From: Thermotogaceae bacterium
Lineage (GTDB): Bacteria; Thermotogota; Thermotogae; Thermotogales; Thermotogaceae
Assembly: GCA_027077795.1 (NCBI GenBank)
Contig: JALWTT010000006.1
Location: 585,791 to 649,790 of the forward strand
DNA: 64,000 bases
Direction: 5' to 3'
The notes beneath the pieces are model-generated. The model was given only the letters and a program-made list of their open reading frames with translations. It made no database searches and was not told where the DNA came from. The position numbers and the translations under genes are program-made. This document shows, in pieces, positions 1 through 64,000 of the stretch (its first letter is position 1; every line of letters begins with the position of its first letter).

Positions 1-305
1 CTTTTAAGCTCGAGATTCAAATTGCTCAAGTACTCCCTCCCAATAGGAGTTATCCTGTAAACCTTTCTCGGAGGGCTTGTACTGGTATCCCATTCTGGTA
101 TCACAAATCCAGACGATTCGAGGGAAGCAAGTGTTCTGTAGACTGTACCCATATGACCGACTCCCAAGATTGGGAATCCCATTTCCCTCAATTCCGATGC
201 TATCTCGTATCCATGCCGAGGTTTCTCCGCTATAAGAAGGAGGGAGAAAGCTGTGAGCCACCACCCCATACCACCGAATCCTCCCCCTCTTCCCATTCTC
301 CGCAT
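1..305 (-). CDS. PadR-family transcriptional regulator (3' end cut by window edge)
   Basis: The minus-strand frame opens at an ATG (303-305) with a GGTGA ribosome site and stays open to the window edge, so about 101 residues are visible and the C-terminus is missing. After a glycine-rich leader (RRMGRGGGFGGMG) it reads HGYEIASEL, then GVGHMGTVYRTLASLESSGF, then RKVYRITPIGREYL. This is the winged-helix signature of PadR regulators: HGYEI helix, G.YxxLxxLExxGxI, and xYxITxxG. It lies 10 bases after metG on the same strand, so it is probably co-transcribed. PadR proteins usually repress transporter or stress genes in response to small ligands; the target here is unknown. Another frame is open over the same stretch but shows no protein-like pattern. 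Confidence 0.85.
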   Translation of the reverse strand, partial: MRRMGRGGGFGGMGWWLTAFSLLLIAEKPRHGYEIASELREMGFPILGVGHMGTVYRTLASLESSGFVIPEWDTSTSPPRKVYRITPIGREYLSNLNLELK

Positions 306-315
306 ATTTTCACCT

Positions 316-2223
316 TCAAGAGATCCTTGCTCCAGGTGCTATTTCTCCTTCAACAGTTAGAAGTTTGAGCTCGCTGCCTTTCTTAGCTGCCAAAAGCATA
401 CCTTGGGATTCCACACCGAAGAGCTTCCTTGGCTTGAGATTTGCAACGATGATTACAAGTTTTCCCACGAGCTCCTCTGGGGTGTAATACTTGGCGAGGC
501 CACCCACCAAGGTCCTCTTGCCAAGTTCTCCAACATCTATCTCCATCTCTATGAGTTTTTCAGACCCTTCTATTCTTCTCGCGCTTAAAATCTTTGCCAC
601 CCTCAGGTCTACTTTTGCGAACTCATCCGTGGTTATGATATTTTCCCCTTTCTCTTCCACTTCTTTCACCTCCGCTATTTTTTCAAACTTTTCCATTTCG
701 ATCTTCCTGAACAAGGGTTTACCATGAATCGCATGCACTCCTGATTTCAAGCTTCCCCAAAATTCCAAATGCCCTGGCTTGACCTCTTCGGGGAAGCCAA
801 GTCTCTTGAAGACTTCTCTTGATGTATCCGGCATAACCGGCATTGTCATCATGGCTACTTTCAAGATGCCTTCCAGAGTGTTGTAAAGAACCGTCGCTAA
901 TCTTTCTTTCTCTCCTCTTTTTGCGAGCACCCAGGGTCTTTCTCTATCAAAATAGGTGTTCAAGAAAGCCACGTAGCCCCAAACTGCCTCCATCGCATCT
1001 GTAAGCCTAAGAGAATCCATTAAGTTTATGTAGGAATTCACAGTCTTTTTCGTTTTTTCCAAAAGCTTTTCATCCATCCCACCTGACTTAGATGGCTTTG
1101 GAACATGAGAGTCAAAATGCTTCTTCACCATAGCTAGAGTTCTATGAACTAGATTTCCGTAGTCGTTTGCTAGATCTGCATTGAGTCTTCTCACCAACTT
1201 TTCCTCAGAGAAATCCCCATCTTTTCCAAAAACAATGTCCCTGACCAGGTAATACCTCACCACATCATTTCCATACTTTCTGACAAATTCCCTTGGATCA
1301 ACGGCATTTCCCAGGGATTTAGATATCTTCCGTCCATTGACCGTCAGCCAACCGTGTGCGAAAACTCTTTTGGGCAAATCGAGGCCAACTGACATCAACA
1401 TGGCCGGCCATATCAGTGAGTGAAACCTGTTTATCTCCTTTCCTATGAGGTGAACATCTGCTGGCCAGTATTTTCTCATCCTATCATCGCTCTCTCTCCC
1501 ATATCCTAGGGCGGAGACATAGTTTATAAGTGCGTCCACCCACACATATATAACATGCTCTTCATCCCCTGGAAATGGTATCCCCCACTTGAAAGTGGTC
1601 CGTGTTATCGATATGTCCTTGAGACCTTTCTCCAGTATTTTGAGCATCTCGTTTCTTCTGAACTCGGGTTCCACGAAGTCGGGATTCTCCTTGAATTGCT
1701 TCTTAAGAGCTTCATTATACCTTGATAACCTGAAGAAATAGTTTTCCTCTTCAACCCACTTTACCTCTCTTTTACAAACAGGGCACACCTTTTTTCCATC
1801 TATTTCCTCCACCTCGTCCTCATCGTAATAGGATTCACAGTGAACGCAGTACCATCCAGAGTATTTACCCTTGTAGATATCTCCATTTTCCATCATTTTC
1901 CTGACGAAGAAATTCACGGTCTGCTCATGTTCCGGATTGGTTGTTCTCACAAAATAATCATTGGTTATCTTCAGATCTTCCCACAGCTTCTCGAATTTCA
2001 ATGCGAGCTCGTCACAGAACTCTTTGACATCCTTACCCTTTCTTCTGGCGGATTGAAGTATTTTTAACCCATGTTCATCGGTTCCGGTCAAGAAGAAGAC
2101 ATCATGTCCCATCATTCTCTTGTATCGGGCTATTATGTCCGCCATGATCGTGGTGTAAGCGCTTCCTATATGAGGCTCCGCATTTACATAATATATCGGT
2201 GTTGTTATGTAAAACTTCTTCAA
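316..2223 (-). CDS. metG: Methionyl-tRNA synthetase
   Basis: Charges tRNA-Met with methionine in the cytoplasm. The 635-residue protein has the class I signature HIGS (18-21), a zinc knuckle with C126, C129, C147 and C150, and the KMSKS equivalent KISKS (299-303). From about residue 533 a Trbp111-like tRNA-binding OB domain follows (FAKVDLRVAKIL, then VIIVANLKPRKLFGVES), which normally makes the enzyme a dimer. The start is TTG at 2223, five bases after GAGGAGGGATC. A promoter reading TCGACC-17-TATAAT lies just upstream. Length and domain order are those of MetG with a C-terminal appendix. A PadR-type regulator gene follows directly. Confidence 0.97.
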   Translation of the reverse strand: MKKFYITTPIYYVNAEPHIGSAYTTIMADIIARYKRMMGHDVFFLTGTDEHGLKILQSARRKGKDVKEFCDELALKFEKLWEDLKITNDYFVRTTNPEHEQTVNFFVRKMMENGDIYKGKYSGWYCVHCESYYDEDEVEEIDGKKVCPVCKREVKWVEEENYFFRLSRYNEALKKQFKENPDFVEPEFRRNEMLKILEKGLKDISITRTTFKWGIPFPGDEEHVIYVWVDALINYVSALGYGRESDDRMRKYWPADVHLIGKEINRFHSLIWPAMLMSVGLDLPKRVFAHGWLTVNGRKISKSLGNAVDPREFVRKYGNDVVRYYLVRDIVFGKDGDFSEEKLVRRLNADLANDYGNLVHRTLAMVKKHFDSHVPKPSKSGGMDEKLLEKTKKTVNSYINLMDSLRLTDAMEAVWGYVAFLNTYFDRERPWVLAKRGEKERLATVLYNTLEGILKVAMMTMPVMPDTSREVFKRLGFPEEVKPGHLEFWGSLKSGVHAIHGKPLFRKIEMEKFEKIAEVKEVEEKGENIITTDEFAKVDLRVAKILSARRIEGSEKLIEMEIDVGELGKRTLVGGLAKYYTPEELVGKLVIIVANLKPRKLFGVESQGMLLAAKKGSELKLLTVEGEIAPGARIS

Positions 2224-2260
2224 GATCTGATCCCTCCTCGTTTTTTTCTAACCGTTTCAA

Positions 2261-2289
2261 ATTATAACCCGCCTGTGTTCCTTGGTCGA
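2261..2289 (-). promoter_or_regulatory. Promoter for metG
   Basis: On the minus strand TCGACC (2284-2289) and TATAAT (2261-2266) are separated by exactly 17 bases, about 38 bases before the metG start. The -35 box overlaps that of the divergent deoR-type promoter. Confidence 0.6.
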
Positions 2290-2310
2290 GGATAAAGCGT
2301 GTGATAGAAT
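2282..2310 (+). promoter_or_regulatory. Promoter for the DeoR-type regulator
   Basis: TTGGTC (2282-2287), a 17-base spacer and TAGAAT (2305-2310) precede the GTG start at 2370. The -10 matches at five of six positions and the -35 is weak. Transcription would start near 2317, leaving a leader of about 53 bases. Confidence 0.45.
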
Positions 2311-2369
2311 TTAGGGAAAGTTTAAGCCATAACGAAGCGTTCTTCCATGCTCCTTCGAGGGGTGATCTG

Positions 2370-3137
2370 GTGAAAGCGCTCAGGCTTGAAAGAATCTTAA
2401 AGTTTCTCAGAAATAAGGGGTACGCTACTGTGAAAGAGCTGGCAGGTGATCTCGGTGTTTCGGAAGTAACGGTGAGAAGAGATCTCGAAGAGCTGAAGAA
2501 GCAAGGACTGGTTTATAGAAAACGAGGAGGAGTGTTTCTAAGAAGTTTGCATTACGAGTTGTCATTCTTCTCCAGGCTTGAGAGACAAAGGGAGGAAAAA
2601 ATCAAAATAGCGGAGAAGGCGGTAAAACTGATTCAGAACGGGTGGACGATCTTTACAATGGGTGGAACAACGATATACTACCTTATACAAGCGCTTGATG
2701 ATTCTCATATACAAAGCCTCACTGTGATAACCAATTCCATAACCACCGCATGGGCGGTTATAAATTTGAAGAAAGAATTTAATCTGATACACACGGGTGG
2801 AGCTGTGAGAAGGGGATCCTTTGAATGCGTGGGAGAGCAAGTAGCAGATGCAATCGATCACATCAAGTTCGACCTTGCTATTGTGGGAACCGATGGGATA
2901 GACCCGAAGGAAGGAATAACCGTTTCGAATTACAGTGAGAGTCTCCTCGCCAGAAGGATAAAGAGAAGGGCAAAAACAATGATGGTAGTCTCAGATTCGA
3001 GCAAGTTTGGGGTGATAAAACCTTACAAGGCTTTGGATATAAGCGAGCTAGATCTTTTGATAACCGATCCTGGAATTCCCGAGAGCTTTGCCAGATCACT
3101 TTCAAACTCCGGCGTTGAGCTTCATATAGCCTTGTAA
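2370..3137 (+). CDS. DeoR-family transcriptional regulator
   Basis: A DeoR-type repressor of 255 residues. The N-terminus carries a winged helix-turn-helix (RILKFLRNKGYATVKELA, then VSEVTVRRDLEELKKQGL). The rest is a DeoRC sugar-phosphate sensor domain with ITNSITTAW, HTGGAVRR and DLAIVGTDGID, which in this family bind a phosphorylated sugar. The chosen start is GTG at 2370 because GGGGTGATC lies three to four bases before it; the frame is open upstream but overlaps the promoter. It diverges from metG. Its 3' end overlaps the 3' end of mfd by 36 bases on the opposite strand. Sugar genes are not adjacent, so the regulon is unknown. Confidence 0.9.
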   Translation: MKALRLERILKFLRNKGYATVKELAGDLGVSEVTVRRDLEELKKQGLVYRKRGGVFLRSLHYELSFFSRLERQREEKIKIAEKAVKLIQNGWTIFTMGGTTIYYLIQALDDSHIQSLTVITNSITTAWAVINLKKEFNLIHTGGAVRRGSFECVGEQVADAIDHIKFDLAIVGTDGIDPKEGITVSNYSESLLARRIKRRAKTMMVVSDSSKFGVIKPYKALDISELDLLITDPGIPESFARSLSNSGVELHIAL

Positions 3138-5855
3138 CCATCTCTGAAAGTTCCTGAGGTCAGTCATGACAACCACTGTACTTTCATTCACGACAACATG
3201 TGGTAGGTCACTTAAAATATCAGGAACACGAGCGTGAAATTTAAGGGTAATTGATCCTTTACCTATTTCGAGCTTTTTCACTTTGATCCTCAGCAAAGCC
3301 ACCCTCGTTTTCGAGAGTTCCAGAAGATTTAGAACGGGAGTGGGCAGTTTTCCAAATCGATCCCGAAGCTCCTCTTTGATGTCATCCACATCGTTTAGAC
3401 TGCCCACGAGTGAAAGCCGTCTGTATATTCTTAACCTTTCAAAGGGGTTCGATATGTAGCTCTCCGGTATGTGAACATCCCCGGGGTAACCTAGAATCTC
3501 CACATCAACTTCCCCAATTTTCTCTCCTCTGAACTTCCCGAGAGTTTCCCTGATCATCTCGACGTAGTACTTGTAGCCTATGGATTCTACGTGGCCAGAT
3601 TGCTCCAGCCCTAACACGTCCCCATAGCCTCGAATTTCCATATCCTTTAATGCCACCTCTATTCCACTTCCAGCATCTGTCAGATTCTTGATTATTTCCA
3701 GACGTTTTAGAGCTTCCCTTGACGTACCGGGTGGGTACAACAGGTATGCGTATCCTTTGATCTGCCTTCTCCCCACCCTTCCACGGAGTTGATAGAGTTG
3801 GGAGAGTCCATACCTGTGAGCGTCATCAACTATGATCGTATTGGCCGTGCCGATATCCATCCCACTTTCAATCACCGTTGTACACAACAGTAGGTCAATT
3901 TCACCGGCGAGAAAACTCTCAACAGCTCTCTCCAGCTTCTTTTTGTCCATCCTTCCGTGGGCTACTGAAATTGAAATTTCAGGAAGAATTCTCTCTAAGC
4001 GCTCTTGAATCTTCTCGAGCTCCTCCACCCTGTTATGAACATATATCACCTGGCCACCCCTTGCGAGCTCCCTTAGAGTTGCCGCTCGGACGATTGAATC
4101 ACTGTATGGAGCCACATTGACCACAACGGGTTTTCTACCCATGGGAGGTGTTCTTATCACGGATATGTCTTTCATGCCTGACAAAGCCATATGAAGGGTT
4201 CTGGGTATAGGGGTTGCACTCATTGAGAGGACATTTACCGAGAGTCGAAGTTTCTTCAATTTTTCCTTTTGTTCCACTCCAAATTTTTGTTCCTCATCGA
4301 CTATGATCAAACCCAGGTCTGCGAATGATACATCTTTGGAAAGAAGCGCATGGGTTCCTATGATAACATCTGTCTTTCCTCTTTTTAAATTTTCCAGTAT
4401 CTCTTTTCTCTCTCCTCCCTTTTTAGTAGAATCAAGCAGCTCGACACTGATTCCGAAATCCTCCAACCTATTCTTGAAAACCCTGTAGTGCTGGTTTGCC
4501 AGAACGACCGTTGGTGCTAGAACAGCCACTTGTTTTCCAGAGACCACCGTTCTGAAAGTTGCCCTCAATGCGACCTCTGTTTTCCCGTACCCTGAATCTC
4601 CACTAATCAGCCTGTCCATTGGCTTATCCGAGGCAAGATCCTCAAGTACCTCCTCTATGGCTTTGAGCTGATCTCTAGTCTCTATATGGGGAAATGTCTT
4701 AAAAAATCTCTCTTCAAGGTCTGGATCCCCCGGCAATGATATTCCCTTTACAGCTGATCGTTCTGCATACAGTTTCACCAATTCTTTAACCTTTGACTCT
4801 ATGTCCTTCCTAACTCTTTTAACACGTCTTCGCCACTTACTTGATTTGAGGCTGTCGACCTCTCTTCTCTCAGTTCCTATGTATTTGTGGATTCTAGAGA
4901 GCCTATCCACGGGAACGTATAGAGACGCGTCAGAATATTGAAGCTTTACGAAATCTTTCTCTCCAAGAGCACTTTTGACCCTCTCAAGTCCCTCGAATTT
5001 TCCTATACCATAATCCTTGTGAACGACCAGATCCCCCAGTTGAAGATCCTCGACATCCACAATAGGAGTACTCTCTATCCTTTCACTTGTGACCTCGATT
5101 GCCCTACCTTTGACATCTATTTTCTTAACCTTTCCCACAATCTTCAAAATCTCTTCAATGGGGATTAAAGATCTTTTATAGATTTTCCATCCGTCCTTCG
5201 AGATTTCCCTCAATTCCCTCAGCTTCTTTTCGTGTTCATTTGTCACTTCCTCTATATTTGGTGAGAAAAACTCCGGATCTTTCAGATAATCGAAGATTGT
5301 CGAGGTGTCTCCCCTGTCAAATGGAAGTGTATCGAGGTTGGGATCCGAAGAGAAGTTTTCCGAAGCCGGCGTTATAGTCACAGACTCCAGTACTTCGATA
5401 GATCTCTGGGTAACGGGGTCGAATTCTCTTATATCTTCTATATCCTCATCGAATAGCTCAAACCTCACGGGATATTTTCCAAATGGTGTAAATATATCCA
5501 GTATATCTCCTCTGATCGAGAATTCACCAACGAATGTCACTTTGTCGACTCTGGTGTAGCCCATCTCGATCAGGTCAGAGGGAGATAGTGAGAAACTGTC
5601 AGATCTTCGGAATTTCCTGACCTTCGATCTGATTTTCTCAGGATTTGGTAAGAATCTCGATATCGCCGTTAAAGTGGTGACAAATCCCTCAATTTTTCCT
5701 TCCGCTATGGATATGAGAACCTTTATTCTCTCTGCTCTAACAGCTGAACTGTTTTCAGAAAATGGAAGGCCGTCGAAGTCTGGAAAGAGTGGCAAAGACA
5801 GCTCCGATGATATAGACTTTGCGAGTCGATCGTTTTTAACCAGTATTACTTTCAT
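3102..5855 (-). CDS. mfd: Transcription-repair coupling factor Mfd (short form)
   Basis: ATP-driven translocase that removes RNA polymerase stalled at DNA lesions and recruits UvrA. At 917 residues it is shorter than the usual ~1150. The N-terminal UvrB-like part is reduced (residues 1-250). Then come the RNA-polymerase-interacting CarD-like domain (GDLVVHKDYGIGKFEG, from about 271 to 327), Walker A GDSGYGKT (419-426), Walker B VDEEQ, SATPIPRTLHMAL, the TRG region GRVGRRQIKGYAYLL, and the C-terminal TRCF domain. Loss of the UvrB-like domain 2 is known for Thermotoga Mfd. The ATG at 5855 overlaps the preceding HD-GYP gene by 20 bases. The 3' end overlaps the DeoR-type gene by 36 bases tail to tail. 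Confidence 0.95.
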   Translation of the reverse strand: MKVILVKNDRLAKSISSELSLPLFPDFDGLPFSENSSAVRAERIKVLISIAEGKIEGFVTTLTAISRFLPNPEKIRSKVRKFRRSDSFSLSPSDLIEMGYTRVDKVTFVGEFSIRGDILDIFTPFGKYPVRFELFDEDIEDIREFDPVTQRSIEVLESVTITPASENFSSDPNLDTLPFDRGDTSTIFDYLKDPEFFSPNIEEVTNEHEKKLRELREISKDGWKIYKRSLIPIEEILKIVGKVKKIDVKGRAIEVTSERIESTPIVDVEDLQLGDLVVHKDYGIGKFEGLERVKSALGEKDFVKLQYSDASLYVPVDRLSRIHKYIGTERREVDSLKSSKWRRRVKRVRKDIESKVKELVKLYAERSAVKGISLPGDPDLEERFFKTFPHIETRDQLKAIEEVLEDLASDKPMDRLISGDSGYGKTEVALRATFRTVVSGKQVAVLAPTVVLANQHYRVFKNRLEDFGISVELLDSTKKGGERKEILENLKRGKTDVIIGTHALLSKDVSFADLGLIIVDEEQKFGVEQKEKLKKLRLSVNVLSMSATPIPRTLHMALSGMKDISVIRTPPMGRKPVVVNVAPYSDSIVRAATLRELARGGQVIYVHNRVEELEKIQERLERILPEISISVAHGRMDKKKLERAVESFLAGEIDLLLCTTVIESGMDIGTANTIIVDDAHRYGLSQLYQLRGRVGRRQIKGYAYLLYPPGTSREALKRLEIIKNLTDAGSGIEVALKDMEIRGYGDVLGLEQSGHVESIGYKYYVEMIRETLGKFRGEKIGEVDVEILGYPGDVHIPESYISNPFERLRIYRRLSLVGSLNDVDDIKEELRDRFGKLPTPVLNLLELSKTRVALLRIKVKKLEIGKGSITLKFHARVPDILSDLPHVVVNESTVVVMTDLRNFQRWLQGYMKLNAGV

Positions 5856-8436
5856 CCTCCAACTCCTCCGAGAAGAGTTTCCGAAATACCCCAACAGCCA
5901 CTTTAACTATCTTCGGATCCCATTGAAACTTTTCGTTCTTTTCCAGGATTTCAAGCGCCGTTTTTATACTCAAGGCTTTTCTGTATGGCCTATCCGATGT
6001 CATAGCATCGAACGCATCAGCTACGGATATTATCCGCGATTCCAGAGGAATTTCCTCCCCTTTCAATCCATCTGGATATCCTCCTCCACCGTAGAATTCA
6101 TGATGGTATCTGATGATTTTTGCTATGTGCTTGAAATTTTTAATCCTCTTGACCAATTCCTCTCCAAGAATAGGGTGCTTCGTTATTTCCTCATATTCAT
6201 CCTTGGTTAACCTGGATGGTTTGTTCAAGATAGATCCTCGGATACCTATTTTGCCTATATCGTGTAGAAGGGCGGCTATTTCTATCGTCTCCAGCCTATC
6301 CCTTGAAAGCCCCATGGTTCTAGCTATGGCCATTGAGTAATTTGCTACCCGTCTTGAATGCCCTTTGGTATATGGATCCTTTAGTTCTATTGCATAGCTT
6401 AGAGCCTCTATGGTATCAAGGAGTGTGTTTTTTAAATCCTCATAGTATTTTATCCTCTGGAGGGCCATCGCTACTATCCTTGTGAAAATCCTCAGGATCT
6501 TGAGATCGTTTTGCGAGAAGGCGTTGATTTTAGCTCTATCGATCTCTATGACTCCCATAACGCCACTCTCAGTCCTAAGGGGAAGCGCAACAGCAGATCT
6601 GGAATTCTCGTTGCTCCAAACGTATATGTCATCTTCAAAGACGTTTCCCAATATGTATTCCTCTCCCTTCTCCAGGACATACCTCATTATTCCCCTTTCT
6701 CCAAGATACTCCACTTCGATCTCATTGCTACCTTTGTTTATGTATTTCACAGGGAAAGAGTGCTCTGAAAAATCCTCCCTCCATCCCAGCGCCACCGTGG
6801 TCGTGTCATCGAACAGATCAAACATATGCCAAAGAAGAACTTCTTCCACTTTTTCTCTACCATTTACGAGAAGAATCATATCAAGCAGGTCTAAGACCTT
6901 CGACATGGATATGTTGTTTTTCTCCAGAGATTTGTAATTTTCATGGGAGCGGATCAGTATATCGCCGATTGTGGATATGATCTCAAAGAATCTCTTCTCA
7001 TCCTCAGAGAAAACTTCTTCGTGAGGGTAAAAGAGTTTCATGATGAATCCTCCCATATAAATGCTCAGAGAGAATTCCCCTGTTTTTCCTTTCCTTCTCA
7101 CCATGCCGCTGGGCTCTATGATTTCGTATCCTATAGGAGCAGTTCTCAAAGTGCTCGATATGACGCTATATATATCATCCAGAATCCTATCTGAATTCTC
7201 CCTTATGTCAGCACTTCTTATGAAGTTCAAGAAGTTTAGGATGCTTCTGTCTAGTCTGGATATATCTCCGTAGACTTCAGACAACTTTTCATTCAGTGTC
7301 AAGAGCTCTTCATTCATCGCTGATAGCTCTTCATTCGCAGCATTCAGATTCTCAGTCTTGCTGATGATTTCCCTCTCCATAGTAGATGCCCACGTGGTGT
7401 TGTTCACCCAGAAACCGAAAATCAATGTTCCGGATATCAGCATCAGCATCAACAGGATTCTATATATGAAATACCACTGGTATTTCACTATGGCGTTTTT
7501 ATACAAAACCACGATTTCGTACCCATTCCCTATGACTTTCAGTGTATTTCTCTCTTTTTCTAAATCAGAAAGCTTTTTGGGTTTTCCAAAGGAAAGTACC
7601 TTTCCTTTGCTGAATATGTAAATCCCATCAACAAACGAGGGTCTCCCTTTTCCAAAAGCCAGGCTCTTGAAATGCTCATCTTTTAGGATATCTCTTAGGC
7701 TCCTCTCATCGATGACTGCCATTATCTCCGATTTGTACATTTTCAGGTGCGTTCTCATGTCTTTATCAACGGCCTTGATGAGGTTGCCAATAGTGCTCGA
7801 TGCAAAGATCATGAGTATCAATCCAGCTATGATGACGGTTAAAATCGATGTGATGATCCTCACTTTTCTCGCAAAAAGTATCTTTTCGTTTCCAAGGATC
7901 CGCAGAAAATGCCTTCGAACCGATACCACCACAGAAGAAAATAAGAGGATTGGATAGACCGTTATGAAAACACTTTCAGGGAGAAACATCGTCAAGGCGG
8001 AGAGAGCTAAGATGATCTCAGCTACCCCACTTGTGGAAGATGTAAACGATACAAGAATGGAAACTCCTACGATATCAAAAGGATAAGGATCTCCGTACAA
8101 GCTGAGCCCCTTTACATAGAGATAAAGTGATGCGGATCCTATCCCGACCAACAGACTGGGAACAGAGATGCCCAAAGTATTTCCCTTCCTTGACAGTATC
8201 GATGCAGCTTTGGCGAGGATTATATAACCTATGAGATTGGTGAACGAGAGGTTCCCAACTATCTGAACAAATGCGAGAACTGGAAACAATAGCCAGAGCC
8301 CTGTTATCCAATCACTCACTTCTTCACACGCGGGTGCTGCGAATACCTTTAACCCTATGCTTGGTATGAGCAACGGTAGGTATGTCATGAAAAATTGGCT
8401 TAATCTTTTAATTTCTTCCACGCTATCTACCACCAA
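5836..8436 (-). CDS. Membrane sensor with GAF and HD-GYP domains (probable c-di-GMP phosphodiesterase)
   Basis: An 866-residue protein. The first ~200 residues are a run of membrane segments. A further hydrophobic stretch near residue 325-345 leads into a coiled coil (NLNAANEELSAMNEELLTLN), GAF-like regions, and a C-terminal HD-GYP domain with HD at 725-726, HHEFYGGGGYPDG (GYP 786-788) and DAFDAMTSDRPYR. HD-GYP enzymes hydrolyse cyclic di-GMP; the metal-binding residues look intact. The start is uncertain: the first candidate is TTG at 8436 with a weak ribosome site, and an ATG lies 16 codons further in. It overlaps a 35-codon reading frame at its start and mfd at its end, so translational coupling is likely. 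The sensed signal is unknown. Confidence 0.88.
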   Translation of the reverse strand: MVVDSVEEIKRLSQFFMTYLPLLIPSIGLKVFAAPACEEVSDWITGLWLLFPVLAFVQIVGNLSFTNLIGYIILAKAASILSRKGNTLGISVPSLLVGIGSASLYLYVKGLSLYGDPYPFDIVGVSILVSFTSSTSGVAEIILALSALTMFLPESVFITVYPILLFSSVVVSVRRHFLRILGNEKILFARKVRIITSILTVIIAGLILMIFASSTIGNLIKAVDKDMRTHLKMYKSEIMAVIDERSLRDILKDEHFKSLAFGKGRPSFVDGIYIFSKGKVLSFGKPKKLSDLEKERNTLKVIGNGYEIVVLYKNAIVKYQWYFIYRILLMLMLISGTLIFGFWVNNTTWASTMEREIISKTENLNAANEELSAMNEELLTLNEKLSEVYGDISRLDRSILNFLNFIRSADIRENSDRILDDIYSVISSTLRTAPIGYEIIEPSGMVRRKGKTGEFSLSIYMGGFIMKLFYPHEEVFSEDEKRFFEIISTIGDILIRSHENYKSLEKNNISMSKVLDLLDMILLVNGREKVEEVLLWHMFDLFDDTTTVALGWREDFSEHSFPVKYINKGSNEIEVEYLGERGIMRYVLEKGEEYILGNVFEDDIYVWSNENSRSAVALPLRTESGVMGVIEIDRAKINAFSQNDLKILRIFTRIVAMALQRIKYYEDLKNTLLDTIEALSYAIELKDPYTKGHSRRVANYSMAIARTMGLSRDRLETIEIAALLHDIGKIGIRGSILNKPSRLTKDEYEEITKHPILGEELVKRIKNFKHIAKIIRYHHEFYGGGGYPDGLKGEEIPLESRIISVADAFDAMTSDRPYRKALSIKTALEILEKNEKFQWDPKIVKVAVGVFRKLFSEELEDESNTG

Positions 8437-8530
8437 AGGCCGAGATAAGTTTCATCACAACGCTTCCCAGGGTGATAACGATCAAGAGCATCACCAGCGA
8501 CAGTACTAGCATTCTTGCCTTTCTGATCAT
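8423..8530 (-). CDS. Small single-span membrane peptide (35 residues), unrecognised
   Basis: The 90 bases between hpt and the HD-GYP gene contain a frame that starts with ATG overlapping the hpt stop as ATGA and ends with TAG at 8423, inside the HD-GYP start region. The peptide begins [19 protein letters not shown] and ends KLISAFGGR: a basic N-terminus, one hydrophobic helix of about 18 residues, and a basic tail. The same ATGA coupling is seen at other real junctions in this window. No family is recognised. It could be a small membrane partner of the HD-GYP protein, or a relay frame that couples translation from hpt to it. Confidence 0.5.
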   Translation of the reverse strand: MIRKARMLVLSLVMLLIVITLGSVVMKLISAFGGR

Positions 8531-9057
8531 TTGTCCAGATATCCCAGGAACGGTAGGTTCCTGAACCGTTCGTCGTAATCCAACCCGTACCCAAGGAGGA
8601 ATTGATCTTGGAGTTCAAAAGCCACAAAATCCGCATCTATTCCGTGATCATGAGCGGTCTTTTCAGCCAAGGCCGCTATTCTGATATCTCTTGGTCTGTA
8701 TTTCTTCAGATACTTCATGAGGTATCTCAGAGTTAGCCCTGTGTCAATAACATCTTCAACTATCAAGAGGTACTTATCTTCGAGATCTTCATCTAACCAA
8801 GATTTAACCCTTATTCTGCCTGTTGAATCCGTTCCAGAATAGCTTGTAACATGCACAAACGAATAAACGACATCGAGATCTATGTTTAGGACAAGTTCTG
8901 TAAAAAAGTGGATAGCTCCTTTGAGTATACATACGGTATGTATAATATCGGTCTTGTCTTTGTAAAAATTTGTTATCTCCTTTCCCAATTTCCTTGCAGC
9001 TTCTCGTATCTCGTCGAGACTGTAGAGAACTTTTATATCCTCACGCTCGATCTTCAA
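8527..9057 (-). CDS. hpt: Hypoxanthine phosphoribosyltransferase
   Basis: Purine salvage: converts hypoxanthine (and usually guanine) with PRPP into IMP/GMP. The protein has the type I PRTase PRPP loop [10 protein letters not shown] (100-109), the upstream flexible-loop region SYSGTDSTG, and the base-binding end [17 protein letters not shown]. Length (176 residues) is normal. I start it at TTG 9057 because GAGGGGTGAT sits four bases upstream; a GTG nine bases earlier lies inside that ribosome site. It overlaps the end of prfA by 17 bases and couples to the next small frame by ATGA. Confidence 0.94.
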
Positions 9058-10105
9058 AGAAATCACCCCTCGATATTTTTTCTCTAAACTCTGCTTCTTG
9101 GAGTTTCAAGATTATCTCATCGAGGCTTCCCTCTAGGATTTCCTCCAACCTATGACTGGTGTAATTTATCCTGTGATCTGTTACCCTGTTCTGTGGAAAG
9201 TTGTACGTTCTGATCTTCTCACTCCTATCTCCACTCCCTATTTGACTCTTCCGAAGGTCGTCTATCTCCGACTTCTTCTTGATGTGTTCAAGCTCATAAA
9301 GCTTGGCTCTGAGAATCCGCATAGCCATCTCTTTGTTCTGATGTTGAGATCTTTCTGTTTGAATTGAAACCACTATCCCAGTTGGGATATGCGTTATCCT
9401 GACCGCAGACTCGGTTTTGTTGACATATTGTCCTCCGTGTCCAGAAGCTTTGAATGTCTCTATCCTAAGGTCCTTTGGATCGATGATCACTTCTACATCT
9501 TCAACCTCTGGAAGAACGGCTACTGTGGCCGTTGATGTATGAATCCTCCCCCCAGATTCCGTTTGTGGGATTCTCTGAACCCTATGGACTCCTCTCTCAT
9601 ATTTCAAAAACTTATGGGCATCTTTTCCCTTTACAAAGAAAATGATTTCCTTGTATCCGCCTAGATCTGTCCTGTGAGAATCTACAATTTCCACTTTCCA
9701 TCCTTTTCTATCTGCATACCTACTGTACATTCTGAAAAGATCGGCTGCAAAAAGCGCGGCCTCTTCTCCTCCAGCAGCTGCTCTTATTTCCATAATCACA
9801 CCAACTGGATGTTCTGAAGGTGTCAGAAGCGAGATAATTTCGGATATCTTCTCCTCTATCTTCAGTTCTGTCTTCTCGATTTCTTCAACTGCGGCTGGTT
9901 CCTCTTTGGCTATCTCTTTCCAAAGTTCGAGGTCCTCCATTAGAAAATCTATATCTTCTTTTAAATTGACCGCTTCCTTCAATCTCGAATACCTTTTAGA
10001 AAGCTCTGCTATTTCTCTAGAATCAGTCGCTGAGGACAGCCTCTCCTCAACCTCAATGAGTTTTTTTCTGATCTTTGGCATAATCTCCTCTATAATATCT
10101 ATCAA
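9041..10105 (-). CDS. prfA: Peptide chain release factor 1
   Basis: Recognises UAA and UAG stop codons and triggers peptide release. The 354-residue protein has the class I release-factor layout, with SGHGGQ (GGQ at 224-226) for peptidyl-tRNA hydrolysis. The stop-codon recognition tripeptide is PQT (180-182, in [15 protein letters not shown]), where RF1 proteins usually have PAT or PVT. This fits RF1 and not RF2, which has SPF. Start is TTG at 10105, eight bases after GAGGAGGTGAT and overlapping the pilT stop. hpt follows with a 17-base overlap. Confidence 0.96.
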
Positions 10106-11151
10106 AGTTTTCTCATCACCTCCTCAGGGGCCCTGGCATAATCTAGAACTGCTTGTCTGTCTATGATCCCCTTTTTGTAAAGGTTCACGAGAGCATCATC
10201 AAAAAGAATCATTCCATACCTTGCCCCTGCCTGAATTATCCCATCGAGCTGGTGCAATTTCCCCTCCCTTATGAGATTTGCAACTGCTGGAGTCCCTATC
10301 ATTATCTCCTGAACTGCCACCATTCCTCCTCCAACCTTTGGTAAAAGACGTTGATATATAACAGCTCTGAGAGTGTTCGCGAGCTGAAGTGAGATCTGTC
10401 TTTGTTGATGAGCTGGAAAGACGTCTATGATCCTTTCAGGGGCTGTTGCAGCGGAGTTAGTATGAACGGTTGCAAAAACTATATGCCCTGTTTCCGCGGA
10501 AGTGAGAGCCAATGACATGGTTTCGAGATCTCTCATCTCTCCGACCAGTATCACATCGGGATCCTGCCTTAAGGCATATTTCAATCCATCTGTGAAGGAC
10601 ATTGTGTCTTTCCCAAGTTCTCTCTGGTGAATTATGGATTTCTTGTTATCGAATATGTATTCTATTGGATCCTCTATGGTTATTATGTGATATGGATAAT
10701 TTTCGTTCAGGTAATCTATCATCGCTGCAATGGTCGTGGACTTTCCGCTTCCAGTGGGACCGGTTACAATTATCAGTCCATAGTCTTGATCAGCTATGTC
10801 CTTTATTATACCTGGAAGTCCAAGTTCATCTATCGACCTTATCTTCCTCGGGATCAGCCTCAGTGCAAGTGCTGGCTTACTTCTTTCGTAAAAAAAGTTT
10901 CCCCTTATCCTTATCTGGCCCGCCACCGTGAAAGAGAAATCTATTTCCCTCTTCTTTGGATCAAATTCCATCCCTATTTCTTCAAAGAGATCCCTGACCG
11001 CTCTCTCTATATCCTCTCCTTTCACTTCGCCGTACTCTTCTTGTGGAACAAGCTCTCCATCAATTCTGAAGTGTGGTACTATACCGTGAGATAGATGGAT
11101 GTCGGTAGCACGAAGAGAATGAGCTTGAACGATCAGTGGCCTCAGATCCAT
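10102..11151 (-). CDS. pilT: PilT-type twitching motility ATPase
   Basis: Hexameric secretion-type ATPase that powers retraction of type IV pili at the inner membrane. The 349-residue protein has the PilT N-domain ([19 protein letters not shown]), Walker [10 protein letters not shown] (131-139), the Asp box [12 protein letters not shown], Walker B ILVGEMRD, the His box ATVHTNSAA, and an AIRNLIR-like motif written VANLIREGK. The start is ATG 11151, just after GAGAGGTGAT. No other pilus gene is in the window; it sits in an operon with translation and signalling genes. A role in DNA uptake or surface motility is inferred from the family only. Confidence 0.93.
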
Positions 11152-11193
11152 ATTATCACCTCTCCTCAATCTTAAAATACTGTCACGGTTTAG

Positions 11194-12246
11194 TCAAAGG
11201 ATCATGAACATGCAGAGGAGCATTCCAAGGGTGAGGAACAGGAGCCCATACATGAAGAATCTCAGTAGAAAGCCTTTGGCGTTTGGATAACGCGATCTGT
11301 AAAACTTGTATGAGATCAAGTTTGCCAAGGAGCTTACGATGCTCCCAAATCCTCCAACGTTCACTCCACACAACAAGGCTCTCCAATCTCCTGTGAAATC
11401 AGCGAAGAACAGGGCGCTTGGAACATTGCTCATCACCTGACTGCTGAGAGCGGAATAGAGGAAAACCTCTCTTGCATTGATAAGGGTTATCTTCATGATA
11501 TTCATGAGGTTATCTGTGATCCCGAAGAACAGGAAAAACGTACCTATCAGAAAGTAATCCACTATCAAACTTTTTCTGTCAAAAACAGCGGCGTATGCCA
11601 AAGGAACGGCACCAATCCAGAGTGGAAGAACTCGCAAAGTTGATAAAACGAAAAGGGTGAAAAAAAACAAGTATATTAGAGTTTTTCCATGCGGTCTTTT
11701 CAGTCCTATAGATACAGGGGAATTTGAACTCACCCTGAAACTCAAGGCAAGGGCCAAAGCTGTAGAGAAAAGACTAACAGGTGCAATGGCCATCATGAAT
11801 TCCATTGGATGGAGATTGTAGTGAAAGTATATGAATATATTCTGAGGGTTTCCGAAGGGCGTTAGAGATGAAGCCCCATTTGCCACCAGGGTTTCGAGTA
11901 TCACCAGCGTTTCAACTTCCCGGATGTCAATCGCCAGCGTCAGAGGGACCATTATGAAAAGAGCCACATCGTTTGTCACAAGCATGGATAACACAGCTGT
12001 TAGAATAAGGAGCTTTTGGGGCAGAAACTTACTATGTGAAATCACAGAGGATACACCTGTGAAAAATCCACCTCTTTCGAGTCCCTTTACTGAAACTAAA
12101 AAGACAAGCAATATGTACAAAATCTTGAAATCCTTTAAATCATAGTGAGGCAAACGCTCTGAAATCAAACTGGTTATGCCAAGGGCAAAAGCCGATCCCC
12201 AGAACAGCCACTCTTTAAGAGCTCTTTCCACGAATTTTCCTCTCAC
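11194..12246 (-). CDS. SLC13/ArsB-type anion permease
   Basis: A multi-span membrane protein of about 350 residues in the ion-transporter superfamily (SLC13, ArsB, CitM-like). Two matching half-repeats each carry a re-entrant-type motif: MLVTNDVALFIMVPL followed by NGASSLTPFGNPQN, and MSNVPSALFFADFTGDW followed by GVNVGGFGSIVSSLAN. NPQN and GGxGS loops are typical substrate-binding features of this superfamily. The substrate (carboxylate, arsenite, sulfate or Na+/H+) cannot be read. Start is uncertain: GTG 12246, nine bases after AAGGAG, is preferred over an ATG nine bases upstream that abuts the ribosome site. It overlaps the MFS gene end and lies 42 bases before pilT. Confidence 0.82.
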   Translation of the reverse strand: MRGKFVERALKEWLFWGSAFALGITSLISERLPHYDLKDFKILYILLVFLVSVKGLERGGFFTGVSSVISHSKFLPQKLLILTAVLSMLVTNDVALFIMVPLTLAIDIREVETLVILETLVANGASSLTPFGNPQNIFIYFHYNLHPMEFMMAIAPVSLFSTALALALSFRVSSNSPVSIGLKRPHGKTLIYLFFFTLFVLSTLRVLPLWIGAVPLAYAAVFDRKSLIVDYFLIGTFFLFFGITDNLMNIMKITLINAREVFLYSALSSQVMSNVPSALFFADFTGDWRALLCGVNVGGFGSIVSSLANLISYKFYRSRYPNAKGFLLRFFMYGLLFLTLGMLLCMFMIL

Positions 12247-13426
12247 AATCTGCATCTCCTTGTATGAATTGGTCCGGGCCTCTGCTGAAAAGTGTCAGCA
12301 GGATTGCCCCGAGCATCATCACCACACCCATAGTCAGGAAGAGGACATCATAGGAAATGCTGGCTAAGATTCCAGCGACGATTGGTCCAAGCATGAAACC
12401 AATTTGTCTGGATGAGTTGAGAATTCCCAAAGCTTGGGCTCTTTCCCACCTATTCGTGGATTTGGATACGAAAAGGGCTGTCCCATTTATGAACGCCCCG
12501 AAAGCCAATCCCAAAAGTCCATAGGCGATGGATACATCTAGTAAACTTTTTCCGATTAGGAGTGTAAAAGCCACCGCAGCTGACAGAATTACTCCTAAGA
12601 TTGCCAGAGTTTTTGGCCCTATCTTCTCTGCAACTTTTCCAAAAAAGATATGCGAAGGTGTTTGGATTACAGGATTTATGGCACTCACAAACCCCACCGT
12701 GGATTTCTCAAGTCCGAGCTTTTCCGTAAGGTAGATAGCCACTAAAGACGCAGTCCCTGATATTCCAAATTGCCTCATGAAAGCCGCTGTATAGACAGAC
12801 CATAGTCCGTTCCTAGCCATTATGCTCCTCAAAGCTTTTTTCTTTTTCTCCTTTCCTGATTCCTCCGAGTTTCTCGCTGCCTCTTTAATCAGGAACACGG
12901 GAATAACGCTAATCCATGCCAGGGTGACGAGGAAAAGCATGCTACTTTTGACATTGAAGAACAGGAGAAGAGTTCCCACCATCAGTCTTCCGAAAAGCAT
13001 TCCCAGAGAATTCGACGAGTTCAAGAAAGAGAGTTCCCTAGCTTGAGATGATTTTCGTGAAGAGTACTCCGTGCTTAAAGCCATTGCGACTGGATTGAAC
13101 CCACTTGAAAAGACAGCAACCGCAGCTGCTATTGATATCAAACCAATTGGTGAACGAGAAAAAGGATAAAATGCTGTAAAAATGGCCGCACCTATTGAAG
13201 TTACTATGAGAATCTTCTTTCTGTTCTTTTTCCTATCAGACATTGATCCCCAAACGGAGGACATTACAGCCGAGGTTCCACCTCTAACAGAAGATATCAA
13301 GCTGACAAGGAAAAGAGGAGCTCCCAGTTCCCTCATTCTAAACTGCAGGAGGAGCCCCATACCTAACCTGCTTGTAAACTGTAGAGTAGCTGTAATCAGC
13401 AATGGAAACCTCTGAGATCCTTTCAT
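12215..13426 (-). CDS. Major facilitator superfamily transporter
   Basis: A 403-residue, 12-span MFS protein, probably a drug or metabolite exporter. The loop between helices 2 and 3 reads GSMSDRKKNRKK, a variant of the MFS signature GxxxDRxGRR. The second half has a matching loop, FFGKVAEKIGPK. Helix 5 region carries GRLMVG, and near the C-terminus is GFMLGPIVAGIL, resembling the drug:H+ antiporter motif C. The ATG at 13426 is first in the operon and has a candidate promoter TTCAAA-18-TATGAT upstream. The ribosome site TAGGGA is very close to the ATG, so the start is moderately sure. The substrate is unknown. Confidence 0.88.
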   Translation of the reverse strand: MKGSQRFPLLITATLQFTSRLGMGLLLQFRMRELGAPLFLVSLISSVRGGTSAVMSSVWGSMSDRKKNRKKILIVTSIGAAIFTAFYPFSRSPIGLISIAAAVAVFSSGFNPVAMALSTEYSSRKSSQARELSFLNSSNSLGMLFGRLMVGTLLLFFNVKSSMLFLVTLAWISVIPVFLIKEAARNSEESGKEKKKKALRSIMARNGLWSVYTAAFMRQFGISGTASLVAIYLTEKLGLEKSTVGFVSAINPVIQTPSHIFFGKVAEKIGPKTLAILGVILSAAVAFTLLIGKSLLDVSIAYGLLGLAFGAFINGTALFVSKSTNRWERAQALGILNSSRQIGFMLGPIVAGILASISYDVLFLTMGVVMMLGAILLTLFSRGPDQFIQGDADCERKIRGKSS

Positions 13427-13440
13427 TTCCCTACAATCCT

Positions 13441-13470
13441 ATCATAAGGGTTGAAAGTTTTCCATTTGAA
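13441..13470 (-). promoter_or_regulatory. Promoter of the MFS-pilT-prfA-hpt-mfd operon
   Basis: On the minus strand TTCAAA (13465-13470) and TATGAT (13441-13446) are 18 bases apart and 14 bases before the MFS start codon. The next upstream gene, era, is divergent, so a promoter is required here. Confidence 0.5.
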
Positions 13471-13495
13471 CTTCTTGCCCACTTAGTGCTTCGAA

Positions 13496-13524
13496 TTGAC
13501 AGAGGTGCAGGTTTGCTGCATAAA
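13496..13524 (+). promoter_or_regulatory. Promoter of the era operon
   Basis: A consensus TTGACA (13496-13501), a 17-base spacer and CATAAA (13519-13524) lie 20 bases before the era GTG. The -35 is perfect and the -10 matches at four of six positions. Confidence 0.55.
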
Positions 13525-13544
13525 TAGTTTGGAGGTGAAAAACT

Positions 13545-14441
13545 GTGAAAGTGGGCTTTGTGGGACTCGCTGGAAGACCAAATGTTGGAAAGTCCAGTTT
13601 GATAAACGCCATATTTGGAAGAAAGGTGGTCATAGTCACAGACAAGCCTCAAACTACGCGAAACAGGATAAATGTCATATACAGCGATAGTGATAGTCAA
13701 ATAATCTTTGTGGACACTCCAGGTGTACACAAGCCTCTTCACAGGTTTGGAGAGTTCATGCTTAAAGCCGCTACAGTTGCTCTCAAAGGTGTGGATATAG
13801 TTCTCTTTGTGCTGGATGCCGAGAGAGGGTTTGGGGAACCTGAGAGGAACGTGGTTGACATGGTGAACAGATCTCACTCGAAAACCATATTGGATGTGAA
13901 CAAGATTGATCTCGTGGATAGAGAAAGAGCAGACAGAGTTCTAGAAAGGGTTTCGAAGGAAGTGAAAAACGTAATTGGAATGGTTTTAACATCTGTTAAG
14001 ACAGGTGAAGGCATCGCAGAGCTCCTGAACCTCATAAAAGAGAACTTGGAGGAAGGTCAGAAGTTCTATCCAGATGATATGATAACGGACAGGCCATTCT
14101 CTTTCATGGTGGCTGAACTCATAAGGGAGAAAATATTTCATTTAATGAGGGAGGAGGTACCACATTCCACAGCTGTCATAGTGGAAGAGGTCAAGGAGAG
14201 AGAAAACGGTATGATTTATGTGAGAGCCACAATATATGTTGAAAGAAAATCTCAAAAGGGTATATTAATAGGCAAAGGTGGTCAGATGATAAAAAAGATA
14301 GGTATGTTGGCAAGAAAAGAAGTAGAGTTTATCACTGGAAGAAAGATTTTCTTAGACTTGTTCGTCAAGGTCAAGGAGAAATGGAGAGAAAAAGATTTCA
14401 TAATACTCAATGAAATAGGTATGAAGGATGAAATAAAGTAA
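13545..14441 (+). CDS. era: GTPase Era
   Basis: Ribosome-assembly GTPase that binds the 3' end of 16S rRNA and helps mature the small subunit. The 298-residue protein has G1 GRPNVGKS (10-17), G3 DTPG (57-60), G4 NKID (119-122), the Era-specific effector region [12 protein letters not shown], and a C-terminal KH domain with [17 protein letters not shown]. Start is GTG 13545, six bases after GGAGGTGA. It is first in an operon with a zinc-ribbon gene, a YaaR-like gene and glnA. Confidence 0.97.
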
Positions 14442-14454
14442 AGGAGGTGTTAGC

Positions 14455-14691
14455 ATGCCAATGTATAGGTACGTATGCGAGAATTGCGGAAATGAGAAAG
14501 TTGTCTTTCATGGCATGAATGAGACCCCGGTTGTTGTGTGTGACAAATGTGGGTCCATCATGAAGAGAGCGATTGGGAGAGTGGGAGTTATCTTCAAGGG
14601 GACTGGATTTTATTCCACGGATCACAGGAAAAGCTCTGAAAGCGGGAGTGAAAAGAGCAAGCAAACAGAAAAGGAGGGTGCAAAAGTTTGA
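14455..14691 (+). CDS. FmdB-family zinc-ribbon protein
   Basis: A 78-residue small protein of the FmdB/CxxC_CXXC_SSSS type. The N-terminal half is a zinc ribbon with CENCG and CDKCG, followed by the family's GRVGVIFKGTGFYSTD segment. The charged tail (SSESGSEKSKQTEKEG) is typical low-complexity sequence. Start is ATG 14455 after AAAGGAGGTG. The molecular role of this family is not established; it is named after a putative regulator of formamidase genes. It lies between era and the yaaR-like gene in one operon. Confidence 0.9.
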   Translation: MPMYRYVCENCGNEKVVFHGMNETPVVVCDKCGSIMKRAIGRVGVIFKGTGFYSTDHRKSSESGSEKSKQTEKEGAKV

Positions 14692-14731
14692 CCCCGCCTA
14701 CGGCGAGGATTTTCACAAGGAGGCGTTTTGA

Positions 14732-15202
14732 TTGAGGATAAACCCGCTTGGGGATAAGGACATAGAGGGTAGCAGGAAAGTTGAGGAAAAGAAAAAATCT
14801 TCAAAAAAGAGAAGAAAGTATCGCAAAGCTGTGGAAGAAAAGAGTTTTTTTGAAGTGCTGGACGACACAGAAATCGAGGAGCTTGAGAAGAATCTTCAAG
14901 AGATAGTAGAAGGGATAATAAAAGCTGGGAACGAGCTCTCTAGATCTCCGACTCCCAGAAATTTGGATATTTATAAGGAAAAAATCAAGAGGTTTTTAAA
15001 ATTGATAGGGAGGAAACTCTACAGGATTTCGGGGAAAATGGACCTTGAAAGCGGTAGCCCGAAAATTCACGTGGTTGTGGAGAAGGTAAATGAAAAACTC
15101 GAAGAAATAGCCGATGCTCTATTTTCATCGGAGAAGCCCACTTTAAACATAGCCGCTAGGGTGGGGGAAATAAACGGTTTGATATTAGATCTCTTGAAGT
15201 GA
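14732..15202 (+). CDS. YaaR-like (DUF327) protein
   Basis: A 156-residue, strongly charged helical protein. A lysine-rich leader (KKSSKKRRKYRK) is followed by helices with SRSPTPRNLDIYKEKIKRFLKLIGRKLYRI and VVVEKVNEKLEEIADAL. That order, a helix ending in a short aromatic motif and then a V-E-K-V-x-E-K-L-x-E helix, resembles the YaaR/DUF327 family, whose function is unknown. Start is TTG 14732, eight bases after AAGGAGG. The 40 bases before it hold a small CGCC-TAC-GGCG hairpin without a T-run. It sits 11 bases before glnA. Confidence 0.65.
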   Translation: MRINPLGDKDIEGSRKVEEKKKSSKKRRKYRKAVEEKSFFEVLDDTEIEELEKNLQEIVEGIIKAGNELSRSPTPRNLDIYKEKIKRFLKLIGRKLYRISGKMDLESGSPKIHVVVEKVNEKLEEIADALFSSEKPTLNIAARVGEINGLILDLLK

Positions 15203-15213
15203 GGTGATCTTCC

Positions 15214-16536
15214 ATGAATTTTGGTATAGACGAGATAAAGGAAATCATGAAAAAGGAAAATGTTCAGTTCGTTAGGTTACAGTTCACCGACATAAATGGG
15301 GTTGTCAAGAATGTCGAAATACCTGCAGCTGAGCTTCTGGAAGTGGCAAAAGTTGGGATGATGTTCGATGGATCTTCGATAGAGGGATTCGTCAGGATTG
15401 AAGAATCCGATATGTACTTGGTTCCAGACCTTTCAACATTTGTGATTCTTCCGTGGACCAGTGACGGAGTTAAAAGCGCCAGGGTTATATGTGATGTTTA
15501 CACGCCTGATGGAAACCAGTTTGAAGGAGACCCGAGGTACAGGCTAAAGCTTGTTGCAAAAAAAGCTGAGGAAATGGGATTCAAGGCTTTCGCCGGGCCG
15601 GAAATGGAATTTTTCATAGTTCCGATGGAGGATAGCAAGCCTATCTTCAAGTATCTGGACTCTGGGAGCTATTTTGACCAGCTTCCACTGAGTGTTGCGG
15701 AGAGGGTCAGACGAGACGTTGCAGTTGCTCTCTTCCACATGGGGATAAACATAGAGGCCGCACATCATGAAGTTGCCCCTTCTCAACACGAGATAGATTT
15801 TCGATACGACGAGGTGGTGAAAACCGCTGACAACGCTCAAACCGTCAAGTTGGTTATAAAGACCATGGCAATATTTCATGGATTGTACGCCACATTCATG
15901 CCAAAACCTTTTCTAGGTGTGAACGGCTCTGGAATGCACACCCACATGAGTCTGTTCAGAGACGGAGAGAACGCATTCTACGATTCAAACGATCCAAATG
16001 GACTTTCTAAAACACTTAAGATGTTCGTTGCAGGGCTTTTAAAACATGCTAGGGAGATCACCGCGATTACCAATCCGACTGTGAATTCTTACAAAAGGTT
16101 AGTGCCAGGATACGAGGCACCGGTCAACGTTGCCTGGTCCCTTGGAAACAGGAGTACTCTTATAAGGGTCCCGAAGTCCAGAGGAAAGGGGACGAGAATA
16201 GAATACAGAGCTCCTGATCCGTCTTCCAACATATACCTGGCATTTGCCGTTATGCTTGCAGCTGGTTTGGATGGAATAGAGAGTAATCTCACACCTCCAT
16301 TGCCGATAGACGAGAACATATACAAGATGAGCAACGAAGATAGAGAAAAACACGGAATAATTTCCCTTCCTTCGAGTTTGAAAGAGGCATTGGAGGAAGC
16401 TAAAAGTAGTGAACTCGTAAGGGAGGTCTTGGGAGAGCACATCTTTGAAAAGTTCATAGAATCGAAGGAGAGAGAATGGAAAGAATATTCCACATTTGTC
16501 AGTGAGTGGGAAAAGCAGCGCTATTTCTGGGTGTAA
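15214..16536 (+). CDS. glnA: Glutamine synthetase, type I-alpha
   Basis: Makes glutamine from glutamate, ammonia and ATP as a dodecamer. The 440-residue protein has the GSI patterns FDGSSIEGF, GPEMEFF, HHEVAPSQHEIDF, NGSGMHTHMSL, NPTVNSYKRLVPGYEAP and RIEYRAPDPSSNIYLA. It has no adenylylation loop (NLYxLP with Tyr); instead it has NIYKMSNEDREKHGI, as in the alpha subtype of Gram-positives and Thermotoga, so control is likely by feedback or GlnR-like proteins. Start is ATG 15214 after GAGGTGATC. Its last 16 bases overlap the TPR gene on the other strand. Confidence 0.97.
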   Translation: MNFGIDEIKEIMKKENVQFVRLQFTDINGVVKNVEIPAAELLEVAKVGMMFDGSSIEGFVRIEESDMYLVPDLSTFVILPWTSDGVKSARVICDVYTPDGNQFEGDPRYRLKLVAKKAEEMGFKAFAGPEMEFFIVPMEDSKPIFKYLDSGSYFDQLPLSVAERVRRDVAVALFHMGINIEAAHHEVAPSQHEIDFRYDEVVKTADNAQTVKLVIKTMAIFHGLYATFMPKPFLGVNGSGMHTHMSLFRDGENAFYDSNDPNGLSKTLKMFVAGLLKHAREITAITNPTVNSYKRLVPGYEAPVNVAWSLGNRSTLIRVPKSRGKGTRIEYRAPDPSSNIYLAFAVMLAAGLDGIESNLTPPLPIDENIYKMSNEDREKHGIISLPSSLKEALEEAKSSELVREVLGEHIFEKFIESKEREWKEYSTFVSEWEKQRYFWV

Positions 16537-18119
16537 TTTAGGAGTCTTATCCAGGGTTTATAAAACTCAGGTGGATCACCGTACTTCAGGAAGTTTAGAA
16601 GTGATATCAGGAAATCGCTACCCCTTTTGGGTAAACTTGATGGTATTTTTTCGAAAGCCCTAGAGATCCTTAGGGATAATTCCCAATCAAGGTCCTGGAT
16701 CTCTGGAACGATATTCTCAATAAGCTCGTCCGGATCGACCTGTCCTTTCTTGGATGACATTTGAATGGCCCTTAGAATAGCTCGAGTCACTCCCATCATA
16801 ACCCCACTTCCATAAATCGCTACGGAAAACTCGATAGCCCTTTTTTCCATGTCAACGAAGCTTTCCTTTCCAAGGATATAAGCAGCTGCTAGGTCCAGAA
16901 GCTGAACAGTGTCTACATCACTACCCTTTGGAACATATCCCTTTAAGATAGCTTTAACCCTCTCTCCAAGCTTTCCTTCGATCTCGAGGCTATCTAAGAC
17001 ACATATGAGATCCTCACATTCGGAGATACCGATAGCCAGCTCACCTATCTCTCCCAAGTTTCTCAGATCGAACCTTGAAACGGATCTCACATACTCAAGA
17101 AGAAAACTAGCCTCATCTTTCAAATCGCTTTCCAGAAGATCTTTGAGAATTTCCTCAGTTTTTTTCCTATCCACGAAGGCCATACTTCTTGCGAGGTTGT
17201 GTTTCACCACGTCATCTTTTGACAATTCAAGTGCCCTCTCGAGTCTTTCAACTGATTCCTCGAAAAGGCCAAGCTCTCTCATGACGATTCCAAGCTCGTT
17301 GAGGATCATAGGATCATCTGGTAAGGTTTTTTCCATATCTAGTAACAACTCTAGCGCCTCAAAGTGCTTGCCAAGCTTTGTGAATGTAAATGCAAGGTTG
17401 AACTTCGCGTCGTGATAATCTGGGGAAATCTCAAGGGCTTCCTTGAAAAATTCCTCAGCTTTTTTGAAATTTTGCAAGGAGTTCTCTATAACCCCCAATC
17501 TGTTGTACACATCTGGAAGTCTTTTATCCTTCCTCAGGGCGGTTTCATACATCTTTATGGCACTTGCCAAATCTCCCTTGCTCAGATAAACGTCTCCCAG
17601 TTTCACATAAGGTAGCGGGAAATCAGGATCTTTTTCTGCAGCTTTCAGAAACTCTGTTTCGGCGTCATCGTATTCCCCATCTCTCATGTACATCCTTCCA
17701 AGCTCATAATGAGCCAAAGAAAATCTTTGATTCATGGAGGAAGCTATCTTGAACTCTATTTCCGCCTCCTTCTCATCACTTGTTTCTCTTAAAAGTATTC
17801 CCCTGTAAAAGTGATATCTGTAATCTTCACCGAGCGTTTTCGCCTTCTCAAGAACCTTTTCCGCTTCTACATATTTCTTTTCGCTTAGCAGCTCCTTGAA
17901 CTTTTCGTAGTAGAAATACTGAAGGTAAGTTGAATAGTATTCTTTATCGTCCCTATTCAAGAAAACTTGTGCCTCCAAGCCTCTTATTATCACATCGAGT
18001 GGTATCCTGTCCTCTTCCGCTATAGAAGAGATATCCTCAGCGAGGATAGGGAGCTTCAAAGGAAGGTTGTTCATCTTTGCTACTTCGGGTTTTATTGGAA
18101 GATAAACTATTACCTTCAT
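16521..18119 (-). CDS. TPR-repeat protein
   Basis: A 532-residue cytoplasmic protein without signal peptide. Residues ~90-310 are consecutive tetratricopeptide repeats, for example AHYELGRMYMRDGEYDDAETEFLKAAEKDPDF and PYVKLGDVYLSKGDLASAIKMYETAL read as alternating helix pairs. The remaining C-terminal third is helical without clear repeats. TPR arrays act as protein-binding scaffolds. The ATG overlaps the fakA stop as ATGA, so it is translated together with the DegV/DhaL-type kinase gene and asp23. Partner proteins are not identifiable from sequence. Confidence 0.85.
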   Translation of the reverse strand: MKVIVYLPIKPEVAKMNNLPLKLPILAEDISSIAEEDRIPLDVIIRGLEAQVFLNRDDKEYYSTYLQYFYYEKFKELLSEKKYVEAEKVLEKAKTLGEDYRYHFYRGILLRETSDEKEAEIEFKIASSMNQRFSLAHYELGRMYMRDGEYDDAETEFLKAAEKDPDFPLPYVKLGDVYLSKGDLASAIKMYETALRKDKRLPDVYNRLGVIENSLQNFKKAEEFFKEALEISPDYHDAKFNLAFTFTKLGKHFEALELLLDMEKTLPDDPMILNELGIVMRELGLFEESVERLERALELSKDDVVKHNLARSMAFVDRKKTEEILKDLLESDLKDEASFLLEYVRSVSRFDLRNLGEIGELAIGISECEDLICVLDSLEIEGKLGERVKAILKGYVPKGSDVDTVQLLDLAAAYILGKESFVDMEKRAIEFSVAIYGSGVMMGVTRAILRAIQMSSKKGQVDPDELIENIVPEIQDLDWELSLRISRAFEKIPSSLPKRGSDFLISLLNFLKYGDPPEFYKPWIRLLNYTQK

Positions 18120-19720
18120 TCTACACTTATGAGGAACGGATAGTGAGGTTGCCCGCCCTCGTAAACCTCCACTTCTAAGTCTGAAAATCTCTCAGATATC
18201 AGTTTTTCGATTTTCTTGAGGTCTTCTTCTTTGTAATCAGACCCGGTGAATATCGAAATTACCTCTTTATCCTCCATACCTATCTTTCTCAGAGCTTCGT
18301 CCAGGGCCTTGGTTATATCGAACGAATGAGCTATCAATTTTTTTCTCTCGAATACCAAGTATTCCCCGACTTTTATCTTTCTCTTTCCAATTCTCGCGTT
18401 TCTCACAGCCACCGTTATGGATAACGGTACAACATAACCTATGGCTTCTTCAAAGTTTTTTTCAATCTCCTTCAATTCCATCTCCGGGTCGTAGTTAATC
18501 AGAGCGGCTATGCACTCCTGAAATGTAACGGTCGGAACAACATGAACATCACTTTCGGAATCTTGCGCAGCCTGCTGAGCAGCTAGTATTATGTTTGGAT
18601 TGTTTGGAAAAACAAACACGTGATCAGCATTAACGGTCTTTATAGCTTTTCCTATATCCGCTGTTGACGGATTCATCGTTTGCCCACCCTTGACGATCTC
18701 GTCAACACCTAGACTTCTCATGATCTTCGATAGTCCTTCCCCAGCGGATACAGCCACTATGGCTATCCTCTTCCTGTCCTTTGATCCCATGATGATATGC
18801 TCATGCTGGATCTTCATGTTATCTATTTTGGACTTCAGAAGCTCTCCCCTTTTGAGAAGCTCTTCCAAGACCATTCCAGGGTTGTTAGTGTGAACATGAA
18901 TCTTTAAAACGTCATCTTGTGCTACAACTACAACAGAATCCCCCATATTTTCCAAAAATTCTTTGATATCCGGGTAATGCTTAATGGCGTTTCCATCTTT
19001 CACCTTGATTATGTACTCAGTACAGTACTGATACGGAATATCTTCAAACGCTATTTCAGGGGCTTCTTCAACATAGGACTGGGATACTTCATCGAGGGAT
19101 ACCTGGGTATCCCCATCAACAGCCTTCTTCATCCCTTCAAACAGGTAATACAATCCCTTTGCACCTGCATCGACAACCCCGGCATCTCTTAACTTTTTGA
19201 GCAACTTCGGTGTTATCCTAACCGCATCGTTCGTTACCTCTAGTATCCAGTCCATGAGTTCTTCGAAGTTGTCCACCTCCATTATCTCCGGAGACCTCTC
19301 ATATATGAGCCTCATAGCTGTTAATATGGTTCCTTCAACCGGTTTCATAACGGCACTGTAAGCGATATCTTTAGATTTTCTGAGCATTTCAACAAACATT
19401 TTGGGTGTTATGACATTTCCACTCGGAAATCCCTCGACGAATCCTCTGACTATCTGTGAAAGTATGACTCCAGAGTTTCCTCTGGCTCCCATCAACGTAC
19501 CGTCTTTTGCAGCCTTTAAAATATCTGCTAAATTGTTTTCATCTGCTTTGTCTATGTAGTTACAACCTTCGAGCATTGTCGCTACCATGTTCGATCCCGT
19601 ATCTCCGTCAGGAACAGGGAAAACATTGAGGGCATTTATCTCACCTTTGTGTTTGAGGAGGTTTTCGGTGGCTTTCTTGAACATGATCTTGAACATTTTC
19701 CCATCCACTTCTTTCAACAT
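18116..19720 (-). CDS. fakA: FakA/YloV-type DhaL-domain kinase (fatty acid kinase catalytic subunit)
   Basis: A 534-residue protein with an N-terminal DhaL ATP-binding domain (NVFPVPDGDTGSNM, with D38, D40 and N44 in the usual metal/ATP site, then GARGNSGVILSQIVRGF), a middle domain, and a C-terminal DegV-like domain (QTMNPSTADI). In Firmicutes this protein phosphorylates exogenous fatty acids held by FakB. No FakB/DegV gene is visible here. It lies 6 bases after an Asp23 gene, the conserved neighbour in many bacteria. Start is ATG 19720 after GAGGTGATC. The fatty-acid role is inferred from the family. Confidence 0.9.
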   Translation of the reverse strand: MLKEVDGKMFKIMFKKATENLLKHKGEINALNVFPVPDGDTGSNMVATMLEGCNYIDKADENNLADILKAAKDGTLMGARGNSGVILSQIVRGFVEGFPSGNVITPKMFVEMLRKSKDIAYSAVMKPVEGTILTAMRLIYERSPEIMEVDNFEELMDWILEVTNDAVRITPKLLKKLRDAGVVDAGAKGLYYLFEGMKKAVDGDTQVSLDEVSQSYVEEAPEIAFEDIPYQYCTEYIIKVKDGNAIKHYPDIKEFLENMGDSVVVVAQDDVLKIHVHTNNPGMVLEELLKRGELLKSKIDNMKIQHEHIIMGSKDRKRIAIVAVSAGEGLSKIMRSLGVDEIVKGGQTMNPSTADIGKAIKTVNADHVFVFPNNPNIILAAQQAAQDSESDVHVVPTVTFQECIAALINYDPEMELKEIEKNFEEAIGYVVPLSITVAVRNARIGKRKIKVGEYLVFERKKLIAHSFDITKALDEALRKIGMEDKEVISIFTGSDYKEEDLKKIEKLISERFSDLEVEVYEGGQPHYPFLISVE

Positions 19721-19726
19721 TGGGGA

Positions 19727-20062
19727 TCACCTCACTCCGATGATGTAAATATTCACGGTTACCTCCTCTGCACCGGCGAGTTCTTTTAACTTGTACTTTA
19801 TGTTGTCGATGGTGTTTTTCGCGACTTCCGGGATCTTCACACCGTATTCAACCTCAAGATACACCTCTACGAATACCGATTTGTCACCTGTCTCTTCTAT
19901 GTGAATCTTCTCTTCTTCTTTCCCCAAGATTTTCCCCAAGCTTATAGGAGAGTTTGACTCTATGTTAACAGGCCCGTAACTTTCACTGACGGCTAAATAC
20001 ACAAGCTTCTTTATAGCGTGCATCCCAACTTCAAGTTCTCCGTATTTGAGGGGAATCTTCAT
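19727..20062 (-). CDS. Asp23/Gls24 family protein
   Basis: A 111-residue cytoplasmic protein with the Asp23 pattern: GELEVGMHAIKKLVYLAVSESYGP at the start, and VEVYLEVEYGVKIPEVAKNTIDNIKYKLKELAG in the middle (read as helix and strand units), ending VNIYIIGVR. Family members associate with the membrane or cell envelope and respond to stress in Gram-positives. ATG 20062 follows TAGGAGGTGATGA, which settles the start although the frame is open further upstream. It precedes fakA by 6 bases. Confidence 0.9.
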   Translation of the reverse strand: MKIPLKYGELEVGMHAIKKLVYLAVSESYGPVNIESNSPISLGKILGKEEEKIHIEETGDKSVFVEVYLEVEYGVKIPEVAKNTIDNIKYKLKELAGAEEVTVNIYIIGVR

Positions 20063-20128
20063 TTCATCACCTCCTAACGTAATTGAATGATACCATATGA
20101 AACCCAGCAGTGTTTTCAACTTATGATG

Positions 20129-20134
20129 TATAAT
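20129..20134 (+). promoter_or_regulatory. -10 element for the tandem solute-binding protein gene
   Basis: A perfect TATAAT lies 20 bases before the TTG start and directly before the ribosome site GGGAGGGG. No good -35 is seen at 17 bases. The predicted transcript would begin at the ribosome site itself. Confidence 0.35.
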
Positions 20135-20153
20135 CCAATTGGGAGGGGTTGGA

Positions 20154-21575
20154 TTGAGATCTTCATGCAGAGTTTTAACTCTGTTGATTTTAGCCACAAG
20201 CTTTCTTTTCTCCATAACTTTGAAAACCACATTCCAACTTGCTCCCCCTAAATACATGGAAGAGAATGGAAAACCTGCTGGAATCGGGTATGAAGTGTTC
20301 AGAAGTCTTCAAAATGTTCTGAAAGGTCAGGGTGTAAACCTCGTTTGGGATGGAAATTTTCGAAATATGAGGGAGATACAGAAGATGCTATCCAGCTGTA
20401 GCATGGACTTCTTCATAGGTATGGCCAGGACCAAACAAAGGATGAGTGAATACCGTTTTTCCTCTTACCCGGTTTACTCGTTAGGGTACACTATGCTAAC
20501 CAGAAAAGGCGAGAAAAGGCCGACCAAAGTAGCGGTTGTGAGTGGAACAAAAACGGAAAAGCTTTTAGGAAAGGTGGTTCTTGAAAAAAGCGTCAGAGTA
20601 CTTCAAGTGAAGAACGTGGAGGAGGCTCTCGAATATTTGAGGTCGGGAAAAGTCGATTCCGTGTTCTACAATTCCATGTCGCTTGGCTATTTTTATACGA
20701 GGAATCGAAATGCGTATAGCATCGGTCAGGGTTCTGGGAAGTACTACCAGTTCATCGTATTCTCAAAATGCGTCCCGAGAGGGATTATTCAGATGGTTGA
20801 TAAAGCTCTGATGAAGGTGCTAAAAGCAGGTCTCGTTGAAAGGGCAATAGCGAGATACGGGATTTGGGATTATGTTAAGCCAGGGAATTACTTAACCTTT
20901 GCCAGCATAGACCAACCACCATACGAGTTCACAAGCAACGGAAAATGGTTCGGGATAGATGCCGAGGTTGTTCAGAAGATATTCAAGGACATGGGGTTCG
21001 AAGTTTTCATAGATAAAATGAGTTGGATGAGAACTTTGAAATCCTTGGAACTGGGAGTGCTTGATGGAACGTTTTCTATCTCAGCTACCGAGGAGAGGAG
21101 AAAATACTTGTATTTCTCCCCAGCTCCTTTGAGCGTTGGTATAGATGGATTCCTTTATAGAAAAGATAGGCTCAAGCCTAGCAATCTATACGTTCCTATG
21201 GGATTCACATGTGGGTATGTTCCAGGTCATGTTTACAGTGAGGTCCTAAATAGTGAAACTCTGCTTCATTTGATTCCCATGCCAAACGATGAAATAGGTG
21301 TGAGAGCAGTCGTTGCGGGAAGGTTAGATCTTTACGCGGTAAACAAGTTCGTGGGGATGTACTACCTCAGAGAGCTCAACGCTCTCAATGAAGTGGGCTT
21401 TTTCCCAGCTTTTGGGAAGAGATACTACTACTTGGCTCTTTCAAAAGTTGACAGCTGGCACAAGGAAATCCTGGAAGATTTCTCAAAGAGGTTTGAGAAG
21501 TTCAAGCTCACAAAAGAGTACCGGCAGATCTTGGATAAGTACCACATAAATTACGAGGATATCTGGAAAATGTAG
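20154..21575 (+). CDS. Tandem family-3 extracellular solute-binding protein
   Basis: A secreted or lipid-side protein of 473 residues. A signal peptide (RVLTLLILATSFLFS) is followed by two SBP_bac_3-like modules: residues ~20-235, with PAGIGYEVF and YRFSSYPVYSLGYTML, and ~240-473, with LTFASIDQPPYEF, WFGIDAEVV, GTFSISATEERRKYLYFSPAP. These domains bind amino acids or other small polar ligands. A double module with no permease or ATPase beside it suggests a sensor input or a shared binding protein more than a dedicated importer. Start TTG 20154 follows GGGAGGGG by five bases. It overlaps the next gene by 25 bases tail to tail. Confidence 0.85.
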   Translation: MRSSCRVLTLLILATSFLFSITLKTTFQLAPPKYMEENGKPAGIGYEVFRSLQNVLKGQGVNLVWDGNFRNMREIQKMLSSCSMDFFIGMARTKQRMSEYRFSSYPVYSLGYTMLTRKGEKRPTKVAVVSGTKTEKLLGKVVLEKSVRVLQVKNVEEALEYLRSGKVDSVFYNSMSLGYFYTRNRNAYSIGQGSGKYYQFIVFSKCVPRGIIQMVDKALMKVLKAGLVERAIARYGIWDYVKPGNYLTFASIDQPPYEFTSNGKWFGIDAEVVQKIFKDMGFEVFIDKMSWMRTLKSLELGVLDGTFSISATEERRKYLYFSPAPLSVGIDGFLYRKDRLKPSNLYVPMGFTCGYVPGHVYSEVLNSETLLHLIPMPNDEIGVRAVVAGRLDLYAVNKFVGMYYLRELNALNEVGFFPAFGKRYYYLALSKVDSWHKEILEDFSKRFEKFKLTKEYRQILDKYHINYEDIWKM

Positions 21576-22672
21576 ATTTCCTTGTAAACTTCAGGTAGAA
21601 CGTTCAAAGCTTCCTTTACAACATCTGGATCAAACTGCTTTCCTTCCTGCTTTTTGATTTCTCTAAGAGCTTCTGGAAGGGAAATGCCTTTTCTATATGC
21701 CCTATCGGATGTCATAGCGTCAAAAGCATCCGCCATACTCACCACTCTCACTTCTGGCGGAATCTGATCCCCCTTCAATTTATCGGGATATCCTTTTCCA
21801 TCCCATCTCTCGTGATGGTTCCTCACGATAGACCTGATGCCTTCTAGCCAGGGATACTCCTTTATCATCTCTTCTCCAACTACTGGATGCCTTCTGATAA
21901 TCTCGAATTCTGAAGGGGACAATCTTGACGGTTTCAGTAATATATGCTCTGGAACAGCGAGTTTCCCGATGTCGTGGACCATGGATCCCCAGAAGATCCT
22001 ATCGATGTCCTTCTCACTGAAGCCTATCTCCTTTGCCAAGGTCACAGCATATTTCGCTACTCTTTCGGAATGCCCAACTGTGTAGGGATCTCTAGCCTCC
22101 ATAGCCTTCACCATCGCCAGAATTATTTCCCTCTGATAACCTCTTTCTCTTTCCTGATAGAGCTTCATGGTAGCGAAAATCGAGGCAATTCTAGCGAAGA
22201 CTTTGACTATCTTTAAGTCACCTTCCGTGGGCTCGATGTCTAGAGAGGAATCTAGGAAGAAACCTCCCACTATTCTCCCTTCCACATTTATTCCCACTGC
22301 TATCGTCTTTCTTATTCTATTTGTTCCAGCTGATTTGAGAACCTTGAGCTCTTCCCCAGAGAGGAACTCGTTATCCCACTCGTAGATTCTCTCTATCACA
22401 ACAGGATTTCTTCCTTTGGGGATCAGAACCCTATCGGGGGGGATCTTTACCTGACTGAGATCTTCCTTGAATCCCGTCCACGCGACATACCTATAACTTC
22501 CGTCCTTGTCCTCCATGATGACACTTCCCATATCAAACCCAGGGACTAGGACTAACGCAGCTTGGAGGAGTTTCTTCATGAAACCCTCTACACTCATTCT
22601 GAGCCTCAGATCGGATAAAAAGTCTAGAGCTTCATTGAGTAATCCACTTGCAGTCTCCTTGAATTCCACCAT
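21551..22672 (-). CDS. GAF/HD-GYP domain protein (probable c-di-GMP phosphodiesterase)
   Basis: A soluble 373-residue protein. Residues ~20-175 form a GAF sensor domain. Residues ~185-365 form an HD-GYP domain with DPYTVGHSERVAKYA, HDIGKL (HD at 233-234), HHERWDGKGYPD (GYP 294-296) and DAFDAMTSDRAYR. All usual metal-ligand positions appear present, so hydrolysis of cyclic di-GMP is likely. It has no membrane segment, unlike the larger HD-GYP protein at 5836-8436. The ATG 22672 has GGGGAG immediately before it, so a start a codon or two later is possible. It converges on the tandem solute-binding protein gene. Confidence 0.92.
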   Translation of the reverse strand: MVEFKETASGLLNEALDFLSDLRLRMSVEGFMKKLLQAALVLVPGFDMGSVIMEDKDGSYRYVAWTGFKEDLSQVKIPPDRVLIPKGRNPVVIERIYEWDNEFLSGEELKVLKSAGTNRIRKTIAVGINVEGRIVGGFFLDSSLDIEPTEGDLKIVKVFARIASIFATMKLYQERERGYQREIILAMVKAMEARDPYTVGHSERVAKYAVTLAKEIGFSEKDIDRIFWGSMVHDIGKLAVPEHILLKPSRLSPSEFEIIRRHPVVGEEMIKEYPWLEGIRSIVRNHHERWDGKGYPDKLKGDQIPPEVRVVSMADAFDAMTSDRAYRKGISLPEALREIKKQEGKQFDPDVVKEALNVLPEVYKEIYIFQISS

Positions 22673-22785
22673 CTCCCCTGTCTATCTCAAGTCGCTATTT
22701 TACCACCTAGAGATGCAAAAGTTTGAGGCGGAGGAGAAGGTGGGAAATTGAAACATAGGCTCCAAGTATGGCATGAAATGTTAAC

Positions 22786-22809
22786 AAGAGCAGGGGAATC
22801 CCCGCTCTT
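22786..22809 (-). terminator. Terminator after the GH114-hslVU-glmS-rng-DUF1015 operon
   Basis: A strong stem, AAGAGC-A-GGGG / CCCC-GCTCTT with an AAT loop and one bulged A, lies 8 bases beyond the DUF1015 stop. T-rich sequence flanks it more on the plus strand (TTTT) than on the minus strand (TTGTT). It can still serve the minus-strand operon, which it closes. Confidence 0.65.
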
Positions 22810-22817
22810 TTGTGAAC

Positions 22818-24059
22818 TTACATGAGATGAACAACCAAACCGCTATAAAGCTTTGGATGAAACCATGTGGACTTTGGAGGGACGACTAATCCTTTGTCCG
22901 CTACCTTCATGATCGCTTCAACAGGGGTAGGATAAAGAGAAAACCCTACTTTCCATCCTTTTTCATCCACATATCTCACAAGTTCACCCAAGCCTGTCAC
23001 CGCCGGAACGAAGTCGATCCTTGGGTCTGTCCTTGGGTTTTCCACTCCGAGAATAGGTGAAAGGACATCATCCTGAAGTATGGAAACATCAAAACCTTTG
23101 ACTAAGTCATTTTCACCGGCAACTTCACTTTTTGGTCTCATAACATACCATCTTCCATTTCCGAGATACACGCCGAATTCATGTATCTTTTTTGGCCGAT
23201 AAGGTTGCTCGGGAGCTTTCTCCACAAAGAACTTTTCAGATAGCCTTTCTAGAAATTCCCTTTCTGACAAGCCGTTCAAGTCCTTGACGACCCTGTTATA
23301 TTCGTAGACTTTCAGCTTGTCGTGAGGGAAAACAACCGCCAGGAAGAAGTTGTATTCCTCATCACCTCTGTGATTTGGGTTCTCCTTTTTAAACCACTCC
23401 CTAGCCCTGGCAGCAGCAGCAGCTCTGTGATGACCATCAGCTATGTAAAACGAATCCACGCTTTTGAATGCACTGATTATATCCTCTATCTTTTTCTCAT
23501 CCCTTAAAACGTAAAATGAATGTCGCACATTATCGGACGTGAAGTCATACTCTGGCTTTATCTCGTTGACGAGGCTCTCAAAAGCTTCGTTCACCTTAGG
23601 ATCCGATCTGTATGTTAGATATACAGGACCTGTATGAGCCTTCACATGATACACGTGTTTTGCCCTCTCATCTTCTTTACTCTTCCTCGTGAGTTCGTGT
23701 TTCTTTATCTTCCCCAGCACATACTCATCGACTGAGAACGTCGCAACCAACCCTGTTTGGACGTGATCCTTATACTGAAGTTTATATATGTAAAAGCAAT
23801 CCTGTTGATCTTGTATCATCAGTTTCTCATCTATGAGTTCCTCCAAAGCCTTTTTTGCAGAAAGTAAAACTTCCTTCGACTGGGTATCTACCCTGTGGTC
23901 GAAGTTCACTTCAGGCCTGGTCACATGGAAAAAACTGTGAGGGTTCCTTCTAACCTCTTCCCTAACTTCTTCCTCCGTCACAACGTCGTAGGGTTTGACC
24001 ACTATCTTCTCCACCACATCTTTTCTTGGTCGAAGACCTTTGAAGGGTCTAACGATCAT
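22818..24059 (-). CDS. DUF1015 family protein
   Basis: A 413-residue protein starting IVRPFKGLRPRKDVVEKIVVKPYDVV and containing SFYIADGHHRAAAAARA, the ADGHHR signature of DUF1015. It also shows NPHSFFHVTRPE near the N-terminus and ends with PKSTWFHPKLYSGLVV, both conserved in this family. The ADGHHR box resembles the nucleotide-handling motif of the ParB/sulfiredoxin fold, and distant relatives are free-serine kinases, but the activity of this family is not settled. It overlaps rng as ATGA and is last in the operon, followed by a terminator. Confidence 0.9.
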   Translation of the reverse strand: MIVRPFKGLRPRKDVVEKIVVKPYDVVTEEEVREEVRRNPHSFFHVTRPEVNFDHRVDTQSKEVLLSAKKALEELIDEKLMIQDQQDCFYIYKLQYKDHVQTGLVATFSVDEYVLGKIKKHELTRKSKEDERAKHVYHVKAHTGPVYLTYRSDPKVNEAFESLVNEIKPEYDFTSDNVRHSFYVLRDEKKIEDIISAFKSVDSFYIADGHHRAAAAARAREWFKKENPNHRGDEEYNFFLAVVFPHDKLKVYEYNRVVKDLNGLSEREFLERLSEKFFVEKAPEQPYRPKKIHEFGVYLGNGRWYVMRPKSEVAGENDLVKGFDVSILQDDVLSPILGVENPRTDPRIDFVPAVTGLGELVRYVDEKGWKVGFSLYPTPVEAIMKVADKGLVVPPKSTWFHPKLYSGLVVHLM

Positions 24060-25471
24060 TTCTTCTCCCCTCCCTTCACCAAATACGATATGTCGTAGCT
24101 TTCAGGGTCACACCAATCGAAATTTACATCTATCTTCCGCCTGTATTTCCTCTCGAGTTTTTTGATACCATCCGTGTTCAGGTATCCTGACATAACAGGA
24201 TGAACTCTCAATCTGACCTCCTTCGCTTCTGAGACCTTGCCTATGTCTAGTTCTAGTTTTGAGAAAATCACCGAAGGTGCTATCACTTTACCCCTTCCAC
24301 CACAAACTGGACACGTCGCTAGCAAAAACGATTCCACAGATCTCGTAGTTCTTTTTCTCGTCATTTCCAAGAGTTCTAAACGAGTGAAGCCCAGTATATC
24401 CACCTTTGATCTGTCTTTTCTCACCTCTTCTTTTAGGATTTCTATTACTTTTTTTCTATCTGTTTCGTCTTTCATCGATATGAAATCGATCACCACTATT
24501 CCACCTATGTTTCTGAGCCTGAGTTGTCTGGCTATTTCTCTAGCAGCTTCGATGTTTGTCCTCAATATGAGATCTCTATGAGATCTCCCCTTCGTACTGG
24601 AGGCGGAGTTGACATCTATAACGGTCATCGCCTCGGTTGTGTCTATGACTATGAATCCACCACTCTTCAAATGAACGATTCTTTTAGTTATCTCTTCCAT
24701 CTGTCTATAGAGCCCAAGTTTCTCAAAGGGATCCATGTCCATAACGAGAATTTCCATTGGTTCCTTATAGACCTTTGAAAGCTCCCTGGCTTCCTTGGCC
24801 AGCTCTTCGTCATTGGTGTACAATCTTTTCGTATCCTTCTCCAACCTATCTCTCAACACCATGCCCTCGATACTGGGTTCTGTCCTGAGGACTTTTGGTT
24901 TTCTCGACCTTCTGAACTTTTTCAGTATCCCATGCCATTCCTGCCGTAATCCGTTGAGCTCCTCTTCTAGATGATCTTCTTCAACTCCTTCCGCGGCAGT
25001 TCTTATAACAATTCCCTCACCTTTTTTTCTAATCCTTGAGAGGAAAAGGAGGAGTTTCTCACGTTCCCCGCTGGAAATCCTTCTGGAGATACCTTTGGCA
25101 TAGCTCACAGGAAAATAAACGACATATCTACCCGCTAAGCTTATCCTCGTAGTCACCTGAGGCCCCTTCATCCTTGTGGAGTCCTTTTTAACCTGAACGA
25201 GAATCTTCATTCCTTCCTTTAGCTTATCTGCCTTCAAAACATTTCTTAGGTATCCTTTTGTTACCTCTCGAAGTCGGAGAAACGCGTTTTTTCCCGCGCC
25301 TATATTCACGAAAGCCCCATCCAAGTTTGAAATGATTTTCTCAATCTTTCCCAGGTATATATTTCCCGCTATTGATTCGTAATCTTCTGAAAACACCTCT
25401 ACGAGCTTTCCATCCTCAACAACTGCTCCCATGACTTTATCACTTGTTCTGGATATGACGAGTTCTTTCAA
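24056..25471 (-). CDS. rng: Ribonuclease G/E family endoribonuclease
   Basis: Single-strand endoribonuclease for rRNA maturation and mRNA decay. The 471-residue protein has the S1-like N-terminal domain (GNIYLGKIEKIISNLDGAFVNIGAGKNAFL), the 5'-sensor and DNase-I-like catalytic region with TVIDVNSAS and GGIVVIDFISM (the two metal-binding Asp), and the zinc link CPVCGG. It lacks the long degradosome tail of RNase E, so it is RNase G-like. Start TTG 25471 is close behind GAGGTGG. It lies 9 bases after hpf and overlaps the DUF1015 gene, tying ribosome hibernation to RNA decay in one transcript. Confidence 0.95.
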   Translation of the reverse strand: MKELVISRTSDKVMGAVVEDGKLVEVFSEDYESIAGNIYLGKIEKIISNLDGAFVNIGAGKNAFLRLREVTKGYLRNVLKADKLKEGMKILVQVKKDSTRMKGPQVTTRISLAGRYVVYFPVSYAKGISRRISSGEREKLLLFLSRIRKKGEGIVIRTAAEGVEEDHLEEELNGLRQEWHGILKKFRRSRKPKVLRTEPSIEGMVLRDRLEKDTKRLYTNDEELAKEARELSKVYKEPMEILVMDMDPFEKLGLYRQMEEITKRIVHLKSGGFIVIDTTEAMTVIDVNSASSTKGRSHRDLILRTNIEAAREIARQLRLRNIGGIVVIDFISMKDETDRKKVIEILKEEVRKDRSKVDILGFTRLELLEMTRKRTTRSVESFLLATCPVCGGRGKVIAPSVIFSKLELDIGKVSEAKEVRLRVHPVMSGYLNTDGIKKLERKYRRKIDVNFDWCDPESYDISYLVKGGEKK

Positions 25472-25480
25472 ACAACCACC

Positions 25481-26026
25481 TCACTCGTAGAGTTCCAGCA
25501 AACCGTATTCTCCTTCTTTTTTCCTATATATCACGTTTATTTCATTGGTTTCTGAGTTTCTGAAAACTATAAACATGTGATCCATCGCATCCATTTGCAA
25601 GACTGCTTCTTCAACACTCATGGGCATCAGAGGGACTCTTCTTGCAGAACTTATCTTGTCCTCTGGTTTTTGATCCACATCGGAGTAATCTACCTTTGGC
25701 ATGGATTCAACTAGTCCCCTGCTTCCAACCTTGTGCCGCGTTCTCATTTTTCCCCTGAGCTTTTTAACCTGCTTTTCAAGAGAATCTGAGGCAAAATCTA
25801 CAGCTGCATACAGATCTGGGTTTCTTTCCTCAACTTTTATTATATCGCCACGGAGGTTTACCACCATCTTAACTATGTAATTTTCTGCGTCTTTCTCAAG
25901 TCTTATTTCCATGGACGTTACATCTCCGTCTGATAGCACCCTATCAACCTTTTCAAGCCTTCTGTCTATGTAGTTCCTCATAGCATCGGATACATCCACT
26001 CCTCTTCCTATGACTCTATACTCCAT
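25481..26026 (-). CDS. hpf: Ribosome hibernation promoting factor, long form
   Basis: Binds idle 70S ribosomes and drives 100S dimer formation. The 181-residue protein has the N-terminal S30AE domain (RGVDVSDAMRNYIDRRLEKVDR, residues 1-100), a linker, and the C-terminal dimerisation domain of the long form (PMSVEEAVLQMDAMDHMFIVFRNSETNEINVIYRKKEGEYGLLEL, read as strands and helix from about 133). ATG 26026 follows GGGGGTGAAG. It lies between glmS and rng in the long minus-strand operon. Confidence 0.95.
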   Translation of the reverse strand: MEYRVIGRGVDVSDAMRNYIDRRLEKVDRVLSDGDVTSMEIRLEKDAENYIVKMVVNLRGDIIKVEERNPDLYAAVDFASDSLEKQVKKLRGKMRTRHKVGSRGLVESMPKVDYSDVDQKPEDKISSARRVPLMPMSVEEAVLQMDAMDHMFIVFRNSETNEINVIYRKKEGEYGLLELYE

Positions 26027-26048
26027 AACTTCACCCCCTCATTCAATC

Positions 26049-27866
26049 TTACTCAACGGTAACACTTTTCGCCAAATTCCGCGGTTTATCGGGATCATAC
26101 CCTTTTAAGTCAGCCACATGGTAGGCGAAAAGCTGTATAACTGGTGCCATTATGAGAGGGTAGAGTTCATCTACCACTCTCGGAACACTTATAAAATCAT
26201 CTGTGAGGTTCTTCAGCTCCTCGTTATCACCAGTCCCCAAGGCTACAATTCTGGCGTTTCTGGCTTTGCATTCTATTAAGTTCGACTTCATCTTCAGGTA
26301 AAGTGAATCTGAAGGAACCACCGCGAATACTGGAAATTGTGGATCTAGGAGTGCTATGGGACCATGCTTCAGTTCACCAGCTGGATAAGATTCCGCATGG
26401 ATATAGCTGATCTCCTTAAGTTTGAGAGCTCCTTCGAGGGCGGTAACATATCCGTAACTCCTACCTATATACATGAAATGGTTGAAATCCTTGTATTTGG
26501 TGGCTAGATCTCTGATCTGGTCGTTGAGAGAGAGAACATTTTCAAAGAGTTCTGGCATTCTGATTAAGTTGTCCAGTATCCTTTTGTGCCTTCCACTCCA
26601 AGATCCCTTTTCCTTCACCAGCTGAAGACCTAGTAGAGTGAGTATGGCGAGCTGAGCCACATAGGTTTTAGTTGCAGCGACCCCGATTTCCGGACCTGAA
26701 TTCATCATTATGGATATATCGGATTCTCTGGTTATAGTGGATCCGACGACATTCGTTATAGACATTATCTCAGATCCAAGTCTTTTCGCGAGTCGAATCG
26801 ATTCCAGAGTATCTGCTGTCTCACCAGATTGAGAAATGGCAAGAGTTAGGGTCTTATTGTCAACGTGAGGCCTTCTGTATCTGAATTCAGAAGCGACTTC
26901 TACACTGATATCGATGTCAGTGTGCTGTTCAACGAAGTACTTGAAAAACACAGCCGCATGGTAAGAAGTTCCACAAGCTACAACGTTTATTCTACTCACA
27001 TTGGATAGCTTCAATTCCTCGAGCTCTGGTATGCTAACTATTCCATCTTTCATTCTTCCTGTCATAGCTGAAACCAAGGTTTGTGGACCTTCCATGATCT
27101 CTTTGATCATAAAGTGCTTGTATCCACCCTTTTCGGCCGCTGATTCGCTCCAATCAATTTCACGTGTCGCTCGCCTTACACTTTCACCATCTGTCCTAAA
27201 AATCTGCACCTCATCTCCTTTGAGGAGAGCTATGTCCCCATCCTCCAGGAATATGAATTTTTTGGTGTACCTGAGCATTGGCGTTATGTCAGACGCTAGG
27301 AGTGAGAAATCGCTTCCAATTCCTATGACAAGTGGACTCCCTCTCCGGGCTGCTACTACAACATCAGGATGATCTGAATGAACAACGCCTATGGCATATG
27401 CTCCATCAAGTCTTCGAACTGCCTTGAGAACTGCCTCAAGGAGGTTCCCTCTGTACTCCTCCTCTATAAGATGGGCTATGACTTCAGTATCCGTATCGGA
27501 TTTAAACACATGTCCCAATCCTTCGAGGAGTGCCTTGAGCTCCCTGAAATTCTCTATGATTCCGTTGTGAACAATTGCAACCTTTCCGGTACAATCTGTG
27601 TGAGGATGAGCGTTCATGTCATTTGGGGCTCCATGTGTTGCCCATCTCGTGTGAGCTATGCCTGAATTCAAATCACTTTCCAAGTTTTCACCTAATAGAT
27701 TTCTCAGTTCGTCAATCTTTCCAACGCTCTTGAAGACGTGGAGTTCTCCGTTTCTGATGTAAGCGATGCCAGCTGAATCGTATCCCCTGTATTCCAACCT
27801 TTTTAAAGAATCCACCACATCTTTGACTTTGAAGTTTTTTCCAACAAACCCGACTATTCCACACAC
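26049..27866 (-). CDS. glmS: Glutamine--fructose-6-phosphate aminotransferase (isomerizing)
   Basis: First step of UDP-GlcNAc synthesis: fructose-6-phosphate plus glutamine to glucosamine-6-phosphate. The 605-residue protein starts CGIVGFVG with Cys2 as the glutaminase nucleophile, followed by the Ntn-type domain (HTRWATHG, HNGIIEN, SDTDTEVI) and two SIS domains (ACGTSYHAA, SQSGETADT, SYPAGELKHGPIAL), ending DKPRNLAKSVTVE. Start is GTG 27866 after AAAGGGGTGAG. There is no ribozyme-like leader: the hslU stop is 14 bases upstream. Confidence 0.97.
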   Translation of the reverse strand: MCGIVGFVGKNFKVKDVVDSLKRLEYRGYDSAGIAYIRNGELHVFKSVGKIDELRNLLGENLESDLNSGIAHTRWATHGAPNDMNAHPHTDCTGKVAIVHNGIIENFRELKALLEGLGHVFKSDTDTEVIAHLIEEEYRGNLLEAVLKAVRRLDGAYAIGVVHSDHPDVVVAARRGSPLVIGIGSDFSLLASDITPMLRYTKKFIFLEDGDIALLKGDEVQIFRTDGESVRRATREIDWSESAAEKGGYKHFMIKEIMEGPQTLVSAMTGRMKDGIVSIPELEELKLSNVSRINVVACGTSYHAAVFFKYFVEQHTDIDISVEVASEFRYRRPHVDNKTLTLAISQSGETADTLESIRLAKRLGSEIMSITNVVGSTITRESDISIMMNSGPEIGVAATKTYVAQLAILTLLGLQLVKEKGSWSGRHKRILDNLIRMPELFENVLSLNDQIRDLATKYKDFNHFMYIGRSYGYVTALEGALKLKEISYIHAESYPAGELKHGPIALLDPQFPVFAVVPSDSLYLKMKSNLIECKARNARIVALGTGDNEELKNLTDDFISVPRVVDELYPLIMAPVIQLFAYHVADLKGYDPDKPRNLAKSVTVE

Positions 27867-27880
27867 GATGACTCACCCCT

Positions 27881-29266
27881 TTACAAGATATAAGAGCTGA
27901 GGTTCTCATCTTCGGCGACTTTTTCTACCTTAGCCTTCACGTACTTGGCGTCTATCACCACCTTCTTATCAGGTATATCTGGAGCGTAGAAAGAGACATC
28001 CTCCAAAACCTTTTCGAGTACCGTGTAAAGTCTTCTAGCACCTATATTTTCAAGCTTTTGATTCAATTCATAGGCTATTGAAGCTATCTCTTCTATCCCA
28101 TCATCTGTGAATATTACCTCCACATCTTCCGTCTTCAATAACGCCTGGTATTGCTTCGTTACAGCGTTCTCAGGTTCTTTGAGAATTCTGGCAAAATCCT
28201 CGCGTGTCAGAGAGTCAAGTTCCACTCTTATGGGGAATCTTCCTTGAAGTTCCGGTATGAGATCGGATGGCCTACTCATGTGAAATGCACCCGCAGCTAT
28301 GAAGAGTATGAAATCTGTTTTCACCGCTCCGTACTTGGTCATTATAGTGGTTCCCTCAACTATTGGTAAGAGATCCCTTTGAACTCCCTGCCTTGAAACA
28401 TCCGGTCCGGAACCGCTACTACCTTTATAAGCGATTTTATCTAGTTCATCTATGAATACTATTCCTCTGTTCTGAGCCCTATCCAGCGCTTCTTGGGTAA
28501 CCTTGTCCATATCTATGAGCTTTTCAGCTTCGATCTGAGACAGTATGTTCTTCGCTTCCTTCACTTTCACCTTTCTTCTCTTCTTTCTTTTAGGGAGTAG
28601 ATTTCCAAAGAATCCCGACAGATCTATTCCTAGATCCTCCAACTCTCCACCACCCATCATCATCAAGGGCATCATATTCTCTTCAACCTCTATTTCTATC
28701 TCTACGTCATCTAATTCTCCACTTTTGAGTTTCTTCCTGAGTTCCTCTCTTTTCCCATCATTTGGATGAGGTATCTCTTGATGAGGCTGCTGAGACGCTC
28801 CCATGAGGACTTCCATTATGTTTACAGGCCCTCTTCTTTTGTAGGCACCCGTCATGTAATCTATTATCCGCTCCTCAGCCAATTCTTCAGCTCTCTCTTT
28901 AACTTTTTTCATTTCTTCAGCTTTTACCATGTTTACACTTATCTCAACCAAATCTCTTATCATTGAATCAACGTTCTTCCCAACATAACCAACTTCCGTG
29001 AATTTCGTGGCTTCGACTTTCACAAAGGGAGACTTGGATAAAGATGCCAATCTCCTGGCTATTTCAGTTTTTCCCACACCAGTTGGCCCTATCATGAGAA
29101 TATTTTTAGGAAGAACTTCTTTTCTCCATTCCTCAGGAAGCATCTGCCTTCTGTAACGATTTCTCATGGCAATTGCAACAGCTTTTTTCGCAGCTTCTTG
29201 GCCTATGATATACTTGTCAAGCTCCTTAACTATCTCCTTTGGAGTTAGCTCCTCAAATTTCATCAT
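27881..29266 (-). CDS. hslU: ATP-dependent protease ATPase subunit HslU
   Basis: AAA+ unfoldase that feeds substrates to HslV. The 461-residue protein has [14 protein letters not shown], Walker A GPTGVGKT (60-67), [16 protein letters not shown], an I-domain of about 130 residues rich in Met and Gly ([11 protein letters not shown]), Walker [13 protein letters not shown], and the sensor region [18 protein letters not shown]. The C-terminus ends SSYIL, the short tail that docks into HslV. It overlaps hslV by ATGA; a second ATG directly follows, so the start is uncertain by one codon. Confidence 0.97.
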
Positions 29267-29790
29267 CTCACCTTCTTCAAAACAATTTTATCGTTGGTGT
29301 AAACACAAATCTCACTGGCAATTTTCATTGCTTCCATGGCTATCTCTTCAGCGGACATATTGGTGTTTCTCAGGAGGGCTCTAGCCGCAGCTAAAGCATA
29401 TGGACCGCCAGATCCTATAGCTATAACTCCATCATCAGGTTGAATAACCTCACCAGATCCGGAGACCAAAAATATGCTCTCTTTATCCGCAACAAGCAAG
29501 AAAGCTTCCAATCTTCTTAGAACCTTGTCTGTCCTCCACTCTTTTGCCAGTTCCACAACAGCTTTGAGTATACTTCCACCCCACTCTTTTATCTTCCCCT
29601 CAAATCTCTCAAAGAGTGTCATAGCATCAGCAACGGAACCTGCAAAACCTGCAAGCACTTTTCCATCCATGAGCTCCCTTATCTTCACAGCACCACTCTT
29701 GAGAATAGTGTTTCCCAAGGTAACTTGCCCATCTCCAGCCATCACAGTCTCTCCGTCTTTCTTGACGGCTATTATCGTGGTTCCCTCCAT
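29263..29790 (-). CDS. hslV: ATP-dependent protease peptidase subunit HslV
   Basis: Proteasome-like peptidase that pairs with HslU. The 175-residue protein begins [13 protein letters not shown]; autoprocessing before Thr4 would expose the catalytic threonine. Other family patterns are [33 protein letters not shown] and [19 protein letters not shown] 29790 follows GGAGGTAATG. It overlaps hslU, as is usual, and lies 6 bases after the cation exchanger gene. Confidence 0.97.
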
Positions 29791-29796
29791 GTAACA

Positions 29797-30810
29797 TTAC
29801 CTCCTTCCTATCACGAATAGAATGAACGGGACATATACAGATAAGAAAATAGCACCTTGTAATTTTCCCAAGCTCCTTTTCAGAGACATAACCCAGAGGA
29901 GAATCACCGATCCGAGCATGAAAGACACATCCACGTAGTACATGGGTACATCTACTACCAACTTTCTTCCTACTATTGATGAGATCCCCATTATAACGAG
30001 TATGTTCATGAGATTGGATCCGACGATGTTTCCAACGGACATATCATGATGCCCTTTCTTTGCTGCTGCTAGGGATGTAACCATTTCCGGGAGGGAAGTT
30101 CCAACCGCCACGATGGTGAGAGCAAAGAGAGACTCACTTGCCCCCAGGTTTTCGGATATTCCAATCACTGATCTTACCGTTATATCCCCGCCCACTGAAA
30201 CTCCGAAAAGCCCCACTCCAGTCATGAGAAACGCCTTATAGATATTTATGCTCTTCTCTTTTTCCATCAACTTCATATCAGATTGGGCCATTCTGTACAG
30301 ATAATACACGAATATCATGAGGAATCCGAAAAGCACAGCACCGTCATTCCAAGAAATAGAAGGAGGAGTTGTTCTTAACAACATGAATACGAACGAAGCC
30401 GAGATTATCAGCAAAAACGGCATTTCCATTTTGAGCGTACTCTCCCCGACCGATAACCTCACAGAGAGAGCGGTTAAACCCAAGCAGAGTAGGATGTTGG
30501 CTATGTTGCTTCCTACCACATTCGATATGGCGATACCACCATGCCCCTTCACGGCGGCGGTTATAGAAACAGCTAACTCTGGCGCGCTCGTTCCGAATGC
30601 AACAAGTGATAAACCTATGAAAAGCTTTGAAACTCCCATTCTTTCGGCTATTGCAACTGCTCCATCTACAAGGTAATCTGCTCCCTTTATTAGAAGATAT
30701 ATGCCCGACAAAAGCCCAAGTATATCCACCGATAATCCGAAGGGTCCACCTGCGGAAAACCTCCCAAAGATCAGCAGCAATATCCCCAGCGTGATCGCTA
30801 TCCAGATCAA
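29797..30810 (-). CDS. Ca2+/Na+ antiporter family protein (CaCA, YrbG-like)
   Basis: A 337-residue membrane protein of ten or so spans built from two inverted repeats. Each carries an alpha-repeat motif: FGTSAPELAVSITAAVKGHG followed by SNVVGSNIANILL, and VGTSLPEMVTSLAAAKKGHH followed by GNIVGSNLMNILV. The G-T-S-x-P-E acidic residues bind the transported cation. Start is TTG 30810, overlapping the GH114-like gene stop as TTGA and following GAAGGAGGG. Cytoplasmic membrane location is certain; the cation (Ca2+, Na+, K+) is inferred from family. Confidence 0.93.
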   Translation of the reverse strand: MIWIAITLGILLLIFGRFSAGGPFGLSVDILGLLSGIYLLIKGADYLVDGAVAIAERMGVSKLFIGLSLVAFGTSAPELAVSITAAVKGHGGIAISNVVGSNIANILLCLGLTALSVRLSVGESTLKMEMPFLLIISASFVFMLLRTTPPSISWNDGAVLFGFLMIFVYYLYRMAQSDMKLMEKEKSINIYKAFLMTGVGLFGVSVGGDITVRSVIGISENLGASESLFALTIVAVGTSLPEMVTSLAAAKKGHHDMSVGNIVGSNLMNILVIMGISSIVGRKLVVDVPMYYVDVSFMLGSVILLWVMSLKRSLGKLQGAIFLSVYVPFILFVIGRR

Positions 30811-31694
30811 TGAACTTTCCCTCCTTCAGGCGGTTGAATCCCGGGAATTATGACTATTTCATCGAGTTTTCTATCGGATTTCGCTACATAAGGGATGAAT
30901 CCCTCTCTTCTAGATTTGGATATAAAGCTCTCTATTCTCTTGAGGTTTTCTCCAGAGTATCCTCTTCCATCGTCTACGTAGTCGATTACCAAGACTATTT
31001 TACCGGCCTTATCGAATTTTCTGATGTACTTCAACCTCGTGGCGATCTCAGAGGATTTTTTCTCCCTCGTTCCGTTATACCACAGATCTTCTACTCCTAT
31101 TCCATTAACAAATCTAAGTAGATATTTCCTAAATTCCAATAGCCTTTCGCCATTTTGGATGATTATCAACATCGTTCCAGCTCTCTCGGATATGTCTTCT
31201 ATGAAACTGACCATCGATGAGGCTAGGGTTTCTTCTGATGCCACTCCGACATCGGCCCAGTACTCAAATTCATCAACCTTATCGAGGTAAACACCATCAA
31301 AACCTTCTCTTTTAACTTCTTCGAGATACTGAAAAACTATTTTCTTCCACTCCCTCTGCCAGTACCTAGTGGCATAGTTACCCTTCCACTCCGGATTCTC
31401 AGGACCGAGCCAATCTGGAGGGTTCTCATACCATTCTCTTCTCCAATAGAACCGATAGTCCTCAGCTTCACCTATACTCATGTAGGACAGTACCAATTTA
31501 CCTGAGGATCGAATCTTCGAGATATCTCCTTCTGTGTACTTTCCCTCTTTTGAGCCATCTCTAGAGTAATCCATGATCATGAGATCGAAGCCGGTTTTGG
31601 CCACTTCCGAGGGATGAGTGTCTTGAAGTTGGATCGCCCAACTGGTTATACACGCCCTAGAAACATCGGAACGTAACACCAAAAGAGCGATCAC
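30807..31694 (-). CDS. GH114-like (endo-alpha-1,4-polygalactosaminidase family) secreted protein
   Basis: A TIM-barrel protein resembling GH114: WAIQLQ, FDLMIMDYSRDG, KLVLSYMSIGEAEDYR, DWLGPENPEWKGNYATRYW, FDGVYLDKVDEF and IVLVIDYVDD. Enzymes of this type cut galactosamine-containing polysaccharides. The listed start is GTG 31694, but the frame continues upstream, with TRIAIIFFVVI joining ALLVLRSDVSRA into a complete signal peptide, and a strong ribosome site AAAGGGGG lies at 31731-31738. No ATG, GTG or TTG exists between that site and the GTG. Codons at the right distance are AAT (31722-31724) and ACG (31719-31721). It leads the long operon with hslVU and glmS. Confidence 0.75.
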   Translation of the reverse strand: MIALLVLRSDVSRACITSWAIQLQDTHPSEVAKTGFDLMIMDYSRDGSKEGKYTEGDISKIRSSGKLVLSYMSIGEAEDYRFYWRREWYENPPDWLGPENPEWKGNYATRYWQREWKKIVFQYLEEVKREGFDGVYLDKVDEFEYWADVGVASEETLASSMVSFIEDISERAGTMLIIIQNGERLLEFRKYLLRFVNGIGVEDLWYNGTREKKSSEIATRLKYIRKFDKAGKIVLVIDYVDDGRGYSGENLKRIESFISKSRREGFIPYVAKSDRKLDEIVIIPGIQPPEGGKVH

Positions 31695-31755
31695 AACAAA
31701 AAATATTATCGCTATTCTCGTATTTAGGAGCCCCCTTTGCTTCGGATACGGTCAC

Positions 31756-31784
31756 ATTATACGCCACTCGTAACGGTTTTTGAA
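31756..31784 (-). promoter_or_regulatory. Promoter of the GH114-hslVU-glmS-hpf-rng operon
   Basis: On the minus strand TTCAAA (31779-31784) and a perfect TATAAT (31756-31761) are 17 bases apart. Transcription would start near 31749, ten or so bases before the ribosome site AAAGGGGG, giving a very short leader. Confidence 0.65.
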
Positions 31785-31797
31785 ACCTTCGTAAGAG

Positions 31798-31826
31798 TTG
31801 ATAGACCTTCTGGAAAAGAGTATCCT
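31798..31826 (+). promoter_or_regulatory. Promoter of the aldo/keto reductase gene
   Basis: TTGATA (31798-31803), a 17-base spacer and TATCCT (31821-31826) lie 37 bases before the TTG start at 31864. It is divergent from the promoter at 31756-31784. Confidence 0.5.
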
Positions 31827-31863
31827 TAAGAGGTGGATAACGATCCTCAGGAGGTGGTTCACT

Positions 31864-32826
31864 TTGGAGTACAGAAAAGTGGGAAAATGGGGTCTGAGGA
31901 TGAGTGAGCTTTCACTTGGGAGTTGGTTAACATTTGGGAATCAGATGGACCTTTCAGATGTTAGAGGGGTGATGCACAAAGCTTTTGATAATGGAATTAC
32001 ATTTTTTGACACCGCTGAAGGGTACAACAGTGGCGTGGCCGAGTACATCATGGGACAGGTTTTGAAGGACTTCAACAGAATAGACTATGTGGTATCAACT
32101 AAGATATTTTGGTGGGGAGATCGAGACAGAAATCAACGGGGCCTCTCGAAAAAGCACTTGATAGAAGGGCTTTACAACTCTTTGAAGAGATTGCAGCTAG
32201 ACTATGTTGACATAGTTTACTGCCACAGGCCGGATCCGGAGACTCCTATCGAAGAGGTGGTTTCCGCCATGGAATACATTCTGAGAAACGGCATGGCACT
32301 TTATTGGGGAACGTCTGAATGGCCTGCTGATCTAATATCAAAAGCGGCAGAGATGTCAAGAGAAGTGGGAATACTTCCACCGATAGTCGAGCAGCCTCAG
32401 TATAACATGTTAGTTCGAGATAGGGTGGAAAAGGAATATCAACAGCTTTATGAAGATCCCGGAATAGGCTTGACGACTTTCAGCCCGCTCGCTTCTGGAA
32501 TATTAACAGGGAAGTACAACCATGGGATCCCAAAAGGTTCGAGACTAGATCGGTTTCCAGAACTTAGAAAGCATCTCGAGGAAACAGGGATTCTAAGTGA
32601 GAAGATTTTCGAGAAGCTTGAAGGAATACAAAGCTTAGCGAATGAGCTTGGTGCTAGTATGAGTCAGCTCGCTATAGCTTGGATTTTGAAGAACAAACAC
32701 GTGTCTTCAGTGATACTGGGCGTTTCAAGCATAGAACAGCTCGAAGAGAACTTGAAAGCTGCGGATGTGAAGAAAAGACTTTCAGATGATATCATGAGGA
32801 AGATCGATGAAATCCTTTCTGAATAG
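31864..32826 (+). CDS. Aldo/keto reductase (K+ channel beta-subunit-like)
   Basis: NADPH-dependent reductase of 320 residues, TIM-barrel fold. The catalytic tetrad is visible: D49 (FFDTAEGY), Y54, K80 (VSTKIFWW) and H121 (IVYCHRPDPETP). The order and the YRKVGKWGLRMSELSLG start match the Kv-beta/YghZ type, which reduces methylglyoxal or other aldehydes. TTG 31864 is chosen because CAGGAGGTGG lies seven bases before it; the open frame upstream covers the promoter. The gene stands alone, with its own promoter and terminator. The substrate is unknown. Confidence 0.93.
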   Translation: MEYRKVGKWGLRMSELSLGSWLTFGNQMDLSDVRGVMHKAFDNGITFFDTAEGYNSGVAEYIMGQVLKDFNRIDYVVSTKIFWWGDRDRNQRGLSKKHLIEGLYNSLKRLQLDYVDIVYCHRPDPETPIEEVVSAMEYILRNGMALYWGTSEWPADLISKAAEMSREVGILPPIVEQPQYNMLVRDRVEKEYQQLYEDPGIGLTTFSPLASGILTGKYNHGIPKGSRLDRFPELRKHLEETGILSEKIFEKLEGIQSLANELGASMSQLAIAWILKNKHVSSVILGVSSIEQLEENLKAADVKKRLSDDIMRKIDEILSE

Positions 32827-32839
32827 AGCCACGCCTAGT

Positions 32840-32864
32840 TTCCGCCAGTTGGCGGAATTTTTTT
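32840..32864 (+). terminator. Intrinsic terminator after the aldo/keto reductase gene
   Basis: TTCCGCCA, loop GT, TGGCGGAA, then seven T. A perfect 8-bp stem followed by a T-run, 14 bases after the stop codon. Confidence 0.9.
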
Positions 32865-32875
32865 CTTCTAAACTT

Positions 32876-32895
32876 GGGAAAGCGGTTACATGATT
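32876..32895 (+). promoter_or_regulatory. Operator-like repeat, copy 1
   Basis: GGGAAAGCGGTTACATGATT occurs here and again at 33012-33031 with no mismatch. The core AAAGCGGTTACA resembles LacI-family operators (AACCGCTT type). It lies just after the terminator and about 132 bases upstream of the predicted lacI transcription start. Confidence 0.6.
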
Positions 32896-32972
32896 TATAC
32901 AAAACGATAAGTAATGAAAAGATATCTGATTATAAATGATCATAATCGGGATTAATCGCATATATCAGAATT

Positions 32973-33001
32973 TTGAATTAGTTATTTGTTTTTTATTTAA
33001 T
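32973..33001 (+). promoter_or_regulatory. Promoter of the lacI-sugar ABC operon
   Basis: TTGAAT (32973-32978), a 17-base spacer and TTTAAT (32996-33001). Transcription would start near 33008, four bases before operator copy 2. The surrounding 160 bases are very AT-rich. Confidence 0.55.
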
Positions 33002-33011
33002 ATTTATGAGG

Positions 33012-33031
33012 GGGAAAGCGGTTACATGATT
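33012..33031 (+). promoter_or_regulatory. Operator-like repeat, copy 2, over the lacI start codon
   Basis: Second exact copy of GGGAAAGCGGTTACATGATT. It covers the region between the ribosome site GAGGGGG and the lacI ATG (33026) and includes the ATG. Binding here would block initiation or early elongation, as expected for autorepression. Confidence 0.6.
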
Positions 33032-34000
33032 ACCATAAGAGATGTCGCAAAACGAGCAGGAGTCTCAGTTGCAACGGTATCCAGGGTAATAAACAACACG
33101 GGGAAAGTATCTTTGAGAACCAAAGAGAGAGTTCTCATAGCTATGAAGGAGCTTGGTTACTCACCAAGACCGTGGGCAAGATATTTGGCAACTCCAAGGA
33201 GGAAATTTTCTGTCACCATAGTAGCAACGAAGAGAATCACAAGCCATATGGAAGAAGGGTCTTTCTACAAGTATGTGTTTGAGGGTATAGAGGGAGTTGC
33301 TAGACAGAGTGGCGTTCGTATCCAGGCTACCGACATCGGAGATTTCCCGTTGTCCGATGGGTACCTTCTTATAGGAGCGGATTTTGATAAGGCAACTGTA
33401 GAGGAATACAAATCCCGTGGAAAACCTGTTGTCATGATCGATCATTACATACCGGGTATGAATATAGACGCCGTTGTGAGCGACGGATATGGAGGAGCCT
33501 TCGAGGCTATTTCCACTTTGGCTGAAATAGGGCACAAGAGGATAGTTCACATACACAACCCACTAAGTGCTTATAGCTTTAGGGAGAGATATGACGGATA
33601 CTTCAGAGCTATGGAGAAATATGGATTTTTCCCAAAGGTTTATGAGTTTGATGATCTGGGGGACAACATGGAAGCTGTAATCGAGCTCATGTTGAACACA
33701 TATGGAGTGCCTGATGCGATATTCACATCGAACGATTTTGCAGCTGTCAGGGTTCACGAGGAACTGATGAAAAGAGGCATAGAAATACCAGACGATGTTT
33801 CTTTAATAGGTTTCGATGATTCTCCAGATTCGGAAAAGCTTGGGATATCTTCTGTCAGAGTGTTCAAAGAAGAGCTGGGATCGTTTGGGATGAGGAGACT
33901 GATAACCCTGATGACAGGACAAGACACGCACCCGGCTAAGATATCTCTTTTCACAGAACTCGTCATCAGGGGATCGGTTAAAAAACGGGAGGGGGGATAG
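33026..34000 (+). CDS. LacI-family transcriptional regulator
   Basis: Sugar-responsive repressor of 324 residues. The N-terminal headpiece ITIRDVAKRAGVSVATVSRVINNTGKVSLRT has the LacI recognition helix and hinge (SPRPWARYLATPRR). The rest is the periplasmic-binding-like sensor: VAEIGHKRIVHI is present as LAEIGHKRIVHI, then RYDGYFRAME, DAIFTSNDFAA and DDVSLIGFDDSP. The start is ATG 33026; the frame is open upstream but runs through the promoter. It heads the operon with the sugar-binding protein four bases downstream, so it very probably controls that operon and itself through the twin repeats. Confidence 0.95.
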   Translation: MITIRDVAKRAGVSVATVSRVINNTGKVSLRTKERVLIAMKELGYSPRPWARYLATPRRKFSVTIVATKRITSHMEEGSFYKYVFEGIEGVARQSGVRIQATDIGDFPLSDGYLLIGADFDKATVEEYKSRGKPVVMIDHYIPGMNIDAVVSDGYGGAFEAISTLAEIGHKRIVHIHNPLSAYSFRERYDGYFRAMEKYGFFPKVYEFDDLGDNMEAVIELMLNTYGVPDAIFTSNDFAAVRVHEELMKRGIEIPDDVSLIGFDDSPDSEKLGISSVRVFKEELGSFGMRRLITLMTGQDTHPAKISLFTELVIRGSVKKREGG

Positions 34001-34003
34001 TTC

Positions 34004-35257
34004 ATGAAGAAACTCGGTGTGATCATTCTGATTTTAGCCTTGTTCGTAGCTGGGTTCGGTGTCAAGAAAATAGTATTCTGGACAGCACCAAACACTCAGC
34101 AAGAGGAGTTTTGGAAACCTATAGTGGCCCAGTGGAACAAGGAGCATCCGGATGTCCAAATCGAGTGGTCAGTTATACCCGCAGCTGGGAGTTCTGAAGA
34201 GGCTATATTAACAGCAGTTGCGGCTGGAAAAGGGCCGGACATCTCCACAAATATATTCAGCGGATTTGCAGCACAACTAGCGGGAATGGGAGCTATAGTC
34301 CCACTTGATAAGGTGTTTAAGGACGACTTCTGGAACCTCATCAAAGCTAGGCACATGGAAAATGTCATAAAAGGATGGGTTTACAGTGGCCACTACTATG
34401 TCTTCCCGATATATTCCAACCCGATGCTGTTCTGGTGGAGAAAGGACATACTCGCCAAGCTCGGTTACGACAAGGCACCGAGGACATATTCTGATGTCTA
34501 CGAGCTCGCCGAGAAATACACCGTCCCGAAAGAGAAATACGCTGTAAAAGTTATTGCTGGGAGAAACTGGTGGGATAGATGGTTTGATTTCATAACCTAC
34601 TACTACGCAGCCAGTGAAGGAAAACCATATATAGTTGGTGAAAAAGCTGTGTTCAACAACGAGTACGGAAAGAAAGTCGCAACTTTCATATTCACGATGT
34701 TCAAGAACGGTTGGACAGCAGTGGATCTCGGGAGAGACCCGTTCGAAAAAGGGACAATTATTGGGAGTATCATGGGGCCGTGGCACTTCAACTACACAAA
34801 GGAGCACTATCCGGATGTCTACAAGAATATACTCATAGCTCCTCCACCGGTTCCCGATGATTACCCCACTGGCAAACCCATATACACGTTCGCGGATACC
34901 AAAGGGCTTGTGGTCTTCTCATCGTGCAAGTACAAGGAGGAAGCGTGGAAATTCATAAAATGGGTGTTCTCGAATCCGGAAAACGATGCTAAATGGATTG
35001 AGCTCACAAAGATGCCACCTGCAAGAGGAGATATCGCCACCAACCCTGTGTTCAAGAAATATGTTGAGGGAGATCCCTACTTTGCACAAACAGCAAGTTA
35101 TGTCGCTTATGCCGTTCCACCAGCTCTCATAACGAACACAATAGATGTGCAGAACGCCATGACTAACTACCTGATAGAACCTTTGATGTATCTAAAAGCC
35201 ACCCCTGAAAAGGCTCTTGAAACCGCTGTGAAGAAGATAAGCGAGATACTCTGGTGA
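34004..35257 (+). CDS. Family-1 extracellular sugar-binding protein (ABC transporter)
   Basis: Captures an oligosaccharide outside the membrane for the ABC importer. The 417-residue protein begins with a signal peptide (KKLGVIILILALFVAGFG) and has SBP_bac_1 features: IVFWTAPNTQQEEFWKPIV, PDVQIEWSVIP, AAGKGPDISTNIF and PIYSNPMLFWWRKDIL. Aromatic residues such as WW and YYY in the middle suit sugar stacking. No cysteine lipobox is visible, so it may be free in the periplasm-like space. The GH130 enzyme in the operon suggests a mannoside as ligand. A hairpin follows the gene and may raise its expression over the permeases. Confidence 0.93.
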   Translation: MKKLGVIILILALFVAGFGVKKIVFWTAPNTQQEEFWKPIVAQWNKEHPDVQIEWSVIPAAGSSEEAILTAVAAGKGPDISTNIFSGFAAQLAGMGAIVPLDKVFKDDFWNLIKARHMENVIKGWVYSGHYYVFPIYSNPMLFWWRKDILAKLGYDKAPRTYSDVYELAEKYTVPKEKYAVKVIAGRNWWDRWFDFITYYYAASEGKPYIVGEKAVFNNEYGKKVATFIFTMFKNGWTAVDLGRDPFEKGTIIGSIMGPWHFNYTKEHYPDVYKNILIAPPPVPDDYPTGKPIYTFADTKGLVVFSSCKYKEEAWKFIKWVFSNPENDAKWIELTKMPPARGDIATNPVFKKYVEGDPYFAQTASYVAYAVPPALITNTIDVQNAMTNYLIEPLMYLKATPEKALETAVKKISEILW

Positions 35258-35284
35258 AAAGGCGGGGGGTAATCCCCCGCTTTT
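35258..35284 (+). terminator. Hairpin between sugar-binding protein and permease genes
   Basis: AAAGGCGGGGG, loop GTAAT, CCCCCGCTTTT: an 11-bp stem, mostly GC, directly after the stop codon, followed only by CTT. It is probably a partial terminator or 3' stabiliser, because the permease genes downstream belong to the same operon. Confidence 0.65.
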
Positions 35285-35313
35285 CTTAACAAAAACTTCA
35301 AGGTGGGGATACG

Positions 35314-36186
35314 ATGACTCTCAAGAAGAGAGAAAGTTTGATGGGTTGGGGCATAACTTCCACCTACTTGGGATACATGGCCATTTTTTGGGGCTATCCT
35401 TTCATCTGGATGTTCATACTAGCCTTCACAAGATGGCGGTTCTTTGGACCCCCACACTTCTATGGTATGAGGAACTTTACCCGTGTTTTTCGAGATCCAA
35501 TGTTCTGGACAGTGTTTGTCAACACCCTCAATTTTATGATGTATTTTCTCCCAATGGTCTTTGTCGGAGCTATGCTCTTCGCCTTGGCCGTGAACAGGAT
35601 GAAATACTTCAAAACCTTCGTCACACTGAGTTTTCTGGTGGCGTACATATCTTCTGGCGTTGCTTACTCAATAGTCTTCATGAATATCTTCTCCGATATC
35701 GGACCGATAAATCAATTCCTGTACAAGCATTTTGGGGTAACCATTCCGTGGTTCACAAGTCCTCAACTTGCAATGCTCACCATAGCTATAATGGTGACCT
35801 GGAAGTTCATAGGATATTATGGTCTGATCCTGTACTCTGGGATCCAAGCGATACCTAGATCTCTATACGAAGCCGCAGAACTGGATGGAGCAACTGGCTG
35901 GATAAAGTTCTGGAAAATAACTGTGCCCCTTATAAACCCAGCAATTGTAACGATATTCGTGTTAGCGATAAACCTATCTTTTGGAATATTCACAGAACCG
36001 TACATGATAACCGGAGGTGGGCCTATGAACAAGACTATGACCTTCATGATGTATATGTATGAAACAGCATTTCTGAGGATCAGACCAAGTTATGCCACGG
36101 CTTTCGCGATCATAACTGCTCTGATAAATTACGGACTGATAATCGCAGTCAGAAAGGTCGTGGAAAGAGAGGTGAGCATAGTGTGA
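35314..36186 (+). CDS. Sugar ABC transporter permease (MalF-like)
   Basis: A 290-residue membrane protein with six predicted spans. The cytoplasmic EAA loop that contacts the ATPase is present as YEAAELDGATGWIKFWKITVPLINP. The start (ATG 35314) follows AAGGTGGGGAT. Together with the next gene it forms the heterodimeric membrane channel of a carbohydrate importer. The operon has no ATPase gene; such Thermotogota and Gram-positive operons often share a common MsmK-like ATPase encoded elsewhere. Confidence 0.95.
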   Translation: MTLKKRESLMGWGITSTYLGYMAIFWGYPFIWMFILAFTRWRFFGPPHFYGMRNFTRVFRDPMFWTVFVNTLNFMMYFLPMVFVGAMLFALAVNRMKYFKTFVTLSFLVAYISSGVAYSIVFMNIFSDIGPINQFLYKHFGVTIPWFTSPQLAMLTIAIMVTWKFIGYYGLILYSGIQAIPRSLYEAAELDGATGWIKFWKITVPLINPAIVTIFVLAINLSFGIFTEPYMITGGGPMNKTMTFMMYMYETAFLRIRPSYATAFAIITALINYGLIIAVRKVVEREVSIV

Positions 36187-37007
36187 AAAGGATAAGAATA
36201 GGAGAGATAATATTTCACGTTGTGATGGTTAGCTTGGCTTTGATCTGGATATACCCGTATCTTTGGATGTTTCTCTCATCCTTCAAGATTCCACAGGAGA
36301 TATTTTCAGGGTTTTGGCCAACTCGCCTTACGCTAGAACATTACAACTTTATATTCAACATGTCAAAGAAGTTGCAAAGGCCTTTCATAAGAGCGTTCTT
36401 TAACAGTGTGTTTATATCCACAATTGTGACTTTTTCCGTTATAGTTACGGCAGCCATCGCAGCATATCCCCTGTCCAAATTGAGAATTCGTGGTGGAAGC
36501 GCTGTTTTCAACTTTATAATATTCCAGATGCTATTTCCCGGCTTCATGTTCATCATTCCACTCTTCGTTTTGATAAAAAATCTGGGGCTTCTAAACACAT
36601 ACAGTGCCATGATATTGCCATACCTTATGAGTGCATGGGCACTGTTCATGACGATTCAGTCCTACAAATCCATTCCCATAGACTATATAGAAGCTGCAAA
36701 AATCGACGGAGCTGGCATCCTGTGGATCATATTTAAGGTCATGGTTCCACTGGCCAGGGGGACACTGGCCATAGTTGGGCTCTTCACGTTCAACGGAATT
36801 TGGGATAACTTCATGTGGCCTCTCATAGTGGTCAAAGATTACAACAAAATGCCGCTCGCAGTCTTACTGGCGACTTTCAATCATGAATATGCCAGCTATG
36901 TTGGGCCTCTTCTGGCTGGTTCGGTTCTTCAAACCATACCCATGATACTCATATTCGTTATATTCAGAAAGCACTTTTTGCAGGGAATATCCATGTCGTT
37001 CAAATAG
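36183..37007 (+). CDS. Sugar ABC transporter permease (MalG-like)
   Basis: A 274-residue six-span protein. The start GTG overlaps the previous stop as GTGA. The EAA loop reads YIEAAKIDGAGILWIIFKVMVPLARG. Early residues (WIYPYLWMFLSSFKIPQEIFSGFWPTRLTLEHY, read in pieces) match the MalG group, with the usual WP...T..HY segment. It pairs with the MalF-like permease upstream. The GH130 gene follows 13 bases downstream with its own AGGAGGTGG site. Confidence 0.95.
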   Translation: MKRIRIGEIIFHVVMVSLALIWIYPYLWMFLSSFKIPQEIFSGFWPTRLTLEHYNFIFNMSKKLQRPFIRAFFNSVFISTIVTFSVIVTAAIAAYPLSKLRIRGGSAVFNFIIFQMLFPGFMFIIPLFVLIKNLGLLNTYSAMILPYLMSAWALFMTIQSYKSIPIDYIEAAKIDGAGILWIIFKVMVPLARGTLAIVGLFTFNGIWDNFMWPLIVVKDYNKMPLAVLLATFNHEYASYVGPLLAGSVLQTIPMILIFVIFRKHFLQGISMSFK

Positions 37008-37020
37008 GAGGTGGAAAGGA

Positions 37021-37914
37021 ATGAAGCTGGAAAGGTACCAATTCAATCCCCTGATTTCCCCAAATCCTATGCACATTTGGGAAAGTAGATTTGTATTCAA
37101 TCCAGCGGTGGTACATGATGGAGAACTCTTTCACATGATATACAGGGCGCAGGGTGATGACATGGTTTCCAGAATGGGGTATGCAGTAAGCGTAGATGGC
37201 ATTCATTTTAACAGAATGGAAAATCCGGTCTTTGAACCAGCTGGCGATGATGAACTTTACGGGGTAGAGGATCCCAGGATAACTTTCATAGACGGTTGGT
37301 ATTATATGCTCTATACGGCTTATTCTCCTTACGGTACCAGGATTAGCATGTCCAGAACGAAGAATTTCATAACTTGGGAGAGGTTTGGAGTTGTGATCCC
37401 GGATGTCGACAACAAAGATGCTGCGCTTTTTCCGGAGAAGATCGGCGGAAAATATGCGATGCTTCACAGAATTCACCCAGATATATGGCTCGCATTTTCA
37501 GAGGATCTGATTCATTGGGAAAACTTCGTGAAGATAGCGTCACCTCGAGTTGGTATGTGGGACGATTTGAAAATAGGAGCTGGAGCCCCTCCGATAAAAA
37601 CCGAGTATGGGTGGCTTCTTCTATACCATGGCGTTAAAAAAGCGCGTAGACCCATTTACAGACTCGGATTCATGCTCCTCGATCTTGAAGATCCAACAAG
37701 GGTTTTGAAGAGATCCAATGAGCCTATTCTTGAGCCAGAACTCCCTTTGGAAAAGTTCGGTGGCGTTCCAAATGTGGTTTTTTCGGATGCGATGGTGGAA
37801 TTCCACGGCGAATACTATGTGTACTATGGAGCTGCGGATAATCACATCGCACTTGCTAAAATTAAAAAAAGGGAGGTTTTAAATTGGATTAGAAACCAGG
37901 AGGGGGGACGATGA
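37021..37914 (+). CDS. GH130 beta-mannoside phosphorylase or hydrolase
   Basis: A cytoplasmic five-bladed propeller enzyme of 297 residues. GH130 marks are ESRFVFNPAVVHDGELFHMIYRAQ, YGVEDPRITFIDGWYYMLYTAY, VDNKDAALFPEKIGGKYAMLHRI and DDLKIGAGAPPIKTEYGWLLLYHG. Most GH130 members phosphorolyse beta-1,4-mannosides (mannosyl-glucose, mannobiose, or mannosyl-GlcNAc), releasing mannose-1-phosphate; one subgroup hydrolyses. Which applies cannot be read. Its place in a sugar ABC operon implies that the imported sugar is a beta-mannoside. No signal peptide. It overlaps the next gene as ATGA. Confidence 0.92.
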   Translation: MKLERYQFNPLISPNPMHIWESRFVFNPAVVHDGELFHMIYRAQGDDMVSRMGYAVSVDGIHFNRMENPVFEPAGDDELYGVEDPRITFIDGWYYMLYTAYSPYGTRISMSRTKNFITWERFGVVIPDVDNKDAALFPEKIGGKYAMLHRIHPDIWLAFSEDLIHWENFVKIASPRVGMWDDLKIGAGAPPIKTEYGWLLLYHGVKKARRPIYRLGFMLLDLEDPTRVLKRSNEPILEPELPLEKFGGVPNVVFSDAMVEFHGEYYVYYGAADNHIALAKIKKREVLNWIRNQEGGR

Positions 37915-39230
37915 ATCTAAAAAAACTGGAAGAGTTTCTATTCAGAAAGATTGAGGAGACCAAGCTTCCCAGTTTATCCGTTGCTGTTTTTCACAAGGGA
38001 GGTATTGTGTATGCAAAAACGTGGGGATATTCGGACATTGAAGAAAACAAGCCAGCAACTTTGGATACACTCTACGGCATTGGTTCTATAAGCAAGTCGT
38101 TCACATGCCTTGCCATAATGAAACTCGTAGAAAGGGGTCTGATGTCCCTTAGTGATTCCGTTTCAAAGTATGTCCCTTTAGATCTAAGCAACGTGATGAT
38201 ATATCATCTCATGTCTCATTCATCTGGGATACCTGGACTGGGATATGCCGAAGCTCTAATAAGACAACAAGTTTCTGCTTCACAAAAATGGCTACCGGTA
38301 GCAGACACAGATGATCTGCTTACTTTTATGTCGGATGTTAAAGCATGGCATCTGTTCAAACCCGGTGAAAAATGGTTCTACCTGAACGAAGGATATGAAC
38401 TTTTGGAAAGGATCGTTGAAATCGTCAGCGGCATGGAATACAAGGAATTCATCAAATCGGAAATCTTCAGTCCTCTTGGCATCAACTGCTCGTTCATAGA
38501 AGATCAAGATGAGAAGCTAGCCTCACCTTACTACTTGAAAGATGGGATACTGGTTAAGTCCAGGACTCTCGGAGGCCCAATGAACGGAGCAGGTGGAATC
38601 ACATGCTCGGCATCTGATCTGGCCAAGTATGGCTACACGTATGTCTCAAAAAATGGAGTGGTGTCTCCACGACTAATAGAGGAGATGGAAAAACCCAGGA
38701 TGAGAATTCCATACGAGATTCCGTATGGGAATTATCACTATGGATATGGGCTCATGATAATGGATGATTTCCTTGGGAGAAAGGTGATAGGTCACGGGGG
38801 ATCAGTCTTGGTTTACACTGCTCATCTCCTGTATTCCAGGGAAGAAGACATTTCGATTGCCGTTTTATCAAATTCTTCGGGATATCCCATGAAGAACTTT
38901 GCACTGTACTTGTTAGCCACATTTCTGGGAGAAGATCCTGAAAAGCTGTCGTTCGTTAGAACTGATGATATCCTGTCTTCCTTAACAGGAGTGTACAGAA
39001 CGTATCATGGCACGATATCTTCAAATATAAAGAGGAGTGGAGATTTTCTCATATTAGAGCTTTTTGAGGACGTTTCACCAGTCGAAATGGTTTTAGTTCC
39101 AGAAAGGCTTGAAAGGGATCATACTCTGTTTTACACCTTGTCTTCAGGGTCAAAGATTCCCGTTCAGTTCATCAGGAAAGGTGACAAAACGTTAATGGTG
39201 TATGAAAGATATGTATTCGAAAAAGTGTGA
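37911..39230 (+). CDS. Serine beta-lactamase-like esterase/hydrolase
   Basis: A 439-residue protein of the class C beta-lactamase/penicillin-binding-protein superfamily. The nucleophile motif SxxK is SISK (S59, K62, within GSISKSFT), followed by HLMSHSSGIPG, WFYLNEGYELL (the YxN motif) and HGGSVLVYTA (an HGG variant of the KTG box). A small C-terminal beta domain follows from about 340. It has no signal peptide. In a mannoside import operon it is more likely an intracellular esterase, perhaps removing acyl groups from imported oligosaccharides, than a resistance enzyme. It is the last gene of the operon. Confidence 0.85.
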   Translation: MNLKKLEEFLFRKIEETKLPSLSVAVFHKGGIVYAKTWGYSDIEENKPATLDTLYGIGSISKSFTCLAIMKLVERGLMSLSDSVSKYVPLDLSNVMIYHLMSHSSGIPGLGYAEALIRQQVSASQKWLPVADTDDLLTFMSDVKAWHLFKPGEKWFYLNEGYELLERIVEIVSGMEYKEFIKSEIFSPLGINCSFIEDQDEKLASPYYLKDGILVKSRTLGGPMNGAGGITCSASDLAKYGYTYVSKNGVVSPRLIEEMEKPRMRIPYEIPYGNYHYGYGLMIMDDFLGRKVIGHGGSVLVYTAHLLYSREEDISIAVLSNSSGYPMKNFALYLLATFLGEDPEKLSFVRTDDILSSLTGVYRTYHGTISSNIKRSGDFLILELFEDVSPVEMVLVPERLERDHTLFYTLSSGSKIPVQFIRKGDKTLMVYERYVFEKV

Positions 39231-39321
39231 AACCGTTACTCCTAGGTTATAGTTGTAATAGCCTTTGCCATCATGGTGGGTATTTTCAACTTACCTTCTC
39301 TTTTTTCCAAAAATCGCTTCT

Positions 39322-40437
39322 TTACCACCTTTCAATGAGTTCTTCCTTCTTTTCCATAAACATGTTTAGCTGTTCTTCTATGATTTCTTCCGCCTCCTCT
39401 GTACTCATGCCCTGGGTTTCCTCCACAAAAGATGCAACCCTTGCAAAATAAAATGGAATCATTTTTTCAACGCTTATTTCTTCCTTCCTGAAGGTCAAAG
39501 CGAAAGACTGCACCGTCTCTACCCACTCTTCGGTATTTACCACGCCTTCAGATCTAACATGATTCAATATTTCCCCCGATATAAAGTCTAGATTCTCAAC
39601 CTCTTCTCTTGCTTTGTTTTTGAGGTTCTCCAGATCTACAGCTATTTCCTCAGGTTCCACATTGGGAGATTCTCCCACCACTGGAACCCTCTCAATTCCG
39701 TTGGAACTTTTCCACATATCTTCATGCTCAATCATTAGAGAGAAAAGTGTGGAAACCACCTGAACAAACATGGGGGACAGATGTTTCCCCGGGTCCTTTA
39801 CGTCGTGTATCTTAACACCAAGTGCAGCTTGAACAACTTCAAGGCCACTAGCAATTGCTGTTGTCGTCATCCATATGTCTATACCGAATCTCGCTACGTT
39901 CGTTTTCCAAACATCCTTTGGCTTTTTCAAATAAAGCGTATATGCCTTTCTCCCCACCCCAAAATCTCCCCCTATGGGCTGGCGGATTTTTTTGCCGTAC
40001 AGTGCAGATGTCATCGGATAGCATATGTGGTTTGTTATAGTTCCATCGTACTTATGTCTCAAGTAGTAGGGAGCGATGTAATCTGCATCACCAGAAACTA
40101 TGGGCCCAGCGAGTCTGTCAATCCACCAGGGTTCAACGCTCCTGAGGTCCGAGTCTAAGAATACAATCGCATCTGCACCAGCATTTTCAGCGTATTCGAA
40201 GATTGCTCTCATGGCGCTTCCTTTCCCAGGAATTCCTCTATACTCAAAACTCACCTTTTCGATGTTTTCAGTTTCGGAGTTCATAAAAGTTTCTCTTGTC
40301 CCATCACTTGATCCTCCATCTGAGTTTACCAATATGCCCTTGCCACTGAAGTATTTTCTGAGCCCTTCGGCAGCCACCTCTGCCACCTTTCTTATGGTGT
40401 CGGCATTGTTGTAGCTAGGGATTCCCACAACTATCAT
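39322..40437 (-). CDS. GT2/GT81-like glycosyltransferase, possibly glucosyl-3-phosphoglycerate synthase type
   Basis: A 371-residue GT-A enzyme. It starts IVVGIPSYNNADTIRKV, has NSDGGSSDGT, GIPGKGSAMRAIF and the metal-binding DSD (95-97) in VFLDSDLRSVEPWW, then GDFGVGRKAY and FGIDIWMTT. The PGKG and D-SD-LR segments recall GT81 glucosyl-3-phosphoglycerate synthases, which begin synthesis of the solutes glucosylglycerate and mannosylglucosylglycerate. The last ~130 residues are acidic and helical. ATG 40437 is chosen from GGAGGTGAT four bases upstream. The GH38 gene precedes it by 99 bases. Substrate assignment is an inference. Confidence 0.7.
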   Translation of the reverse strand: MIVVGIPSYNNADTIRKVAEVAAEGLRKYFSGKGILVNSDGGSSDGTRETFMNSETENIEKVSFEYRGIPGKGSAMRAIFEYAENAGADAIVFLDSDLRSVEPWWIDRLAGPIVSGDADYIAPYYLRHKYDGTITNHICYPMTSALYGKKIRQPIGGDFGVGRKAYTLYLKKPKDVWKTNVARFGIDIWMTTTAIASGLEVVQAALGVKIHDVKDPGKHLSPMFVQVVSTLFSLMIEHEDMWKSSNGIERVPVVGESPNVEPEEIAVDLENLKNKAREEVENLDFISGEILNHVRSEGVVNTEEWVETVQSFALTFRKEEISVEKMIPFYFARVASFVEETQGMSTEEAEEIIEEQLNMFMEKKEELIERW

Positions 40438-40471
40438 TTGCATCACCTCCAGATCCCTTTTTAAATTCGTA

Positions 40472-40503
40472 TTTACAGGTTTCTCAACTTTTTCTCCTGT
40501 AAA
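40472..40503. repeat. Inverted repeat upstream of the glycosyltransferase gene (candidate operator)
   Basis: TTTACAGG (40472-40479) and CCTGTAAA (40496-40503) are perfect inverted 8-mers with a 16-base spacer. On the minus strand the spacer contains TTGAGA, with TTAAAA 17 bases further on as a possible promoter, about 50 bases before the start codon. Confidence 0.5.
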
Positions 40504-40536
40504 ACCCATCATTTCTACCCCAGTAATTAGCCTATG

Positions 40537-42912
40537 CTATTTCCATGTTTCAGCTTTCCAGAACTCCAGTATGTAATCATATGTTCTCTTCTTTCCCCTA
40601 ACTTCGTTGAGTTTCCAGGTGAGCTTTTCTATTTCATCTTTAACTTTCTCACCTAATCTTTCTCTGTTCAAAAGTGCTGAAAGCTTCATTTCAAGTGAAG
40701 TTCTTAGCATTGCCCAGTATCTATGCTCATATCTAATTCTGTCTATTCCAACGGATCTCATAGCAGATTCCCTAGCCTTTTCAGCATCCTTTCTGCTTCT
40801 CTTTGCAAGATCCTCAAGCTTTTCTATAACTCGAACATCCGGGATCTTTTTATCAGGTCCGTATGGAAGATTTTCCAATAATAGGTAAATCTCAGATTTT
40901 CCTTTTTCAACCTTCCTTACGGGAAGATTTTTCATGATGACTTTTCCAGAAATGCCCATGCCCGGAAGGATAGCTCCATCCCTTGAGAGTAGTATATTTC
41001 CTCTTCTCGCTCCTTTAGCGCTCACCAAGATTTTTGGCCAGGATAGGAATCTCACTCTAGAGAGAAATTCCTCAGAAAAGGGGGCAATTTTTCCCCTCAT
41101 AACCACTAAGTCTATGTTGATCCACCTTTCGGATCTTGCTCCAGGTACATACATACTAGGACCGGCATTCCCAGATCTGCTGGAAACCTTTTTCGTGATC
41201 CACTCCACAGATCTCACCAACGGAATCATGAGTTTTCCATCCTTGCACAGGTAAGACCTGAGACCTTTCGTTATGATCGCTATAGATTCATTTTCCCTCG
41301 TAGCGATGACGAAATCCTGCATCGGAAATTCCTCGATCCTTCCGACCTCCCTGGCTGCCAATAGAATTCCACCTAACGTCTCCTCTCTTGGATAGAGGTC
41401 CCTGTCTGTGCAGGGTCTTTGCACGATATCAAATGGCATGCCAGCATAGATTTTTCCCGAACCTTCAAAGGAATAATAAAGTCTATAGCAGCATCCTCTT
41501 GGAATTATCCTTGATTGCAACCACACCATGTCTTCAAATATGTCATAAATCTCTTCAAGTTTTATCTCTACTTTGTCACTTTTCACAATCCTTTCAAATG
41601 CGTACCTTACAGATTTGGGAGATTTGTACGATCCGGTTAACTTTGTTATAATGGTAAACCTTTCTTTTTTACAATCCGATGAGTATGCATCTCCTTCGTC
41701 TTTTTCAAGGACGATTTCAAAGGGTTGAAAATTACTGGGATCTGAGGGGACATAGCGATACGACTTGTATTTCCACAACCCTAGTCCATCTGATTTAACT
41801 TCGAGAATCTCATCACCTTTCGGGAAATATCCGGAATAGCTCGACGGAGTGAAAATGAAATTTCCATCTAGGGGGTACTTCCTTAAGACCTCAGAAATCC
41901 TATCTTTTACATCCTTGTAGAGCATTTCATAGCTTTTTTCCATCTTTTCATGAACTTGATCGATACCAACACCGCATATGTTGTCATGTATGAGGGTTTT
42001 CAAATACTCTCTCCAAAGAACATCTGTTTTCAAATTCTCACCAATTCCAGATGCTAGGAATTCAAGGGTTGTTAAGAGTTTCCCAATGAAGTCTGAACCG
42101 AGTTTTAGATAGGTTCTCGTGCTCAAAGTCCCTGGAAAAACCGATGCTATTTTTCCCGAGATGAGCTCACCAATTACTACAGGTTTTCTCAATTTTTTCA
42201 CCACACGCAAGAGCTTTTCAATAGAGGTGGAAAATACTCTTCCGTTCAAAAAGTTCTTAGGGTTTTCTGGATGGAGATCCAGATCATATCCATCCATTAG
42301 AACCACCGGTTTTCCAAATCGCTCAAGTTTTCTCACTTCGTGATCGAATCTCTTCTTCGCTATGCCCTCAGTATCAGAGAGGTTGTAGAGAGTCCTATAT
42401 CCTCCTATCAAGCCAATTGCCTCCACTTCTGATCCATCTGGAGATCTCCATACAAAAAACGGGAAAATTTCCCTAATACCTCTCCAAACAATTGAAAAAT
42501 TCACGCCAAATTTCTTCATGATTTGTGGAAGTTGTGATATCTGACCAAAGTTATCCATAAACCACCCTACTTTCATACAAGCACCTTGAGATTTACAATC
42601 TTTTTCCCCCAACTCGAAATTTTTCCAGATTGCTTGAGGTATAGACATTCTCCAGTCTATTTGGGCGTAAACTGGCCCAATTTTCAGGTTTCCGCTTCTG
42701 ATGAAATTCAAAGCTTTTTCGTAAAGTTCTGGGTTCTCTTCTCTGAGATCCTCCATTATCAGAGTTTGACCGTCTAATACATATTCAAAAGAGTTATCCT
42801 TTGCCACTAGCTTCAAGAGATTTTCAAAGAGTTTTGGCAGCCACTTTCTCGTGTATTCGGCAGTTGCGAACCACTCTCTATCCCAATGTGTGTGTGAAAG
42901 AATGAATGTCAA
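40537..42912 (-). CDS. GH38 alpha-mannosidase
   Basis: Hydrolyses alpha-linked mannose in the cytoplasm; no signal peptide. The 791-residue protein begins TFILSHTHWDREW, the zinc-binding HxHWDREW of GH38, and continues with QIDWRMSIPQAIW and GWFMDNFGQISQLPQIMKKFG, where the Asp is the expected nucleophile. A helical bundle (ending LIHDNICGVGIDQVH) and a long beta C-terminal region follow. Length is in the family range. Start TTG 42912 follows GAGGAGGATC. A glycosyltransferase gene follows, so the enzyme may recycle a mannosylated solute or trim a glycan. Confidence 0.92.
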   Translation of the reverse strand: MTFILSHTHWDREWFATAEYTRKWLPKLFENLLKLVAKDNSFEYVLDGQTLIMEDLREENPELYEKALNFIRSGNLKIGPVYAQIDWRMSIPQAIWKNFELGEKDCKSQGACMKVGWFMDNFGQISQLPQIMKKFGVNFSIVWRGIREIFPFFVWRSPDGSEVEAIGLIGGYRTLYNLSDTEGIAKKRFDHEVRKLERFGKPVVLMDGYDLDLHPENPKNFLNGRVFSTSIEKLLRVVKKLRKPVVIGELISGKIASVFPGTLSTRTYLKLGSDFIGKLLTTLEFLASGIGENLKTDVLWREYLKTLIHDNICGVGIDQVHEKMEKSYEMLYKDVKDRISEVLRKYPLDGNFIFTPSSYSGYFPKGDEILEVKSDGLGLWKYKSYRYVPSDPSNFQPFEIVLEKDEGDAYSSDCKKERFTIITKLTGSYKSPKSVRYAFERIVKSDKVEIKLEEIYDIFEDMVWLQSRIIPRGCCYRLYYSFEGSGKIYAGMPFDIVQRPCTDRDLYPREETLGGILLAAREVGRIEEFPMQDFVIATRENESIAIITKGLRSYLCKDGKLMIPLVRSVEWITKKVSSRSGNAGPSMYVPGARSERWINIDLVVMRGKIAPFSEEFLSRVRFLSWPKILVSAKGARRGNILLSRDGAILPGMGISGKVIMKNLPVRKVEKGKSEIYLLLENLPYGPDKKIPDVRVIEKLEDLAKRSRKDAEKARESAMRSVGIDRIRYEHRYWAMLRTSLEMKLSALLNRERLGEKVKDEIEKLTWKLNEVRGKKRTYDYILEFWKAETWK

Positions 42913-42981
42913 AACTCGATCCTCCTCTCATCCTCTGGGTTGAAGGATGCATCCCAAAAATATGATCACCTCATTCTTATA

Positions 42982-42997
42982 GAGATGGTATCATCTC
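42982..42997. promoter_or_regulatory. Dyad upstream of the GH38 gene (candidate operator)
   Basis: GAGATGGTATCATCTC: 6-bp inverted arms with a 4-base centre. On the minus strand it is followed at once by TATAAG, a possible -10, about 65 bases before the GH38 start. The 118-base gap between ppx and GH38 holds nothing else I can identify. Confidence 0.35.
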
Positions 42998-43030
42998 GCA
43001 TTCGGAGAAAGCCACTTTCCAAGGGAGATT

Positions 43031-43843
43031 TCAATCGCTATCTATTTCCCAGGCTATTGCGTATCTATATCCCCTTCTACTAATCAACACAGGTCCAAAC
43101 TTCTCCAAGATGGATGTTACAACAACCAAGCCACTTTTTAACGTCTTTCCTCTACCTTTGGGAACAAACGGGAGGGAATCTACTTCATCTGGAGTCATAT
43201 CAATGATCAAACTGAAAATTTCGTTTACAAGCGAGAGGTCTATTAGAGATCCATGGACACGCTTTAAGTCCCATCTTTTATGGCGATATGAAGCGATTGT
43301 GACGAACGTTCCACCTATCCCAACGGGTTTTCCAGAAAAATCCGGAAGTTTTTTCTCAATTTCATCTACCAGCTTTCTGAAGTTATCCTTTGTCACATTC
43401 ATTACTTTTTTTGTCCCAAAAGGCAAGCTGATCCATTTATCCTCCCGAATTATCTCAAGACTTCCTCCACCCAAGTCGAAGACCAGAGGATCTGCTATCT
43501 TTATGTCATCGTCCCAAAGAACTGATAGATAGGAATACCTTGCCTCTTCCTTGGCTGATAAAATCCTCCCCTGAGTGCTTCCCTTTATCCGGTTAAAGCA
43601 CCACTCTCCGTTTCTCGCTTCTCGAAAAACAGCTGTCCCGAAGGCGTATAAATTCGTGGTAAATTTCATCGCGTTTGACTTCATCTTCAAGAAATCCCTT
43701 CTAAGAGTTTCACAGCTGAAGAATTTATTTCCTTTCATGTAAGAAAAAGCGGAGGTAACCTTTACCTCCTCATGAATTTCATCTTTTCCATCCACAACGA
43801 GGGCTATGAAAGAATTCGATCCTAGGTCGAAGATTCCTACCAT
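43031..43843 (-). CDS. Ppx/GppA phosphatase family protein
   Basis: A 270-residue protein of the exopolyphosphatase / guanosine pentaphosphate phosphatase fold. It starts VGIFDLGSNSFIALVVDG (phosphate 1 loop), has a middle LSAKEEARYSYLSV, the phosphate 2 loop PLVFDLGGGSLEII and VGIGGTFVTIASY. It is shorter than full Ppx (about 300 for the short archetype), covering the two actin-like domains only. It could act on polyphosphate or (p)ppGpp. ATG 43843 overlaps the SDR stop by 7 bases. It is last in the ten-gene run. Confidence 0.88.
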   Translation of the reverse strand: MVGIFDLGSNSFIALVVDGKDEIHEEVKVTSAFSYMKGNKFFSCETLRRDFLKMKSNAMKFTTNLYAFGTAVFREARNGEWCFNRIKGSTQGRILSAKEEARYSYLSVLWDDDIKIADPLVFDLGGGSLEIIREDKWISLPFGTKKVMNVTKDNFRKLVDEIEKKLPDFSGKPVGIGGTFVTIASYRHKRWDLKRVHGSLIDLSLVNEIFSLIIDMTPDEVDSLPFVPKGRGKTLKSGLVVVTSILEKFGPVLISRRGYRYAIAWEIDSD

Positions 43844-44514
43844 TTCATCTGTCTTCCAGTATAGTCAAAGAATTTGCCACTATCTCTCAGAGAAATACGT
43901 CTGGCCAAATTCACTATTCCAGAAGCCGATTCTTCGGGAAGGATAGGCGCAGCACTTCCACCCATATCCGTCCTAACCCATCCGGGGTGAACGGATATGA
44001 CTACTATTTCTTTCGGCTTGAGTTGATTAGCGAGCAACCTGGTTACCATGTTGAGAGCAGCTTTCGAAACCGAGTAGGAATAGCTAGAAGTTGAAGAAGC
44101 TCCAGATATGGATCCGAGCACCGACGAGGTGTTCACAACCTTGGCTCCCTTTTTCAATTTCCCTGCTCTGTCCAAGACTGCCGTTAGTTTTAGAGGAGCA
44201 AATGTATTCACCTTTATCGTCTCAAGGAACTCTTTCTGGGAGAAATTGGGATAGCTCTCTCTATTCATGACTCCCGCGTTGTTCATCAGAAAATCCACAG
44301 GGGCTTTGACCTCATATGCTATTCTCTCTATATCCTCTTCAAAGCTGAGATCTGCCACTATCAAGCTGAACCTCTCCCTGTGTTTCTTGGAGATCTCCCT
44401 GACAGATTCGTATTCCCTTCTGGAAACTCCTATGACCTCATCACCATCGTTCAAGATCCTCAGAGTCAACGCCCTTCCTATTCCCCTGTTGACACCGGTT
44501 ACAAGCCACAGCAT
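43837..44514 (-). CDS. Short-chain dehydrogenase/reductase
   Basis: A classical SDR of 225 residues with a Rossmann fold. Nucleotide motif TGVNRGIG (6-13), NNAGVM, the catalytic Ser in NTSSVLGS and YSYSVSK (the YxxxK pair), and VSVHPGWVRTDMGG near the end written VISVHPGWVRTDMGG. This last motif is common in carbonyl-reductase-like SDRs. I start at ATG 44514, seven bases after GGGAGTGAT; in-frame starts 9 and 27 bases upstream are possible. Substrate unknown. It is embedded between an RseC-like gene and ppx. Confidence 0.9.
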   Translation of the reverse strand: MLWLVTGVNRGIGRALTLRILNDGDEVIGVSRREYESVREISKKHRERFSLIVADLSFEEDIERIAYEVKAPVDFLMNNAGVMNRESYPNFSQKEFLETIKVNTFAPLKLTAVLDRAGKLKKGAKVVNTSSVLGSISGASSTSSYSYSVSKAALNMVTRLLANQLKPKEIVVISVHPGWVRTDMGGSAAPILPEESASGIVNLARRISLRDSGKFFDYTGRQMKW

Positions 44515-44537
44515 ATCATCCATCACTCCCTTTTCTT

Positions 44538-44966
44538 TCACTTCATGTTAAAAAGTCCACCACTATTCCTAACAGCCACAACCTTCGGTTTGTACCTAGC
44601 TGCTATTCTTTGGTCCAGTTTCCTCAAGAACATGTAGTACAAAGCAACGGGTACGATTGATAGGATGAAAGAGATTTCATCCGAGTATCGGAAGTACTTG
44701 AACATCACCAGAAGGGATATGAATATCAAAAGAGGCATGGTGTAAACCACAAAAGAGAGTCTGGTCGCAACGGCCTTTGGTGTTCTCACCTCGACTATAT
44801 CTCCTATTTTCAGATCAAGACCTTCCACCAGTGCTCTGACTTTTTGTTTATCAGGATCCATGTTGCATACCGAGTTGAAAATGCAATTGGCACATCCTTC
44901 AAGCTCAAGTGGCTCTAAAACAGCTTCGTTTCCACGAAGATTAACAACCCTCATAAGCTCACCCAT
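44538..44966 (-). CDS. RseC/SoxR-reducing family membrane protein
   Basis: A 142-residue protein of the RseC family: an N-terminal cytoplasmic part with ELEGCANCIFNSVC (clustered cysteines that may hold an Fe-S or metal site), a strand VRALVEGLDLKIGDIVEVRTP, two membrane spans (VYTMPLLIFISLLVMF and SFILSIVPVALYYMFL), and a basic tail. Family members act with Rnf/Rsx complexes or sigma-E control in proteobacteria; the role in Thermotogota is not known. ATG 44966 lies six bases after GGGAGGT. Confidence 0.88.
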   Translation of the reverse strand: MGELMRVVNLRGNEAVLEPLELEGCANCIFNSVCNMDPDKQKVRALVEGLDLKIGDIVEVRTPKAVATRLSFVVYTMPLLIFISLLVMFKYFRYSDEISFILSIVPVALYYMFLRKLDQRIAARYKPKVVAVRNSGGLFNMK

Positions 44967-44970
44967 GGTT

Positions 44971-45519
44971 CTACCTCCCGTAAATCCCTACCACTTCCGC
45001 TTGAGCAATTATGTGTCCTCTCATCGCCTTCTCCAGCTCTTTTCTGCTTGAACCATCCTTTAAAGTGAGTTCTTTATCGAGTGCAAACACCCTGAAGTGA
45101 TAATGATGTTTTCCGTGCCCCCTTGGTGGGCACGGTCCATCGTATCCCACTCTTTTGAAGTCATTCAATCCTTGAATCATCAAAGAAGTTTTTCGCGGGA
45201 CAGCCTTCGGTATAGATGCGGAATCGGAGGAAACTTTTATGTTCCAAGCAGTCCAGTGTGTGAACGTTCCAATCGGTGCATCTGGATCGTCCACTATTAT
45301 TGCAAGAAATCTAGCGTTTCTGGGGATTCCATTTATCACGAGCTGAGGGCTCACGTTTGCACCATCACAAGTGAACTCTTTGGGGATTTCACCGCCGTTT
45401 TTGAAAACGCTACTCACAGTCATCTTCCCACCTCCCCAATTTCTTTCACTAGAGATGTAAATGTACCCTACGATTATCAGAGCTACTACTACGGTGATGA
45501 AAATCCAAAGGAGTTTCAT
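44971..45519 (-). CDS. YbhB/YbcL family (PEBP, Raf-kinase-inhibitor-like) protein
   Basis: A 182-residue protein with an N-terminal membrane anchor or signal (LLWIFITVVVALIIVGYIYI), then the PEBP domain: SSVFKNGGEIPKEFTCDGANVSPQL, ARFLAIIVDDPDAPIGTFTHWTAWNI (the DPDAP and HW anion-binding site), YDGPCPPRGHGKHHYHFRVFALD. Bacterial members have no settled substrate. The ATG overlaps the NurA-like gene stop as ATGA. It may sit on the outer face of the membrane. Confidence 0.93.
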   Translation of the reverse strand: MKLLWIFITVVVALIIVGYIYISSERNWGGGKMTVSSVFKNGGEIPKEFTCDGANVSPQLVINGIPRNARFLAIIVDDPDAPIGTFTHWTAWNIKVSSDSASIPKAVPRKTSLMIQGLNDFKRVGYDGPCPPRGHGKHHYHFRVFALDKELTLKDGSSRKELEKAMRGHIIAQAEVVGIYGR

Positions 45520-46412
45520 TCGCTTTCTCCCTCCTCTATTTTTACCAGACTTTCCACAGTTGCTGGGTCATACAAATAGGCTCCTAAAATTTGCTCAAGT
45601 CCTTGGACTGGTGGAATGTCGTTTGGATATCTCCCAAACGATATGTCCAGTGATATCTCCGCTACAACCGAAGCAACGGAGTTGAAAAACTTTGTTATCC
45701 TTTCAATGTCGGACTTTCTAGCGGCCACCGCGTCGAGTCTGACAAAGGTGTTTCTACCGATTCTCACATAGCTACTCACAAGTCTTATCTCATTGCCTTC
45801 ATTTGAATAAATCGTTGCAAACGCTTTAGATCTATCGCCAATTTCCAGGTTATTTAAAAGCTTCTTTTCGACTTCAGGAGATAAAGAGGATTCCACATTT
45901 TTGACCAATCCCACGGGACCATATCCCGGGGTGAAAGGACGCTCCGTTCTAAGCTGAAATATCGGTTTAAGGCTCCCATCTTTTATCACAGCTCCCATAG
46001 CATCTTGAACGAGCTTTCTGGAAAGCTCCATTTCCATCTCAGCCATGAGTTTGTTTGAAAACTGCGAGAGATCCCCATTTTCCACAATACCCTTGGTTGC
46101 TTCTCTCCCCCAGATGCGAACATTCATATTTCTCAGCGGAGATGTAAAAGCTGCAACAAATACACTTTTGGGCTCGTCGATTATCTCGACTCTTCTACAA
46201 CAATAAAGAATTGCTCCAACAACAACCTGAGATATCAAGAGTTTGCTGGATGGAGATGGTTCGTACCTCAAAAGGTGTCGAAGTTTCCCATCGACGAAAA
46301 TCACCCTATTGGGTGGAGCCTCCGACTTGGGAAAGTCCCACTCGAATATCTCGGCATTTTCTCTGTAGCTTTTCAGAACCTCTAGATTGCTTTCTATCCT
46401 CCTCAATTCCAT
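45516..46412 (-). CDS. NurA-like nuclease-fold protein
   Basis: A 298-residue protein with the spaced motifs of the NurA domain (RNase H-like fold): VIFVDGKLRHLL near the start (first Asp), a middle VIKDGSLKPIF (second Asp), GPVGLVKNVE (the conserved Lys), and late SYVRIGRNTFVRLDAVA. NurA is a 5'-3' exonuclease that pairs with the HerA ATPase in DNA end processing. No HerA is in the window. ATG 46412 is preferred because AAGGTGAT lies five bases upstream; a TTG two codons earlier abuts the previous stop. Function is an inference from motif order. Confidence 0.6.
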   Translation of the reverse strand: MELRRIESNLEVLKSYRENAEIFEWDFPKSEAPPNRVIFVDGKLRHLLRYEPSPSSKLLISQVVVGAILYCCRRVEIIDEPKSVFVAAFTSPLRNMNVRIWGREATKGIVENGDLSQFSNKLMAEMEMELSRKLVQDAMGAVIKDGSLKPIFQLRTERPFTPGYGPVGLVKNVESSLSPEVEKKLLNNLEIGDRSKAFATIYSNEGNEIRLVSSYVRIGRNTFVRLDAVAARKSDIERITKFFNSVASVVAEISLDISFGRYPNDIPPVQGLEQILGAYLYDPATVESLVKIEEGESE

Positions 46413-46418
46413 TTTCAA

Positions 46419-47162
46419 TCACCTTTTCAGAAATTCCAGAGTTCTTTCAAGCACTATCTCTTTTTCTTCACTAGTTACAACCACATGTGGACTTCTCTCC
46501 AAAACGAGGAATTCTTTTTCTCCGCCCAATTTCTTCTCCAAATAGTCTTTTACCTCTATGGGAACCGTGCTATCAGATCTCGAAACGACCACAAGAGCTT
46601 TCCCAGAGAAGTTTTCCAACGACTTCCTTCCTTCAAACTGCAACCTGAAGAATTCCCTGCTTTGCCTGTAATAATTATAACTCCAGTATTCTTGACGCAA
46701 CCTCTCTCTTACAGGGTCGTCTTCTATTACCTGCAGCGGCTCTTTCTTTCTCACTCTGTTCACGAAAAGTGATGTGAAAAAAATTACGGGTAAGTATTTT
46801 TGAAACACCGTTAAAAATGCGGGGGCGTATAGGAGGATTCTTCTCACTTCAAATTCAACGGCCAAGATAACTGTCAACACTCCACCCATAGATAGACCGC
46901 CAACTACTATCTCAGAACAGTAATTTTTCATATCATAATACTCGTCTATAACTCTCCTTTTCCAATCTCTTCTTCCAGTTCTCATGAAATCTTCAGATGT
47001 GGTGGCATGACCTGGAAGCCTGGGAACTCTCACCGTCCACCCGAGCCTTTCATGAACATTTTCCGCTATATACATCATTTCGTATGGGGAACCTGTAAAT
47101 CCGTGGATAAGCAACAGGCACTTATTACTTCCTTGAAGCAGTTGTGAAGGGAATATGGCCAC
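46419..47162 (-). CDS. Alpha/beta hydrolase (carboxylesterase type)
   Basis: A 247-residue alpha/beta hydrolase. LLLIHGFTGSPYEM gives the oxyanion loop, GGLSMGG holds the nucleophile Ser91, VVSRSDSTVPIEV the acid Asp, and SPHVV the catalytic His. The HGFTGSP pattern and size match the Est30-type monoacylglycerol/carboxyl esterases. GTG 47162 follows GAGGGGTG by six bases; an in-frame GTG nine bases earlier lies inside that site. Its start overlaps the radical SAM gene by 38 bases. Confidence 0.88.
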   Translation of the reverse strand: MAIFPSQLLQGSNKCLLLIHGFTGSPYEMMYIAENVHERLGWTVRVPRLPGHATTSEDFMRTGRRDWKRRVIDEYYDMKNYCSEIVVGGLSMGGVLTVILAVEFEVRRILLYAPAFLTVFQKYLPVIFFTSLFVNRVRKKEPLQVIEDDPVRERLRQEYWSYNYYRQSREFFRLQFEGRKSLENFSGKALVVVSRSDSTVPIEVKDYLEKKLGGEKEFLVLERSPHVVVTSEEKEIVLERTLEFLKR

Positions 47163-48621
47163 TCTTTTCACCCCTCTTTACATTCACATGCTCTCTGTAT
47201 ATGAAGTCCTTTAGAGATTTTTTTCCAAATCTGTTGAAGATTTCCACGTACTCTTCCGCTATTTCAGAAGTTGCGTTGGCGATCTCATATTGAACCACGC
47301 TTCCTTTTAAACTTTCAAAATGCGCTTTCACTCCTCTAATTTTAAGAGTACCCTGTAGAAACTTTTTTTTACTTTCCAGAACTTTCACATCTTCCATTCT
47401 ATCGTTCACAAGAGGAGTCCCAGGTTTTGGTATGAGAGGATTCAAACTCAGCTTGACATTTCTGTACCCCATCTTTAGAGCTACTCTAGTAATATCTGAT
47501 ATACCGGCGAGATCCCTTTCAGATTCCCTTGAAACGCCATATATGAAGTACATCTTCACTGAATCGAACCCAGCTTTTCTTCCCAGTATGAGAGCTCTTT
47601 CTATATGCTCCTCGTTGATATCCTTCTTCAGTATGTCTCTCACCCTTTGACTTCCTCCCTCGGGTGCAACTGTAAAACTTCTTTGGCCGGATTCCCTCAG
47701 CATTCTCATGAGACGTAGATTCAGCCCATCCATTCTCATTGAGGAGACGGAAAAGCTCCTACCCTCTAGCAAATCGAGAAGTTCATCCATCCATGGATAG
47801 TCGGTTACAGTCGCACTTATCAACCCTATTTTCACGCTTCTGGGGATATTTTTAACAACGCTATCGAGAACAGATGTTCTCAGAAATCTAGCGGGTTTTT
47901 GAAGATGTCCTATCATGCAAAATGCACATCGTCTTATGCAACCTCTTCCTATTTCTATGAGAAAGCTGTTTCTAAATTCCCCATCTGGTGTTATAACACT
48001 TCCAACTGGAGGGAGTGAATTCAAATCAGAAAACTTTGCGACTTTTCCTCTCTTCTCAAATCTCGGTATTTCAACGAACGGTATCATTCTCATCGCATCT
48101 AAAATTTCTCTCTTCACTTTCAACAGAACCGCATCTGAGATATCCTTGATCCCGGTTTCCAAATCCCCCCTATAGATAATATCGGCTATTGGGTAGACTG
48201 ATGAAGGATTGAAGTAGGTCATAGCTCCCCCAACAAGAATCAATGGATGGTGTTCATCACGTTCCTTCCATTTCAGTGGAATCTGCAGTTTTTTCAGTAT
48301 ATCCATGATATTTAACAGGTCTAATTCGAAGTTATAGGAGAAAGCGATCACCCTGAATTCATCAATAGGTCTCAACGACTCAAGCGAATAGAAGCGTCTG
48401 AAGGATTCGCCATAGAAGAAACGTTCGACCCCTACACCATAAAGGGAAAACAGATCTCTCACCCAACTGAACGAAAGAGAAGAAGCAGCTACTCGATAGT
48501 TTGAGGGGAAAAACAGGGCTAAATCATCACCGCGAGATGGATTATAATCCTTTTCTCGTTTGGAGAAGTTCTCAACTACGCTATAATCTCTGAAGTCCTC
48601 CGGCCTTCTAGGCCTTCTCAA
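47125..48621 (-). CDS. Radical SAM protein with B12-binding-like N-terminal domain
   Basis: A 498-residue radical SAM enzyme. The cluster ligands are C228, C232 and C235 (GCIRRCAFC), followed by SVSSMRMDGLNLRL, TVAPEGGSQRVRD and KMYFIYGVSRE, typical of the half-barrel. The first ~190 residues resemble the cobalamin-binding domain (LVGGAMTYFNPSSVYPIADIIYRGDLE) found in TIGR03960-like proteins, but the DxHxxG box for base-off B12 is not evident. The reaction is unknown. Start TTG 48621 overlaps the ftsH stop as TTGA after AGGAGGTC. Confidence 0.88.
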   Translation of the reverse strand: MRRPRRPEDFRDYSVVENFSKREKDYNPSRGDDLALFFPSNYRVAASSLSFSWVRDLFSLYGVGVERFFYGESFRRFYSLESLRPIDEFRVIAFSYNFELDLLNIMDILKKLQIPLKWKERDEHHPLILVGGAMTYFNPSSVYPIADIIYRGDLETGIKDISDAVLLKVKREILDAMRMIPFVEIPRFEKRGKVAKFSDLNSLPPVGSVITPDGEFRNSFLIEIGRGCIRRCAFCMIGHLQKPARFLRTSVLDSVVKNIPRSVKIGLISATVTDYPWMDELLDLLEGRSFSVSSMRMDGLNLRLMRMLRESGQRSFTVAPEGGSQRVRDILKKDINEEHIERALILGRKAGFDSVKMYFIYGVSRESERDLAGISDITRVALKMGYRNVKLSLNPLIPKPGTPLVNDRMEDVKVLESKKKFLQGTLKIRGVKAHFESLKGSVVQYEIANATSEIAEEYVEIFNRFGKKSLKDFIYREHVNVKRGEKSGHIPFTTASRK

Positions 48622-50495
48622 TTGTCGACCTCCTGATCGACTTCTGAATGCTTTTCTTCCTCAACGAGATCTTCTCCCTTTTCCGCCAGCTCGCTCTTCA
48701 AAATTTTTCTGAGCTCATCCCCTTCGATGGTTTCCTTACTGAGCAACAACTCCACTATCCTATCCATCTGTTGACGGTGATCGAGGAGGATCTTTTTTGC
48801 CCTTTCATAGCAATCCATTACGATACTCTTCACCTCTTCATCGATCTCACTAGCTACTTCTTCTGAGAAGTTCCTTATCCTTGCCAAATCTTTTCCAAGG
48901 AAGACTTCTTTTTCCGTTTTTCCCCATGAAAGTGGTCCCAACCTATCGCTCATGCCGAGCTCGCAAACCATGGCCCTGGCCATTTCAGTAGCTCTTTCGA
49001 TGTCATTCGCCGCGCCCGAAGTTATATCACCGAAAATAATCTCTTCAGCAGCTCTACCTCCAAGTATAGCAGTTATCCTATCGAGCATTTCTCTCTTTGA
49101 AACCAAATATTTATCCTCATGAGGTAGTTGCAGAGTATATCCAAGTGCTTTGTAACCTCTTGGAATGATAGAAATCCTGTGAACGGGATCAGCATTTGGC
49201 AGGACTGTTGAGACTATCGCATGACCTACCTCATGATAGGCTATCACTTTTTTCTCACGAGCGCTTATGACCCTGCTCTTTCTGGCTGGTCCAGCTATTA
49301 CCCTATCTATGGCTTCTTCAAAGTCCTTCATGCTTATAACAGTTCTACTCTCTCTTGCGGCGAGCAGAGCTGCTTCGTTGATCAGGTTTTCAAGATCTGC
49401 ACCAACAAAGCCTGTTGTTCTCTTAGCCAGTATTCTAACATCTACATCTTCTGAAATAGGTTTACCTCTCAGGTGTATCTTGAGGATAGCCTCTCTCCCT
49501 CTCAGATCTGGCGGATCTACAATCACTTTCTTATCAAATCTGCCGGGCCTTAAAAGTGCGGGGTCAAGTATATCCGGTCTGTTTGTGGCCGCCATGACTA
49601 TTATTCCCTCTTTTGAATCGAAACCATCCATTTCCACGAGAAGTTGATTCAGTGTTTGCTCTCTTTCATCGTGACCTCCGCCAAGTCCTGCCCCTCTGTG
49701 TCTGCCAACTGCGTCTATTTCATCTATGAACACGATGCACGGAGCGTTCGCCTTTGCCTGATTGAAGAGATCTCTGACCCTGGCTGCACCTACACCAACA
49801 AAGAGTTCTACGAAATCCGAACCGGAGATGTGAAAAAACGGAACATTTGCCTCACCCGCTACTGCACGCGCAAGGAGGGTTTTACCTGTTCCAGGAGGTC
49901 CAACAAGGAGTATGCCTTTTGGCATCCTAGCACCTATTCTATTGTATTTCGCCGGATTCCTGAGAAAATCCACCACCTCCTGAAGTTCCTCTACCGCTTC
50001 ATCTACTCCTGCAACGTCTTTGAAAGTCACCTTTCTCTCACCAGGTTTGAACATCCTTGCCCGGCTTCTCGTGAACGTCATAGCACTGTTCCCTCGGCTT
50101 GCAATTGCACGCATGACGAATATCCACACAAATATCAGGAGAAGTGTTGGGATGAGGGTTCCAAGAACGTTTACCCAGACAGAACTTGATATGCTTTTTT
50201 CGCCCGAAACTTTAACACCTTTTTCGGCCAACTTTTTGATCAAATTACCATCCTTTTCGATCCAAGGTGCATAGACTTCATAGAGACGTTTGTCTCCCTT
50301 CAAGTGAAACCTCACAGAGCCGTCGTCACTCACGACAACGTCAGAGAGCATACCTTGATCCACGTATCTCAAAAACTTTGTGTAATCGACCTTTACCATA
50401 GGTGGCTCTGTCGAGTACATCGCTTTTGCAAACCAAAAGAAAGACAGTATTATCAAAATGGCTATCACTATGTTGACAAAGTTTACCCGGTTCAA
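48618..50495 (-). CDS. ftsH: ATP-dependent zinc metalloprotease FtsH
   Basis: Membrane-bound AAA+ protease for quality control of membrane and regulatory proteins. The 625-residue protein has two membrane spans (7-24 and 107-129) flanking an outer domain, Walker A GPPGTGKT (199-206), Walker [14 protein letters not shown], the second region of homology [19 protein letters not shown], and the zinc site HEVGH (421-425; HEAGH in most relatives). Start TTG 50495 follows AGGAGGGGAT. It directly follows tilS, a pairing conserved across many bacteria. Confidence 0.97.
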
Positions 50496-50496
50496 C

Positions 50497-51747
50497 TCAT
50501 ATCCCCTCCTGAAGAATCCTCACATCGAACCCTTCTCCTCTGAATCTCTTGTTAACAATTTCTCCGCTTATCCAAACTATCTCATCACCAACAGCAATAA
50601 GAGGCACCTCATCTCTTAGATAAGCGGGTATTCTCCTTTCCGCCAGGTAATCCTTTAGCTTCTTTTTACCGATTCTATCACCTTTCCTTCTGTTCCTTAA
50701 TATCATACCACTTGAATTTTTCAGACCGTAACCGTTCCTCACGGTCACTTTGAAATCAAGAAAGTCATACTCTCCCTCAGACAAAGCAAACTCGATGTTT
50801 TCTCTTTCTAGATTTCCCACGAATATTTTCCCCAGGGAGACCCAAGCACCGAAATTTCCCCAAAATGTGATTTTGCCTCGCCCCTTTTCAACTATATCTA
50901 AGCATCTATCTATATCAAGCCAACTGGGAATCCTCCCGGTTCTAAGCTCGGTTAGCCTTCTTATAAGTTCTGCGTTCAGTAGAGGATGTTCCTGAAAGGA
51001 GAAATCGTATCCGTAGTGGAGCTTTCTCACCTCCACCTTTATCTTGTCCTCTATGATGTCCTCTAAAAAATCCGAAACCATTCTGGAGTTCTCAGACAGG
51101 CGAGACAACGAATCCACTAGGGAAGGGTTCAATCTCCTCAAAACGGGAATCACTTCGTGCCTGATGAAGTTTCTCGCATACTTGATATCGAAATTCGTTT
51201 CATCTACTACGTACTCTAAACTGTTCTTCTTAGCATATTCCTCTATCTCGTCTTTGGAAAAAGCCAGAAGAGGCCTTATAATATCATTCTCCCTGGGTTT
51301 AATTCCAGCCAATCCTCTAATACCTGTTCCGCGAATCATCCTGTAAAGAACCGTTTCAGCTAGGTCATTTTTGTGATGAGCAGTTGCTATGAGATCTGAT
51401 CCAGATTCCCTCTTCACTTTTCTTAGAAAGTCATATCTAATACGCCTCGCTGCTTCCTCAAGACTTTCACCTTTTTTTTTCTTCACTTCTATACGCTCTA
51501 TGGTGAACGGTATTCCTAATCTCTTCGCGGTTGACCTTACAAATTCTGCATCGCGAATTGAACTACTTCTAATTCCATGGTCGAGATGAGCGATGTGGAT
51601 CTTTATTTCCCATTTTTTAGACATACTCAAGAGGGAGTGGAGAAGTACCATGGAGTCAATGCCGCCCGAGACTGCTAAGACCAGTTTCTGTCCCTTCTTC
51701 AGTAGCCTTTCCCTCTTTATGAAGCCCTCCAGTTTTTTCAGGAACAT
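50497..51747 (-). CDS. tilS: tRNA(Ile)-lysidine synthase
   Basis: Converts the CAU wobble cytidine of tRNA-Ile2 to lysidine so that it reads AUA. The 416-residue protein has the PP-loop VSGGIDS (27-32), HLDHGIRSSSIRDAEFV, the ATAHHKNDLAETVLYRMIRGTG segment, RPLLAFSKDEIEEYA, and C-terminal TilS substrate-binding domains (ending with DYLAERRIPAYLRDEVPLI). ATG 51747 follows TTGGTGAG by five bases. The first 92 bases overlap the end of the TolB-like gene in another frame. Confidence 0.95.
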   Translation of the reverse strand: MFLKKLEGFIKRERLLKKGQKLVLAVSGGIDSMVLLHSLLSMSKKWEIKIHIAHLDHGIRSSSIRDAEFVRSTAKRLGIPFTIERIEVKKKKGESLEEAARRIRYDFLRKVKRESGSDLIATAHHKNDLAETVLYRMIRGTGIRGLAGIKPRENDIIRPLLAFSKDEIEEYAKKNSLEYVVDETNFDIKYARNFIRHEVIPVLRRLNPSLVDSLSRLSENSRMVSDFLEDIIEDKIKVEVRKLHYGYDFSFQEHPLLNAELIRRLTELRTGRIPSWLDIDRCLDIVEKGRGKITFWGNFGAWVSLGKIFVGNLERENIEFALSEGEYDFLDFKVTVRNGYGLKNSSGMILRNRRKGDRIGKKKLKDYLAERRIPAYLRDEVPLIAVGDEIVWISGEIVNKRFRGEGFDVRILQEGI

Positions 51748-52924
51748 TGATTCTCACCAACCATATATCCGGTTCTATTCCCGGCTCGTAGACAGACAGT
51801 GCAACGATTTTCCCGTCTGGGGAAAATTCTGGATAAAACACATCGTAGTCTATGAAGTCTGTTACCAGCTTGACAGAACCGTTTTTCAGGTTCTTGTACC
51901 ACAGTCTGTACACCCCATCCCTGTTAGAGACAAAAACCATTGAGCTGCAATCCGATGAGATATCAAGATCATGCTCGTTGTACTCACTGTTTTCTACTGT
52001 CTCCACAGTTCCATCCTTGGTGAGTCTGTATATTCCGAAATCTGCTCCTTTAAGACCCACAAAGTACAAGTTTCCACCACACATCCTCGGAGAGAAAACA
52101 TACCTAAAGGGCAAAGACACTTTTGTTGCTTTCTTAGTTCTTACATCCTCTATACAGAGCTCATTCCCATCTCCTTTGTCCTGAAGATAGGTGATGTTAT
52201 TCTCATCTATCCAGTGTGGCATATACGCGGCTTCTTTCCAGGATCCCGCTAATCTCCTTATTTTCCTCGGGTTACCGTTTATAGGTATAGTGTAGATAGC
52301 CCAGTTTCCGGTGAAAGATCCCTGGAAGAGGATGGAGCTCCCGTCTGGAGATATGGATGGGAAGTACTCACTACTCCCAGAGAGTTTGATCGGTTTCATG
52401 GTTCCATTTGCCATGTCTATCATGAATATATCTCTATTTCCACCGATTCTATCACTTGAGAACACAAGATATCTTCCGTCGGGAGAAAAGGAGGCATATT
52501 CCTCAACGGAAGATCTGTACGTAAGCCTAAGTGATCTTCCCCAGTCACCTTGCTTCAATTTCAGTAGAGCCGCCTTCTCCAGCGGAACTGAGGCTGCATC
52601 TATCAAGAAAAAATTCAGCGGGAACGGGGAATCTGGGGACCGTGAGAGAGATTCTATCTTTTTTCCATTTTCCTTCCATATGATCCCATAGTTTCCCTTC
52701 TCATCTACCAAAAAAACAGATTCAAAGTTTAGATCATAATCGGTGGATGTCCCCGTGTGTAACACAACATAATCCGGTGCAAGATCCTCTAGTGTTTTCC
52801 ACACTTTCGAGAAAAGCTCATCTGCACCGGATCCTACTACGGCTTCTATGCCTATATCCACGTTGGAAGTGGCAAAAGCCACAATAAAAGTCAAGGTTGC
52901 CAGAATGATCAAAGTGATCCTCAC
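51656..52924 (-). CDS. TolB-like beta-propeller protein
   Basis: A 422-residue exported protein. A signal peptide (RITLIILATLTFIVAFATS) is followed by an N-terminal alpha/beta part and, from about 140, WD40-like TolB repeats: YASFSPDGRYLVFSSDRIGGNRDIFMID, FPSISPDGSSILFQGS, LDISSDCSSMVFVSNRDGVYRLW, YPEFSPDGKIVALSV (read as blades). Such propellers bind proteins or peptidoglycan-linked partners at the envelope. Start GTG 52924 has no close ribosome site and lies only about three bases after the predicted transcription start. The last 31 codons are shared with tilS. Confidence 0.88.
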   Translation of the reverse strand: MRITLIILATLTFIVAFATSNVDIGIEAVVGSGADELFSKVWKTLEDLAPDYVVLHTGTSTDYDLNFESVFLVDEKGNYGIIWKENGKKIESLSRSPDSPFPLNFFLIDAASVPLEKAALLKLKQGDWGRSLRLTYRSSVEEYASFSPDGRYLVFSSDRIGGNRDIFMIDMANGTMKPIKLSGSSEYFPSISPDGSSILFQGSFTGNWAIYTIPINGNPRKIRRLAGSWKEAAYMPHWIDENNITYLQDKGDGNELCIEDVRTKKATKVSLPFRYVFSPRMCGGNLYFVGLKGADFGIYRLTKDGTVETVENSEYNEHDLDISSDCSSMVFVSNRDGVYRLWYKNLKNGSVKLVTDFIDYDVFYPEFSPDGKIVALSVYEPGIEPDIWLVRINVPEKTGGLHKEGKATEEGTETGLSSLGRH

Positions 52925-52933
52925 AACTCAGCA

Positions 52934-52962
52934 ATTATCCCTCATAAATTTGATCGATTCAA
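52934..52962 (-). promoter_or_regulatory. Promoter of the tolB-like-tilS-ftsH operon
   Basis: On the minus strand TTGAAT (52957-52962), a 17-base spacer and GATAAT (52934-52939). The predicted start near 52927 is only three bases before the GTG codon, which would make the message almost leaderless. The other ~160 bases up to the tRNA promoter show nothing identifiable. Confidence 0.5.
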
Positions 52963-53121
52963 GTGCTAAGTTATTGTTCTAGTTGCTACTTTTCCAGCCA
53001 ATCCCCGGTTGTACCTAAATTTTTCTATTATGGAAGATTTCGTGGAATCCAAGATGCTTCTATTACGTCGAGTGCTTCTCCAAAGAACCACGGTTCTCCG
53101 CAATTTCGGATTTTTCCACTG

Positions 53122-53150
53122 TTGACACATCTGCTTTTTTTTTGTAAATT
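53122..53150 (+). promoter_or_regulatory. Promoter of the tRNA pair
   Basis: A consensus TTGACA (53122-53127), a 17-base T-rich spacer and TAAATT (53145-53150). The expected start near 53157 is two bases before the first tRNA. Confidence 0.7.
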
Positions 53151-53158
53151 TTCTCATC

Positions 53159-53231
53159 GGCGGCGTAGCTCAGTGGCAAGAGCGGGTGATTCATAATCAC
53201 CGTGTCGTGGGTTCGAGTCCCACCGCCGCCA
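53159..53231 (+). tRNA. tRNA-Met (CAU), elongator type likely
   Basis: A 73-base cloverleaf: acceptor GGCGGCG / CGCCGCC, D-arm AGCTCAGTGGCAAGAGC, anticodon stem GGTGA / TCACC with loop TTCATAA (anticodon CAT), T-arm GTGGGTTCGAGTCCCAC, discriminator A. CCA is not encoded. A paired G1-C72 and a GGTGA anticodon stem exclude initiator tRNA. It could in principle be the tRNA-Ile2 that TilS modifies, but GGCGGCGTAGCTCAG is typical of elongator Met. Confidence 0.9.
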
Positions 53232-53244
53232 TTTGTTTTTATAA

Positions 53245-53318
53245 GGCGGCGTGGCCAAGTGGTCAAAGGCGGGGGTCTGCAAAATCCCTATTCGTGGGTT
53301 CGAATCCCACCGCCGCCT
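53245..53318 (+). tRNA. tRNA-Cys (GCA)
   Basis: A 74-base cloverleaf: acceptor GGCGGCG / CGCCGCC, anticodon stem GGGGT / ATCCC with loop CTGCAAA (anticodon GCA), T-arm GTGGGTTCGAATCCCAC. The discriminator is T, the U73 identity base of tRNA-Cys. CCA is not encoded. A run of T follows directly, so the acceptor stem and T-run may help end transcription. It lies 13 bases after tRNA-Met. Confidence 0.94.
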
Positions 53319-53349
53319 TTTTTGTTGTATAATCGCCGGGGGGATGAAG

Positions 53350-54030
53350 ATGGCAAAGGTTCTGTTGAAAGATCTACTTATAAATGGTGAGAAAGGGGTA
53401 CAGCTACTCAACGAGGTAAGAGATCTGATAATCCGGAGGAAAGAGAGTGTACTGGATAACGCCGTTAAGGAATTCAAGCCAGATGAGCTAATCTTAATGA
53501 ACCCCTTTGACAGTAGCGTATCTCCTGAAGATGTTGAAAGAATCCTCGATTTCTTGAAACCCGTTCCGGAGATTAGAATTTTCCCGTGGATAGACGTTTA
53601 TGAGTCGGTCATTTTACCAGAGAATGTAAATATACTGAATGAGTTTGAAGACTCATGGGAATTTTCCTCATGCCCGGTGAACAATGTCCCCAAGGTTTAT
53701 CTTGAGGAGAAGGGGATATTAGAGCTGGACGTATCACCTGTTTGGATAATAGAGATCTCTCCAGAAGATCCGGCACCAGTTTCAACCATTGAAGATTTTG
53801 TGAAAAATATGAGAACCGGGATCTTGGTGGCAGTCCTTTACACGTATCTCCTGAAAACCGAAGAGGAGGCTATAAACTCCTTTGTTGAAGAGACGGGAGG
53901 ATTTGTTATCAATCTCTCAAAACAACTTCCAGAGCCAAAAGACACTGTGGAAACTGAGTTTGTAAGACGGGCGAAAAATAGAGTGGGGAAATATTTAGGT
54001 ATGAAAGCTCTCCGGGGGGAAATAGTGTGA
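53350..54030 (+). CDS. Unrecognised 226-residue protein coupled to a YhaN-like ATPase
   Basis: No family is recognised. The start ATG 53350 has GGGGGG six bases before it, and a TATAAT (53328-53333) lies upstream of that; the open frame further up runs into tRNA-Cys and is not coding. The protein is soluble and acidic. It has a helical N-terminus (GVQLLNEVRDLIIRRKESVLDN), an alpha/beta middle (DELILMNPFDSSVSPEDVERILDFL, IRIFPWIDVYE), and a helical end (FVRRAKNRVGKYLGMKAL). It has none of the metallophosphoesterase motifs (DxH, GDxxD, GNHD) expected of the usual YhaO/SbcD partner. Its stop overlaps the next start by 4 bases (GTGA), so the two are translationally coupled. Confidence 0.8.
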   Translation: MAKVLLKDLLINGEKGVQLLNEVRDLIIRRKESVLDNAVKEFKPDELILMNPFDSSVSPEDVERILDFLKPVPEIRIFPWIDVYESVILPENVNILNEFEDSWEFSSCPVNNVPKVYLEEKGILELDVSPVWIIEISPEDPAPVSTIEDFVKNMRTGILVAVLYTYLLKTEEEAINSFVEETGGFVINLSKQLPEPKDTVETEFVRRAKNRVGKYLGMKALRGEIV

Positions 54031-56576
54031 AGATCTCCAGGATTAAGATAATGGGGTTTGGGAAATTTCGAGATACAGAGTTTTCATTTCAAAAGGGGCT
54101 CAACGTCGTGTATGGACAAAATGAGTCCGGCAAAACTACTCTTGCTAATTTCATACTTTACACGCTCTCTGGTTTCACTTCGGAAGAAGTGAGAAAGTAC
54201 ACTCCATGGATAAGGGGAGAGTTTGACGGAGAGCTTATTCTTGAAACGAAATCAGGTGAATTGAGATTGAAACTCAACCCTAGAGATCCTTCCCACAACA
54301 GGGTACTGAGGAGAGAGGAGTACGAGGCTTCATCCTTTATACCAGAAGAAGGTGGATTAACTCTATCGAGAGGAGTAAGTGGAATAGTCATAGCCAAGCT
54401 CAGGAAAAAGATGGAGGAAATAGAAAGGATGGAGCGTGTCATAGACCTTCTGAAGAATGAGCAGAACGTTTATGAAGAGCTATCCCGTGTTGAGAGAGAC
54501 CTAGGTGAAAAGGTTGAAGATCTGAAGCAGAAACTCTCAGATTTAACGGAGAAACTCTCCGAGGAGAAGGAGATAAGAAAAAGATATGTTGATTCTAAAA
54601 AAAGATTGAATTCTCTGGAAAGAGAGATGGAGAATCTGGAGAAGAGGTTGTTAGCAGCTAGGATTAAAAAAGCTCATGATATATGGAGGGAAATGGATAC
54701 CCTGAGAGTGAAAATATCCAGTATGGGAATCGAGTTGTCCAACTTGGAAAAGTTCATCAGATACCCACAGGAGAAAATAGGTAGGGTCTGGTCACTGAAG
54801 AAGGAGCTGGAAGAGATCGAGGGAAAGGCGAGCAAGATATCCGCTGAACTCGCCTATAGGAGGGAAGAAGAAAGGATTTTGAAGGAGAGGAAAAAGGTGT
54901 TGGAAGAACTTCTTCGGATATCGGAGAGCGAGGATGTGGATAAAGTTATTTTGAAGGTGAAGAACATAGAGCTTTCGATGAAAATGCTCGAAGAAAAGAG
55001 AAAACCAAAGGGCTACGATGAAAGGTGGGAATTCTTCGACAAAACGGTGGATATAGAGTCGAGAATGTCTGAGATACTGTCGATGATGGAGAGATTGGAA
55101 AAGCTGGAGAAAGATCTCTCCGAAATAGAGAGAGAGCTTGAGGCGATTGACAAAGAGTTGGCAACTATCAAGACAAGGATCAGTTTGAGAAACACCTTGA
55201 CCATAGTGTTCTTAGCACTCGCCGGTGGGTTGATAGGAGCCGGATATCTATCAAACCTTCTCTTTTTCTTCTCTATCGCTGCTGCCGTTTCCACAGGACT
55301 TTCCTTGGCTCTCTTTCTTTCAACAGGAGAATTGAGAAGGGGAAGAATAAACCTTGAAGGGGAGAAAGAAAGATTAGGCATGAACTACAGAGTTCTGGGG
55401 AAAAAGATAGATGGTCTTAGAAACGAGATATCCTCTAGGACTAGTGGGAGTGGGTTCAGAAGCCCTCAAGAGATGATCGATGAGTATAGAAGATATCAAA
55501 ACTGGAAGAAAACGATGGAGTCACGCGTTGAAAATGAGAGCATGAGAATCCTTGAGAGAGAAATAGTGAAAGGCTTAAGAGAATTCTTTGATGAGGTGAA
55601 AGGGGATTATTCCAGACTGGTGGAAGAGGTCAGAGAAAAAGCATCGGAATACGCTATTCTCAGAGATAAAATAGCAAGTCTCAAGCTTTCCATAGATGGG
55701 TTACAGACTGTCCTGGAGGATCTTAGAAAAAAGAAAGAGACACTTCTAGGCGAAAGAGAAGCTCTTTTTGAAGAATTGGAATGCGACGATTATGAAGACT
55801 GCTTAAGCTTGCAGGAGAAGAGGGAGAGGTACGAGAAGTTAGCGGCAGAGAAGGAAAGACTTGAAAGTAGATTGAAGGAGCTCGGAGAACTCTGGAAAGA
55901 GTTTAGAGTCTACTATGATACGAGAGTTCCCCAAGGGGTCGATACCGAAGAAAACCTGGAATCCATAGAAATCCTTAACGCGAGAATCGAAAACACAAAA
56001 ATGGAGATATTAGATGTGAAGAGCAGGGTTGAACAGCTTTCCAAGGAGATGGAGAATGCACGGGTAGAAATCTCCGAAATACACATGATTCAGGGTGAAT
56101 TGGAGAGAACAAGGCTTCATCACATAATGGCTGAGGAGGAACTCAGAGCTTTTCCGGAAGTCATAAGGTTGTTCTCCGGTATAAGGGATGAATTCGTCGA
56201 GAAGTACAAAGAGATCTTTGAAAAGAGATTCCGAGAGTACTCGGAGAAAATCATAGGTAGGGATTTCGAAACAGCGGTAGAAGACGATTTGTCAGTCAGA
56301 GTGAAAATCAGCGGAATAGAGTCTTTGAGTAGAGCAACCAAGGATCAGATCGAATTAGCTTACAAACTTGCGCTGTACGACGTCTTATCCCCAGACGATC
56401 CTTATCCGTTTGTGATAGACAACGCTCTCACGAGATATGATGACTCCAGGTTGGAAACCACAGTAGCTTTGCTGAAAGATATATCAAAAAACCGCCAGGT
56501 GATACTGACTACAAGTGATACGAGGGTTCTGAGACTGGTGCCAAAGCGAAGTGTGAAAGAGCTTTACAATTCATAG
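54027..56576 (+). CDS. YhaN-like SMC/Rad50-type ATPase with a membrane hairpin
   Basis: An 849-residue ABC-type ATPase. Walker A is GQNESGKT (30-37), after GFGKFRDTEFSFQKGLNVVYG. Long coiled coils fill 125-385 and 440-740. At the turn, where Rad50 has a zinc hook, there are instead two hydrophobic helices (390-433, LTIVFLALAGGLIGAGYL and LLFFFSIAAAVSTGLSLAL). The C-terminal lobe has the signature SRATKDQ (768-774) and Walker B FVIDNAL (795-801). This is the layout of YhaN, probably tethering DNA-processing to the membrane. The usual nuclease partner is missing; an unknown protein takes its place. GTG 54027 overlaps that gene by 4 bases. Confidence 0.88.
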   Translation: MKISRIKIMGFGKFRDTEFSFQKGLNVVYGQNESGKTTLANFILYTLSGFTSEEVRKYTPWIRGEFDGELILETKSGELRLKLNPRDPSHNRVLRREEYEASSFIPEEGGLTLSRGVSGIVIAKLRKKMEEIERMERVIDLLKNEQNVYEELSRVERDLGEKVEDLKQKLSDLTEKLSEEKEIRKRYVDSKKRLNSLEREMENLEKRLLAARIKKAHDIWREMDTLRVKISSMGIELSNLEKFIRYPQEKIGRVWSLKKELEEIEGKASKISAELAYRREEERILKERKKVLEELLRISESEDVDKVILKVKNIELSMKMLEEKRKPKGYDERWEFFDKTVDIESRMSEILSMMERLEKLEKDLSEIERELEAIDKELATIKTRISLRNTLTIVFLALAGGLIGAGYLSNLLFFFSIAAAVSTGLSLALFLSTGELRRGRINLEGEKERLGMNYRVLGKKIDGLRNEISSRTSGSGFRSPQEMIDEYRRYQNWKKTMESRVENESMRILEREIVKGLREFFDEVKGDYSRLVEEVREKASEYAILRDKIASLKLSIDGLQTVLEDLRKKKETLLGEREALFEELECDDYEDCLSLQEKRERYEKLAAEKERLESRLKELGELWKEFRVYYDTRVPQGVDTEENLESIEILNARIENTKMEILDVKSRVEQLSKEMENARVEISEIHMIQGELERTRLHHIMAEEELRAFPEVIRLFSGIRDEFVEKYKEIFEKRFREYSEKIIGRDFETAVEDDLSVRVKISGIESLSRATKDQIELAYKLALYDVLSPDDPYPFVIDNALTRYDDSRLETTVALLKDISKNRQVILTTSDTRVLRLVPKRSVKELYNS

Positions 56577-57814
56577 ATGTTTTTGCAATGGCGCTGTCCG
56601 AAAAACAATCTTAAGATTTCTGGATCTCGGAACCGTACAAACACATCCAAATGTTTTTCGTTAATGTTGTTGCCTTCAGAAGCTTCTTTTAGCATCTCCT
56701 TTACAACGTCCGATTTAAGAGCGGGAATATCCAGCAAGGGTTCAGGATCGATCGGTTTGTAAAATATGGCCATGCCAACTTTTCCAACTGCTTCTCCACT
56801 TCTGAACACGAAACTTCTCTTTACCCTTACGGAAGACTCGAACTTCTCAAAATATCTGTCAGCTGATTTGTCATCATCTATGTTTAGGAAATAGAAGGCT
56901 AGGAAAAGATAGTATAGGGGATCATTCCACTTACCAGATTCTTCTGGATTCACTTCTAATTTATCTTCCTCAAATTCCCTCGCCCATTTCACTAGGGTTA
57001 TCCTAGGACAGAAAGAGAATCTCTTGAAGTCTTCGTTTTTGAAAATCCCTCCCCAGAATGATGAGATGTACCTACAGCAAGAGTTTTCTCTTTTGGAGAG
57101 CGAATCCGCGATTTTCTTCGCTTTTTCAAAGTTGTTTTCCATGAATATAGACATGATAGCTAGAAGTGATTTATAACCCCCTTTGTTAACTGCTATTGGG
57201 AAAAGTTTCTTGTAGGATTGCTCTTCTCTGTATATTCCAAGGGTAAGATGAAGATAAACGTTCCTCGAGACTTTCGCAGCAGCTTCGAAGAATCTCTCTG
57301 CATCAGAGTATCTTCCGAGCCCCAGCATTATCTCACTTATAAGAATATACGGGTAGAAAACCGTAGATCTCTCCTTCAGAAAGTTCACAGCGTAGTTCAG
57401 AGAGTCTGGATCCCTGGAGTAAAACTTTGTAAGGCCGAGCATGTACCTGTACTCGTCATCATCAAATCTGGAGAAGACTTCCTTAGCAGCTTGATAGTCT
57501 CTCTGGAGAAACTTCAATATTCCATCCAGTATAGTCCTTTGCTTGATATCCTTGACCTTTCCCATAGTCTGTCTGAGAGCCTTTACTATTGATGCATCTG
57601 AAGCATCGTAGTCTTGGCGATTTAGATCCAGCACGGTCCATGTATCAGCAGCGTTAACAGTTGCGGGAGGTGCAATATCTATATTGAGCCTGGTACTGGG
57701 CTTCGCGATAGAAGATTTCCGTCTCGGCTTCATCTTTCCCATCTTAATGAGTTCTTTTTCGAACGCCTCTTTGAGTTTTAAGATGTTTCTAAGCTTGGGA
57801 TCCTCAAAATCCAT
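56564..57814 (-). CDS. Helical-repeat (TPR-like) protein of unknown function
   Basis: A 416-residue cytoplasmic protein. After a charged, Pro-rich N-terminus (MKPRRKSSIAKPSTRLNIDIAPPAT) it is mostly helix pairs of TPR-like spacing, such as FLQRDYQAAKEVFSRFDDDEYRYMLGL, LGLGRYSDAERFFEAAAKV and DDKSADRYFEKFE. No catalytic motif is visible. ATG 57814 follows AAGGGG by eight bases and overlaps the radC stop by one base (TGATG). Its tail overlaps the YhaN-like gene by 13 bases. Confidence 0.75.
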   Translation of the reverse strand: MDFEDPKLRNILKLKEAFEKELIKMGKMKPRRKSSIAKPSTRLNIDIAPPATVNAADTWTVLDLNRQDYDASDASIVKALRQTMGKVKDIKQRTILDGILKFLQRDYQAAKEVFSRFDDDEYRYMLGLTKFYSRDPDSLNYAVNFLKERSTVFYPYILISEIMLGLGRYSDAERFFEAAAKVSRNVYLHLTLGIYREEQSYKKLFPIAVNKGGYKSLLAIMSIFMENNFEKAKKIADSLSKRENSCCRYISSFWGGIFKNEDFKRFSFCPRITLVKWAREFEEDKLEVNPEESGKWNDPLYYLFLAFYFLNIDDDKSADRYFEKFESSVRVKRSFVFRSGEAVGKVGMAIFYKPIDPEPLLDIPALKSDVVKEMLKEASEGNNINEKHLDVFVRFRDPEILRLFFGQRHCKNIYEL

Positions 57815-58452
57815 CAAATCAACCCCTTTTTCGCGAAGCTGTAGAATTCTCTAGGCCCTACTATTATGTGATCCATCAATCTGATTCCAAGTATATCACC
57901 TGCTTCTAGAGCTTTCAGGGTGAACAACTTGTCATCTTCACTTGGAGATATGTTGGACCGGTGATTGTGAGCAAGAAAGAAGGCAGAAGCGTTCACCCTC
58001 AGGAGAAATTTCATCAAATCTCTTATCTCCACAGAAACAGCGGAGGAGATCCCTGGAAAATCCTTGTGAGATATGTAAGAAAGAGATTCATCCACCGCTA
58101 TAACTCTGAGAAGCTCTCTTTGATGAAACCACATGTCTTCACACATGGAGTATACATCCTCGGGGGATCTTATTTTCTTTGGTTTTCTCAGCATTTCGAG
58201 GTACAATCTCTTTCCCAATTCAAGAGCAGCTTTGAGTGAAGTTGCTTTTGCCATACCAATCCCTTTTACCGAGAGCAGTTCATCCAAAGACGCTGAGACT
58301 AGTTCAGACAACCTTGGAAACTCCTCCAGAATTTCTCGAGAGAGGGCCAAAACGCTCTTTCCACCCCCACCTGTCCTCAGGAGGATTGCTAAAAGCTCTT
58401 CGTTGCTTAGGGAGTTAACTCCTATGCTTCTCATCTTCTCGCGAGGTTTCAT
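57814..58452 (-). CDS. radC: RadC-family JAB-domain protein
   Basis: A 212-residue RadC protein: an N-terminal helix-hairpin-helix part (GVNSLSNEELLAILLRTG, LLSVKGIGMAKATSLKAALELG) and a C-terminal JAMM/MPN domain. The metal site reads FFLAHNHRSNISPSEDD: both His and the Asp are kept, but the usual HNHPSGxPxPS has Arg in place of Pro and Asn in place of Gly. RadC is no longer regarded as a proven repair protein; its activity is unknown. ATG 58452 overlaps the maf stop as ATGA. Confidence 0.92.
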   Translation of the reverse strand: MKPREKMRSIGVNSLSNEELLAILLRTGGGGKSVLALSREILEEFPRLSELVSASLDELLSVKGIGMAKATSLKAALELGKRLYLEMLRKPKKIRSPEDVYSMCEDMWFHQRELLRVIAVDESLSYISHKDFPGISSAVSVEIRDLMKFLLRVNASAFFLAHNHRSNISPSEDDKLFTLKALEAGDILGIRLMDHIIVGPREFYSFAKKGLI

Positions 58453-59012
58453 TTCCACCAACCCTTGTTGAACAGGAATTCCCAAACTTTTCCAATGGGG
58501 AACCCCATCACATTGTAGAAATCGCCTTCTATTCTTTCAACGAAAATCGCTCCAAAATCCTGTATGCCATATCCACCGGCTTTATCTAGAGGGCTACCAG
58601 ACGAAACATACATTTCTATAAGAGATTCCGGAATCTCGCGAAATCTCACTACAGTTTTTTCATGAAAAGAATGCTCCCCATTACTCCACACGAAAGCCAC
58701 TCCTGTGTATACTTCATGGACTCTGCCAGAGAGCTTTTTCAAAAATCTTTTCGCCTCGTCAAAATCACGGGGTTTCCCCAAAACTTCCCTGTCTATTACT
58801 ACTATTGTATCTGCACCTATGACTATCCTCTCCTCAAAAGTTCTCTCAAAAACTTCTTTGGCTTTTTCAAGAGCGACCTTTTCCACCATATCTTTGAAAT
58901 CCTCTCCTTCGAGTTTTTCCTCAACCTTGGATGGAACAACATCAAAATTCATTCCAAGCTTTCTCATGAGCTCAGCTCGTCTTGGAGAAGATGACGCAAG
59001 GATTATTCGCAA
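58449..59012 (-). CDS. maf: Maf-family nucleoside triphosphate pyrophosphatase
   Basis: House-cleaning enzyme that hydrolyses dTTP/UTP or modified nucleotides; linked to septum formation. The 187-residue protein has LASSSPRRAELMRKLG, VIGADTIVVID, LGKPRDFDEAKRFL, SGRVHEVYTGVA and DKAGGYGIQDFGA, all Maf signatures. TTG 59012 is chosen because GGGAGGTGA lies seven bases upstream; the in-frame TTG further up is inside that ribosome site region. It overlaps the Gx transporter gene by 10 bases and radC by 4. Confidence 0.95.
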   Translation of the reverse strand: MRIILASSSPRRAELMRKLGMNFDVVPSKVEEKLEGEDFKDMVEKVALEKAKEVFERTFEERIVIGADTIVVIDREVLGKPRDFDEAKRFLKKLSGRVHEVYTGVAFVWSNGEHSFHEKTVVRFREIPESLIEMYVSSGSPLDKAGGYGIQDFGAIFVERIEGDFYNVMGFPIGKVWEFLFNKGWWK

Positions 59013-59488
59013 ATTTTCTTCACCTCCCAAAATTTCTCATAAGCTTTGGCCATATACACGTTTGCCACCGCCGACACACTTCCAATAGCTAGGAAAAGCG
59101 GCAAAAGCGAGAATATCCCATAACTCTTGATTATCAAGGCACCCACTGCCATCTGAATGACGTTATTGACGGCAGAACCAGCCAGGCTCATACCTATGTA
59201 TCCGAATCTTGTCTCGTATAGAAGCCTTTCAACAATGGCGGCTCCTATTGATCCAAGAAACCCCATCCAAAAGGGCGGTGACATTATTCTACCAGACAGA
59301 AGACTACCTAGGATGCTCTTCCCCGCAGATACAACAAGAGCAGATTTCATGGAGAGCGTAGCTGAAAAAAGTACCAGAGAATTCGAGAACCCCCATCTAC
59401 CTACTGGAAGTGGAAAAGGGATGAACGTTTCCAACACATAAATCGCGCTTGATAGAGATATCAGGATTCCTAAAAGGGAGATGTTCAC
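59003..59488 (-). CDS. Gx transporter / heptaprenyl diphosphate synthase component I-like membrane protein
   Basis: A 161-residue membrane protein with about five spans. Its start (NISLLGILISLSSAIYVLETFIP, FPLPVGRWGFSNSLVL) and SGKSILGSLLSGRI-like segment match the Hpre_diP_synt_I/Gx transporter family (ECF-S-like fold). GTG 59488 overlaps the preceding stop as GTGA. It follows the NusG-II protein gene, the common partner of this family. The substrate is unknown; some relatives are annotated in isoprenoid or FMN-related contexts. Confidence 0.88.
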   Translation of the reverse strand: MNISLLGILISLSSAIYVLETFIPFPLPVGRWGFSNSLVLFSATLSMKSALVVSAGKSILGSLLSGRIMSPPFWMGFLGSIGAAIVERLLYETRFGYIGMSLAGSAVNNVIQMAVGALIIKSYGIFSLLPLFLAIGSVSAVANVYMAKAYEKFWEVKKICE

Positions 59489-59835
59489 CAAGTCACCGCG
59501 TCTATTCTGCTCTTTTCGAATCTCACCACCAGGTGATTCGGCACGCAGACTATCTCTTCTCCCGGTTTCACCCATCCCATTTTTTCGCAAATCTTCAGAC
59601 GGCATGTGGAATTCACCACCCTGACTTCCTTTCCATTGAATACCACAGTTGTTATTCTTTTCCCGTTCCGATATACGTTGTAACTTCCCGGTTTCTTGAT
59701 TCTCATAACAACTTTACCGTCAACTCTTACGACAACTGTATTTAAAGAATGATCATGTCTGATCACCAATGGAACTATCGCAATTGCGGTGATAACGATC
59801 GCTATTATAATATCCCTTGGACTCAAGATCTTCAA
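59485..59835 (-). CDS. NusG domain II-like membrane-anchored protein
   Basis: A 116-residue protein: N-terminal membrane anchor (IIIAIVITAIAIVPLVI) and a small all-beta domain with YNVYRNGKRITTVVFNGKEVRVVNSTCRLKICEKMGW (in pieces) and EEIVCVPNHLVV. The Cys-rich stretch CxxxxC..GW...IVCxPN is the NusG_II family hallmark. Start TTG 59835 follows GGGTGAGAT. Function is unknown; it is coupled to the Gx transporter gene, a widespread pairing. Confidence 0.9.
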   Translation of the reverse strand: MKILSPRDIIIAIVITAIAIVPLVIRHDHSLNTVVVRVDGKVVMRIKKPGSYNVYRNGKRITTVVFNGKEVRVVNSTCRLKICEKMGWVKPGEEIVCVPNHLVVRFEKSRIDAVTW

Positions 59836-59852
59836 TTCATCTCACCCGATCT

Positions 59853-59864
59853 TATGTTAACATA
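59853..59864. promoter_or_regulatory. 12-bp perfect palindrome between divergent operons
   Basis: TATGTTAACATA sits in the centre of the 47-base gap between the NusG-II gene (minus) and the degenerate GGDEF gene (plus). It is a candidate operator or a pair of facing -10 elements. Confidence 0.35.
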
Positions 59865-59882
59865 GCAGCGGGAGGTGAGGAT

Positions 59883-60470
59883 ATGAATGAAAACGAACTC
59901 TTGCAAAAGATCAGAGAACTTGAAAGCCTTCTTGAAAGTTGCAGACAGAGAGAAAAGGAAATGGAAAAAATGCTTCAAGAATACAACGAACTCATCAAAA
60001 AACAATTCGAAGTGTTCGATAACTTTGTGAGAGATATAGGTACTAAAAGGATTATTGATCCCCTCACCAGGGTTTACTCAAAAGATCACATCATGAAGCT
60101 CATTTCCTACTACCATGAAAAGGCCTTTGAGGAAGATCTGAACTACGGAATATTGGTGGTGCGAATCACAAACTTAGAAGAACTCATGCCACTGGAAAGG
60201 GAGAGCAATTTAGTTCTCCTTGGGAAAATCCTGCGAGATTCTGTCAGAGTGCCCCTAGATAGTATAGGAAGATTTTCCGAAGATACTTTTATAATACTCC
60301 TCACAGATGTCAGTAAACAGAACTCGGAGAGAGTGAAGGAAAGGGTGAAAGACATGATAAATGTTCAGATGGGTGATGATATAAGCATAAAGCTTTCTTT
60401 GAAATCTTATCCCGAGGATGGAGAGGATATGGATAAACTCATAGAAGAAGCTCTGAATGAGGTGAAGTGA
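59883..60470 (+). CDS. Degenerate GGDEF-domain protein
   Basis: A 195-residue soluble protein. Residues 1-50 are a coiled coil (ELLQKIRELESLLESC). The rest is a GGDEF-like fold: IDPLTRVYSKDHIMKLI matches the DxLTGLxNR start, followed by YGILVVRITNL. At the active loop the usual RYGGDEF is RFSEDTF (130-136), so the GTP-binding Gly-Gly and the catalytic Glu position are lost. It cannot be an ordinary diguanylate cyclase and may be a nucleotide sensor or a scaffold. ATG 59883 follows GGGAGGTGAGG. It lies one base before murA. Confidence 0.8.
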   Translation: MNENELLQKIRELESLLESCRQREKEMEKMLQEYNELIKKQFEVFDNFVRDIGTKRIIDPLTRVYSKDHIMKLISYYHEKAFEEDLNYGILVVRITNLEELMPLERESNLVLLGKILRDSVRVPLDSIGRFSEDTFIILLTDVSKQNSERVKERVKDMINVQMGDDISIKLSLKSYPEDGEDMDKLIEEALNEVK

Positions 60471-60471
60471 G

Positions 60472-61743
60472 TTGGGATACTTCGAAATAGAAGGACCCGT
60501 TCGTCTTGAAGGAGATGTGGAAGTCTCAGGGGCTAAAAATGCCTCTCTTCCGATATTAGCGGCATCTATAATATCGGATTCAAAAATTCGCTTGGAGAAT
60601 ATCCCAGATCTCCTGGATGTCAGAACCATGATGGATATATTGAGATCGGTTGGAATGAAAGTGTCTTTTAGCAGTGGAAAAGTAGAAATATCTCCTCCTG
60701 TTTCTCCGAACACCGATGTTCCCTACGAGCTTGTCAGGAAAATGAGAGCCTCTTTCAACGTTCTTGGCCCGCTCGTTGCGAAGTATGGAAAGGCAAAGGT
60801 CGCCCTTCCAGGAGGCTGCTCCATCGGAGTACGTCCTGTAGATTTTCACATAGAAGGGCTTAAAAAGATGGGGTTTGATATAGAAATAGAGCACGGTTTC
60901 GTTGTCGCTAAAAGGAGAAAGGTTCGAGACGCCAGGATAACACTGCCAAAATCAAGTGTAGGTGCAACTGAGCACTTGATGACAACTGCAGCTGTTCTGG
61001 ATGGGGTAGAGGTTGTTATTGAAAACGCCGCTATGGAACCCGAGGTAGTAGACCTTCAAGAATTTCTCAGAAAGCTGGGAGCCGATGTGGAAGGTGCTGG
61101 AACCAGTATAGTAAGGGTACAGGGAGGAGTTAAATCATCGGAGGCTTATCACAAAGTTATACCGGATAGAATAGAAGCTGGAACATATGCCATAGCAATA
61201 GCTGCAACTCGAGGAAAGGGTACGATTCGAAACATGCTACCAGAGCACCTCAACTCCCTCTGGGAATTCCTGGAGAAGTCTGGAGTAAACTTAGAGATAG
61301 GAAGAGATCTGGTAAAAGTTTCCATGAGCGAAAGGCCGAAACCCTTGAGCATAGATGTAACGCCATATCCCGGTTTTCCAACAGACCTTCAACCGCAGAT
61401 GATGGCATTTTTGAGTGTTGCGAAGGGAACCTCTCATATTAGGGAGAATGTTTTTCACGCCCGTTTTCTGCATGTAGATGAACTTAGAAGAATGGGGGCC
61501 AAAATCGAACTCTCGGATTCCACTGCCATAATCGAAGGAGTTCAGAAGCTCTCCGGAGCTCCGGTGAATGGTACGGATCTAAGAGCAACAGCAGCACTAG
61601 TTATAGCCGCGTTCATGGCGGAAGGGAAAAGTGAGATACACCACGTAGAACACATATTCAGAGGATACGAAAGTGTCATAGAGAAATTCGGAAAACTGGG
61701 TGGGTCTATCAGATACACCGAGGTGAACGAGTACGAAGATTGA
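60472..61743 (+). CDS. murA: UDP-N-acetylglucosamine 1-carboxyvinyltransferase
   Basis: First committed step of peptidoglycan synthesis, target of fosfomycin. The 423-residue protein has GAKNASLPILAAS (K22, N23), the active-site loop PGGCSIGVRPVDFH with Cys116 (so fosfomycin-sensitive in principle), SSVGATEHLM-like KSSVGATEHLMTTAAVL, and PGFPTDLQPQMMA. Start TTG 60472 follows GAGGTGAAG, within the previous stop region. Upstream glmS elsewhere in the window makes the amino sugar for the same pathway. Confidence 0.97.
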   Translation: MGYFEIEGPVRLEGDVEVSGAKNASLPILAASIISDSKIRLENIPDLLDVRTMMDILRSVGMKVSFSSGKVEISPPVSPNTDVPYELVRKMRASFNVLGPLVAKYGKAKVALPGGCSIGVRPVDFHIEGLKKMGFDIEIEHGFVVAKRRKVRDARITLPKSSVGATEHLMTTAAVLDGVEVVIENAAMEPEVVDLQEFLRKLGADVEGAGTSIVRVQGGVKSSEAYHKVIPDRIEAGTYAIAIAATRGKGTIRNMLPEHLNSLWEFLEKSGVNLEIGRDLVKVSMSERPKPLSIDVTPYPGFPTDLQPQMMAFLSVAKGTSHIRENVFHARFLHVDELRRMGAKIELSDSTAIIEGVQKLSGAPVNGTDLRATAALVIAAFMAEGKSEIHHVEHIFRGYESVIEKFGKLGGSIRYTEVNEYED

Positions 61744-62686
61744 CCCCAATACACTAGCAGATAGGTACAGACCCATCTATCAGAGGCTTCACTCATGTGA
61801 TATATGCCCAAGGAAGTGTGGAATAGATAGGAGCAAGATCCAGGGTGTGTGCGGAGCAGGTTGGAATCTCAAAATATCCAACGCTCTGCTCCACTTTGGA
61901 GAAGAGCCTCCTATATCCGGAAGTAGAGGATCGGGAGCAATTTTCTTTTCAGGTTGCCCAATGAGGTGTGTGTACTGCCAAAACATGGGATTTTCACAGG
62001 GAAATATCGGTGTGGAAATCACCGAAGAGGAGCTAGCATTCATAATCATGGAGCTTCAAAGGGCGGGTGCTGAGAACGTGAACCTGATAACCGCTTCTCA
62101 GTATGTACCCCAAGTCCTGAAGGCCCTAGAGATATCGGTGAGAAACGGTTTCAAGCTTCCAATAGTCTGGAACACTTCTAGCTACGAGAACTTAGACATC
62201 TTGAAAGCCCTCGAAGGGGTGGTCGACATATACCTTGCGGACATAAGGTATGTTGAAGATGAAGTAGGAAGGAAGTATTCGAAAGTGCCCAACTACTGGT
62301 CAGTGGCGAAACAAGCGCTATTGGAAATGTTCAGGCAAGTTGGACCGTTTGATGAGGACCGGGGGATGATCATAAGAATCCTGGTTTTCCCGAATAAGAT
62401 CACTGATCATAAAAAGGCCCTTGAATTTGTAGCTAGAGAGTTGTCCAGGAATGTTCCCGTTTCAATAATGAGGCAATACATACCTGTGTTCAAGGCAAAG
62501 GATTATCCAGAGATATCCAGAAAAGTCAATGAAGATGAATATGCGGAAGTTGTTGAGTACGCAGAGAGCCTTGGCCTAAACGGGTGGTTCCAAACTGATG
62601 AACCACAAGTAGTTCCAACTAAATCCGTTGAATCCATCCATTCTTTTCTAAAAGAAAAAATCTTCTCCAAACGAAGTTGGAGGTGA
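61739..62686 (+). CDS. PflA-like radical SAM protein, apparent ATT start
   Basis: A radical SAM protein related to pyruvate-formate-lyase activating enzymes. Cluster motif CPMRCVYC (CxxxCxxC), preceded by GSGAIFFSG. Upstream of the first GTG (61847) the frame encodes HSCDICPRKCGIDRSKIQG, the Cys-rich N-terminal signature of this subfamily (CxxCPRxCxxDR..G.CGAG), so the GTG cannot be the true start. No ATG, GTG or TTG occurs between an in-frame TGA and that signature. ATT at 61739 overlaps the murA stop (ATTGA) and has GAGGTGA about 12 bases upstream. With it the protein has 315 residues. Its substrate is unknown. Confidence 0.8.
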   Translation: MDPNTLADRYRPIYQRLHSCDICPRKCGIDRSKIQGVCGAGWNLKISNALLHFGEEPPISGSRGSGAIFFSGCPMRCVYCQNMGFSQGNIGVEITEEELAFIIMELQRAGAENVNLITASQYVPQVLKALEISVRNGFKLPIVWNTSSYENLDILKALEGVVDIYLADIRYVEDEVGRKYSKVPNYWSVAKQALLEMFRQVGPFDEDRGMIIRILVFPNKITDHKKALEFVARELSRNVPVSIMRQYIPVFKAKDYPEISRKVNEDEYAEVVEYAESLGLNGWFQTDEPQVVPTKSVESIHSFLKEKIFSKRSWR

Positions 62687-62690
62687 AAAA

Positions 62691-63962
62691 GTGTATGATA
62701 TCTTCGTTTCTGTTGCTGTGTTCTCCATCGTTTACGTCTTCATAATTTCAGAGAAAATTCACAGGACAATAGCCTCAATGATAGGTGCAGCAGCTCTGAT
62801 ATTTCTTCAAATCTTCGAGAATCCACATGAAGTATACATCAGGTATGTGGACTTTAACACCGTTTTCTTGCTTATAGGTATGATGTTGTTCGTCGCAGCT
62901 ATGAAAAGAACGGGCTTCTTCCAATATATAGGTGTTAAAGGATTGAAAATATCTAGAGGAAGCCCGAAACTTCTGTTTTTAATATTAACCTCAATAGTGG
63001 CCACCGTCTCGGCATTTATAGATAACGTTACGACGGTGCTCATATTTGTCCCGATGACACTGGCAGTGACTGATGTCATAGGCATGGATCCCAGCCCTTT
63101 CATTTTGGGCGAGATATTCGCCTCGAACATAGGCGGTACCGCAACCCTGATAGGGGACCCTCCAAACATAATCATAGGGACCAACGCTCACCTGACTTTC
63201 TCAGACTTCCTCATGAACCTAGCGCCGGTATCCATGATAATCTTCATAACCGTGGATCTGTTCTTGATATTCGTATACGGAAAAGAACTTTCAGTAAATC
63301 TAGAAGGAACATTGAGGGAAGACATGTTTCTAGAGGAAAAGAGCCCAAAGCTTTTAATGGGTGAGGTACTCCTTGGAACCACCGTCGTTTTATTTCTGTT
63401 TCAGCATAAGCTCAACATACCGGGTTCTTCTATAGCACTGATGATGGGTTTTCTATCGGTACTAGCGATAGAGAGAGAACAACTTGAAGAGTTTCTGAGA
63501 GAGGTGGATTGGGAAACGATATTTTTCTTCATAGCACTCTTCATAATAACTGGTGCTCTTGAAGAGACAGGGGTGTTGGAGAAGATAGCTTATTTCATGG
63601 TATATCTCGCTGGGGACAGCCTCAAGAAGTTTGAGATGATCCTGATATCGTTTTCAGCGAGCTTATCCGCTTTTGTTGACAATATACCCTATACTGCGAC
63701 CATGGTCCACGTGATAGGCCATTTGAAGGACATAGATCCGAAAACTTTTCACAACCTCACTCCATTGTGGTGGTCTCTCGCATTGGGAGCCTGCCTTGGT
63801 GGAAATGGTACTCCCGTGGGGGCGTCTGCAAACGTCGTTGCCCTCCAAGTGCTCTCCCAAACTGGTAGAAAGATCAAATTTTGGAAATTCGCCGTGGTGG
63901 GTTTTTCTGTAGTCGTGATATCTGTGGTGATTTCGTCCATGTATGTTCTGATTAGGTACTAA
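62691..63962 (+). CDS. ArsB/NhaD/SLC13-type ion permease
   Basis: A 423-residue protein with about 11 spans, full length for the ion-transporter superfamily. Paired motifs are SAFIDNVTTVLIFVPMTLAV with NIGGTATLIGDPPNIIIG, and SAFVDNIPYTATMVHVIGHL with GACLGGNGTPVGASANVVAL. GDPPN and GGNGTPVGAS are typical of the ArsB, NhaD and P-protein group. It may move arsenite, Na+/H+ or a carboxylate. GTG 62691 follows GGAGGTGA. It is a fuller relative of the permease at 11194-12246. Confidence 0.9.
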   Translation: MYDIFVSVAVFSIVYVFIISEKIHRTIASMIGAAALIFLQIFENPHEVYIRYVDFNTVFLLIGMMLFVAAMKRTGFFQYIGVKGLKISRGSPKLLFLILTSIVATVSAFIDNVTTVLIFVPMTLAVTDVIGMDPSPFILGEIFASNIGGTATLIGDPPNIIIGTNAHLTFSDFLMNLAPVSMIIFITVDLFLIFVYGKELSVNLEGTLREDMFLEEKSPKLLMGEVLLGTTVVLFLFQHKLNIPGSSIALMMGFLSVLAIEREQLEEFLREVDWETIFFFIALFIITGALEETGVLEKIAYFMVYLAGDSLKKFEMILISFSASLSAFVDNIPYTATMVHVIGHLKDIDPKTFHNLTPLWWSLALGACLGGNGTPVGASANVVALQVLSQTGRKIKFWKFAVVGFSVVVISVVISSMYVLIRY

Positions 63963-63964
63963 TT

Positions 63965-63993
63965 TTGGCAATTACAATTGATATACCAATATT
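63965..63993 (+). promoter_or_regulatory. Possible promoter for a gene beyond the right edge
   Basis: TTGGCA (63965-63970), 17 bases, AATATT (63988-63993). Matches are partial, and the gene it would serve is outside the window. Confidence 0.25.
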
Positions 63994-64000
63994 ACCGAGA

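Follow-up and report, generated by a model that had tools for sequence, protein, structure and literature searches.

A YhaN-type ATPase paired with a shortened, very probably nuclease-dead Mre11/YhaO-type subunit in Thermotogales

Gene pair and its distribution

Two overlapping reading frames, one for a small protein and one for an SMC/Rad50-like ATPase of the YhaN type, lie on the forward strand of the window, the 64,000-nucleotide stretch of a Thermotogaceae genome that was analysed here (Table 1). Both frames are confirmed, as is the 4-base overlap between the end of the first and the start of the second by which an initial annotation of this DNA had considered them coupled. In relatives, the junction is either an overlap (−4, −7 or −10) or a gap of up to about 13 bases; in one genome (G001) a frame break obscures it, the ATPase start (locus L043) lying in a different frame from the remainder, which reflects a frameshift or an assembly error. 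The small gene stands immediately 5′ of the ATPase gene in all loci read with both ends present, and the genome survey that the initial annotation had proposed found neither gene without the other.

Table 1 Features of the gene pair in the window
Feature	Coordinates	Strand	Residues and basis
Small-protein ORF	53350..54030	+	226 aa, ATG start
Remnant of first metal motif (DxH), K-D-L-L, His lost	53368..53379	+	residues 7-10; profile alignment to YhaO ADLHL, residue mapping tentative
Remnant of GD motif, L-M-N-P-F-D	53494..53511	+	residues 49-54; profile alignment to IAGDLF, single-residue register tentative
Remnant of GNHD motif, I-F-P-W-I-D, Asn-His lost	53578..53595	+	residues 77-82; profile alignment to ISAGNHD, register tentative
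Hallmark F-S-S-C-P-V-N	53662..53682	+	residues 105-111; alignment A1 and deletion-scan alignments, exact register tentative
Two C-terminal helices	53944..54012	+	residues 199-207 and 211-221; DSSP of AlphaFold2 model
YhaN-type SMC/Rad50-like ATPase ORF	54027..56576	+	849 aa, GTG start
Walker A GQNESGKTT	54114..54140	+	residues 30-38; motif reading, conserved in family
Apical hydrophobic hairpin	55194..55325	+	residues ~390-433; hydropathy scan
Signature LSRAT, Gly of LSxG to Ala	56325..56339	+	residues 767-771; motif reading
Walker B F-V-I-D-N, second acid to Asn799	56409..56423	+	residues 795-799; motif alignment
H-loop region TTSD, without His	56508..56519	+	motif reading

Directly upstream of the pair lie tRNA-Met (53159-53231) and tRNA-Cys (53244-53319), and the small gene follows after 30 bases. 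Of the promoter-like sites, the best (TTGACA-17-TAAATT, 53122-53150) precedes both tRNAs, and the pair and the tRNAs may therefore be co-transcribed. Flanking genes vary between families of the order, with the order of the pair unchanged. Named from reading the neighbours' sequences and not from family searches, they presumably encode S-adenosylhomocysteinase-like and amylase-like proteins in one family, PhoH-like and exonuclease-like proteins upstream and a UMP kinase-like protein downstream in another, and a sigma-like factor in Thermotoga-type genomes. With neighbours that differ between families, the operon context across the order indicated no function.

A search of 45 genomes of the order found the ATPase in 38, and a search with a small-protein profile built from alignment A1 found the small protein in the same 38; both genes are absent from the same 7, which bears out that their coupling is more than chance. 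Three of the genomes that lack the pair (G004, G032 and G043) are poorer or more fragmented assemblies. The other four belong to one genus and are 96-99% complete, and joint loss of both genes is therefore likely there. Outside the order, the search found no credible copies except one with a 246-aa partner (G055) and two with partners of 352-353 aa (G048 and G054). Weak matches outside the order were checked or set aside as noise: one in G068 is an ABC-transporter ORF, and an AAA_27 match in G035 belongs to another system, in which a 713-aa ATPase (L233) overlaps a 207-aa ORF that has a 635-aa ORF in front of it; this may be an operon of another, defence-like kind. Three YhaN loci outside the phylum with seemingly short partners (L155, L178 and L221) were also rejected, their partners being phosphoesterases with GHIH/GDWH-like motifs that are cut off by a contig end or split between frames; a fourth such candidate (L222) has a different 5′ neighbour.

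As judged from their sequences, both genes are under purifying selection and are not pseudogenes. The small gene gave a dN/dS ratio of about 0.04 (L042 against L043) and the ATPase gene one of about 0.15 (window against L042, YN00), both rough values with silent sites near saturation; one method returned a saturated dS for the window against its closest relatives, and the estimates rest on the L042-L043 comparison and, for the ATPase, on YN00. The source genome also encodes a separate SbcC (C15:259910) and a separate SbcD with DWH, GD, GNHD, SH and GHVH motifs (C15:393014), and nuclease function would therefore be supplied elsewhere. About 133 kb of a single contig separates these two genes (L139 and L134), which are adjacent in related genomes (L124 and L126).

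Fold and former catalytic site of the small protein

Against Pfam, NCBIfam, PHROG and PADLOC the small protein gave chance matches only and no family; against PDB sequences its single sequence likewise gave chance matches only (a RasGAP-like protein and UPS1), and its profile gave no match. An AlphaFold2 model built with 31 relatives (mean pLDDT 93.1, pTM 0.84) was then compared with known structures by Foldseek. Among 350,542 PDB chains, ranks 1-12 were all Mre11/SbcD, headed by Thermotoga maritima Mre11 (3qg5, E 1.7e-4, probability 1.00), with 2q8u and 3tho (also T. maritima Mre11) and 7yzo (Escherichia coli SbcD) among the other top matches. Among predicted viral proteins, the top 11 matches (E ≤ 8e-4) were SbcD, gp47, Mre11-like exonucleases or putative exonuclease/phosphohydrolase entries. 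For L048, a relative that belongs to a different family, the model (pLDDT 91.7) had no significant PDB match; its list was headed by the metallophosphoesterases LpxH, Mre11 and GpdQ, all non-significant, as expected if that lineage had drifted further.

Profile comparison linked the small protein to YhaO. The four small-protein subfamilies match one another at 95-100%. Comparisons with only a few YhaO proteins gave matches too weak to rely on (best E 0.017), and larger YhaO sets (53 proteins from other phyla together with Thermotogota YhaO) and decoys were then used. The window subfamily matched the YhaO profile at E 4e-4 and the whole family at E 4e-3, both in N-terminal register; the pairwise range of the family against the 53 YhaO was E 4e-4 to 8e-3, whereas 20 unrelated gene families used as decoys reached E 0.055 at best. 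Taken alone, the Thermotoga and Fervidobacterium/Thermosipho-type subfamilies gave no significant YhaO match. When YhaO columns 120-260, which carry the LLHG, GHIH and YPGS motifs, were excised, the family aligned over its full length (1-207 to 4-226) with 70% probability. This excision was the best of 84 cuts; in the same scan, reversed and nine decoy profiles scored at most 28, compared with 37-39 for the small family.

Given the Mre11/SbcD fold and the colinear alignment with YhaO after one deletion, the small protein would be none other than the nuclease partner, in a shortened and dead form, and its assignment as an Mre11/SbcD/YhaO-type subunit whose nuclease domain has lost an internal stretch is well supported by model and profiles. 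The initial annotation had held that an unknown protein replaces the nuclease partner; the profile and structure-prediction search that it proposed returned a known nuclease fold, the outcome it had itself named as speaking against that claim. The N-terminal half, a cap-like region and two C-terminal helices are retained. In Mre11, a helix-loop-helix binds the base of the Rad50 coiled coil, and in the model the C-terminal helices occupy the position of this element, so they may have the same binding role.

The active site of Mre11 requires several histidines. The window protein has none, and the family mean is 2.1, as against 14.0 in YhaO. GNH[DE] and GHxH are each found in 0/33 members of the small family and in 53/53 YhaO. 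The window protein carries no intact set of phosphoesterase motifs (the DxH, GD, GNHD, H and GHxH ligands), in agreement with the initial annotation, and only remnants align with them (Table 1). The most conserved part of the family is a hallmark motif, F-S-S-S-P-V-N in its family form, with P109 invariant and S107 conserved in at least 90% of 31 sequences; it appears to border the internal deletion, close to where GHxH/YPGS formerly stood, although its register is tentative. With the ligands absent, the small protein is predicted to be catalytically dead, nuclease activity being very unlikely.

The ATPase and a decay series among relatives

The ATPase scored above the Pfam cut-offs for AAA_27 (35.4 bits, cut-off 22), AAA_23 (60.1 bits, cut-off 27) and AAA_15. 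In a tree of ATPase heads, its family is separated from 14 SbcC proteins (100/100) and held together with moderate support (93/79). Together with the Walker A motif, these results uphold its earlier description as a YhaN-like ATPase. The hydrophobic hairpin that had been singled out is also present, as two stretches beginning at residues 390 and 411, at the coiled-coil apex that in Rad50 bears the zinc hook; what did not stand is its special status. One or two hydrophobic apex stretches occur in 6/6 Thermotogota YhaN controls with intact phosphoesterases and in 0/14 SbcC controls, and the hairpin is a mark of the YhaN type, not a peculiarity of this pair. Insertion of the hairpin into the membrane is a prediction from its hydropathy.

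The first reading had missed a change in Walker B, where the second acid (Asp or Glu) is replaced by Asn. All readable Thermotogales members and the relative L057 have Asn here, but 6/6 YhaN controls and the relative L071 have Asp, and SbcC has Glu. In YhaN from outside the phylum, the residue is Asp in 42/51 and Glu in 9/51 readable proteins and Asn in 0/51, with 14 more unreadable by the pattern. Asp-to-Asn replacement would keep the shape of the presumed general base and drop its charge, from which slow hydrolysis can reasonably be expected. Two further departures, an H-loop without its His and an LSxA signature, were considered as family markers and rejected, since YhaN controls with intact partners share both: the H-loop His is missing in the Thermotogota YhaN controls too, and a similar LSQAT signature in place of LSxGT is found in eight Planococcaceae-type Bacillota YhaN with intact phosphoesterases.

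Three relatives (L070, L071 and L057) are intermediate between YhaO and the small family. L071 is the first branch of the family on the ATPase-head tree. Its partner, 352 aa long, is homologous to YhaO over the full length (99.9% match, E 1.9e-33) but has replaced ligand positions (SNL/SDL-L-L, GN-F/L, AGKKD and no GHxH), and its ATPase has Walker B D-D. Next comes L057, with Walker B D-N and a 246-aa partner that matches the small family at E 2e-4; the order Thermotogales is last in the series, with partners of 182-226 aa and Walker B D-N. The likely order of events, read from sequences of which L071 and L057 form long branches, would be a full-length dead partner (L071), then a shortened one (L057), then the minimal form of the order.

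Interpretation and comparison with known systems

We consider the pair very probably to be a dead Mre11/YhaO-type subunit with its YhaN-type ATPase. As an explanation of the whole we favour, by a little over an even chance, a nuclease-less complex of the YhaO-YhaN (SbcF-SbcE) kind that is anchored in the membrane and tethers or senses DNA. The C-terminal helices of the small protein would attach it to the coiled-coil base of the ATPase; ATP would bring two ATPases together by their heads, so as to enclose DNA; and the hairpins would anchor the coiled coils in the membrane. Removal of the general base by the Asp-to-Asn change would slow hydrolysis and give a long-lived closed, DNA-holding state, in which the complex, at the membrane, would tether or sense DNA (its ends or the nucleoid) without cutting; the intact SbcC and SbcD encoded elsewhere in the genome would do the cutting. 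Sequence and model show the homology, the fold, the loss of the ligands, the Walker-B change to Asn, the linkage of the genes and the selection on them, whereas we infer that the complex forms, enters the membrane, binds and tethers DNA, and hydrolyses ATP slowly.

The closed state of human MRN, with ATP bound, has a higher affinity for DNA ends and is associated with tethering and signalling, and it activates ATM without ATP hydrolysis or the Mre11 nuclease (PMC3642328). From this behaviour, together with a lineage that has no nuclease and apparently weakened hydrolysis, we propose that the closed state is favoured and that the complex acts as a membrane-anchored clamp. Against such a clamp, ATP-driven dimerisation is reported to be dispensable for DNA end tethering in some systems (PMC7049730). 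We regard the clamp mechanism as evenly balanced. The further idea of an order-wide Mre11-Rad50-type complex held ATP-bound and closed with its nuclease removed, a dedicated clamp or tether between the membrane and either DNA ends or the nucleoid, is put forward tentatively, as less likely than not; if true, such a clamp would be a natural counterpart of nuclease-dead and Walker-B Mre11-Rad50 mutants.

A nuclease-dead complex of this kind might instead work at the membrane or envelope, for example in a stress or lipid-linked role, and not on DNA. The conserved hairpin is consistent with this, the nuclease and Walker-B changes take away the usual DNA-processing chemistry, and the function of YhaNO/SbcEF is itself poorly characterised (PMC6452273); yet Rad50-type heads and coiled coils are kept and the differing gene neighbourhoods show no consistent membrane link, so that we hold this role to be unlikely. 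It is improbable that the small protein has become an enzyme of another kind, its catalytic site newly built around the hallmark motif on the Mre11 scaffold. That motif is the best conserved part of the family and adjoins the former metal site, but it offers only Ser, Pro and Asn, for which a structural turn accounts equally well, and the family has no conserved set of acids, His or Cys.

The loss of catalytic residues, the further shortening of the small protein in some lineages and the disappearance of both genes from some genomes could also be those of a YhaNO operon decaying under little selection. Low dN/dS, open reading frames maintained across an order in tens of species, a pair that stays together while its neighbours change, and an invariant Walker A and Walker-B Asn make such a remnant very improbable. 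Hardly credible any longer is the original view that an unrelated, undescribed protein took the place of the phosphoesterase: it drew on the lack of a family match in four libraries and of any match by sequence in the PDB, and is largely refuted by Mre11/SbcD fold matches in two libraries, by the calibrated, colinear profile match to YhaO and by the intermediate relatives.

As a rule, only mutants made in the laboratory set apart the cutting and the structural (tethering and signalling) roles of Mre11-Rad50. A natural lineage spanning a whole order, without the nuclease, with its ATPase base changed in concert and with the pair still under purifying selection, would make the non-nuclease role directly testable, and the relatives provide a stepwise series of partner decay, from full-length dead through shortened to minimal. 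The pair also offers a handle on the poorly characterised role of YhaNO/SbcEF (PMC6452273).

Searching the open-access literature, to which the search was confined, we found no description of a nuclease-dead YhaNO variant. SbcC-SbcD and Mre11-Rad50 (TM1635 Mre11 of T. maritima with its Rad50, and E. coli SbcCD) share with the pair the Rad50-like heads and coiled coils, and in fold the small protein is matched best by T. maritima Mre11 (3qg5 and 2q8u) and E. coli SbcD (7yzo). SbcC differs in having no hydrophobic apex in the controls, Walker B D-E, an LSGGE signature and an active SbcD partner; the window ATPase falls outside the SbcC branch, has the hairpin and lacks both LSGGE and D-E, and thus is not an SbcC or Rad50 proper. 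From the same phylum comes a short Thermotogota YhaN-YhaO pair (L117, L118, L123 and L125), also with a hydrophobic apex and a coupled partner on a 776-803-aa ATPase, but with an intact phosphoesterase, Walker B D-D and a separate tree branch; some genomes (for example, G036 and G041) carry both this active pair and the dead version. With YhaN-YhaO (SbcE-SbcF) of Bacillota and others, the pair shares a two-gene operon with the small partner first, an AAA_27-type ATPase with one or more apical hydrophobic stretches and a partner with an Mre11-like fold. YhaO, however, has 350-440 aa and complete DxH, GD, GNHD and GHxH motifs in the 53 proteins collected, whereas the small protein has 182-226 aa and none complete, and Walker B is D-D or D-E in YhaN and D-N in the Thermotogales ATPase. 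The pair is thus new as a variant of YhaNO/SbcEF, a system that is itself already known.
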